DNA of 64,000 nucleotides from Daphnia pulex (Eukaryota > Arthropoda > Branchiopoda > Diplostraca > Daphniidae). Under the pieces are notes generated by a model. The model ran no database searches and was not told the origin of the DNA. It worked only from the letters and a program-made list of their open reading frames with translations. The DNA lies in assembly GCF_021134715.1 (NCBI RefSeq), contig NC_060023.1, positions 11,532,001 through 11,596,000 on the forward strand, in the 5' to 3' direction. A program made the translations under genes and the position numbers. Of the stretch, positions 1 through 64,000 are shown in pieces. Each line of letters opens with the position of its first letter. Position 1 is the stretch's first letter.

Positions 1-3000
1 GTGCCGGCAGAAGAAGAAGCTAAGCTTTAGCCAGCGGCCGAAAGGAATCTCGATTGAAAACCCAAAAAAAAACAATGTTGCGCTGCTGCTGCTGGAACTG
101 GAACGGCTGTGACGAGTTCGTTCGTGAGACTGGCAGAGTCTGCGGCTGGTCGGACCACTTTTGACTCGTTCGGGTCGGCTCAGCCTCGTCTGCTGGGAAA
201 AGGAAACCCACGCCCCAGCTCCACCCCCATCTTAAAAATCCTATTCCCATCACTCACAATAACATTGCGTCACTACAAGAAGAACAAAAAATGAAGGGGG
301 GGGGGGGGTCGAACAATTTGACATTTATCGAGTGATTTGTTCGAGAGAGGGGGGTGCGAATCGATCAAGGGGGTTGTATAGTGTGTGTCGAGTGTCACGA
401 CGGGATGAGCTTTTGGGTTGCATCACGCGCATTTCAAAGCATTTCGTATCGGCGGGCCCCATCATCCCGCGTGTGGTTGTTTGATGTGTTTTGTATCACT
501 CGTTTCATCAACATCCGGTCGAGTGTCACATTCGCAATATGGTCATATGTAGGAATCGAATGACAAGGACTTAAAATATCAACCCGCCATTTTTGAATTG
601 AAATTTGTTTTTGGGCTTTTTTTTTTAGAATTAAAATTAAATCCAAGTGAATCGTCGTGTGCGGACAGACGGAAAATTTATGTACAACTAGAACAAAAGT
701 AAGTGGGCGATAACATGTAATTTTAAATTTTTGTTTGGCGCACAAGTAAATAAATATATATTCAATGATTCTATTATGTTTCCGTAACATACTATAAGAG
801 TTCCGGAATAAGACTTCAGGAAGAATCAAAAATCTCAACAAGTTGTTCAGACAATACGCAGGTGAAAAAACCAAAAAATTCAAAACTTTTTTTTTCAGAA
901 GAAGAAGAAAAGAAAAAAAACTTGTCGGATTTATCAAAGGGAGCGGAAAAAAACATTTGAAAAGCTTCAAAAACTTTTGCGTGTAGTACCAGCGACGGAA
1001 GAGCTCTAATTAACTGGATGTTGAAGTCGCTCGTTAATCAATGCTTTCGTGATATATAGGTTCAGACAAATAATATCTCCACGCATTTAATGATCTACTA
1101 CACCGCCGAAAGCTCTTGTTTTAGACGGAATTAGAGGGAAAAACGTTGACATTTGAATGATAAATCCGCCAGCCGCCGATTTCTGACTGAAGGCCAATTG
1201 CATCAAATGGCCATTCCGTGTAAACCGGCGGCTCCTTATACGACTTATAATGGACGAAAAGGTTGGGTCAGGCACTCAGTTCCCATCAAAATATTAGCCA
1301 ATTCCGTCTTTTCATATTCCGGTCGGCCGGCAACAGCACTGCGTTTCCGTTTCTTACATAAATGCGCAATCCAGAAACTTAAATGATGTGATACGAGGTC
1401 ACTAAAATCCGTATTACCACTGAGTGCTGCTGCTACTACTCCTGTTGCTTCGACTCGAGACTTTCTTATTAAATCTTTTAAACATTATTAAGTGCCAGAA
1501 AGGGGGGGGGGGAGGAGGACTCTACGACCGGAAATGGCGTCTTTCTTTTGTGCCACCCTTGTGAAAACTGAGTTAATACAAAAAAAAGCCCAACTGCATT
1601 TCGGCTGGCCTGGTGACGCCGGAGTAGTATAAGAATCAAACGTTATTTCGGCTCCATTTTTTTTCCCTCTTTTGTATTTTATTGGACGTCATTCATAATC
1701 AAATTTGACGTTGTTCACTCCACTGCCGTTGGCTCTTTTTTCTATATGAGAATTCGTACGTACCAAAGATTATTCCCAATGGCATCAATCAGCACTCGCT
1801 TTTTCTCACTTGGCCAACACGCCCCCTTTTAAAAAATCACTAATCGGGTTTCTCAACTATTAGATCGGCACTGATCAAGCGTCCTTTGAACATCCAGCCG
1901 GAATGAAATGGTAAAAAAAAACACTTTCATCCATTCCGGTTCAAGAAAAATAGAATTGAGACAAAATTCACATTTTTCTTAATAAATAATTTGGGCTGTA
2001 TCTTATATCGTACAGGGAATGACTTATCTTAATATCACTCGTGTTCCATGTCGTTTAACGTTGTCGGCTGTCGCAGCCCATTCCGAGACGCGATAAATAT
2101 TAAATATGCACCGCTCGATTTGTCTGCGCCAAATTGCACTATAACATCTCCCCCCAGTGAAGATACAACATGTCAAATGCGCCAGCAGTTGTATACTATA
2201 AAAATCGGATGATCTATCGTCAGGAGAATTGAAAAAAATAATAATAAATTTAGACGCCTATAATGAATACGTCAAAAAGAAAAACTTTGAGCCGCCCCCC
2301 TTCCACCCACACTAATCGATGACGTAAGAAGGAAGGATCTCTACTACCGTCTCTCCCAGAATTTCAAAAAATAACCAAACGAAATCCTGAAAAGCGACCA
2401 AAATTTTAAGTTTCTAAGGATCCGGTCCGAGATTCTATTTTTGACACATCACACGGATTACGCAAAAACTGGAAATTTTTCAGTCACCGAGAATTGTTAT
2501 TATTGTTGATGTAGTAGAGTCTAATTTGTATATATATAGTAGTTAATGACATCATGATAACATATGTAGGAATTGTTGTTAATAAATAAATAATAATGAT
2601 AATAATACAGCACATACGCACAATCATATACACCGATTAATAATAATAATCATAATAATAATAATGTTGTACAGAATCGAATGAAAGAAACACGCACGGG
2701 ATGAGAGCGGAGGAATAATTTATGTAAGCTCCTCCTCCTTCGAGAATAATTAATAAAGATAAATGTAAGACAACCAACGAACAAACACAAACAGACAACG
2801 AAAAATAGTTTTGTCGCACAACTTTTTCCCACCTTCTTCCCTCCTTTTTTTTTACGTAAATTTATAATATTATTATTTAATGAGATGATGATAGTACACA
2901 TTATATATAATATTACGTAGGTTATTGATTTGAATCGCCTAGGTATGTATATAAACAGTCGCATTATCTCCATCACAAAATCGTTTTCCCTTTTTTCTAC

Positions 3001-3726
3001 CTTGCAATTTTACTTTTTTTCTCTGTTAATAAAGAATGAATCTCTGCTTCATAGAATCACGAAACTGGGGAGTATATAACAACACGAACGAACAATAGCG
3101 CCAATGACTTATTAGCATCCCCCCTCTCTCTCTGGCCATCGAAAAAGGTGTGAGAAAAAGAATAAACGACGATAGACAAGCGAATCGAAAAAACAATTTA
3201 TACTTATTGAGGAAATGAATGAGAATAGGCCGTCGGTAAACCCCCAAATCATTATTCCCGAAACGACTTCAAGATGGAGCAAATGGTTGCGAATCTTTCA
3301 CCGCAGTGAAACCTGATGTTAATCAATGAATGATATAAGGAAACCCAGAGCCCAATTAATGAATAATAAACAAGCCAAATAATCAATCGATCGATAACCC
3401 AACATCACGTCATCGATCAAACGAATCTCAAAAGTTGGCGGGGGAGGGTACGAAAAGAAAAAGATTTCCTGAAATGATTTGAGGGGGGGGGGGGGGAGGG
3501 TTTGGAGACACAAAGACAAAAAGAGAGCTAGACGGACAAAACACGAAGATGATGAGAGATTTGGAAATAGAATATAGAAAGAAGAAGAGAAAAAAAGACG
3601 ACAGTCAACTACGTTTTTTGAAAAAGAAAAACACTAGAGACGAACGGGGGGGGGTCGGACTTTTTTAATGGGGGACTACATCCGCGTTGGCAATCGAATT
3701 TGTTTTGGTTTTTTACTGGGGGGGAT
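1..3726. other. AT-rich region, no gene recognised
   Basis: No conserved protein is visible on either strand. The longer open frames are low-complexity (Phe/Leu/Lys-rich) and lack recognisable domains. The stretch holds homopolymer G runs near 297-309, 1501-1512 and 3483-3496, many A/T runs, and TAA/TAT-rich microsatellite-like sequence around 2570-2665. The right part is probably 3' untranslated sequence of the minus-strand rdgB gene. A GC-richer patch near 100-240 could be an exon of a gene lying mostly outside the window, but nothing supports a call. Confidence 0.5.
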
Positions 3727-3862
3727 TCAGCTGGACTTGTTGGCCAGCGTTTGAGTATTGGTGACGGCAGTCGAGGCCACCATCGTCGCGGCGGACGACG
3801 TCGTGTAAATGACTCCCGTGACGACCGTCGAGATCGGAAAAGATGTCGCCCGTTTCGCCGAT
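3727..3862 (-). other. possible alternative 3' exon of rdgB
   Basis: On the minus strand an acceptor (GCGCAG) precedes 3862, and an open frame then runs to a TGA at 3727-3729. The encoded 45 residues are Ser/Thr/Val/Ala-rich and begin SAKRATSFPISTVV. A GTTCGT donor after position 4219, inside the last rdgB exon, leaves phase 2, and this exon accepts phase 2. Splicing would replace the final FVTSI residues of rdgB with this tail. Vertebrate PITPNM proteins have extended Ser/Arg-rich tails after the LNS2 domain, so a longer end is plausible. This is inference from phase and splice signals only. Confidence 0.35.
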
Positions 3863-4199
3863 CTGCGCTCAATTCAAGTTGACCAAAAAAAAAAGACGAA
3901 CCAAACGAAAAACCGCACCCAATTAGTTGGTTAAATATCCACCGGATTAAATCAAGCATTTGACATGTTAACGCAGTGGTTTTCTAAATATAATTGAACT
4001 AAACGACGAACGAGCCTAAATAAAGACCAAGCCGGGTTGTTGTATAATCATTGAATTTTTAATAACAAACCCGATTTCCATTTTGTTTCCTCATTTGTTC
4101 ATTTCTTCTAAATCGGATCTTGTCTGCGCGAAAACGTAATAGCTTATTTGTTGTGTAGCATGCTCTTCTTATTATTATTACATCATCAACTGGAAATAA

Positions 4200-7100
4200 T
4201 CAAATGGAAGTGACGAACCTTCGGCGTAAAAGAGGAGCTCCGTGACCGGGCAGAGAGAGGCAACCCCTTGGCAGAAGGAGGTAAGGATTGATCTGGGCCG
4301 GCCGGCACTGATGCAAAGCCAAATTAGACAAATGGCTGGCGTAACCTGATCAAGAAAATCAAAGAAATTTTTTAAAAAAAGGTCAAAAGGTGTACAATTG
4401 GAAATTATTTATACCTTCGATGAGAGACTGGGCTTGACCTTGGTGCTTGCGCGATACCTTGCCCACAATGTAAATGTTCTCCGGCTTGATGCCGACGCTG
4501 GCGTAGACGCTTATGTCTTTGCTGGAACCGTAGGCGGCCCTGATCTCCAGTCCGACGTCGTTGACCAACAGTTTGAGGTAGTCGGCCTTGTGGCGCAGCG
4601 GATCGGTGCTCAACCCGTCGGCGAACGACAGCAAACCGTGCGGGAAGTTGTGCTGGGCCAGCCAAGAGACCACTCGACGTTGCTGCATATCCGGACGGCC
4701 AGTGGTGTAGATGATCAAGTAGCCGAGCTCCTGCCAATGGCGGACAACGTCCACAGCGCCGGCCCGCACTTTGGGGTCACGTCCAGTGACCGACACGGAG
4801 GCCGTGAACGATCCGTCGATGCTGAAGACGACGGCCTGGGTCCGGGCCGGCAAAACGGCCACGTACAAATCGGCGTACGTGTGATCGCCACGGACCACCA
4901 TTTTGATGGGATGAAGTCCAGGCGGAAGAGTTCGATCCGGCGGCAGAGTGCAGACCAATCGACCGGCCTTGTCCGTCACTTCGGTGGCGATGAGATCCCA
5001 TTCGCCGTTGTTGGCATCGCGCAAAAAGTGAACGTCCACTTTCTCGCCAGTCAACGCCACCATGTCCAGTGGCCCGTACATGAACCTGGAAGATTTCAAT
5101 GAAATGAAATAAAACCTATAATAATAAATAACTGATTGTTAAATGAATTACCTGGCGACGATAACCTGAGGCATCGTTTCGTTGACGATAATGTCGTTGG
5201 CTCGATGATTGGCTCCGATATTTTTTATCTTGACCGACGTCCGTTTGCGCATCCACTTTTCGCAGGGGGTGCCGGGACTGAAGGGCAACGATCCGCCGTT
5301 AGAGTCCCTGATGTCTCCGTAATATTCGTCAACCGATCCAGCCGAGCTTCCGACTCCTCCTCCTCCGCTAACGTCCAGTCGCATCAGTTGGCGCAGGATG
5401 AAAGCCGCCACGTCGGCCGACTCCCAGAAGGAGGCGTGAAGCAAATGAGGCAGCGCCGACGGCGGGAACGACGTTAGTCCGTCGGGGCAGTAAAACACGT
5501 AATCCAATCGTTTACTACCCCACCAACGCTGCGACACTAACAAACGGAAAAAGTTGAATCCATTTCGATCAAAAATAAAGAAAGAAAAATGGGACATTAC
5601 GTGAAGCCATTTGAGCTGCCAGTGGATCGGATCCGAGACTGTTGTCACTTCCGTGGAAGAAGGATCCGTCCGACTGCCGCCGCTTGCTCAGTCCATTGTT
5701 ATCCTCGGCCTTTGGCTGGGGAGGTGTCGACGTCGGCTCCTGAAACAGCTGAGGATTGTTCTGGACGAAATCCACCAAAGTGTTGGACTTTCCGTCGCCC
5801 AGCGGGTAGCGCTGGTAGCGCGGAACAGAGACGGGCCGAGTGTTGGCGAAACGGGCCGACAGGAGCGGCTCCAAACGGGCGGCCAGGGGATCCATCGAGT
5901 GGAATAAATTGAAAATGCCGTGGCAGTGAGGACGGCGTGGCCAACGTTCGCCATGGTGATTGTGGCTCCACCTTTTTCCAAATTATTCAAATTTCATTAA
6001 ATAATTTAAATAATTAAATCCAGTTAAATTGATGTCATTACTTGCGAAAGGCCAAGACCAACGAGAGCGGACTTCCCAGGAGGAAGCAATCGCCCACTTC
6101 AAAGTCCAGGTAAGAATTTTTGATAATGGCGGCGGATGAGGAACTGTGACGAGTTGGGCCGTGTTCGCTGGCCGATGTGGAGTGCCGGCGGTTGGTCGGC
6201 GCTTGCAGGTGATGATAGGACCTGGGACTTTTGAAAGAGGACGATGCGCCGGAAGGAGCAAAGTGATCCCGTTCCTTCTTCTCCTCTTCAAAGACGCCGC
6301 CTGGACTGTGCTGGTCGGGTTCTTCGGCGATGCTGTTGTCGCTGCCGCCGAAATGCGACTGAATGTCGCCGCCAGGGCCGTCCATGTGGTCGGATGATTT
6401 GCAAAGGGCGTCGTAGAGGAGGACGGATCCGGCCGAGTCGGCCACCACGGCCACAGCACCGGAGAAGCCACCGCCTTCCGGCGATTTGAGGAACTCTGAA
6501 TAGGCGAGATTGGCCGCCACGATCGTGCGGGTCACCGTGTCGGCGTATTCCGGCGACGAGGCGGCAAACAGCGGCAGGCAGCCCAGCGGTGGCCAGCAGG
6601 CGGTGGCTGCAGGAGCAGCACTGGTGGCCGGTGGTGGGGGAGCAACTGGATCGCCTGCCGACGAGTCCGACGTGGCCGGATGAGAAGAATCCGCTGACGT
6701 CGGTGGTGGCGGTGATGCGACAGGGTCGACCAAAGCGGATGAGGAACAAGACAAACTGTTGAGGACGGTGATTGCATCTGGGCACAAGGTTGGGCATGAG
6801 ACGAGACGGACGGCCAAGCGACCCGAGCACAAACTGGGAAAATGTTGACGGATGACAGCCTCCAAATTGCTGCGGAACGTGGCCAAATCGGCGGCTTTGT
6901 TGGCCAATTCAGACGAGACGTCCAGGACGGTGCCGCCGTGGAACACCAAAATCAGGGCGCTGGCCGGATGCGATTGCAGCGACGACGTATTCGATCCACC
7001 CGTGCTGCCAGGAGATTGAGACCGGCCACTTCCACTGGCCCGCAGGAAAGAGCTGACCAGCTTGCGGGACGGCCGCCTTTGATTAGCCCCGAATCGCTGC

Positions 7101-8678
7101 AGGTAACCAGCCGAAAAGATGCTGTCCCTTTCCTGGGATTATCAAATAAAAGTTGGAAATGAGTTTAAAATGGAAAGGGGAAAAGAAACTCTCACTTCGA
7201 TTCGTTCGTCTGGCACTTTCTCGGCAGGGTCCAGTTCGTCAGCCTCTTCGCCCTGTGGGACCAACTCCATTGAACTCCAGCGGACCATGGTCGGTGACAA
7301 GGCCCCGCCCGCCTGAGCGGAACGGAAATCTTGGCAGTCGAAAAACTCGTCGTCTTCGCTGCTCGACTCGGAAATGCACGACATGGGCCATGATGGAGCT
7401 CCCTGGACTGAAGCAGCTGCTACCGGCTGTCCTTTGCTGTCCACCGTTTCCTGGCCGCCAATTTCGGGCGAGGCCGGCACCAGACTGGACGGAATGACTC
7501 CCCCGCTCGTCTTGGCCTCTTGCTGCAGCTGCTGCTGTTCCAGGCCGCCTTCGCTGGTCGTCGTCGTGGCCGAGGCCATTTTCTTGGCCAGGGCCTCTTG
7601 CGTTTGCCGTTCCAGTTCGCGGATGTCGTCCATCGTCAGGTTGAACCACTCGTCCTGCCAGGTCCAGGCCTGCCGGTGGGCTCGCACCATCGTCTTCCTC
7701 AGGGCAATGTCGTGGATGAACCGCTCGATCTTGGCCTGCATGCCCCAGTACTTGAATTCCACCCGGCACAGCTTGTAGGCGCACATGATGGCCTTGCCAT
7801 TGGACAAGGGCAACGTCTGACCCTACACACACACAAACAAATCAACAAAAGGGATAAGGAATGCTGTTCAAAGGCTTCACGCGTTCGATAAAAGTAACGA
7901 ACCTTGCATTCGCGCCAGTAATCTTGAATCCAAGAGTCACTCAACGGCCCTCTGCCCGTCTTCCGGCTGATGTAGACGCATGGATCTTCTTCCTTGACGT
8001 AATCGCTAGCCGTGGGCAATTGATCTTTCACTACATCAATCAAATCTGTAATGAGAAATGGAGAGAAAAGGCGTCCAGTCAAACGGATTATGTTAAGTGA
8101 CGTTTCTGGCTGAAAATTACCGACGGCTCGGTCGTTCAGCTCGGATTTGCTGAGCTTAAAGACGTTCTCAATGTCTCCGCAGTCTTCACGGTAGACGGTT
8201 TCAATGTCCAGACTAAACTTCTCGATAAAAGGGCAGGTGTAGCGAGTTCTGGTGTAAGGGTAGGCATTCCAAGCCTTTTCCTCCACGATGAAGGCAGATT
8301 TGGGCAAAAGAGCCTTGAGCCAACCTGAAATAGAAATAATGAAAGTTACAAAACAAATGTCAACATTAATCATCGAATCAAGTCTGGGACAATTACCAGG
8401 CAGGTGACTGCCAACATGGAAGATTTTATGAGTATATTGTCCAGACCCTCCAGGGCCTTCGGTGTAGGGTTCATTCACTAAAATCTCCACCCCGCTGCCT
8501 TCACCACAGCTCTCTTCTCTGCTCTTCTTCTGCAATGTGATTAAAAAAATTCAGTGATGAGTTATTTAAACGGGAAATAACTTGCACAAGTGTCACTTAC
8601 AGCTATCATGTAGAGCTGGGCGATCCTGTACTCCTCCACGGTGAGGGGCAGGGGTATTCTGTACTCTTTGATCAACAT
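4200..8678 (-). CDS. rdgB: retinal degeneration B / PITPNM membrane-associated phosphatidylinositol transfer protein
   Basis: This multi-exon gene encodes the class II PITP that moves phosphatidylinositol and phosphatidic acid between ER and plasma membrane during PLC signalling. The start at 8678 gives [20 protein letters not shown], the canonical PITP N-terminus, and exon 1 ends at 8601 before GTAAGT. The PITP domain spans about 8678-7600 ([53 protein letters not shown]). An acidic FFAT motif ([10 protein letters not shown], near 7324-7353) should bind VAP at the ER. A DDHD domain follows; its last part near 5400-5545 ([25 protein letters not shown]) carries the Asp and His residues. The LNS2 domain (4428-5095; [34 protein letters not shown]) is complete. 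The last exon (about 4347-4200) joins in phase after CTCATCGAAG and ends [11 protein letters not shown]. All diagnostic domains are present, so the family call is very secure. Inner exon edges are approximate. Confidence 0.95.
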
Positions 8679-10342
8679 GGTGAGAAAAGCGGGCAGGAAT
8701 TGAATCCGCTGACTATTTGGCACATGAAACTTGGCTTGAAGTGTTGAGACTACACACTGTTACTGATCACATTGGGAAACTTCTGTCCAGAAGAAGCCTT
8801 ATCGCAGCCATAATTCCATTATGTATTATGGTAACACTGACTGGGTAGAGCAGACATCCCATTAGGGACGCAAACAAATGGGAAAGGGGAATTTCATCAG
8901 CAGACCAGGAGGAGGGGTCAACAAAATAAGCAAGCGTTGCTATGTTGGTTTTCAGATGGCCAGACAGAAATAAAAGCGAGAAACAAAAACCAAACCCCAT
9001 AAACAAAAAGAAAGAAAATTCACACACACAAGGGAGAGGATGAGAAAATAGCTGATCTATCCCCTCCCTGACCTCTCACTAGAGTAAACTGTTTGCGTGT
9101 AAATGTGGCGATGTAGAGTCAACAAACAGATATAGAGGCCGAATTCCATGGCTTTTGGAAATCTCGTCGACTGGCCACCAGACTGACGTGACGCATTCCG
9201 TTTCGTCGTCGTCGGCCAAATGTGTGTGTCAAGGAAAAAGAAGAAGGAAAAAGAGACTGAAAAGCAAAAGAAATGTTGGTGGTGGAGAGTGGAGCTGTCA
9301 ACGGAGCGCCACGCACAAACAAACACACACAACGAGACTTGGCCAGCGACACACGCAGGTTAATTGAGAAGCCGGATGTTTAGAGCAGCTAGGAAACAAG
9401 TCTATAAAGACCTAATTGAATTGAGGTCTAATGATTAAGGCGGGAGTCAAGCTAGCCCATCAGCACACACACGTATAAAATCGCCATTCAATTCTTCTTC
9501 TTATTCCCCCGGAAAAAAAAAACGGTTTTTCCCCTGCTGACTGCTGCCACTGACATTTGACAACAAACTCTTGTACTTACAACCAGGAACGGGATTGAAC
9601 GAAGTCTACAGGGTTGGGGGGGTGTTTACTAATAGTTGCTCTCGCCACTCACAGATGGCGCTAGAGAACAATAACATTTTTTTATGGATTTCTGACGTCA
9701 TCCCGGGCTCTCTCTCGTGATTTATTTGGCCATCGAGTTCGGATTAAAATTCTTTTGTGTTTCCGCGCGCTATCCTATGTTAGGAAAGGGGAGGAAACAA
9801 AAATCGGAAGCCTTGCAATTGTCGTCGACTGGGGGAAATGAAATTCCGCAGTTCATTTTGTTGTTACAACTGACATTTGTCACGCAAGAATTGGCTAATA
9901 GCCTTGGGCTCCAGTAACGCGTTCACAGAGCACAAACATTTATTTTTAGTCTTATTTAGAAATATAAGCCAAAGCGAAATGGAATGTTAACAAACAAAAA
10001 GTTATATTATATTGTTTCCTAATGAAAATGTTATTTTATATTAACGGAATGTTCAAGATTATTGCGAGATGTCGGTTAACACTGTAATTTGGTTAGAATG
10101 AATAAAAATACAGAAATTTTGTTTAAGAGAAAAAGCGACGGTAGAAAAATAGAAAAGACCAAAAATGATCTTCTTGTTTCTTCTGCAGTTGATTGAGTTT
10201 CTCTTTTTTATCCTGGGCAGTTTCCGCTTGGGTGCCGATTGATTCCTTATTTACAGTATCACCTTGTGCTGCTGCTACTGGCTGCGTTCGAAGAATTCAA
10301 CTTGAATTTCACGACAACTACATTTTGATTTTGGGTATTTTA
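8679..10342. other. intergenic: rdgB 5' region and PHM 3' region
   Basis: No convincing coding sequence is visible. The right part (about 9920-10342) is AT-rich and probably the 3' untranslated region of the minus-strand PHM gene. The left part should hold the rdgB promoter. CA-rich microsatellite patches occur near 9020 and 9310-9360. Confidence 0.5.
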
Positions 10343-11799
10343 TTAGCAGTGGAAAGGTACCGTTGAATCTTTAGTTTTGGTCGGTTGATTTTCTCCTTTC
10401 CTTTGCTGGGTGATGATTTCCGGATGCTCATCCAGGCTGGAATTGGTCCGCAATTGATGGTTCATTTTGCCGTTAATGGCGTAAGCCTCCAGAACTGGAT
10501 TGCGTGGCAACGGCTGGATGGAATCGGCCGGATAGGCTTTATTTTGCTCCGGATTACACACGTATCCGCACTGCTGGAATTCGGTACCGTTATCCGCGTC
10601 CGTGTAATACATCATGTAGATGTTGCACATTTCATCCGCACCGGAACCTCCTATTGATCACGTGAAATTCTAGTGTCGTTTGAAATCACTTCTTTATGAT
10701 TCATTTATACCTGAATAAGTGTAGGTGCTCTTGCCCAGGGAACTGTAGGTGCACCTGGTCAGGATTTCATCGCCTTTGGCCATTTGAAATTCGCGCGTCG
10801 TCGGATAAAACGCTTGAGGCCATTGGGGATTTCCCTTGATGATCAATTCCGTCTCGTGCGTCTGTAATAAATCAATGAAATCCAATCCCGGTTCTCAATT
10901 AAAACTGGGAAAAATTGTTTGATTACGTGGGGGTCGTATTTGTAGGCGGTAATGACCGTTCCCAGTGCGTGGGCGTGAACGCGGGTGGCGAAAACGTTGA
11001 TTGGGATCGTCGAGTCCAGTGGGCAACACGAGTCGGCATTAACCACTATAATTCCGATATGTAATTAAATACTAAACTGAGGAAATTAATTTCATTTTAT
11101 TACCCGCTGTGTGAGGCGGAATCTCGGGACTGCCGACCATCAATAAAATTCCGCCAATGTATTTCTGCGGTTGGCTGGTGATTTCCAAGTCCAATCCCGT
11201 GTAATCACGCTCACCTGGCGCTAATTTAGTGGCGTAATGGACCTGGACGACCAGGTATTTGACCCGCGATTTTCCAGCGCCACCGATGCGGAATCCAACC
11301 TCCGGAGGCATCTTAGTTCCGGCTGCGTTTTTAGCCCAGGCGTACAAAATCCTGGTTGATCCAGTGCACGTAGCGTGAGAGCCGCAATTCCTATCACGCC
11401 GATATAAGAATAGAAAATCATATGGCTGGAGGGCGAAATGGCCACGTCTACAAGAAATGAAATACCAAGATGTCGTGTTGGGCGAACTGGTGAAAACGCC
11501 AGCGCATCCGCTGAGAATCATGTGATGGGCCTTTTCGGCCGATCCTTCCACTTTGAACTGGGTGATGTACATTTCCTTCTCCGGGTCCAGTTTAAACGCC
11601 GTGCAAACATAATCGTCATCCTAAATTAACGTTATCAATTAAAATTAATCAAAAAGATAAATGAATAATATTATACCTTGGAGGGAATGACACCTGGCAT
11701 CCGGAGTTGGTAGGTGTTGGTGCCGGGCAGCGGCGCAGGCATTTCCATATATCCGTCGCAATAAGCGAATAGATAAAACGCGGTGAAAACGACTAACAT
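10343..11799 (-). CDS. Phm: peptidylglycine alpha-hydroxylating monooxygenase (PHM)
   Basis: PHM is a copper- and ascorbate-dependent enzyme that hydroxylates the alpha carbon of C-terminal glycine, the first step of neuropeptide amidation in the secretory pathway. The start at 11799 gives a hydrophobic signal peptide (MLVVFTAFYLFAYC). Copper ligands are visible: the HH pair in KAHHMILSGC, the His in VVQVHYATK, the HAH pair in RVHAHALG and the Met in DEMCNIYMMYYTD. VGFRIGG, NPQWPQAFYP and the Cys pattern (DSCCPLD, TRCTYSS) are typical. About six exons are separated by short introns; the exon pair around 11345-11450 must be spliced between TTSW and NCGSHATC. No lyase (PAL) domain follows, as in other arthropods where PHM and PAL are separate genes. 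The protein ends KDSTVPFHC with TAA at 10343. Confidence 0.95.
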
Positions 11800-12552
11800 G
11801 TTTTTTTAAATTAGAAATTTTCGATAGGACGGGATAATAGAAGCGACCGCACACGAAAAGAGGTGGTCAAACACTGAACGATGACGATGGCAGCAAAACA
11901 ACTTGAACGAACGAATTTCAAGGTGAACCGCAAAGTAGAGATCGCTGGCCTTTTTATCCACTTTGTTAACTTTTGAATCTACTTGAAAGAAATGGCCAGG
12001 AGGCAGAAAAACTCATTCATCACACGTGTCAGCTGGAGATAAAAAAAAAAGGTAATTTCGTGACTGGTACCTTTTCAATCGCTTCGGGCGTGAACCTTTT
12101 AAAAAAATTTAAATTTTCACGTTTGAATTTAAAGGAAAACAATTTCAGCATTTCATGGCATCTCTTTGTTATCTTTCGGTACATTTTTGGAAAAGAAAAG
12201 AAAAGTACAATCGGCCCAACACGATATTCACTGAAGAACACGAGAGATAATTAATTCATTTGTCTCAAATGAAAAAACAAAACGGGCACTATTAAATTTC
12301 ATTTAACTTTGTGTCAAAGTTTTTTTTTTCTACAACGTATAGTTCAGTTTTTTCTCTCTTTTTTGTTTTACGGACGAATAATATTATAAGTGTGACAATG
12401 AAAGAAACACACATGTCTGGAATCTTATCTAAAAAAACGATAAGAATTTTAATTGAATAATGATTTGCTTTTAAACAGGATCGTTGGAAGTGAAAACAAC
12501 ATCTGTTGAAACTACTTCGTTGGTCTGCAATTGCACGGTCACAATTTCACGC
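11800..12552. other. intergenic between PHM and AHCYL
   Basis: AT-rich sequence with no recognisable gene. It should contain the AHCYL 3' untranslated region (right side) and the PHM promoter (left side). Short open frames here are Lys/Phe-rich and lack domain signals. Confidence 0.5.
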
Positions 12553-17957
<5,405 letters not shown>

Positions 17958-19150
17958 GATTAAAAAGCACACACACAAGTTTCACTAGTAAACAACACTT
18001 CTTTCGGCCAACAGCCAGCAGGTGATGGACGACCCGAACACAACGACGGATTCTACTCAACTGAGCTTCCGTCAACCAGCTGTCTGGATACATACGAATA
18101 ACTAGTGTACTAGACAGAATGTTTTTCTCATGCAGGATGTACTACTACTATATTGCACTGTGTAGGTAGTACTACTTGGGTGTGTGTACGTACATAAAAG
18201 AGAAAGGGGAAGCCATGGACAAACGCATTTTTGCCATGAGGACCAACTGGGGGGATTTGCAATCAGAGCCCTCAACCCTCAGGGCCCATAATTCTTTTGT
18301 GAAAAATAAAAAACATTATCGATCCATTTGTTCTTACAAAAAGAATAAATAGTAGTCTGCTCAAATTATGTTTTTTACGAGCTCAAAAATTCGAAACTAG
18401 TGAAACCCAATAAGCTTCCGGCTGTGCTATCAGAAACCCCATGTTTTCTAGTTTTCTCCAATTGTATAACATCACATGATTCCTAACTGACGAAATAGCC
18501 ACACTAAAGTATAAACGGATGTGGGAGGAGTCAAGTTCGTGAAGAAAAACATACATCGAAATAATCACGATTGTTTTCCTGAGGTTTTTAGTTACTCAAA
18601 AAGAATGGCGAGCCTCTCACATCATGCTGAGTAGGAAAAAACAACGAACAAAGTTTCAGCCAGAATAATATTTCGTGTGTGCCAAATAGCAGCATATTGA
18701 ATCGGGAAACGGGCGGTTTTGTATATGTGTGTGTGCGGTTTTGTTTTGTTTTTCCTGCTTGGTCTTTTTTGTTTGAGGTTTCTCACGCTGAGTTTGTTGT
18801 TGCCACCACTGACTGAACATGCACACACCAGCAGCAGCACACTATTGAACTTACTCTCGGACGGGCTCCTTTCTCGGCGTGACGACTTTCGTGGAACCTA
18901 ATACTTTGATTGCCGATAGCAATTTCCACATCGGCCATCTTGAGGCACGCTGCGAGTTTCTATGGAACACTGGGGGACCCGGGGAAAGAACTCGCAGACA
19001 CTCAAAACCAGACAAAACAAAATAGCACCAGGGAACTTTTCTCGTCGTAATTCAACCAACGACCGCTAGGTGGAACTGACTTCTCTAAAATAATTGTATT
19101 TCAATGTGATATACATTCAAGATGATTGATTTCTGACTATTTTGACATGG
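17958..19150. other. upstream region of AHCYL, ATP23 3' side
   Basis: Apart from the candidate first exon at 18855-18938, no gene is recognised. The segment likely holds AHCYL promoter sequence. The last bases on the right are the 3' end of the ATP23 transcript. Confidence 0.4.
18855..18938 (-). other. candidate distal first exon of AHCYL (28 codons)
   Basis: An ATG at 18938 in a good context (CAAGATGG) opens MADVEIAIGNQSIRFHESRH and continues for 28 codons to an excellent AGA|GTAAGT donor after 18855, phase 0. The next same-strand exons belong to AHCYL, and the exon at about 17170 (DVKNAGKKNSRRYRSRS...) accepts phase 0. It is therefore a good candidate distal first exon. It could instead belong to an undetected gene, but no other minus-strand acceptor partner was found between here and AHCYL. 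Confidence 0.5.
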
Positions 19151-20158
19151 CTATTCGTATCCGTAATTGCCTTTTTCTTCGTAGGCACGAATCATATCCG
19201 CCGAATTGCGACGAATCCGACGGCCAATCGGCTCAAGATCGTTATAACATTTGATAAAGACTTTATCTATGGCTGCTAGCGCTTCTTCTTTCGTGACGTC
19301 TGGACGGACGGCCATCACTGAGCCCAATGCTTTCATTTTGACGCATTCGGCGTGTTGTTTACGGATTCGGAAAGGCGAAGCGTCTCCCTGTAGATTAAAA
19401 AGCCATATAAAAGGTTGCTCAACGTTTTGATCACACACTTTTTTACCTGAAACATGGCCGACATGAAACTACAATGGGTCAGGTTAGCTGCTCTGATTTC
19501 CGTGCACGCCAAATGGTGGATATTTTTAAAATCAAGTTGGTGTCGACATGCGTCAAACATGTGAATCATTTCGTGTGTCAAAATTCCTTGAATTATTCCC
19601 TTGTTCCGAACTACATTCTGGCATACTACTATCTATAGACATAATCAAAAGATTATCATTATTAATTGAGAAAAAAGGACTATTTATTATCTGTAATATT
19701 TACTTGATTAAGTTTTGGATCATAGCCACCAGAAACCGAGACATCACAAACTTCACAGGCAATGTGTCTCCTCAAATCAATTTCACTATGTCAAAATGCG
19801 AGAAGATATTGCAGCATAAATGAAATTTAAAAAACCTTAATTTTATTTCATACCATCCAGATGATTTTAATGCACTGTACATTAACTTAACAAGAGGACC
19901 TAAATGAATCAAATGGAAGGATTAATTTACAACTGAATTTTGTAAGAAAACGTAAGTTCAGAGATGTTTACTGTTTTCAAAGCAATTGTAGACATTCCTT
20001 TCACATGTAGTTTTTTCTACATTGGTTTGACCAGCACCAAACAAAGCAATCTGCCACCATTTCGCACGTGCAGCTTCACCCCTTCTTTCGGGGTACAAGT
20101 CGTAACCCCAATTGTCTTCTTTGTCCACAGGTGCAGCTTCCGATGGTTTATCCGACAT
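19151..20158 (-). CDS. Atp23: mitochondrial inner membrane protease ATP23 homolog
   Basis: ATP23 is a zinc metalloprotease of the mitochondrial intermembrane space needed in yeast for Atp6 processing and F0 assembly; the human homolog is XRCC6BP1. The start at 20158 gives MSDKPSEAAPVDKEDNWGYD. Exon 1 ends with an A before GTAAAC. A 46-bp exon 2 (19854-19899; SPLVKLMYSALKSSG) fits in phase on both sides, followed by EIDLRRHIACEVCDVSVSGGY, then VVCQNVVRNKGIIQGILTHEMIHMFD with the HExxH-type zinc site HEMIH. Next come HHLACTEIRAANL and a terminal exon ending EEKGNYGYE with TAG at 19151. Cys residues match the family pattern (CERNVYNC, CEVC, VVCQN). The gene is divergent from nito. Confidence 0.93.
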
Positions 20159-20787
20159 AATTATACACCTAGACTAGAAACATGCAATTAACACTGAATA
20201 ACAATACATGCATCGTAGTAAAGTTTACGATGTCTTTACTTTTACAGGTACTTAATGAGGTTGTTTTGAATTTTTGCTGTTTTTAGTTGTCCGTGTTATT
20301 CAGCAGACGACAGACTGCCGGCTGAATGGCTTTACAGCATTGTGTGGAATTTGTTAAAATATTGATTGATATATTAAATTAAAAAACAAATCAAAATATT
20401 TCCCAATTAAAATAAAGAGTTTAATTGGAAATTCTCGATATTAAATTCTTAGGTATAAATTGCTAAAATGTAGCATTTTGCAATGCTGCCACGGAATGAA
20501 ACCCCACCCCCAGAAGCTAAAATTGTCAAAGCCGAGTCCAAACTCAGAATAGAGCTCCGCCATTTTCTTCTACTTGTTCGGACGCGTTCTTTTTAAGCTC
20601 TGGTTCGGTGAGAAATACTCGTTGCATAACTGTTCGCAAGACCCACTTTATTGGTTAGTGTGTTTAGTTTTTCATCCATTCTCAAATATTGACGTGATTG
20701 TGAAAATGTCGTTGGTGATAATTCATCTTTGTTGCTAGGTTTACGTTGTTTAACATTGAATCGTTGATTGTTTGACAAGTCTTCAAT
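20159..20787. promoter_or_regulatory. divergent promoter region, ATP23 / nito
   Basis: The 629 bp between the ATP23 start (minus) and the nito start (plus) has no supported coding sequence. It should contain both promoters and 5' untranslated regions. No clear TATA box or known operator is visible. Confidence 0.5.
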
Positions 20788-23169
20788 ATGAAACGCGTGT
20801 CCGACCGTGATGCATCGCCTTTCAGCAAACGCTCTCGTTCAAGCCTAGGCCATTATGATGAAAGCTCTGATGATGAGAGAGGTGGAGCTCCTCCTCCAAG
20901 ACGTAGGCGTTCACCCAGCCCCAGTCACCGATCAAGATACCCTCTGCCTCCCGATCCACCAGTGATGAGGGAACGAGATGACTACCCACCACCAAGGTCT
21001 CGTCCACCACCCCCATCGACTGGTTACAAGACTCTCCTTGTCAGCTCAATCCATCCCAAAGCCAGTGACGAAGTTGTCAAAGACTCGCTCTACAGAGAGT
21101 TCAAAAAGTATGGTGAGGTTAGCATCAAGTTGGTGCACGGTGCTGAACCAGAAGACCGTTTGGCCTATGTTTCATTCAGAAACCCTGAAGATGCTCGTGA
21201 AGCCAGGCACAGCAAGCAGCGAATCATCTTGTATGACAAACCAGCTGTGCTCGAACCTGTTTACGAACCCTCTACCGCGCGAAGCACCAGGGCGCGTTCA
21301 CGAAGTTATTCACCGTTGCCATACCGAGGCGAAGAAGAGCGTTACATTCGACCTCGTTCCCCAGATGATCGACACCGCATGTACGACGATCGTTACGATT
21401 ATTCTCTGCGTGGATATGGTCCTCCACCTCCAACTGGCATGTACAGAGACTATCGTCCACCACCGTACGACTATCCTCCCCGTGGACCGTCATCTTACCG
21501 TGGTCACTCTTATTACGGCGCTGGAGGACATCCACCTGTCCCCCATTATGAAAGAAGTGAACGAGGTGGAGGTAGTCGAGGAGGTGGTGGTGGAGGCGGT
21601 GGAGCTGGCGGCGGCGGAGGTGGAGGTGGAGGAGGTCGCAATGAAGAAGGAGGCGGTGGAAGAGGAGATCGAAATCACGACCGCTACGAGAACAAGAAAG
21701 ATCGTTTCCCAAATTATTTGCACCACATCCCGCCAGAAGAGGATCCATTGGCTACTCGGACTCTTTTCGCCGGTAACCTGGAGATCAACATAACAGAGGA
21801 AGAGCTGCGTCGCATCTTTGGCAATTACGGCATCGTCGAGGATGTTGACATCAAGAGACCGCCTCCAGGCACTGGCAACGCTTACGCCTTTGTTCGTTTC
21901 GAGAATTTGGACCAGGCCAATCGGTGTAAAGTCGAGCTTTCTGGCCAGTACATTGGCAAATTTCAAGTCAAGATCGGTTACGGTAAAGCCACGCCCACTA
22001 CACGCATCTGGGTCGGAGGTTTGGGCTCGTGGACGTCGCTGGCACAATTGGAGCGTGAATTTGACCGTTTCGGCGCCATTAAGAAGATCGAATACAACAA
22101 AGGAGACACGTCGGCTTACATTTTGTACGAGACGATTGAGGCAGCTCAAGCAGCCGTTCAGGACATGCGAGGCTTTTGTCTGGGCGGCCCGGATCGGAAA
22201 CTGAAAACTGACTTTGTTGACACCAATCCCCCGACAGCTCATCCGCCAACTGCCAAGACTAAAGGATCGTCTTCTTCCTACGATGCTGCCACCGCTAGAA
22301 GTGGAGCTGGCGACGATTATGCCGGCGAAACCAACTGGAACAATGGAGATGATCCCAATTATCGTGCGGGATCCGGTCGGACGGGTCGAGGAAACCGAAG
22401 TGGCTACGAGAAGAGGCCTAGCGGATATCGAGGATCAGGAGCCGATGGTGACGATTGGTCGGCAAACAGCAGCCGACGTCCTCCACCGGATGATTTTGAC
22501 GCTGCCCGAGGAGGTTCCCGATCGCCGTCGAATGAAAGGCGAACCGACGACGGTGGAAGATTCACTGGATCCCGTACGCTGGCGGAAGTGGCTCGACGTT
22601 CTCCCAGCAATTGGACGGGCGCCTTGGTACTCAAGAATTCGTTTTTCCCCACGAAATTACACGCGACATCTGGCGAAGCGGCGATCGCCGATCTTTTGCT
22701 TCACGACGAGAAGAACCAGCCTCATTTGCGAATTACTCAGCGATTGAGGTTGGATCCGCCCAAACTGGAAGACGTTTCCCGTCGAGTTTCAGCTTCTGCG
22801 TCTCACGCCATCTTCCTCGGCCTGCCCGGATCGACAGGCGGAGCTTCCAGTCCCACTTCCGACGAGGCTGCAGGTGTCCAGAATCGTCCGCTTCGCAATC
22901 TCGTGACTTATCTCAAGCAGAAAGAAGCGGCTGGTGTCATCTCGCTGGCCAATAAGAATGCAGATGTGACTGGCGTCCTTTACGCCTTCCCTCCTTGCCC
23001 ATTCGCTGCCGATCTACTCCGACGAGCAGCTCCGTCTCTGTCTGACGAGACTCTAAAGGATGATCACTTGGTGATAGTTGTAGTTAAAGGTATATTCAAT
23101 CATTTCTAACTATCGTTTCATATTTTAATATCTTTCAATTGTATTATTTTGACAGGAGGAACTGCTTAA
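20788..23169 (+). CDS. nito: spenito / RBM15-type RNA-binding protein (RRM x3 + SPOC)
   Basis: Spenito/RBM15 is a nuclear RNA-binding adaptor of the m6A writer complex. Exon 1 (20788-23089) opens MKRVSDRDASPFSKRSRSSL, followed by an Arg/Ser/Pro-rich region. RRM1 (about residues 79-156; TLLVSSIHPKASDEVV, LAYVSFRNPEDAREA) is followed by a Tyr/Pro/Gly-rich linker and a long Gly tract (about 21580-21660). RRM2 (TRTLFAGNLEINITEEELRR, AYAFVRFENLDQANRC) and RRM3 (TRIWVGGLGSWTSLAQLERE) come next. A second disordered Arg/Ser/Gly linker leads to the C-terminal SPOC domain (WTGALVLKNSFFPTKLHATS, RNLVTYLKQKEAAGVISLAN). A single short intron follows GTTAAAG (donor at 23090), and a tiny last exon (23156-23169) adds GGTA and the TAA. 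Domain order and the almost intronless structure fit RBM15 genes. Confidence 0.96.
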
Positions 23170-24503
23170 AACACAAATCAATCGACAACTGATTTACTAC
23201 CATCTCTCAGACAAAGCCCGCGCACACCTTTAATCTTCTACCAACCGCTACCAAGATTTTTCACCAGCATACGAACGACATCTGGGTTTGGCCGTTTTGT
23301 TATCCCTACAAACAAAACCATAAAATAAAACTTTACCATTTTCTTGACCATTAGATGAGCTCTGTCAATCCTGACCTTTCTTTACTTTTTTTCTTGCTTT
23401 AACGTTTTCTTTTCAGGTTCCCGAAGCATCAGTTAAATAAGACCAATGTTTGCATCGGTGATTGTGTGTGTGTGTGAATGTGTTGTGTGTTTGTGTCGTG
23501 CTTAGGTTTTTGCCTAATACTACTAAACTAACCAGTTTGTTCATTCAGTGAGACGAGGGGAAGAAAAGGGAGCCGGGAATGGGGTTTATATCACGGTGAT
23601 TTGAGGTGCGCGCGTGAGTGGCAAGTGTGTCTCCTCGCTCAGTGTTCCCCTATACAACCCCATCTGTGTGTTGTGTGTGTTTCTCTCTGTCTCTATTACG
23701 GCAAAAAAAAAGTGATGGCGAGCCAGTTTTTCAGTTTTGGTTGATTTCAAGTGCTGGTTCTCTAAGTTTAGGCAATTTAACACACAAAATACCACCCTCT
23801 CTCTCTTTCTCATTCTCTCTGTGCCAGATCTTCGATAACAAATTATGGGAAAAGGGGGGTCTGTCGATGGGGGGGGTCCAGCAGCTTTCGATGTGACAAA
23901 AGTGACAACAAGTGAAACGTGCGTGTTTCTCTCGGTGAATCTTGAGGTTGCAAAAAAGTGTGAGGGGTGTTTAATAGTGGTTTAAGTGCCGCAGAAATGT
24001 GTGATGTGTAGTTAAGTTCCCTTATCACTTCTCTTTTTGTTGAGTTTATTTTTTTTTTAAGTGGCATGAGCAGGAAAGAAAATCAAGTGTTGTGCTTGTG
24101 AGTTTATAAGAGATTAGTGATGTGTGTGATTGTGAGCAGAAGTGAGGTTTTTCCAGCAGGTTTTTCACTCGACTTTCCCTCAACCGTGACAAGGCGTTTT
24201 TTCCATCTTCTCCCAGGATTATTAACTCTTAAAAAAACACGCAATCCTTTCAAAAATATTCGTTGATCCGTACATTTTTTTTTCTTTCGCTTTTTTCTCA
24301 TTTATGTAACCATCTGATGAAAGGAAACAAATAAAAAATAATAATAAACGATTTTTGTCTGTGTTTTATTTTGGTTTCGTTGATTATGCTCGAGGCTGTT
24401 GTGAAAAATTCGTCTGCTATGCCTTTGTAAACGTTTTAAATCGGAATCCTTTCATCCTCACACCTCCGATTTTAGTTTTAACATAAAAGGAAATCAACCA
24501 AGC
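23170..24503 (+). other. nito 3' untranslated region and short intergenic
   Basis: T-rich and TG-rich sequence without coding signal. Candidate poly(A) signals AATAAA occur near 23322 and around 24330-24350. The length suggests an extended, possibly alternatively ended 3' UTR (inference). Confidence 0.5.
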
Positions 24504-25740
24504 ATGTCGAAAAAGAAAGTGAAATCAAATGAGGATTTTATTAATGAGCCTAAAGTTGTGGCTCTTCCAGGCCAAACTTATTCTTATGGACAGACTCCTG
24601 CTGCTCTTTGCAGGTTTGTTGGTAGATGTAATTGTGTTTGTTTGATCATTCTGAAATGGAGTATATTTTCATATTTAGGCAGCATTTTAAGGAAATTGCA
24701 GAGCATCTTAATATGAGTGTTGAAGAACTGGCTAGAGGTGTTCTAGACAAGTCAGTTGGTGATCAGTTGACGATGCTGAAAGATTTTTACAAGAGCAAAT
24801 TTCAAGAAACAGATGCTATCTATCAACCACTTTTAGAGCATTACTCATCTAAAGAAGAAAGAACTGATGAATCACCAGAAAAATCTTCATCCCAAAAGAG
24901 AAAAACCAGTGAAGCACCTGCTGTCGCTGTGAGGAAAAAGAAAGTGTGCCCTTTAAGTTTGTCGAGTGAAAGCGAGACTGAGGACAAAACAATCAAAGCT
25001 GATGTAAAGCCATCAAATAAAACAAGACGACAAGATGTAAAAACCACGATTAAACGACCCACAGCTGCGAATACGACTTTATCAAAGTAAATTTCAGAAT
25101 TGTAAAAATTTTACATTTTTTTTAAAGCCAATCACATTTCTATTCCAGAATCCAGAATTCCATTGAAGCTACGATAGCTTATACTGACACTTCCACGACA
25201 GAAGATAGCTCAGTAAAGCCCCTAATTCAAGAGCCAGTGATTGCTGATTTTAACCCAGACAAACCAGAAGAAATTAAAGAGATAATATCAAAGACATCAA
25301 ATGATGCACAGTCGAATCGGCCGAATATTATCAAAGAATCAACCAAAGAACCTAAAACTGTGATAGATGTTGTTGCTGGACCATCGAAGACGACAACAAC
25401 TGAAGAAGAAGATTTCGAAACTTTCCTGTTCGGTAAAAGTCCTGCAAAATCAAAACCTCCACCCAAAAAGAAACTCCAACAACGTTCGCTAGAAGCGCTT
25501 TCTCAGCCGACACCTGAACGGACAAGACCTTTTACATTTGATGAATTCGATAGCCCTCCATCATCTCAGTATTCGACTCCGGGACTAACTTTTGAATCGA
25601 CATCTTGTAGCCCTTCGTCTCGTCAACGAGATCTCCTTTCGGTAGCTCGAGATATCGCCGCCCTCCAAAGAGTTGTCGCTTCCGGGAAGAAACTCGGTGA
25701 TTCCGTATCAGTCTCAGATACAATTAAATTTACAAATTAA
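24504..25740 (+). CDS. unrecognised, largely disordered basic/acidic protein
   Basis: Three exons (24504-24613, 24679-25086, 25149-25740) join in consistent phase (2, then 2) and give a total of 1110 nt, 369 residues. The N-terminal 80 residues look folded and helical (VVALPGQTYSYGQTPAALCR, QHFKEIAEHLNMSVEELARG, DQLTMLKDFYKSKFQETDAI). The rest is Ser/Lys/Glu/Pro-rich and disordered, with nuclear-localisation-like basic clusters (KKKV, PPPKKKLQQR) and acidic Ser stretches (SLSSESETED). The C-terminus has a predicted helix (SRQRDLLSVARDIAALQRVV). I do not recognise the family. A chromatin or chromosome-segregation factor would fit the composition, but that is a guess. It is convergent with GADD45GIP1, 86 bp away. 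Confidence 0.75.
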
Positions 25741-25826
25741 AACAGATAAAGTTAAGATTTCAAATTTTTTTATGTGTTTATTTATGGACTAATTGAGAAT
25801 GGTACAAAACTGAAGAAAAAGTGTTG

Positions 25827-26690
25827 CTATTCAGATTTAGTTTCCTTTTCAGCACTTATTTGTTCAGCAAGAGCAATGGATTTAATTGCATTCCTCTCTA
25901 CTCTGACCTTCTTCTTCATATCCTTTTCAGCTTTCTTTGCTTCTTTTTCCTTTTGCACCATCATTTCCTGGAACTTGGGGTCTTTAACGCTAACCACATA
26001 TCCGAAATGTTGACGAACTTCTTCAATCAAAGCATCTTTCTTTTCTTGGGCCACACGAGCAGTTGCCTCCTTTTTCTGATTCTTATCCTTCAGTTCTTTC
26101 ATCCAAGAACCCAGTTTACCCATTTTTAAGTTGATTTCTTTTTGTCTGAAAAATTGGAATAATAGAAATTATTTGATCACAAAGTGTAATGTTTTTGTTT
26201 TCTATTTCAGTTACCTTTCCGCAATTCTGTTTGCTTCTTCCTCTCGTAATTTCTTCTTTTTCTCCACCATTTCTTGTATGGTGAATGGATGAGCTACTCT
26301 ATCGTACTCCAGCTGGTTTTCCAATTCCTCTCGTGTTGGCCATGCAATCCCTAAATTGATTCCTGTCTCGAGACCATGCCTGGCAATCAGCTTTCTTCTG
26401 TATCTCACTGTTTCTTCACGTGGGAACAACGGATTTTGGGGATCGACTCCCATCTGTCCATGGAGCATTTTATAGTGACGACTTTTTAACTTGGATTTGT
26501 TTCTCTTGGCCTCGAAAACGTCTGCGGGATTTTCATTCGAGGGCTCGTGTTCTTTGATCTCATTCTGTGAAGTTGCAGTCAAACTCGAAGATAATCTTGA
26601 CAACGGAAGAATGGCACTTTTCGAGGCGGTAATGCTATTACCGATGGATTTTGTCAAAACAATGTGCCCTACACGCGTGATAATGGACAT
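25827..26690 (-). CDS. GADD45GIP1: GADD45GIP1 / CRIF1, mitochondrial ribosomal protein mL64
   Basis: CRIF1 (mL64) sits at the exit tunnel of the mitochondrial large ribosomal subunit. Exon 1 (26690-26215) gives an N-terminal presequence with Arg/Lys/Ser and few acidic residues (MSIITRVGHIVLTKSIGNSI), then the family core (RNKSKLKSRHYKMLHGQMG, LFPREETVRYRRKLIARHG, WPTREELENQLEYDRVAHP). Exon 2 (26145-25827) joins in phase as AG|A and gives a long charged coiled coil (LKMGKLGSWMKELKDKNQKK, DALIEEVRQHFGYVVSVKDP, KFQEMMVQKEKEAKKAEKDM) ending ETKSE-TAG. The total is 264 residues, slightly longer than the human protein (about 222). Confidence 0.92.
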
Positions 26691-29600
26691 TTTCTTTCAA
26701 ATTTCTTCCGGTTTATTACTTTTTTTTTCAATCGACAACACTTGTCTGAGCAGACGACGGAAAGAAGTTTCGCCAAGCAGCTCAAGAGATGGCGTTGAAG
26801 CAGTTTCCGGTAAGAAAATAAAAAGTTCGTGCACTCACGCACGTACAGTTGTTGTCTAAATCAATTCGAGAAATAAGTTTCATATTTATTACAATTTTGT
26901 TACCCAAGACATTGAAGTGGAAATCTTTGGGGTCTTGTCGCAAACAAATAAATAAAAGTTATTCATCTCCTATTCCATCTCCCCCCCCCCAACCGTCAAA
27001 AGCTAGCTAACCCGATTACAGTTCGTTAGCTGGATACACAAAGACTCGGATAAACATGCAACTCTTCCAGACAGAGAGTTGCGGACCTGTACAGCTTACC
27101 AACAACATGTCAAGTAAACATGAAAGTAGCGACCAGAAAAAAGAACTCTCGTCTTTCTCACTCATGAATTTCGTTGTATGCTTTTTAATGTTTCTCGACG
27201 CTAGCAATGGCTGTTCGGTTGTGTCTCTTTAACTGAAAGATGTCCAATTTTTGTTTTATTGCCACAAAAGACAAAAGAAACAGCTGCTGGATTGGTACAA
27301 GTTTGTCAGCCAATCGAAACTAAAGGCCCCGCCCACCGGATCCGGAAATGACCCGCCTATTTCCCATCTGCGTTCTATTTGGACGCGAGAGATGAAGGGT
27401 AAATCGGAAAACATCAGGCCTATATCTAGCTGATTAGATTAAAAGGAAGAATCAAATAATGAAAACTGACTTTCTTTTGTTACAAACTGGACAGTGTCTT
27501 TTGGATGATGATAAAATGATAAAGAAACGAACCATTTCATTTTCTTATTTTTTAAGTTTTAAATCAACAATAATACCATTAAGTTTTAGTGTGCTTATTA
27601 CTGTCTTGTAGTGTACAAATAGAATAATAACTGGTATAGTGGGCGTGAACAAATGTCATGGCCCAGAAAACCCCTTGCAATGACATCCCATGACCGAGTT
27701 GATTATTCCACTCGGCTACTTTCTCTATGTGATCTGGTCACTTTTGTACGGCCAGTCACCCCCCATCGAATATACATATGTATAATATGTACCCGACAAA
27801 TATTTTTCTCCCATAACCAATCGGATGAAACGTATAAATCATCACATTTAGCGATTAGATATTCATATTTGGTCTTTGATCTATATGTCTATTCCTGTCG
27901 GATATGTAGGAAGGCGTGGTCGTAGATTCTATTCAAGTACCCCAACCCCTTCGACTAGAGAGTGCAGATCAACATCCTGACGACTCTATCCATCATGGAC
28001 AAACCTTATTTAGGATTCCGAGTCGAATAAATCATCTCTCCCGTAGTATAGTTGGCCGCGTTCAATGTCTATGGCAAAATAATGTAACCTAATGCTGATT
28101 GAAATATGCTCGTACCGGCCGAAATCGAATAAACAATCTAATCAATTGTGGATCACAATTTTTTTCCAGATGATGGATGGCAATAATCTCCATTGAAAAT
28201 AAATGGCAACCATTTTCAATTGTCGTAACAGACTGGTCACGTGACAGATGGGTTCTTACGTCTGACATGTTGCTTAAGAAAACACACCTCGTTTTTTTTC
28301 GTTATAAGTTCATCCGGTTGAGTAAAAAAGAAGAAGAAAATAAAGCCTTTTTGCTGTAGTACACTGTATAATCCTACATAGGCTTTTATACACTAGCCAG
28401 ATGTGAGAGAGGGTGTGCCAAAGCGGGTGAAGGGTAACAGAACTAATCGCTAAAATCAACAATAGCTACTACACAGCAAAAAAAAGGGGGGAGTTGGTAG
28501 TAGTAGTATAATATTTATTGTAACATGGATTTCTTTGATTCATTTGAAATTTCCGACAGGTTCTGAACTTTTTTTAAAAAAAGGTCGGGTTCATAAATTT
28601 CTCTAGAAATGTGTAGAGACATTCGCAGAGCGTCCAGCAGCTCTATATATTTCAGTAGTAGATATAAGTAACGAATATAAGAAAAGAGGGGTGTCTGCTG
28701 TATGTGTTTTTAGTGTAGTAGTAGTAGCTAGCATCGAACAACTCTATAAAGAGAGCTGCAGTCCCGTGACGCAGATGAAGATCAACGATCTGATGCTGCG
28801 CTGGCCCCGGCGACCAGCGCAGCAAGGAGCACTCCATCTTTGGCCACTTTGGCTGATGAGATTGGGACGAGGATACACACACACAGCACACACAGAGATG
28901 ACCTGTCTCTGAATGTCCCCTCTCTTATATATATAAATATATATACTACCAACTCCCACACCCAATAGAAAAGAACTCTATTCCCTATCCATAAAATGTG
29001 ATGTTTTTACGATCCAGCAGCGGCAGCGGATATCAGCTTCTTGACCTCCCTAGCTTTTTTGGACATTGGCTTATTTATACTTGAAATATCGACTGGCGTC
29101 ATCCAGGATCTTCTTTCTCCTGGAACTCGTTCAAAAACCATTTTTATTTTATAAATAGCCTCGCTCCAAAAAGTTTCCCGGACGCGCTATTACGTAATGA
29201 GAAACTCGCGGGTTTAAAATTGAGACAAGATTCTTGTTCAAAGAAGAAAAAAGTTGTACGTACGCGATGAAAAGTCTTGGTATTGTAAGAAGCTGTACAG
29301 TCGCTTTTTGCTGCAGTGCAAACTGATGTGTGTTATACATACAAGAGGGTAAAGAGAAAGACTCTTGAACGACATAATATTTGTCCGGCAAGTCCACATC
29401 CCTTTTTCCTATAGTTTCTTTCTTTTTTTAACCCCCGGAGTAGTAGCAGCTCTGGTGGTGCGTTCGATACTAATTCGGTTAAGGATCACAACGCATGGAA
29501 AGGGGACGAAAAACCTTCCGGTCGATGATTGTGTGCTGCTGTGTGTAGAAGTTTCACTCTATTCATCCCCCCTCTACTATCTGGTTTTGCTGCTGCTGTG

Positions 29601-30132
29601 CTATCTACTAGCACGATTGAACGTTGCAAAATTGATGACCTTTGGCAGAGAGCTAATATTCTTTTGTGTCTCTCAATATTTCTTCCAAGACAATCATTTC
29701 GTTGTATAAGAAATGAGAAAGAGATTTAAGAGATAAACTCGATTAAAAGTAGTATACTCAATTTGGTTTATTTATCTGTAAAATGTTTTATTATTTTGTT
29801 GAGGAATGGATTGCGCAATTTTTTCTGTAACTTCACCAATCTGAATAAGTGGCAACGTTGTCACGCAAGTGCAGACGTAATATAACCATAATAGTCACGA
29901 CGATTCGACGAAGGATATCCAATCGTTCTTAAGTACATATTTAATTTTCTTTTCTTTAGTTTTAATTGAGTAAAAATACGAATTTTAGTCGATAGAAATT
30001 ATTATAGTTTTGCCATGAATATCTCAAGATTATTCTAGTGAATAAACTAGTGTAGATGAGGTTATGTAACTTTGTTGCCTAGGGCTTTTAGTGGGCAAGA
30101 TTGGTTGTTTAATTCTTGGTTTGTTTATTAGA
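26691..30132. other. long intergenic region between GADD45GIP1 and GCDH
   Basis: About 3.4 kb without a recognised conserved gene. It contains an 11-base C run near 26979, an AT-rich centre, and one candidate small ORF on the minus strand (29007-29141). A GC-richer patch at 28750-28860 is open in several frames but shows no family signal. Promoters of both flanking divergent genes should lie at its edges. Confidence 0.5.
29007..29141 (-). CDS. candidate 44-residue small ORF
   Basis: An ATG in a strong context (AAAAATGG) at 29141 opens a 44-codon frame that starts MVFERVPGERRSWMTPVDIS and ends with a basic helix-like stretch (KKAREVKKLISAAAAGS) and TAA at 29007. Codon use looks more protein-like than its AT-rich surroundings. 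No signal peptide or membrane segment is present. It could also be the last exon of a longer minus-strand gene or a chance frame. No family is recognised. Confidence 0.3.
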   Translation of the reverse strand: MVFERVPGERRSWMTPVDISSINKPMSKKAREVKKLISAAAAGS

Positions 30133-31718
30133 ATGGCATCCGGAATGCGTCTTGCTTTTTCCGTCATCAGGCCCGTCAACTTGGCCTGTGTCAGGTTCCA
30201 GAGCACAGCAGCTCAGACGAAAGTTTCTGAAACCAAACCCAAGTCAGCAGAGAAAGGTAAATTGCCCATTAACAAAAATGGGGAATTCACATTCATTGAC
30301 CTTGGGTGCTGATGTTTTCCAGTTGCATTTGACTGGCGTGATCCCCTGAACTTGGAATCTCAACTGACTGAAGATGAGAGGATGATGCGGGACAGTTTCA
30401 AGACCTACTGCCAGGAAAAGCTCATGCCTCGCATCACAATGGCCAACAGACATGAAGGTAGAAATATTCACATCCATACAGCAATCGTTGGTGTGTCTGA
30501 GATGATAAAGTTTGTCTCCAAAAGTTTTCCATCGAGAAATCATGCAAGAGATGGGAGACCTTGGCGTCTTGGGGCCAACAATTGAGGGATATGGCTGTGC
30601 TGGGGCCTCATCTGTAGCTTATGGCCTGTTGGCCAGGGAGGTGGAGCGAGTGGACTCGAGCTACCGTTCCGCTTTCAGTGTCCAGTCCTCATTAGTCATG
30701 TACCCCATCGACGCCTTCGGAACCACAGAGCAAAAGGAGAAGTTTCTTCCCAAACTTGGTATTAGAAATCTCGTGCCAAATAATGTTCTCTCGACCCTTC
30801 ACTTTCGAATTTCTTTGTCCCCATTGAAGCCAAGGGAGAGATGGTGGGCTGCTTCGGTTTGACCGAGCCCAATCACGGCAGCGATCCTGCCGGAATGGAA
30901 ACCAAAGCCAAACACGACGCCAAGGCGGGCGTTTACATTCTCAACGGAAGCAAAACTTGGATCACCAACAGCCCCATCGCCGATGTCGCCGTCGTCTGGG
31001 CCAAATCGCTGGACGAGGGCAACAGGATCCGAGGATTCCTGGTCGAACGAGGCACCAAAGGATTCACCACGCCTAAAATCGAAGGCAAATTCTCTCTTCG
31101 AGCTTCTACCACCGGCATGATCATGTTGGAAGACGTCGTCATACCCGAGTCGAACATGCTACCCAAAGTTCACGGCCTAAAAGGTCCGTTCAGTTGCCTC
31201 AACAGCGCCCGTTACGGAATCGCTTGGGGCACACTAGGAGCTGCCGAATTCTGCCTGGCAGCCGCCCGTGACTACACTCTCCAGCGACAACAATTCGGCC
31301 GTCCTCTGGCCGCTACTCAACTCATCCAGAAGAAAATGGCTGACGCCATGACCGAAATCGCGCTGGCCCTTCAGGGCTGCATCCAAGTCGGCCGTCTCAA
31401 GGACAACGGACAGTGAGTTTGACATATTTGACATTAATTCAATTCGATATATTCAAATCGATGATTCACTTGTCGAATTACAGAGTCACGCCCGACATGA
31501 TTTCGCTATTGAAGCGGAATTCTTGCGGCAAGTCGCTGGACATTGCCCGGGCCTGCCGAGATATGTTGGGTGGAAACGGAATTTCGGACGAGTACCACAT
31601 CATCCGACACGTCATGAACTTGGAAGCCGTCAATACCTACGAAGGCACTCACGATATTCACGCCCTTATTCTAGGCCGTGCCATTACTGGCCTTCAAGCT
31701 TTTAGCGGATCGGGTTAA
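30133..31718 (+). CDS. Gcdh: glutaryl-CoA dehydrogenase, mitochondrial
   Basis: GCDH is an FAD-dependent acyl-CoA dehydrogenase of lysine/tryptophan breakdown that converts glutaryl-CoA to crotonyl-CoA. Five exons (30133-30256, 30323-30457, 30525-30758, 30830-31412, 31484-31718) join in consistent phase. The N-terminus [20 protein letters not shown] is a mitochondrial presequence. The mature part begins near [19 protein letters not shown], as in other GCDHs. Core motifs are [77 protein letters not shown] and [17 protein letters not shown]. The catalytic base Glu lies in [20 protein letters not shown]. It ends AFSGSG-TAA. The ATG at 30133 is preferred over the upstream in-frame GTG at 30091. 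Confidence 0.96.
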
Positions 31719-32062
31719 TATTTTTTTCTCCCCCCATTTTTTAATTGTAAAAATAACCAAACAAAAATTTAATAATACGCTTTTTGGAATCAATTATACA
31801 TGAATCCGCACTTGGGCTTTTGTATAGAGTGTATTGGTGCGCGCACATCGAGATGAGAGAAAGAAAAAATACAAAAGGAAAAGTGAGAAAAAGAGAATTT
31901 TTCAAAAAACAACTCAACATTTTGAATTGGAAATTTGGGTGCCGGAATTCTTTTGCATAGCGGAACTTAACTTTTTTTTTTGTGAATCAATTTGAAGAAA
32001 TTTTGTTTTATTGTAATTATTATTATTTTTTGTTTTTGTTTACAAGATTCCTCCAGGCCTTT
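31719..32062. other. convergent 3' regions of GCDH and Phox2
   Basis: AT-rich untranslated sequence between two convergent genes, with T and A runs and no coding signal. Confidence 0.5.
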
Positions 32063-35000
32063 TTAAAATGGATTGACTGCCAGGTGAGTGAATGAATTAC
32101 CGAAAGCGGATAAATTGATAATGGCCTTGTTGTTATTACTTCCCCCTCCTGCGGATGAACGTGGATTAGTGATGGGTGAGGCTTCGACTGGCGGTGATTC
32201 CGGCGGCGAATTCAATCCGGCGCTCCAGGTAGTGTTGCTCTCGGTTCGCTCTCCTGTCACAATCAATTTCAGAGTCAATCTCTTTTCTTTAGTTAGTCAG
32301 TCGAGAGTATAAAACAAAGAAAAGTCAAAAAGCTTAAGGAGGGCGTGGTTTCTAATTAGATTTTCGTTCGGCTTCCGCAGTGCTGCGGTGGAACTTGTGG
32401 CTGCTAATTTGCTTGGGCATCCGCCGCCGCCGCCGTCAAGAGCTTTAATTGCCCATCCATTAGTAGCCTGGATTTTTTGTTGTTTGTTTTTGGGGGTGTA
32501 ATTGAATATAATTATTTGGTTTACTTACCCATTTGGGGTTTAATGTCGAGATCACGGGGAGATTCAGCCGACGATCCAGCGGATGAAGATCCACGACTTT
32601 CTTTGGCATCGCCTGGACTTTGGTGATTTCCGTCCTTGCCGCCGTTGTTATCCGACGAAGATGATTTCTGTTGCGTCAATCGCTCCTGTTTCCGGAATTT
32701 AGCTCGCCGATTTTGAAACCAAACCTTTTTTTAATCCATTTAGAATTAGAGAGAAAAAAAAAAACAGTGTCAGATGGCCTTCTCAACCGAGCGTGATGTA
32801 CATCTCGACCATTAGTTCCGCACTGCGTCGGATACATATCACATGTGTGTGTGTCAACAAAAACTACTGCAAAGTAGGATCGCGTCAATCGTAACACATT
32901 GGGTAAGGAGGGGAGTTGATGGTGCTATTATGAAGTGCACACAGCATCCGCACACACCCGAGTCTATATAGCCTTTACGACCACATGGGGTTTTTCACCC
33001 TTGTTGGCTACTAGTCTGTTTTCATGCCATCTGTCGTGACACTGTTCACAACAGGATCGTTTTCAATATCTTTTTTTTTAGTTCCAGGAGTAGGAGGGGT
33101 CGTGTTGTTGCTGTTGTTGTTGTATCTCTTTCAATTTTACAAGATGTCTCTATTCATCGTCCCCTCCTCCCCCTTTCTCCACACTATACATGTATAGTCG
33201 AGGCACATTATAGACGAGTGGCTCATTTTTGGGCCATCCGATCAATCAATCACCTCCTAGGTGACTATTGACTTTTCTTTCTTTGTTTGCTCGGCCATAT
33301 GTGAGATTTTTTTGTTTTTTCTAATCGTTTTATGATTATCTTGGAATTGATTTCACTAGGAATTTAATGTATGGATGAAAAGATAAGTTCCTGGAAATTC
33401 CCGAGAGGAGAAATCAACTTCAAAGGGTGTGTCGTGGACACGCGACATTCGAGTTATTTTCTACTCGACTGGCCTAGTAGTAGTAAAAGAGGTGGAGGAG
33501 GAGGATGACCAATCCAATAATCATCAGGATCAACAAATCCTTTCGGGAATTGGTTCCACTTTCGTGGGAATAACCGGTCCATGCGGTTTTCATGGCCCCC
33601 TTTTTTGTATTCCACTTGTTCGAGCTATTAGCTAATGGATCGATTGACACTGGGATGATGATTGGCTCACTCGAAAATCTTTCAAGTCTTACTAGAAATA
33701 TCAAACAGAGTTGGAAATTTCGAATGATTATACAATTCCTTTTTTTCTCGAGTGACAAAGGCCACACGCCATCGTGGAGAGCGCACACGCTCTCTCCTGG
33801 ATGGAAAAAGCGTCACGCATGATTGCAGACAAGGGGGGAGGGAGTGTGGTGAGTCTCAATGGATTTAATGGCGCGTGCAGTGTGCGTCAAAAAAGAGCAA
33901 AAATGATAAGAGGGGAGAACTGAACACTCGAGATAATAATGACATTTTACTATTACTAGATAGGCCCCTGGACTAACCTGGACTCGAGCTTCGGTGAGAT
34001 CTATGCGGATGGCAATCTCTTCGCGGGTGTAAATGTCCGGATAGTGGGTCTCTTGAAATGCTCTTTCCAGTTCCTGGACATTTGATCAATAATGAAATCA
34101 ATTGAATTGAATTTTATACAGTTGGAAATTTGGTTACCTTGAGTTGGGAGGATGTGAAGGTGGTGCGGATGCGTCGCTGCTTCCGTTTTTCCGCTTGCTG
34201 CAACGACGACACGGACAAGGAACCGACGTGGTGGTGGTGATGGTGACCTTGCTGGTGATGCGAGAGACCCGGAAGACCGGGTAGGCCGCTAATGGATGGA
34301 TGGTGATGTGATCCAGCAGCGGTAGAAATGCCCGGATGATGATGATGGCCTACACTGGACGATGTCGGATAAGCTCCCAGGCTCATGGATGGCGAAACTA
34401 GTCCGTGATGGTGGTGATGGTATCCGCCGTGGTGTTGCTGTCCGTGATGTTGCTGTTGATTCTGATTCGATTGCTGACCGTGGAGTTGGTGTTGACTTCC
34501 GTCGAATCCGGCAGCTGAAGACGACGGAGATGGTGAAACGGTCGAATGTTGTTGCTGTTGTTGCTGCTGCTGCTGCTGGTGGATTGGCGAAGTGGATGAC
34601 GACGACGTGTTGTGTTGGCCGATTGACATGACATTAGCCAATCCCATGCTCGTCAGGAAAGAAGAGGAAGAATTGTCGCTAGGAGATGATCCGGAAGTTT
34701 GCGACGGATGAAGCTGATGGTGCGGATTGTTGGATTGCTGCTGGTGAAGATTCTGGTTCTGCGAATGCTGGGAGGAAGATCCCAAAGACGTCGGATACAT
34801 CCGGTAACCTCCTAAAAATGATTCCGGTTTTATACATTTGACAATTAAAATCTATTAATTCCGGATTTTTTAAAATTTACCTTGGAAATGGATGCCATTG
34901 GGCGGAGGAAAGAAGGAAGATCCTCCGCTGCTGTAATTGGCGGTGGTCGACGAAGAGACTCGAGACGTCGACGTCGGCGACAGCGAAGATGAAAATCCGT

Positions 35001-35493
35001 TGCCGTGAAAACCAGTTCCGGCGCTTCCGCCGAACAATGAAACGGCCGTCGTCAGCGAATTGCTGCTGTTGGATGAAGTCGTCGCCGATGAAACGAGGAG
35101 AGGTGTGCTGGCAGCGGAATTGTATCGCTGATGATGCGACGATCCGTACAGATGCGACGACAATGACGACGTCAACGACGACGACGGATGTGACAGCAAA
35201 GTCGACGACGAAGTCGACGGCGACGGCGGTGCGATCAAATCGTCGGAATAATTCGACTGGTGGTGATGGATCAACAAATGCGGATGGTGATGCGATGAGT
35301 GGAGTAGCGGCAGTGTCGAAGAGGATTGCTGCTCCGCCGGAGACGTCGTCACTTGTTCCTGTTGCTGATCGGATGGCGAAAAGTGGCAAGTCGACGGGCT
35401 GTTGAAATGCTGGGCGAGTCCGGCAGCGGCAGCAGCAGCAGCGGCTGCCGACGAAATGGCCGACACGTAAGAAGTTCCACTTGCGTAATCCAT
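32063..35493 (-). CDS. Phox2: Phox2-type paired-like homeobox transcription factor
   Basis: Phox2 proteins are PRD-class (Q50) homeodomain factors that specify visceral and noradrenergic neurons in vertebrates. The start at 35493 ([20 protein letters not shown]) resembles the MDYSYLNSY start of PHOX2. Exons 1 and 2 are homopolymer-rich (Ala, Ser, His, Gln). The homeodomain is split over three exons: [17 protein letters not shown] (about 34140-34190), [20 protein letters not shown] to TEARVQ (about 33980-34077), and [15 protein letters not shown] (about 32690-32730). [20 protein letters not shown] and FRKQER are Phox2 signatures; Arx would read RRYRTTF and WRKREK. A Ser/Asp-rich tail reaches KPQMG, then a phase-1 join to the last exon ([15 protein letters not shown] to HLAVNPF, TAA at 32063). 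Drosophila PHDP is the probable counterpart. Confidence 0.9.
34540..34590 (-). repeat. CAG/CAA trinucleotide tract (poly-Gln) in Phox2
   Basis: On the minus strand a run of CAG/CAA codons encodes about ten consecutive Gln inside exon 2 of the Phox2 gene. Flanking stretches encode poly-His and Gly/His repeats (about 34200-34480). Such tracts are common in arthropod homeobox genes and likely length-polymorphic. Confidence 0.8.
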
Positions 35494-37493
35494 TTTCGCG
35501 GGGAAATCAAATCAAGTCGAGATTGATTCACTGGTGGTGGTGGGAGGTTGTTGTGTACAGTAGGAAGACACCCCACTCTGGAGTGAGAGAGAAATGTTTT
35601 GAATTTGATTAGCCAAAACTCGTTTAACGCGCTGCTTCAAGGTGGTGGCTGAGAGAGAGAGAGCTAGAGTCTGGTGGTGGGGGTTTACTGTTCGAGCGCT
35701 GTCAAATTGGCACCATATTCAATTATAGCCGCAGCGGCCGCCGATGATACAGAAAAGCTAATGCAATAATGAAATCAAGTTAAGCAACGCTGATCTGGTT
35801 GAGAGCGAAAGGGGGACGAGACTGAGGAGAGAGACGCTTCAAGGTAGCGGTGCGGCGGCAGTACAGTACTTGCTGCCTTTAAAGCTCTTGTAATACTCTT
35901 TGGTATATGTGTACTGCTGCTGGCCAAAACAGCTAACTAGCTGCTCCCCACACTGCCAAGGAAAACGCGGACAAACGAGGGCGAGCACACAAGCTGCTTC
36001 AACGGGTGGACAACAACAGCCGCTAAATTCCTCTTATCGGCCTTAATTCAATCAACTCCTTCCCTTATACCCGCAGCTAGCACACCATTTCCTAGTGCTC
36101 TACCCCGAATCAAAACTCCTCCCCCTTTACTCTATTCCGGCGGCGGAGATGTGACCAATCGCTGAACGGGGGGCGGTTTGATTCCTTTCCATTGGTTCCA
36201 AACTTGTCCGGCAGCTTCTCCGTGCTGTCATCGGCGCCGACGTCGTGCGTGAGATCGCTGCCTTTACTGACCAAGAGGACGCTTAAACGATGGCCGTCCA
36301 GTGGACGCGTGCAAACGTCTCGTTGAACTACTCGGGAAGATGTAGCTGATGTAACGCACGCAAGTAAATTCAGAGTATAACTGAAACTTTGATTTGTGAC
36401 AAATTGTTGATTTTTTAATTTTAGGTCTGTCAACTGGGAATTTTATTTTTTAATTCATTTGGTTTTTCGGTAATGTTGGCACATGATGTGGAATGGAAAA
36501 CAAGAATTTGACATTGAAGTAAAGAATTGAATTGAGTGAAATGAAAGTCACCATCCTGCCACTTCACACGGATTTAGCTGAATTGAGAATAAGAAAAAGC
36601 AGTATGAAAAGCACAATTAATAAGGTGTGTGCACTTTTCCCCAAAATGTCTTTTATCGTTTTGTCTAAACACCATTTGAAACAATACAAAATTCGACGTT
36701 TTTCTTTATTGAATTATTTGAAGAGAAACTATTTAAAAATTTAATTCTATGCTATCTTGAATCTTCAACAAAAAAGGCTCAGCTCAATTCATAGTACCTT
36801 ATAGTGGACGCTTTTGAAAAGTCTAAGGATTTCTTATGCTCTCCTTAATGTCATATTTTAGAGCTTCTGAATCTACACTTACTTGGAGTGCAAGAAAGTT
36901 TTCTTATTGCTACTACTTGTACAGTTCTGCTGGTATTCAGATTACTTGTGTGCTGTTTTCAACAGGATTGCAACAATGAATAAGCCCTTACTTATTTGAA
37001 TTTTATCAATATCAACAATAGAAATGCAAGAATTTTAATTTCCAAGGAACATGAAAAGATTTCATTTAAAGATCGTCTCTAAAGTTATTAGAAAAATGTA
37101 AAAATTGGTTTTGCTGGTTTCGGTTTAGCGCCATTATAATTTAAATGACATTACACAATTGACTACTAGATGGCGTTTTGCCCTACCGGCAGACGAAGTA
37201 ACCTCGTTGAATGCAGACTAAATTTAAGTTCAGTCTGCCAGTAGGTGGCCTACTTGCTGAATGTTATTATTGTGTTGTTCGTGCTCGTTCGTGCTCGTTC
37301 GTGCTATCGATGTTGGATTGATAGATTACTAAATATTTCCTTCACGATTTCCTTACCCAACGTAGTTTTCCATTCCCTAGTTGATTGTGCAAGTTAAAAT
37401 TCCTGTCACTCTGAGAACTGGTTAATTATTATTCCAATCATAGAGGAAGCGTTTATTTACAATGGCAGCATGTTCTTGGTTTAGCAAATAACT
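35494..37493. other. divergent intergenic region between Phox2 and PPIP5K
   Basis: Two kilobases without a supported gene. It should hold both promoters. A small direct repeat (GTTCGTGCTC, nearly three copies) lies near 37277-37306, and GA-rich and GGTGGTGG-like patches occur at 35530-35690. A minus-strand open frame at 36110-36433 shows no family signal. Confidence 0.45.
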
Positions 37494-40400
37494 ATGTCGT
37501 ATAAAGAACTGGAAGTGGGATATCAAGGCTTAAAGGCTGCCTCTTTCTATATCGGCGACGAGTCCGAAGGAGCAAGTGCTACGTTAGCAAACGAAGCTGG
37601 GCTTGCAAGTGATACACTGCCCACAACCTATGAATACGTCTACACTTCGGCTAGTTCACCAACGAGAACTTTTCACCCAAACTGCCCAATTTGCCTCCAG
37701 AAGGTTAGAACATGTCCAGCGTTGTTGTAGTATTACTTTTTAATTTTATTTTTCATCGTTTGTCTTGTTCCTATTTTTTTTGGCCTGTACAAATATTTTT
37801 GTTATTACCATAATCTTCTCTTTCTGTTGCTGGTTTTTATGTTTTTTGGTGCTTCTTCCTCAGTCTGTCAGAGTTTAAAAGCTTGGGTTTTCTTTTGGAC
37901 ACAGCTCTAGTGGACCTTTCCAATCCTGACTGATTGGTAACCATATTTTGTTTTATTTTCCCCGTTTAGTTTCCCTTCACTTTTGCCCACATTTTTCTCC
38001 TAATTTCTCTATGCCATGTTATTTATTTTACATTTGGTGAAGGCATTTTTTACAATTGTATTATATCATCTCAACAGAAAATTTTGAGTGTGCTGATGCA
38101 TGGGAGTTGATCCCGGATTTCAGTGAAACGTGTATTAACCGTTTGTTTGTTTCCTGCAATCAGGGTGAAGAATGCCAGGAATGTCCTGACGATTTACTTG
38201 GCAGTGATCTGGATCCTCTATTGGGAAGAATGGAAAAGGAATACGTTGACACCGGTAAGCAGGTCGTGGCCGGCATTTGTGCCATGGCAAAAAAGTCTAA
38301 TTCGAAACCGATGAGAGAAATTTTGGCAAGACTCGATGAATTTGATTACATTAAAACTATAATCTTTCCCGAAGAAACCATCTTGAAGGTATTCACGTCA
38401 TTTTCTGCATGTTGATCTTATATCAAAATAACGTTTTAACTCTCAGGAGCCCGTTGACAAATGGCCAGTTTGTGATTGTTTAATATCGTTCCATTCAAAA
38501 GGCTTTCCATTGGACAAAGCTGTGGCTTACGCCGAGCTTGTTCGCCCATACACGATCAACAATTTGCGAAAACAATTTGATCTGCAGGTTAGGGAATTCA
38601 AAAAACTATTTGTTTCTAAAATTCAGTAATTAACCAAATCGTACGCAGGATCGCAGAAAAGTTTATGGGATCTTGCGGCGGGCCGGGATCGCTTTACCTC
38701 GCTTTGCTATCCTAGATCGAGATTCCCCAGATCCAAGCCGTAAGTTAATATTTTTTAAAATCTAAACCGTTGAGATGAAACTGAACAATTATTTATTTTG
38801 AAATTTACTCAGAACACTCGCTGATCGAATCAGAGGATCACGTTGAGGTTAACGGGACAGTTTTCAATAAACCATTTGTGGAAAAACCTGTTTCAGCGGA
38901 AGACCACAATATTTACATTTACTATCCGACTTCGGCTGGCGGCGGATCCCAGCGTCTATTCCGCAAAGTTAGAATCAAACTTTATTTAAAATGTTAACCA
39001 AGGTCGATTTCATTGTTGACTGAATTTTAGATTGGAAGTCGGAGTAGCGTCTACTCGCCCGAGTCAAAAGTGCGCAAGAATGGATCGTATATCTACGAAG
39101 ATTTCATACCAACTGATGGTGCTGATGTCAAGGTATTCATCTCCAACAGACACCCGATACATCACAACAACTGTAATTGGTGGATGTTTTTCATTTGAAG
39201 GTTTATACCGTGGGCCCAGATTATGCCCACGCTGAAGCAAGGAAATCCCCAGCGCTAGACGGCAAGGTGGAACGAGATCACGAGGGGAAAGAAATTCGAT
39301 ATCCAGTTATTTTATCCAATCTCGAGAAATTGATTGCTCGTAAAGTTTGTCTAGCCTTCAATCAAACCGTCTGTGGCTTTGACCTCTTGAGGTAATTTCC
39401 TAATGACGTGCTGTCTATTATTAATGCTCAATTAAAGTATCTTGGTTAGGGCGAATGGCAGGTCGTTCGTTTGTGATGTCAATGGCTTTAGTTTTGTTAA
39501 AAATTCGGCAAAATACTACGACGATTGCGCCAGGATTCTTGGAAATATGATTTTACGTCGTTTGGCGCCCACTTTACATATTCCCTGGGCTCTGCCTTTC
39601 CAGCTCGATGACCCACCGATAGTGCCTACGACATTTGGCAAGATGTAAATTTTTTGAGCGAAAAAATCGAAAAGATAATTAATTAGGATTTCCTTTTCTC
39701 TAGGATGGAATTGCGTTGTGTTGTGGCCGTCATTCGTCACGGAGATCGGACGCCGAAGCAGAAAATGAAAATGGAAGTTCGTCATCCCAGGTAAAAGAGA
39801 AAACAGAATTCATTATGCTCAAGAAAACTTTAATCCTTTGCAATTTATGTATAGATTTTTTGCTCTATGGGCCTCCTACGAATCCGAGGTCAATGGACGC
39901 CATTTAAAACTTAAAAAACCTGCACAACTGCAGGAAGTACTCGACATAGCCCGCTTTCTCTTATCAGAAGTAGAAGCTGGTTCAGCTGATCGGGAACTAG
40001 AGGAAAAGCGCGGCAAATTAGAACAACTCAAAACTGTTCTAGAAATGTACAGTCTTATTTCGTTTTACTCTGGCAAACTCATTTTATTTTAATTGGTGAT
40101 TTTATCTTTAAAGGTATGGCCACTTTTCAGGTATTAACCGAAAAGTTCAACTCAAATATCAACCCCGTGGTAGACCCCAATCGGGCTGCAGTGAGGAAGG
40201 TATTTCAATGCGAGTTAACTTACTTAATTTTCGGTAATCGTGCAGTTAAAGTCTTTTTTTTTTGCTAATAATTTCACAGACACACACAACGAACCGTCTT
40301 TGCTACTAATATTGAAATGGGGCGGAGAACTTACTCCAGCCGGAAGAGTCCAGGCAGAAGAGCTTGGGCGTATTTTCCGTTGCATGTATCCAGGAGGTCA

Positions 40401-43400
40401 AGGTCGTTTTACGTTTTTCCAATTTAAATATCAATGACCCCAGACCTTACATTTGGTTTAGTATGCATTGCAGTTAGTTTTTTTTTTGTCTCGTCTTTAG
40501 TCGTGTGTCACTCGTTGTTTCGTCTTTCTGTTTCGTCTTTCTGTTCCGTCTTCATTCTATACACTTCTAATCTGGGTTTGTTGTTCACGAATGCAGGCAA
40601 TCAGGGATTGGGACTGCTTCGTTTGCACTCGACTTATCGCCATGATTTAAAAATCTATGCGTCAGATGAAGGCCGAGTACAAATGACAGCAGCAGCTTTC
40701 GCAAAAGGTTTGCTAGCTCTTGAGGGGGAGCTAACTCCCATTTTGTTCCAAATGGTCAAATCGGCCAATACCAATGGATTACTAGATAATGACGGTGAAG
40801 CTTCTAGTCTGCAACATATGTAAATGAATTGCGTCACTTTTTTTTCTAGAATATTCGTAACCTTCTTCCTTTCTTTTACAGGGTGAAATCGCGTCTTCAA
40901 GAGCTACTGCAAATGGACCGTGAACTAACCGAAAATGAACATCGCGAGATTAATCCGTGCGGAGCGCGATCGATTGAAGCCGCTCTCCACGTCATCGGCA
41001 ATCCCGTTCAGTGTTGCGTCAAAGTGTATGAACTAGTCTGCAAGTTAGTCGAAATTGTTCGGTCCAAACGCGATGATCCTAAAACAAAGAGTATGTCTAG
41101 TTGGATTTTTTAAAAATTGAAACCGCATTTCATTTTCATTCATTTGTTTCCAAATGCAGATGGCATGTTGTACCACGGCGAAACATGGGAACTGATGGCC
41201 AGGCGTTGGGGTAAACTAGAAAAAGATTTTAAGCTGCGCGAAAATCCCTTCGAATTTGACATATCTAAAATTCCCGATATTTACGACTGTATCAAGTATG
41301 ATATCCAGCATAATCAAGCGGCCCTGAAGTAATTCATTCATAGTTTCAAATGTTTTACTTGATTCAGTTCCTAACTAAAGATTAATTTAGGTTCAATCAC
41401 GCACAAGAACTGTACATGCTAGTTAAAGCTCTTGCTGACGTCGTGATACCGCAAGAATACGGCCTTTCAGATCAAGATAAATTGGCCATTGGGCAAGGAA
41501 TATGCAATCCCTTAATGCGAAAAATACGTGCTGATTTGCAACGCAACATTGAAGAGGACTTGCCAATGTCGGACGAGTCTGTTAACCGCCTCGATCCCAG
41601 GTTTGATTGATTGTGAACACTGGCTTTTCGAACAGTTTATTATTAATGATTTTAATCGTTTATTCAGATATTCGCATGGCGTTTCCAGCCCTGGCAGGCA
41701 CGTTCGTACGAGGTTGTACTTCACCAGTGAGAGCCATTTGCACTCATTGTTGACCGTACTCCGTTTCGGTGGATTGGTAGAGGTATTTACATAATAAAGT
41801 GAAAAGTTGTGAATAAATTTGAATTGTGATTAATACAGGGAGGGGAAGGTGCCGATGAACAGTGGCGACGTGCTATGGAATACGTTAGTCAAATATCGGA
41901 ACTCAACTACATGTCCCAAGTGGTTATAATGCTCTATGAAGACCAAACAAAGGATCCCACATCGGAGCAAAGGTGAAAGAATATTTTGTTTCTGTTAGGG
42001 TTCTTAAAATTCATCGAAAACAATTAAATGCTTTTTACAGATTTCATGTTGAGCTACATTTTTCACCCGGTGTCAATTGTTGTGTGCAAAAGAATTTGCC
42101 TCCTGGGCCAGGATTCCGTACCCATCATCGAAACTCGAGCGTTAGCCATAAAACTTCCGTTAAATTCAACATATTTCTTATTTAATCCTTTTGGTGTGTA
42201 GCCAACCGAAACATCGCCCAACAAAAGCTGCCCTACTTCAATTCCACCCGGATCATCGGTTTGCTCGCCTAATTGCACACGGATTGAAGAAGAGGATCTT
42301 GATATTGCAGACGTAGTGGATCATTCAGAACAGCCGAAACATTCCTTCCTTAATCTGTCTGTTCCGGTGCGTACTTCAAGGACTTCATCTGGATCTGAAA
42401 GTCCGTCGATAACACCTCCGAATACTTTGAAAATTCCGATTATTACATCGGAACCTATTCCGATAAGGTAACTTCACATTTTTATTTTTGATTGGTCAGT
42501 AATTGAGTGCAAGGATTGTTAAGGAATTCGCCTGGAAGGAATCCATTGGATAGTCCTCATTTGAGTTTCCCGCCAACATCGAATTCATCGCCTTCACTGA
42601 TGGATGTCCCCGGTGGTCTAATAATGAACAGTAGCAACAGTAGTTGTGCAAGCCAGCACACTCCACCACGCTCCTATCGAGTCAGCAAATCTCCCGATTT
42701 TGAACCGCAGGGTCCGAGAGCAAAAGGTTTGACCATTTCCCGTTTTAAGTCTATAGTTCCTTTGAATAGAGATTGTCGCTAACAAACGCATACGAATGAA
42801 ACTTACCTCGACATTTATGATCTTTGTTCACTGTGGGGAATGCAGCTCACACCATCAGTGGTGTTGGCGTTGCCGCGCCGACCAGGTCCCTAGATTTGGA
42901 TGAAGGTATCGCTACCTTAATCAGTGTTATTTGCCAATTAGTTTTTGGTGCCTTGGCAATTCTTGTGCAATTTGTAATGTGCTGTGTTGTATGCTCTCCG
43001 CGCTTTTGTGGAACCAAAACAAATTTCAAACCAACTATAAGATTGAATCCTGTTTAGATTCCGATTCGATGCGACGCCATCGTCACTCGATTCCTGGCCA
43101 TTTGAACGTCTTGATGACTCAACGCCAATCGGTAGTTGCCAAACGCAAACTTAGCCAACATCAGCACCAGCATCCGGCCCTATTCAGCACAGCTGTCATC
43201 AGCGGCAGTTCAAGCGCACCTGAATTAACAGCCATCTTGCCATCAACCGGAACGGCAATGGGCCTCGGTTTGGCCAATTTGGCAGCCATAGATCCTTGCG
43301 TTTCTGTGGGCGTACCTGCCATACGCCCTCTCGAGACACTTCACAACGGTTATTATCGTTAACATTTATTTTTCCTTACATTTTATTTATATTGTTTATT

Positions 43401-43524
43401 ATTTTCGTTAAAAGGATTGTCTTTAAAACAGCTGGATCAGTTCCTTGAACAAATGACCACGTTACAGCCTCTCTGTAGTCCTTTACCAGGGGTGGTCACC
43501 AGTAATCCATTTAAAGACTTGTAA
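37494..43524 (+). CDS. Ppip5k: PPIP5K / Vip1 inositol hexakisphosphate and diphosphoinositol-pentakisphosphate kinase
   Basis: PPIP5K makes inositol pyrophosphates (1-InsP7 and InsP8) with an N-terminal kinase and removes them with a C-terminal phosphatase-like domain. Exon 1 ([20 protein letters not shown]) is followed by the conserved core: [120 protein letters not shown] (ATP-grasp kinase, about 38250-39650). The histidine-acid-phosphatase domain begins with the RHG motif in [20 protein letters not shown] (about 39720) and continues through [20 protein letters not shown] to [20 protein letters not shown] and [10 protein letters not shown]. The Ser-rich tail ends [19 protein letters not shown] to SNPFKDL, TAA at 43522-43524. 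More than 20 short exons are inferred. The kinase and phosphatase blocks both look complete, so the call is very secure. Confidence 0.95.
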
Positions 43525-43950
43525 TTTAATTTCGAGATTTTCGGTTCTGTTGACAAGGTTCTTTAGGTAAGTCACCGTTGTCTAATGGTTTAATGATAGT
43601 TTGGTTATAACGAGTCGTGCTACAAGGAGCATTGCAGAACATGGTGCAACATGTTTAAATTCCTTGTAGATGCTCTTTAAAAGTTAAGCATCACTGTTCC
43701 GTATTCCCAATTGTCTGTTTAGTTATTCATTTAGTACCCCTTGTTTGGCATGAAAACAGTAAAAGAAAATAAACTGCCAATCAAAAATCCATTGCAGTGA
43801 TTCTACAGAATAATAACATGATTAACATCCTTAGATGGGCGAAGTTTTTTACATTTTTATTAAAGCGAAATGAATGAAGAAAAAGAAAAAAAAAGAAGAA
43901 ACCAAAGACCAAAGGCTACACAGGTTAAGTCGTGTGTATCTAATAACCCA

Positions 43951-44079
43951 CTAGACGGCGTCGAAGGTGCGCATAAATTTAATTGGCTGAGGTTTCACAT
44001 TATTGCCAGCAGATGCCACCGTGGGCATGTAGGCATCTTCTGATTCCTGGCTTTTAGTTGTTTTGAGAGCAAGCGACAT
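43951..44079 (-). CDS. candidate 42-residue small protein gene, divergent from PHRF1
   Basis: An ATG at 44079 opens MSLALKTTKSQESEDAYMPT and the frame ends KPQPIKFMRTFDAV with TAG at 43951. An in-frame TAA lies just upstream of the ATG, so this is the first Met unless spliced. An AATAAA on the minus strand near 43856-43864 sits about 90 bp downstream, as expected for a tiny intronless gene, while the PPIP5K transcript has its own AATAAA near 43768 on the other strand. Codon use is protein-like and the surroundings are not. There is no signal peptide or membrane segment. I do not recognise the family. The start codon is 124 bp from the PHRF1 start, so the two probably share a bidirectional promoter. 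Confidence 0.55.
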   Translation of the reverse strand: MSLALKTTKSQESEDAYMPTVASAGNNVKPQPIKFMRTFDAV

Positions 44080-44203
44080 AAGTTAAGGCCCAAAACTCTT
44101 TAATGTTGTTTAAGCATTTGTGCGTTATTTAATGAGTGCACACGTAATACTGTAATGAATCGGTTGGATTGTCAGTTAATAGACTAATTGTTCCTGTTTA
44201 ACG

Positions 44204-47200
44204 ATGGATTTGCAAGTTACACACAGAGATTTGCCGGGCAATCCTGTACCTTCAACTTCAAATGATGTAGTCGAGAACAACAATTCGGATTCCGAATCAG
44301 GTATTCAACGATTAGAAATTCAAATTTCTTCATTGTTTGTATTTTAACTCATCTATTGTAGAATCAGATGTTGAGAGTGAAAATGAGGAAGAGGTTCAAA
44401 GCTCAGACTCTGACTCTTCCACTGGAAACTCCGCCACTTGTCCAATTTGCCTATTAAAATTTAAGGGCCAAGCCATTGGCTTTCCTGAAGTCTGTGGACA
44501 TCCGTTTTGTCTTGACTGTATTCTTGAGTGGTCAAAGGTAACATTCTAGCACAGAACAAAATACGATAGGATCTGAAATCAAGATGCATGATTTTCCAGA
44601 ATAATTCACTTCATTTTTCTCTTTTAGACTGTCCAAACTTGCCCTAATGATCGTCGTAAGTTTGACAATATTTTAGTGAGACTGGATTTAGATGGTGAAA
44701 TCGTAAGGATAGTTCCTGTGAATGATAATCAGAGCAAAGATGAAGAGGAAGATCCTTTCCCTGATGTTACTGGGTGTCAAGTATGTATTTATATTGGCCT
44801 ACGCATATTTTGTAAGGTGAAAATAATGTGTAACATGTTGTGATAATGTGTCTGGTGTGATATAGGTTTGTCGGAATGTAGACCGAGAAGAAACTATGCT
44901 GCTTTGTGATAGATGTGATCAGGGCTATCATATGGACTGCCTCGATCCACCGTTGGATGAAGTACCAATTGAAGATTGGTTCTGTCCGCAGTGTGATGGT
45001 ACTCAGGCTATTGCGGGTGCAGCTAGGCAAAGGGCTCCTTTGACGTTGCGAGTAAGGAGAACTGTCCAGCGAAATAGGCAGATTGCCTTACGTAACTCGT
45101 CAGTTGCAAAGAAGAAGAAGAAAGGCAAGAAGAGGAAAACTAGGTATCGCAAAAAGACGAAGGGAAGGAAAACCAGAAAATCGAAGAAAGCTGCTGCCAT
45201 ACCTGAGCCTCGTAAAAGATTGGCCGGTTCTTTGGGGATGTATGACAAGGGGACTTGGGGCTCTGCGCAAGTTGAACCTGGTCAGTTCTCCCTGACTGGA
45301 AATCCGAACGCGCTAGACGGTGTCGAGTAAGATCAATTTACACTAAATTAAATGTTATGTTTGCCTTATTAGCGTTGTTCCTTTATTTGCAGTGATGATG
45401 AAGATGAAAGTATCCGAAATCTCATTTCTCCGAAGAAAGAGCCGAAATCCTTGATTGCCATTCTAGCTGAGAGTCGCAAGGCGCAAAAGTCAATTTATTC
45501 ATTCGCACCATCCGTCGCCATGAGTGTTCCAGTGAAATCTTCAGCCCCCAAGTTGAGCAGCAGCAGCACTGGAAATCCAGATCTTCTTGGTAGCATTTTA
45601 GCATCACAAACCCAATTGACTACTTTTGGAAAGACCGAAGTGACTCGTCCGAGACCACGGAATACCAACTCCAATCGAGTATTAGGGGCTATATTGGCCT
45701 CCCAAGCTACTCTCAGCCGTCTTGACGAGACCCTTAATCGCTTGGGGCAACAACATCAAGCTGCTTCCGCTAATAAACCCAAACCAAACCAAGCGCAAAA
45801 ACCTCAGAAAAGTAACAGCACTCATCAAAGTGATTCAACAGATCAAGGCAGTAATTCATCGACAAATCAACAAAGTCGTTCGTCCAAGGAAGAATCTTCA
45901 AATTCTAACAGTACTAATCATGGTAGTACGCGGAGCAACGGTCAACCGAGCGGAGAGACTCTTTCCTCTAATGGAAATGGATTTTCGGGTGGGGATGATG
46001 GCAGCGGTGAAGATCCCAATCGTGATCAAAAGAAGAAGTCCGATCCGGATGATAAGAAAGATGATGTTGACGAAGAAGATGTCGACCTTTACAGTGATAT
46101 TGAATCTATTGAAGAAGAGAATCATCCACCTGAAATTTTGTCCAAAATTGAGGTAAATTTAATTGTCAAAGTATGATTTGAGAATGTTTTTGCATCGATT
46201 TTTATTTAAATAGACAGAGGAAAATCGAATTCCCGAGGAAGAAGATGACGAGAAAGGATTGGTTATCGATGATATTGCTGATGACGCGGAAGACTCCGGT
46301 AGACGTTCAGCGGAATCAAGTAGCGATCCAGCGGATGGCGATTCTGCTAGCAAACTTTCAAACGAAGAGGCGCTTGAAAAGGTGGAAAAAGAAGATGTGG
46401 TAGATGAGGTACGATTGACGCCAGTTTCACAAACTCCGCCGACCGTACATAAATTTCAGCATGGAGGTCTTCCGGTGGCAGCAGCTGCATTGACTTTTGG
46501 CCCAAAAGGAGGTGTGGTTTCTCGGCCACAGCTTCGTCCACGTACAGGGCAAATTGCTCCACCAATGATCAACGACTTAATGAAAGCAAACCTTGTTTCA
46601 TCCATCACATCGGCACTGAAAGAGACTCTTACCTCTGCGCTGCTGGCTCAAACTCAACAAGACTCTTTGGCATGCATGGATGAAGATGAAGCTCTTCCTG
46701 CCCCCACTTATTCTGAAACTAAAGATCCAGTGAAAACGGTTGAACCTGTGGTCAAAATTGAAGAACCGTTGGAAACCACCGAATCTGCTGTATTGGTTTC
46801 TCCGGTGGTTGTGGTTGCCCCAACAGAAGCTGGGCTCAAAAGTGCTGGACGGAGGCAGAAAATGGAAGACATTTTTGGAAGTGACGATGACGATTCCAGG
46901 AGAGAGATCAACCACCTTGAACAGATATCGGATTGTGAAGAGGGCGAATTAGACGAGAGTGAAGCCGATCAAGACGATTCAGATGAAGAACCTCCACCTT
47001 CCACAAACCGGATTGTGCGGATGCTGACTCCTCCCCCTGCCTCGCTGAAGCGACCGCTTGAAAAAAAGGGTCTCAAAGATTGTGAAGAGGGTGAGATTGT
47101 GGACAAGAAAGCTGCCAGCAAAAAGCGTGCCAACGCCAAAAAGAAGAAATCCACCGGTGACGAAGTTATCGTCAAAACGGAAGACTGCGAATTCTTACGG

Positions 47201-50200
47201 TCTGCTGGTATTGGAGGCGAGAGGAAGGTAGAGCTGTCTTTGGAGGACGAAGGTATTCCTTCCACATTCAAAAAGCTGGACAGTGGCAAAACTCGTCATT
47301 ATCGTCATCAAGGTGACATCAAGGTGGTGGAAGGACGTGGCGACGTTAAACCGAAAAAAGAACAAGACACGTCAGACGACAAGAGATCGAAACGGCAAGA
47401 GATTAAGCATTACGACGTCCGGCGTGTGGTGGAGAAAAGATCTCGCAGCGATCGGCATCATTCGTCCTCCAAGTCGGAGCATCGGTCACGTTCGGATTCG
47501 AAATCTAAAAGCCGAGAACATTCGTCCAAGAAGACTAGCAAACCTCGACGTAAACGAACTTCCTCCTCATCGTCGTCGAGTTCTTCTTCTTCCTCATCAT
47601 CTTCGACTTCCCTTTCATCCCTATCACCTGAACGCAAGAAAGGAAAAGAGAATCAACACAAACGGTCGAGATCTTCGTCATCCGATGGGGAGCGAAAGAA
47701 GCGCAAGACCAAGTCGTCGCTCAGGTCCAAAGAGAGAAGCGACGACAAATCATCAACGAAAGAAAAGAAGAAAAAGGGGAAGAAGAAGAAAAAGATCAAA
47801 GACAAACACAAGGATAAGAAATCTCACACAGCTTCGGAAGGGAAAAGAAGTGGCGAATTGGGGGCGCTGGGGGCTGATCCTAATGCAACTTGCGGTGATG
47901 ATATTGAAATACCCAGTAAAGCTGTTTTCGCATCGGGTGACAAGATTGTCGTCAGCCTTCATTTTGGCTCGAGTAGTTCCAGTAAACCCCTGGTTAAAAA
48001 GAAGAAACGAAAGGCCGAATCCAAAGATCCTGTGAGTAGCAGTAAGAAGATGAAAGAAGAAGTTCGATCATCTCCAGAACGGACGGATCGATCCAAAAAG
48101 TCACAACCGCCTCCTCCTTCTACTCCCGTGACAAAAGCTGAGCCGACTGAGAAGGTTCACAAAAAGCCTCATTCTAGCAGCAAACCGGAACCGTCGACAC
48201 CCAGTAAACAAGCAGTGGTGAAACCGCATTTAGAATCCAAATCTCCAGACAAACATTCAACCACACCAGACGGAAGTAAAGGAGTCAGTTGCGCCAAAGA
48301 ACCTACCCAGAAGCCGATGCCGCCAACTCCTAGCCGACGTGGGGAAGAAGGGAGAGACGTCATGCGAGGAAGAGGTCGAGGACGTCCAGCAGGAGGTCGA
48401 CCCATTCGACCTCGATCTAAGCCTGTCTTGATTGACATAGAAACGAGTCGAGAAATTCCGTTGGACGATGCTCGACCTAGCGATGTCATTGTCTTGTCGG
48501 ATTCTGTTGATTCAGATGAAGAACCGCATCTTCCACCCCTGCCACCTCTACCTCCGCCCGCACTGCCATCTCAACAACTTCCCCAGCTTCCTCAAGCTCA
48601 ACATTCAACACCTCAGCCACCTCCTCCCGTACCCCTCACGAAAGGCTCTTCGGCGTTGACTTCCATCAAACCAAAGAGCGGCGGAGGGAAAAATCTTTTG
48701 TTTTCAAAGCATGGAGCAGCGGCCGTCAAATTTTCTTTGGCTTCTAAATCAAATTCCATCAAGAAGCTTAACAATCCGTTGCTTCTGTTGGGTGCCGCCG
48801 AAGAGGAGGAGGAAGAAGAAGAACAGCAGCAGCAACAGTCGACGACATTGGAAACTAGCCCCAGTAAATTGCAGAAAACAACACAAGACAACATCACGGA
48901 TTCGACCGGGAAGATGAAAGAAGATGACAATTTTCTGATGAATCTTCCATTACCAGATGGTCCAGGTCGAGTGGTACATTCTCCTGCCAAGGCAGCGGGC
49001 AACGTCTCTCCTATATTCAGACCAGCCACACCACCGGTCAAAGCAGTTTGTGCATCACCATTGCCTACCTCCACCTACGATCCGTCTCAACCGACTCACA
49101 CTCCTTCCAGTGGAGGTTCAACCCCGTCACGTTCACCCAGTCCTGTGATGGCGTCAGCAAAATTGCTGTCAACTCTGCCTCCTTTGCCACCTCCTCCAAC
49201 ACCGCCCATGATGCCCTCCTTCCCTCTTCCTCATCCTGGGGCCGTGCTGATGCCTCCGATGACATCACTCCCTCCACCACCTCTTCCACCTCCTCCGCTG
49301 CTGACCAGTGCCCCACCTCCTTATGCAGTGCATGCTTCAAACTTGATTTCGGGAGTGTACAACACTTCGTTCCCTCCGCCCAATATCGCTGGATTGCTTC
49401 CTTTGCCTCCTGCAGTGGCCCCGCTACTCAATCAGGTGATGAAGGTGACTTCAACAGCGCCGCCCCAGCTGTCATTTTCAACGTCGATCGCTATCCATGG
49501 AAAACCCGGTCGACCAATGACACCACCATCACCGACGCCCAGTGAGGGAAGTGACATATTTGGTCCGCCGTCTGCGTCTCCATCATCCCCCATGTCTGAT
49601 CATGAACCTCAGCAAAGTCAAGTTACACCTAGCAGTAAACCACGCCAATCGGCCCCATCTCAAATACCGACGTCTTCGGCCAATGCATCCAGTAGCTCAA
49701 GTTTCGACTCCATTTTAAAATCAGCCAGCCATCAACGTGTACGCACCAGCAATCAACGATCGGCGTCGAAACCAACCCCCAAGATTTCGCACTCGAAATC
49801 AGCAGCTAAACCAACGCCCGTCAAATCGGCGCTACCTGCTGGAACGGATCCGTCGGTATCCATTACGACGACTATAGGCCCAGATGGCAATGAAGAATGT
49901 CCCAGTTCGGCGGTCGAACTCCAAGTCAAAGAAAAGGTAAATTTACTAATTTATTATTGCTTACCAATTGAATGTTTTAACAAATTCTTGCTTTGCAGTT
50001 TCTCAAGAAATTAAACCGTCAAGAGAGAGTGGTGGAAGAGGTTCGTTTGGCACTCAAACCATACTACACCAGCAAACGTATTTCCAAGGGCGACTACAAG
50101 GAAATTCTTAGGAAATGTGTTCCCAAGGTAACATCTCCGTTCTTCTGCGCTCAACTTAATATCGAACTAATGTGGTCAATCTTTCTGTTTGCCAGATTTG

Positions 50201-50297
50201 TCATACGAAGAGTGGCGAAATAAATCCCATCAAAATCAAAGAAATGGTCAAAGGTTACGTCAAAAAGTTCCGCTACCAACATAAAAAGGAAGTTTAA
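44204..50297 (+). CDS. Phrf1: PHRF1: PHD and RING finger domain-containing protein
   Basis: PHRF1 is a nuclear RING E3 ligase/PHD reader linked to TGIF turnover and RNA polymerase II CTD binding. The start at 44204 gives [25 protein letters not shown] finger spans two exons ([47 protein letters not shown]). A PHD finger follows ([42 protein letters not shown]; 44865-44995). Then come a Lys/Arg-rich basic block (45100-45190) and a very long exon (about 46213-49935) with acidic, Ser-rich RS-like (poly-Ser near 47560-47620), Lys-rich and Pro-rich stretches. Two short exons give the conserved C-terminal helical module ([57 protein letters not shown]), ending KKEV-TAA. RING, PHD and C-terminal module in this order are diagnostic. 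Confidence 0.93.
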
Positions 50298-54670
<4,373 letters not shown>

Positions 54671-55475
54671 GTTGGGTCTTGGGACTCGTACTTTAGCCAC
54701 AATTCAATTGGAAAACATTAAAAAAATAAAATGAACAGCTTATGATCTATTAATATCAGGACTTTTTTCCCCGTCACGTCAAACTAAATCATAAATGTTG
54801 GTCTAGTGATCCTCGGCCGAATTTGTTTCCTTTATGTTAGATCGTTTTCCCAGCCGACTGTGGTGAAACGGATATTTCCTTCTTTCCCAACTTCATGTAT
54901 TTGTTTATTTTTCTTTCAGCAGAAAATTTCTCGCCACATCTTGAATGTCGATGCTGAATAACTTTACCTTATATCCACTTTAAGAAAACAAATAAAACCG
55001 TTTCATTAGTTCATTACGGTATGTCTATATGCGGCACCCCAGACCCAACTAACCTTTTTAGGATATTGCAAGGCATCCAGGAAATTGAAAAGGCGAATTT
55101 TGTCACAGTAATTTTCCGGAACAAATAAATTACATGGTATAAAATTTAAGATACACAATTTTATTAATTTAATTGATCTGTTTAACCAGCTTCCAGGTAA
55201 AACTAGAACAAGTCCATCCCACTTAGAATAGCAGCCAGTGTCTTATCAAGCGTGATATTTGAGTAAGTAATCAATAGAGTTAATGTGGTTAATTGGTGTA
55301 CGCTTCAATTATAGATTCGGAGTTACTTATGCAGCAGAGGTCTTAGGGTAATAATTTGTTTTGCCAAGTTGCCATAGTGATCCTTGTTATAAAAGCAGCA
55401 GTTTTCTCTAGAATTTAACAAAGTTCGGCCTGCGTTGATCCGAGTCCGACTTTGATCTCTTCGTAGGTAGACGGA
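54671..55475. other. Hsp110 3' UTR and gustatory receptor upstream region
   Basis: No coding signal. AATAAA signals occur near 54726 and 54990 and likely end the Hsp110 transcript. Confidence 0.5.
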
Positions 55476-56862
55476 ATGAACGAAGAAAATCTTGAGTGGG
55501 GTTGGAAGCCCATATTAATAGCTATGCGCTTCATCGGTTTTGATTTGAGAGATCCTTTAGTTTCTCCTAACAACAGTTGGTTTAATTTTTATTCTTTGCT
55601 ATGTCTTGTGTACACTGCATTTTGGCACGTATTCGATTGTGTCGACACCACAAAGTTTTTCATGAGGGTGGTGGACTCGGATCCTCCTTCGAACATATCA
55701 TTAGTCGTTATCACGAACGTTATGGTTGACACCTACAACAATGCGTTTCATTCCGTTGGAATCCAACTAACTGTTCATTTTATGGCTCGCTCTAATTGGA
55801 AGGAAATGTGGCAGGTTGTTCAGCGCATCGGAAGAAGATTCGATTTTAAATTCTATGTACATTTAAGGATAGTTTCATCATCAGCTGTAGTTGCCGTCAT
55901 AGTGATAGTAATAGAATTATAATTTTAAAAGTGCAATAATCAATTTATGTCACATTGTTATCAACAGGAACTATACCTTTTGGCATCAGGAATAGTTTAC
56001 ACTGCTTTAAGCCCTCATCTTACCTTTATCCTACATGGAAAACTCTTTGCATTAATTTTGGCGGAAATCTACAGAATTTGTGGATCCAGTTTGTTTATTG
56101 TTTGCGCCCTTAGTGCTTCAGATGTGTTTAGTCAACTGAAAAATGAAATTGATGAAGCAAGTCGGTATTTGAATCCTCCTGATGCTTCATCTATTCTTAA
56201 ATGGAAACATACTCACGCATTGGCTTGCGTGTACGTTGACTCGATTAACCGTTGCTTCGGACCAATTCTTCTGATCGACATTTGTTGCATCTTCCTGCGG
56301 ATGATTAATTCAGTTTTCCAAGTCTCTGTAGGATTAAACGTACACAAATCCAGGTCAAGCATTTATCATACCTTGTACTCATTAGAGCTTTTTTTCCAAT
56401 TTTGGATCGTTTGTATCGTCGCCAGCAGACTTCAAATAAAGGTATGCCGTATTTTTTTTAAATTAATTACTTATCCTAAATTAAATTTTATAGGCAACGA
56501 ATATTATACAAACAATCCGCAAGCTACCAACCGCAACTCTTGAGACACAACGACTGGTGAATGGAATAAATATTTTGTCAAAACGAAACATATGGTTTTG
56601 ATTTATTAATAATAATGTGTTTCTCAATTCTCCTTAGACAGGAACTCTTCTTATTCAGGTGCATCATTCTGCGCCTTCCATATCCGCGTATGGACTGGTA
56701 AAAATTAACCACAAACTTGTACTAAAGGTGACTAAATTAGGGTGTTACAAAGAAAAATTTCTGAATAGTATTTTGTTCCACATGCAGCTGATTGGTACAA
56801 CTTTTAGTTACTTCATTATAATCAATCAATTTTATTTACTGGAGGATCCATTACAACAATAG
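55476..56862 (+). CDS. gustatory-receptor-family chemoreceptor
   Basis: This is an insect-type seven-transmembrane Gr/Or superfamily protein, a ligand-gated channel of chemosensory cells. Exon 1 (55476 to about 55909) gives MNEENLEWGWKPILIAMRFI, then several hydrophobic segments. Exon 2 (55968-56441) carries membrane segments (YLLASGIVYTALSPHLTFI, LFALILAEIYRICGSSLFIV) and the intracellular loop (FSQLKNEIDEAS). Exon 3 starts at 56495 (ATNIIQTIRKLPTATLETQR). Exon 4 (about 56638-56727) gives SAPSISAYGLVKINHKLV, the usual position of the SA-GFF-type motif. Exon 5 (56788-56862) gives GTTFSYFIIINQF, a close variant of the C-terminal Gr signature TYhhhhhQF, then LLEDPLQQ-TAG. The short terminal exons are typical of Grs. 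The exon 3/4 join is the least certain: a GTGAAT donor after CGACTG is preferred. Confidence 0.8.
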
Positions 56863-57039
56863 ATAATGTATGTGCTTTTAAGTTTTAACTTCTTAGCATC
56901 ACTGTAACAATTACTTCACTGATGTGAATTAAAGCTGTTAGCTACTTGGTTTTTAAAAAGAAATTTTTATTTGCTTTTGTTTTCCCATGCTTATTTAGAT
57001 GCATGGGGAAAATCAAACTACCCCCCGTATTTTGATTCA

Positions 57040-57450
57040 AAGACGGAAATGATGGCTCTAGATTTTCCACACATTCACCTTTGGATTAATGATTCGAATC
57101 TTGCATTTACCAGAGCTTGCATTACGAAGCAAATCGTAACGTAGGGGAACTTTGTGTGGAAGAATTTGTACCATGGCGTTTGTGGGGTTGAGGGGGGTAT
57201 AGGTTCCTGACAAGGTAATTCCTTTTCGTAGCCATGGAAAGGGGGAAAGGCAAATTTTCCGGTACAGCTAAGCAGCTAAAACAAATTTTCCGAAGGGATC
57301 CAGGGCGAGGCATTTTGGGACGGGGACGAATGAAACTCGCCTGTAAAGTTCCTTTTTTTTAAAAAAATGATTGTGGAGTGGAAATCGGCATCGAGCTTCA
57401 TAAATGCAACCCCGCATTTTAATAAGTTCGTCTGCAGTAAGTAACATGGT
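57040..57450 (-). other. open coding-like fragments, unrecognised
   Basis: The minus strand shows protein-like segments in shifting frames (ADELIKMRGCIYEARCRFP, VSFVPVPKCLALDPFGKF, MVQILPHKVPLRYDLLRNA) interrupted by a stop near 57277 and frame changes. It could be a decayed gene or retroelement fragment. I cannot assign a family. Confidence 0.25.
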
Positions 57451-57549
57451 CATTCCTTATCAGTTTTTCATTTATTTTTGAACTTTCTACTATTTGTGTA
57501 TTCTTTAAGTTAATATAGCATTTTCTGGATATTTTAACGAAATTTCTAA

Positions 57550-57850
57550 ATTTCTCCTGTCAGTTTCTTGAATATTTGGATCATGACCAACATGGGCGCA
57601 ATCGCAAATACTGCATTGCAAAAAACATCCTTGTCGAAGAAAATGGCAGCCAGGAAGAAACTGACGGTGATGTACAAACTATTGGCCGATTGGTGTCAAA
57701 GACCATAAAATGTGGCACTACTCATGGAGCTCCATCAGCTTGAACAGTTGCTTTCAATTTTGGCCATGACAGAATTAAAATTAGCCCATCGTTGAGACTT
57801 GAGAGCAATATTATCAGAGGCATGCAAGAAGTATTGAGGCGGGTGGCTCC
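57550..57850 (-). pseudogene. decayed fragment, possibly of a chemoreceptor or other membrane protein
   Basis: The minus strand reads protein-like stretches in two frames: SQRWANFNSVMAKIESN, then after stops and a frame change SANSLYITVSFFLAAIFFD, continuing with a hydrophobic segment (NAVFAIAPMLVMIQIFKKL). The hydrophobic pattern and the position next to an intact Gr suggest a receptor relic, but similarity is not demonstrated. Stops and frameshifts make it non-functional as read. Confidence 0.3.
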
Positions 57851-58007
57851 CATTTTGACAAACACCTAGATGACAAACACACATAACAAATGTAAAGGTA
57901 CTTTCAAGTAACTACCTGTTTTTTTCAAAAAAATGCAATAATTTATTAATAGCCAATAATCGTTATAATCTTTTAACATTGTAGATTTCAACCTGCAGAC
58001 GGGCCGG

Positions 58008-58150
58008 CCAGTTTGCATATCCTTCAAGCTTGAAGGTCGAGGGAAACATTGTGTAAAACTGTCAATGCGGCGGTGTAGAGGTTGGGTGAGAACTGGACGT
58101 GTTTCATCATTATCATGCAGGTACAATAGCCGCAAGGCTCAGCCATTTGA
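58008..58150 (+). repeat. tandem upstream module, copy 1
   Basis: First of three diverged copies of a promoter-side unit of the Tyr/Thr-rich family. Shared landmarks are TTTGCATATCCTTCAAGCTTGA (read here in two parts), AAACTGTCAATGCGG, TGTAGAGGTTGGGTGAG, and ATAGCCGCAAGG. Copies 2 and 3 are at 58215-58395 and 59157-59345. No start codon or family exon follows this first copy, so it looks like an orphan. Confidence 0.75.
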
Positions 58151-58214
58151 TATTCATTTTGATTTTGGTTTTTGTAGACCCATCCCCATCAACGTCAACC
58201 TAAAGAAGGAAAGG

Positions 58215-58395
58215 CTAGTTTGCATTTCCTTCACTTTCGAAGGTCAAGGAGATCATTACGTAAAACTGTCAATGCGGTGGTGTAGAGGTTGGGTGAGGAC
58301 GACACGTGTAACATCATTATCAAGTAGGTAAAATAGCCGCAAGGTTTAAGATATGGGTCAGGGTGAGAAAAAGTCGTATAAAAGGAGAGAGAAAA
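58215..58395 (+). promoter_or_regulatory. tandem upstream module, copy 2, with TATA box
   Basis: Shares CTGTCAATGCGGTGGTGTAG and GGTTGGGTGAG with the other copies and adds GTCAGGGTGAGAAAAAGTCG followed by GTATAAAAGG at about 58376, a strong TATA box. A transcription start near 58405 and the ATG at 58497 would give a leader of about 90 nt. Confidence 0.65.
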
Positions 58396-58496
58396 GTCGA
58401 CAAGGATCAGTCGAACGAGTATCTCCGACACGGTAACAACTTCAGCGCACTATTGGTCACCAGCTGCATTCTTCATCGTATCATCAGTTCGCAATC

Positions 58497-58780
58497 ATGG
58501 GTAAATATTCTGTTACTTCTGTTATTTAGTATCAATTTCTATTGTTTTTAGTCAGTAATTTTTGAATATTAATGTTCAAATTATTTATTGTCTAGTAAAC
58601 TATGGCGTTGTTCTGCTGTTGGGTGTTGAATCGCTGACGGTTGGGTCGACCACTGGTGTACCGATGTCTCCTGGTCCTGTGTATGGTGGATATCAAAGCA
58701 CAACATTGCTGTCTTAATACTCATCATCAACCAATGCTGCTCCAGCTTACACCACCAAGGCTTCAGACAAGTTGCATTAA
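58497..58780 (+). pseudogene. Tyr/Thr-rich secreted protein family, copy A (early stop)
   Basis: A 4-nt first coding exon (ATGG, 58497-58500) is followed by GTAAAT. The acceptor TCTAG at 58595 opens exon 2, giving MVNYGVVLLLGVESLTVGST, a signal-peptide-like start, and TGVPMSPGPVYGGYQST. A TAA at 58715-58717 stops it after 41 residues, at the place where copy D has a Tyr codon (TCT-TAA here, TCT-TAC in D). The frame stays open after the stop and still reads family-like residues (NAAPAYTTKASDK) up to a TAA at about 58778. It is either a pseudogene or a truncated short secreted peptide. Confidence 0.6.
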
Positions 58781-58956
58781 AGGAGAGAAAAGCCTTTTCC
58801 GACACGACAACAACTTCCGCGCACAATTTGTCACCAACTGCCTTCTTCATCGTATAAAGCGGTAAATTTCAGTTTTCTACATGGAATTGTGTATCAACTC
58901 TCCTTTTTTAAATAATGTCTGTTGCATAATTATGTTCCTATAATTTATTGTATAGT

Positions 58957-59125
58957 AAACTGTGGCGTCGTGCTGCTGTTGGTTGTTGTCCTGAAATACT
59001 ACACCACCGAGGCTTCAAAGTATTACACTACAATTTATGCTGCTGCGAGATGCATCACTAAAGAGCCCGAGTACTACATCCTGATTCCATTCGTATTAAG
59101 CCACAACCATTTGGTATTAATTTGA
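58957..59125 (+). pseudogene. Tyr/Thr-rich family, copy B (5' end degraded)
   Basis: After a TATAG acceptor, the conserved exon-2 start (VNCGVVLLLVVVL) runs straight into repeat residues (KYYTTEASKYYTTIYAAARC, TKEPEYYI) and stops at a TGA at 59123-59125. The expected ATGG exon upstream is degraded (the region 58780-58862 resembles the leader of copies A and C but lacks an ATGG followed by a donor). It is probably non-functional. Confidence 0.6.
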
Positions 59126-59156
59126 TATTGTTTGTTGTATACCCACCCCCAGCAAC

Positions 59157-59345
59157 GTCCAATATGCATGTCCTTCACGCTTGAAGGTCGCGGAGATCAT
59201 TACGTAAATCTGTCAATGCGGTGGTGTAAGGTTGGGTGAGAACAGAAAGTGTTTGCTTTATTATCGAGCAAGTTTAATAGGGGCGTAAGGCTTAAGAGAG
59301 GGGTCAGGGTGAGAAAAAGTCGTATAAATGGCAAGAGAAAAGTCG
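59157..59345 (+). promoter_or_regulatory. tandem upstream module, copy 3, with TATA-like box
   Basis: Shares ATCTGTCAATGCGGTGGTGT, GGTCAGGGTGAGAAAAAGTC and GTATAAATGG (about 59321) with copy 2. It precedes copy C at the same spacing as copy 2 precedes copy A. Confidence 0.65.
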
Positions 59346-59442
59346 ATAGGGATCAGTCGAGTGAGTATCTCCATCACGGCAACAACTGCAGCCCACTATT
59401 TGTCACCAACTTCCTTCTTCATTGTACAACCAGTTCGCAATC

Positions 59443-60120
59443 ATGGGCAAAAATTCATCTTTATTTCGAGTCGTGAATCAATTTTGTCTTGTTTTCAGTT
59501 TATATTAGTAGTTATGAGTTTATATTCGATAATGTTCAAATCGTTTATATTGTTTAGTTCACTCTGGCGCCGTGCTGCTGTTTGGTGTCTTATCGTTGAA
59601 GGTTGGGTCGACCACGGGTTTACTGATGTCTTCTGGTCATCGTGGAGACTAAGCAACAGCAGCGAAAGAATACTACACCACGCCGCCGCCTTCGAAACAT
59701 CTACTTACAACACCGAGGCCCCCAAGTGCTACACCACCAAGGCTCAAGAGTTACGCTACAAATTACGCTGCCCCGAGTTACATCACCAAAGCGCCTGAGT
59801 ACTACATCCCCGAGGCACTACAACTGAGGCGGTGAAGTACTACGTAGCCTAGGCTTACAACACAGCAGCTGCTCCTTCATACTACGTTGAACTGAAATAC
59901 TACACCAAGGCTGCAGTTAACTACACCACAACCTACGCTACACCTAGCTACTATGACGAAGCCCCCAACTACTACACCGAAGAGGCCACATGTTACACAT
60001 CAACGTACAGTGCCCCAGTTTACTACACCGAGGAACCCAAGTATTACTCTGCTCCAAGCTACTACCAAACTGAGGCTCCTGTTTACCAAGGCCACCGAGT
60101 ATTATACTACAACCAAACGG
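59443..60120 (+). pseudogene. Tyr/Thr-rich family, copy C (stops and frameshifts)
   Basis: The ATGG micro-exon (59443-59446) is present, but the donor is GC instead of GT. Exon 2 begins at 59558 (HSGAVLLFGVLSLKVGSTTG), hits TAA after RGD, and then continues family residues across at least three frame changes (KEYYTTPPPSK; TYNTEAPKCYTTKAQE; SYATNYAAPSYITKAPEYY; TTEAVKYYVA). After another stop the last part reads well (AAAPSYYVELKYYTKAAVNY, TTTYATPSYYDEAPNYYTEE, EEPKYYSAPSYYQTEAPVY). It is clearly a decayed gene. Confidence 0.7.
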
Positions 60121-60226
60121 TAAATATTGTTTCAACATGGAGTTTTGTATCACTTAATTATTTTTTTCTCTTTGTTAATATGACATTTCATATTGAAAAT
60201 TGATGTTCATATTTTGTACCGTCTAG

Positions 60227-60987
60227 TTAACTATGGCGTCGTGCTGCTGTTGGTTGTATTATCCTTGATGGCTGGGTTGACCACTGGTGTACCGATGTCT
60301 CCTGGGTATGGCGGATACCAAACCGCAACGCCGGCGTCTTACTATACAACAACATACGCAGCAACCGGATACTACACCCCCAAGGCCCTAGAGTATTACA
60401 CCATAACTTATGATGTCCCGAACTTCTACACCAAAGCTTCGATGTTTAACTCAGCCCCGTGTTAAACCACCAAGGGAGCGGAGTACTACACCACCAAGGG
60501 AGCGGAGTACTACACCACCAAGGGAGCGGAGTACTACACCACCAAGGAAGCGGAGTACTACACCACCAAGGAAGCGGAGTACTACACCACCAAGGAAGCG
60601 GAGTACTACACCACCAAGGAAGCGGAGTACTACACCACCAAGGGAGCGGAGTACTACACCACCAAGGGAGCGGAGTACTACACCACCAAGGGAGCGGAGT
60701 ACTACACCACCAAGACAGCTGCATATTCGTACTACGTTAAACCGGAATGCTAAACCGAGGCTCCAGTTTTCTATACTACAGCCCGCGCTTCTCCCAGGTA
60801 CTATACCACCAAGGCAACTGAGTATTACACCACTTCTTATGCTGCTACCACCTACTACACCGAAGCTCCGAAGTTTTACTCTGTGCTGAGTTACCACACC
60901 ATTAAGGAAGCCGAACATTACACCACAAACGCTTCCGCAACTTACTACATGAAATTTCTAAATGCTAGACCCGAAATTTCTATTTGA
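60227..60987 (+). pseudogene. Tyr/Thr-rich family, copy D: long frame with two in-frame TAA codons
   Basis: After a TCTAG acceptor, exon 2 reads VNYGVVLLLVVLSLMAGLTT (signal peptide; the Met would come from an ATGG micro-exon that I do not find intact here), then GVPMSPGYGGYQTATPASYY, TTTYAATGYYTPKALEYYT and NFYTKASMFNSAPC. A TAA at 60463-60465 follows. The same frame continues through ten TTK(G/E)AEYY repeats to a second TAA at 60751-60753, then TEAPVFYTTARASPRYYTTK and onward to TGA at 60985-60987. There are no frameshifts over 253 codons. Both TAA codons replace the second Tyr of a YYT motif. I recall similar Tyr-rich secreted or cuticle-like proteins in Daphnia, unverified. It is a recent pseudogene, or a readthrough gene. 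Confidence 0.65.
60466..60714 (+). repeat. 24-bp tandem repeat (10 copies) encoding TTK(G/E)AEYY
   Basis: Ten units of ACCACCAAGGRAGCGGAGTACTAC, each 24 bp, are almost identical. The only variable site is the R: G in units 1-3, A in units 4-7 and G in units 8-10, giving Gly or Glu. An eleventh, diverged unit (AAGACAGCTGCATATTCG) follows. The near-identity implies very recent amplification or homogenisation. There are no spacers, so this is not a CRISPR array. Confidence 0.95.
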
Positions 60988-61507
60988 TTTTATTTAGATA
61001 TGTCGGTTTTCTTCATGGTCGTTGGTCATTGGGAATTAATTGTTGATCTTGATTGAGAAAATAAAATTTCTAATGCCGGTAATTCGTTTGTAAGACTTGG
61101 TAGTAACTTCAAGCCTGTCAACGTTGCGGCAGGTGTCTATTGGTGTTGGACTTCTCTAAGGCCAGTATCCTACGTTGTGATTTGTCTGTTATGTTTTGGA
61201 AGTGATTACTGCCTTAATCGCTCTGCATACGGATTTGTTTTAGTGGTTCGACGTGAAGTTTCAAGGGAAGTTACGAAAGAATCTTGTAACTGTTGATTTT
61301 TGCAAATCTTATATGTAAAAGGGAAGTGGTTGATCTTGGTATAAATGAAAGACTTTGAAGTTGAGGAAATTCCTAAACAAAACTTGGTATAAATTAAGAG
61401 ACAATGAACAAATAACTTTGAAAAGAATTGTGTTATATTGTCCCACCTCCACCCACAATTCCACCACATTTTACAGTCACATGCATACATACATACACTT
61501 AAGTTAA
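60988..61507. other. unassigned, copy D 3' flank
   Basis: No gene recognised. An AATAAA near 61060 could be the poly(A) signal of the copy D transcript. Confidence 0.4.
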
Positions 61508-61770
61508 CCCGTTGGCTGCCACGCCATACAACCCGTAGGTTGCACTCTACTACTCTACGCGCCACGTCTGAAGGATCCATGACCAAGTGGGACTTGCCAT
61601 TGCTGACAAGTCCGTGCTGACAAGGGGAGGACTAAGGTGCATTGCCTTTTAACAGGCTTGCCTTGCGGCAAAGTTTGGGCTTGGCGACTCCCCGACCCCG
61701 CGGCTTTTAAACCACGAGACCGAACAGCGCGGCCCGTGCAGTGGAGAACAAAGGTGTGGCAGCCAACGGG
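61508..61770. mobile_element. piggyBac-type MITE with TTAA target duplication
   Basis: A 263-bp element has terminal inverted repeats CCCGTTGGCTGCCACGCC (left) and its complement ending TGGCAGCCAACGGG (right), 18 bp with one mismatch. It is flanked on both sides by TTAA (61504-61507 and 61771-61774). CCC termini plus TTAA duplication are the hallmark of the piggyBac superfamily. It has no transposase and so is non-autonomous. The interior is GC-richer than the flanks. Confidence 0.9.
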
Positions 61771-62118
61771 TTAACTAACACTAACACAATAATACCAACA
61801 ATACGATTATCCAAGTTGATGACGAGTCTCGGTGTCGGTCGCGATTTCACCGAGTTTCGTTCGCACCAGGAGCAGGGGCAACGTCCGATGGAGACCGGTG
61901 ACGACTGTTAAAGATGGGAAAATCCATCTTCTCGACGTCTCCTCTGCATTACCTGAATCAAGACAAACAATTCTTATTAAGTGACATGCCAATAAAAGTT
62001 ACATAATAGTCACATAATACATATGGGATCATTGATCTGTTTTTTTTTTGCTCAAAACTTCAAAGGCGCGCTTTAAATTGCTTAAAATCTACCTAACAAT
62101 ATTGAGAACTGTACACAT

Positions 62119-62507
62119 AACAAAGCTCACTTGCTAGTCTAAAAAAAAAATTCCGGAAGTAGACCGGAAGTAACCACAGCGCCTCAACCATTGAGCTGTC
62201 ATCAAATTAAACCACATATTCGTGATCTCCATGAAATTTGGGGTCGATTAGGTGTGATTTAAACGAAATCCAAAATTTGGCCAAAATCGAGAATTTTCCT
62301 GAACTATAGTTCAGGAAAATTTTCGAAACCGGAAGTACGAAAACGTAAAAAATATAACATGAACTTTACCACAAATTTTACGAGGATCACGAATATGTGG
62401 TTCTTTTGCTCCTCAAATGAATATTTACTGAACTACAGACTGAAATGAGCAAACCGGAAGTAGAAAAAAAAAGCAAAATATCGAAAATTTAACAAGTGAG
62501 CTTTGTT
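62119..62507. mobile_element. 389-bp foldback / palindromic MITE-like element
   Basis: The ends AACAAAGCTCACTTG (62119-62133) and CAAGTGAGCTTTGTT (62493-62507) are perfect 15-bp inverted repeats. Internally the arms pair again at ACCACATATTCGTGATC (about 62210-62226) and its complement (about 62384-62401). The centre near 62292-62321 is a perfect 30-bp palindrome around CTATAG. GGAAGT motifs recur in both arms. It has no coding capacity. The family is not assigned. Confidence 0.8.
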
Positions 62508-63447
62508 GCTGGCATAGTAATCGTCAGTTATCACTAAATATTTCAAAAAAATAACTGCCGATAAATGTTAAAAGCCATGTGCAAAGTTTCTGAAACTGAC
62601 TGTTTTGACAGCTTTAAATTTTCAAAAAGCCATCTAGCGTTGGAAAAAAGAAACTTCAATGTTAAACTTCGTTGGCGCGTAAGAAAGGCCTGATTTTGGA
62701 AACTACTACACAGACAGAGTCTAACTCAACTAGACTATTGGTAGATAACCTACGAAAATAAATCAAATGTTGGGTACCTGGGCATAATCCCGTGGTGAAT
62801 GATGACAGGTGTGTCACAGCGGGCGGAAGCGAACACTGAAGTTATTTAATTCGCCAATGAAGCACAGGAAGCAGCGTACGTGGTGAAGATAAGGACCCGA
62901 ACGTTGGTAGAAGTCCTTCTTCTGTCATGGACAAAAACCAGCGCTGGTTCAGGACTCACGATTCCATGAAGAAACTGCGTTGTAGATTGAACTGGCGGCC
63001 GACTCGCGATCTCAGAGGACGTCATAAATAGTTCTGTAAAAAGGAGTTGGGAATTAAAAGGAAGCTTAAACAAAATTAACTCATAGTAGCATGGTAAAAG
63101 GTGATAATGATGTTTACCTTTATCATTTGGGTGACAAATTCAGTAAGGCATTTGACTTTGATCAAGCAGATCTGGAAATGTACTAAATGCACTCACACTC
63201 TTCATGTACATTCACTGAAACTGGAACTGTAATTAGCAATTGGATAAGGAAAATTATCTATATTATTTACAAATTTACATATGAAAAACAAAACTCTACC
63301 TATCTCTCAGCTGGGTTGCCTTCTGAGCGGCTGTAGAAACAGTTGTACACTCGACAAACATTCTGACACAGGTTACACTTGCAAGATTCAGAAAAGATCC
63401 ATGCTTTCATGCACAAAAACTTTTGTCTAATTCCACTGTATGCAGGC
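62508..63447. other. no gene recognised
   Basis: Sequence of mixed composition. A minus-strand frame at 62846-63073 lacks any family signal. The patch 62820-63030 is GC-richer and could be an exon of an unrecognised gene, but no splice-consistent model emerged. Confidence 0.4.
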
Positions 63448-64000
63448 TTCAAATATGAATTTCAGGCTTTTGACAGCATAAGGATCTAATGGATGGAAAG
63501 CTACTTTAGCACTAAGTCAACTTAATTGTTGGACTGACAGACTGACTTTCTAGAATTTGAAGAAATGGATGTAATAGATAAAATAATAAGGAAAATAGGT
63601 CAAGATAAACCTACACCATAAACCTACAAACGAAGTTCAATTGAGTATTCGTAATCACAAAAGGGTTCTATTAACGGTGGAGTTCTTCTGTCAGAAACCC
63701 TTATTTACTGACCGCTAGATGCCACTGTCTTCAGTTGATTTTGTCATACAGCCTGCTTCATGAAACATGGCGAAACAAATTGTTGCTAACTTGCTATTTA
63801 CTTATTTTTCTGTGAATTCTCAATTGAACTTCGTTTGTGTAAGTTTATCTTGACCTAGTTTCCTTATTTTTTTATCTATTACATCCATTTCTTCAAATTC
63901 TAGAAAGTCAGTCCGTCATTCCAACAAGTTGACTTAGTGCTCAGTCACTTTCCATCCATTAGATCCTTATGCTGTCAAAAGCCTGAAATTCATATTTGAA
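63448..64000. repeat. large inverted repeat (arms about 190-200 bp), cut by the window end
   Basis: The left arm (63448 to about 63650) starts TTCAAATATGAATTTCAGGC and reappears inverted in the right arm (about 63813-64000), which ends CTGAAATTCATATTTGAA at the last base. The arms differ by scattered substitutions and one indel of about 13 bp near 63612-63628. The loop of about 160 bp contains no coding signal. The pairing reaches the window edge, so the true arm may be longer. Confidence 0.85.

Follow-up and report, generated by a model that had tools for sequence, protein, structure and literature searches.

Copies A to D and the palindrome that holds them

The window analysed here is a stretch of 64,000 nucleotides from Daphnia pulex (C7:11532001-11596000), and the genome analysed comprises 133.2 Mb in 13 contigs. 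The first-pass annotation had described four gene copies with a common signal-peptide exon near the end of the window, and we recover all four, with starts at 58596 (A), 58956 (B), 59558 (C) and 60227 (D). All four sit within the left arm of a palindrome, the innermost part of which is visible inside the window. The palindrome was invisible to the earlier reader because it extends past the window end. The features of the locus are as follows.

57973..63650, + strand: left arm of the palindrome, carrying copies A to D
58377..58411, + strand: predicted core promoter of copy A (TATAAAA at 58377-58383 and a TCAGT initiator at 58407-58411, spaced by about 30 bp; assigned by eye)
58497..58500, + strand: copy A exon 1 (ATGG/GTAAAT)
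58596..58717, + strand: copy A exon 2, signal peptide and then TAA at 58715-58717; pseudogene
58956..59125, + strand: remnant of copy B exon 2, closing with TGA at 59123-59125
59443..59446, + strand: copy C exon 1 (ATGG/GCAAAA)
59558..60119, + strand: copy C exon 2, TAA at 59650-59652; pseudogene
60120..60226, + strand: copy D intron, abutting the coding tail of copy C directly
60227..60987, + strand: copy D exon 2, TAA at 60463-60465 and 60751-60753; pseudogene
60466..60714, + strand: 24-bp minisatellite within copy D, 10.4 units with 99% matches
61191..63650, + strand: inner arm by the palindrome centre, about 93% identical at loci L017 and L023
63651..63813, no strand: spacer at the palindrome centre, about 160 bp
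63814 to past the window end: right arm of the palindrome, reaching C7:11601474 (the equivalent of 69474)

Genes of the family consist of an ATGG exon 1, an intron of about 100 bp and an exon 2 with an MVNYG..VLLL signal peptide. Copies A and C conform to this layout, with a variant form of the signal peptide in C, and by eye both have a TATA box and a TCAGT initiator, the arthropod initiator consensus. Exon 2 alone was found for copies B and D: a search within 220 bp gave no exon 1 for B, and no ATGG exon 1 was found when looked for at D. The TAA that closes copy A had been placed correctly at 58715-58717, and the same truncated reading is present at L011 and L032. All stops had been said to hit Tyr codons, which fails for copy C, where the first stop (TAA 59650-59652) corresponds to Gln in L011, L013 and L015; downstream of it the Tyr-rich reading shifts frame. 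The fusion of the C coding tail directly to the D intron leaves copy D without a start codon of its own, and the joint is inherited, as an identical joint recurs in L011, L013 and L015. We considered and rejected a spliced C-D fusion: traced by hand, the Tyr frame of C across the donor at 60120 into 60227 meets an immediate stop, and copy D can thus not be rescued as a later exon. None of the four copies reaches the family C-terminus (APKY or KYY) in frame. They combine disabling lesions, lost constraint and retained introns, as duplicated (unprocessed) pseudogenes do.

The palindrome arms are 99.84% identical over 5475 bp (C7 11589973-11595447 compared with 11596001-11601474) and, in their inner part, 98.7% identical over 2204 bp (C7 11593447-11595650 compared with 11595814-11598000). 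An alignment of 988 bases around copy D with its right-arm twin shows two mismatches, both of which fall within the 24-bp array, and each arm carries both TAA codons. Positions 61850-63660 have at least 40 scored matching places (726 candidates). The arm also contains a short element (61502-61776) with 24-nt inverted ends, 96% complementary and including TTAA, which has the appearance of a non-autonomous piggyBac-type insertion. Upstream of the gene array lies a multi-exon gene with membrane-like stretches (55497-56870). It appears chemoreceptor-like by eye only, and a 141-aa piece of it gave no Pfam match above the cut-off.

The intact Tyr/Thr-rich family and the stops of copy D

A protein search of the genome with the family returned at least 150 scored matches among 971 candidates. 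Intact genes were sought at nine loci chosen for long open frames. Ten open genes, encoding 305-548 aa, have an ATGG exon 1 located 112-126 bp upstream of exon 2, a signal peptide of the form MVNYGVVLLLGVVSLMAGS(T/A)TG, repeats of the YYTTKAPEYY or YYTEAPKYY type and a C-terminus that reads APKY (seven of ten genes) or KYY (three of ten). The intact proteins are 26% Tyr and 21% Thr, and their Cys share rounds to 0.000; from this composition we infer a secreted structural role. An intact member had no Pfam match at E ≤ 1. Pairwise dN/dS values of 0.04-0.27 (44 informative of 45 pairs, just 36 of the pairs being distinct because two genes are identical) indicate purifying selection on the intact proteins. 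L033 (C1:4612801-4617400) carries a head-to-head pair of intact 347-aa genes whose coding sequences are identical, one of just two head-to-head pairs among 44.

In a protein-database search, 171 proteins scored at E ≤ 0.001 among 7977 scored candidates. The names among the 120 matches listed are mostly from D. pulex, with some from D. pulicaria and D. magna and some unnamed records; also among the matches listed is one Mitosporidium daphniae record, perhaps host contamination. The closest known counterparts are uncharacterised Tyr-rich D. pulex proteins (DAPPUDRAFT_234547, DAPPUDRAFT_269666 and others, one of them named mucin-12-like), which share the family's repeats and, in some of those examined, the signal peptide of the window copies. 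Unlike these database entries, which are predicted open genes (several marked LOW QUALITY), the window copies are broken. A literature search over titles and abstract openings, with subscription papers mostly outside its reach, returned no account of the Tyr-rich family or of Daphnia palindromes.

The dN/dS comparison proposed in the first-pass annotation separates copy D from the intact pairs and places it near neutrality. Over the aligned part of the exon, the ratios against L011, L013 and L015 are 2.05 (239 codons), 1.42 (231 codons) and 0.74 (182 codons), respectively. Outside the 24-bp array, pN/pS is 1.06 (157 codons), 0.88 (156 codons) and 0.60 (99 codons) against the same three loci, on small counts of 3-15 synonymous changes. 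Fisher tests of synonymous to non-synonymous counts in copy D against four chosen intact pairs yielded p = 1.4e-5, 4e-8, 0.0025 and 0.024, with counts that were rounded and include the array, whose homogenisation may distort them. Copy D evolves nearly neutrally. Part of the history of its lineage may have been under constraint, since the frame is long, has few lesions beyond the stops and shows a pN/pS of 0.60 against L015.

As first described, the frame of copy D runs for 253 codons from 60229 to a TGA at 60985-60987 (TGA included), and its two internal stops are both TAA, in the contexts CCGTGT-TAA-ACCACC (site 1, 60463-60465) and GAATGC-TAA-ACCGAG (site 2, 60751-60753). The statement that copy D has no frameshift breaks down at the 3' end: compared with L011, a base is absent after 60951, which puts the in-frame end of L011 (MKIPKC and a TAG) out of frame in D. 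We compared the two sites using best local alignments at 31 loci; the gene is repetitive, and site correspondence is therefore uncertain at the weaker loci. Site 1 is TAA in 4 of 31 loci (two on C7 and one each on C11 and C4), preceded by TGT in the window and L011, by GGT in L013 and by AGT in L015. Another 12 of the 31 loci read AG(T/C)-TAC-ACC, a Ser-Tyr-Thr unit, and the original description of this site as the second Tyr of a YYT unit is thus probably wrong. Two loci, L041 and L042, have CAA, and the remaining 13 have other codons or align weakly. The CAA of L041 and L042 (C7:11.38 and 11.32 Mb) could be an independent mutation of the Tyr codon or a mutation that removed the stop. For site 2, 12 of the 31 loci align at a score of at least 80, and the 19 weaker ones were set aside. 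TAA is found in six (four on C7 and one each on C11 and C1), TAG in two and TAC in four; the codon ahead of the TAA is TGC in three cases, GAC and TAC in one each, and a gap in the last.

Stops at Tyr are to be expected in this family, because Tyr codons account for 73.5-76.4% of the one-step routes to a stop (ten intact genes, transition weights 1 to 4). The chance that three of three stops fall at Tyr is 0.40-0.45, and the chance that two of two are TAA at Tyr is 0.15. The positions of these stops are statistically unremarkable.

Programmed readthrough, with TGY-TAA-ACC read as an amino acid and copy D giving a full-length protein, had been held worth testing, and it accords with a frame that is open between the stops, with neighbouring triplets common to both and with a TAA that is kept at four loci (site 1) and six loci (site 2). 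We consider it extremely improbable: copy D has no first exon, its pN/pS is near-neutral, the context differs among loci with the same TAA, and both TAAs coexist with further breaks in L011 (a TGA within the signal peptide) and L013 (a 4-base insertion and a TAA). Neither a conserved context nor purifying selection downstream, measured here over the whole exon, is found. The TGY codons themselves look like decay, since the ten intact genes are nearly Cys-free. Most simply, by parsimony, the TAA at each site predates the Cys codon ahead of it, and the matching contexts of the two D stops are a coincidence; a context that arose later than the stops is no readthrough signal. Gene conversion that copied one D TAA onto the other site would suit two sites in similar repeat units with common triplets, but the two stops are distributed differently over the loci, and one was therefore probably not copied from the other. 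L017, L023 and L039 have TAA at site 2 and not at site 1 (L023 aligns weakly at site 1, with a score of 64), and the histories of the preceding codons differ, being Ser-type (AGT) at site 1 and Tyr-type (TAC) at site 2. Such copying is very unlikely. The view of the D stops as simple pseudogenisation stands, and its 'recent' date does not, because the same TAAs occur at four and six loci, respectively. The stops of copy D are real but old, inherited lesions of a dead gene.

Related palindromes across the genome

The 150 scored family matches form 95 clusters over 11 contigs. For 83 of them, a match of equal score (to within 1.6 bits) lies on the opposite strand no more than 15 kb away, compared with six that have a same-strand partner, and 42 of 44 pairs are arranged tail-to-tail (a few matches fall in two pairs). 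At nine other places, defined by adjoining or overlapping 10-kb pairs, we find eight palindromes and one single-armed locus, L011. The main arm blocks of the eight palindromes are 95.5-99.96% identical, and one outer block is 97.4% identical. The longest spacer measures 6.3 kb (L021/L022), and none is resolved at L019. L029 and L030 are palindromes as well, with arm identities of 95.4% and 99.0%. L011 (C7:11513642-11519669) is a relative located 76 kb upstream of the window copy, whose homology ends near the centre; no second arm was found for L011/L012. Three equal-scoring matches on C11 (1985012, 2064589 and 2145076) lie about 80 kb apart, which suggests a large tandem segmental duplication.

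The arm centres are homologous at L015, L017, L019, L023, L025 and L027, and other palindrome groups have sequence in common across many contigs. Homologous centres and common sequence point to a single ancestral palindrome. For seven of nine palindromes, giving 21 locus pairs, we aligned both arms over their inner 3.3-3.9 kb. Between the window locus and L013/L014, 87 differences are common to both arms, none is arm-specific and five affect one arm; the two loci are 94% identical over 4930 bp inside the arms and 76-88% identical beyond them (gaps counted, some arm sequence included). Over the 21 pairs, 63% to over 99% of the variable columns are alike in both arms, with 0-20 arm-specific sites per pair. 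The lowest share is found for L025 and L027, where 209 of 333 columns are alike, 20 are arm-specific and 104 concern one arm. The two arms of a locus thus resemble each other more than they resemble those at other loci, the pattern of concertedly evolving palindromes; that the palindrome is ancestral is itself deduced from the centres. Locus differences are mostly common to both arms, which, granted an ancestral palindrome, suggests that the likeness of the arms results from arm-to-arm gene conversion and not from a new inverted duplication at every locus. New palindrome formation at each locus would produce the same arm pattern, and the shared centres are the sole argument against it.

In PMC7953838, arm-to-arm gene conversion in palindromes is described for the primate Y chromosome, Adineta vaga and Folsomia candida, and D. 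pulex is one of three species that could not be screened for palindromes, annotation lacking. The D. pulex arms resemble those palindromes in being far more alike within than between loci. They differ in that they are many and short, are confined to one gene family and lie scattered across 11 contigs or more; the genes carried in the window's palindrome, moreover, are dead.

It is highly improbable that the palindromes are assembly artefacts, such as hairpin adapters missed in long reads, and the D stops sequencing errors. Missed adapters can create palindromes in principle, and the spacer is unresolved at L019, L029 and L030, but arm differences reach 4.6%, at six other loci the arms flank a locus-specific spacer or meet at homologous centres, and the TAAs recur elsewhere in the genome. 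Moreover, the window contains no other separated inverted repeat of at least 150 bp at E ≤ 1e-10. A different proposal concerns how the palindromes spread and leaves the pseudogene verdict untouched: each could be a transposable element with very long inverted ends and Tyr-rich genes as cargo. Dispersal over 11 contigs, the common centre and the tail-to-tail arrangement of nearly all pairs (42 of 44) are in line with this, and three of six palindromes (the window's, L013 and L019) end within about 45 bp of one promoter motif. Foldback-type transposons likewise combine long inverted arms, internal tandem repeats and genomic dispersal. Unlike them, the D. pulex palindromes show no common end sequence, target-site duplication or transposase at the few loci examined. 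The six palindrome ends differ in sequence and have no matching direct repeat by eye, no target-site duplication is visible where the unit common to the window locus and L013/L014 ends, and some sequence that flanks the arm at one locus is part of an arm elsewhere. Ten open reading frames from the window arm, the L021/L022 spacer and the L030 centre returned no Pfam transposase, one match to a DUF being far below the cut-off. An element of this kind is unlikely. Of the four arms at two further loci (C10:13.63 Mb and C2:1.21 Mb), one on C2 ends abruptly and the other three extend beyond the stretch analysed.

As a rather unlikely proposal, the Tyr-rich genes may ride a distinct class of mobile palindromic units of about 9-19 kb that derive from one ancestral palindrome and have spread to some 40 or more places in D. 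pulex, each being rewritten by arm-to-arm conversion. If true, dead genes would be propagated and homogenised as faithfully as live ones.

Interpretation of the locus

Copies A to D look like dead members of a secreted Tyr/Thr-rich repeat-protein family in Daphnia, pseudogenes that result from ordinary decay and not from a new mode of decoding. We favour, at a probability of roughly 0.93, the reading that they are dead family copies in a palindrome arm, with a headless copy D whose TAAs are inherited nonsense changes at Tyr codons and with lesions that conversion between the arms retains. It draws on the missing exon 1 of copy D, the stops shared among loci and present in both arms, the near-neutral pN/pS, the palindrome and the locus-specific likeness of its arms. 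Joining of the C coding tail to the D intron would have made copy D headless. Each of its TAAs probably arose through one nonsense mutation of a Tyr codon, the type with the most one-step routes to a stop, before the copy spread to other loci, which would have inherited them. The in-frame 24-bp minisatellite would then have extended a frame that still looked open, and arm-to-arm gene conversion may retain the lesions in both arms.

With regard to the first-pass annotation, the four copies, the D frame and the A stop were described correctly, and the rule that every stop hits Tyr and the absence of frameshifts were not. Its interpretation survives as to pseudogenisation and is not borne out as to recency or readthrough. 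Gene conversion, which it had offered as a possibility for the two TAA sites, seems to be at work between the palindrome arms instead.

A tempting but false case of readthrough is thereby removed. Codon make-up can make decay resemble a pattern: in a gene whose product is one-quarter Tyr, most of the changes that can create a stop fall at Tyr codons. Of these findings, the palindrome family most deserves follow-up. Its related inverted pairs, present by the dozen in a single sequenced animal, could serve to measure gene conversion off the sex chromosomes.
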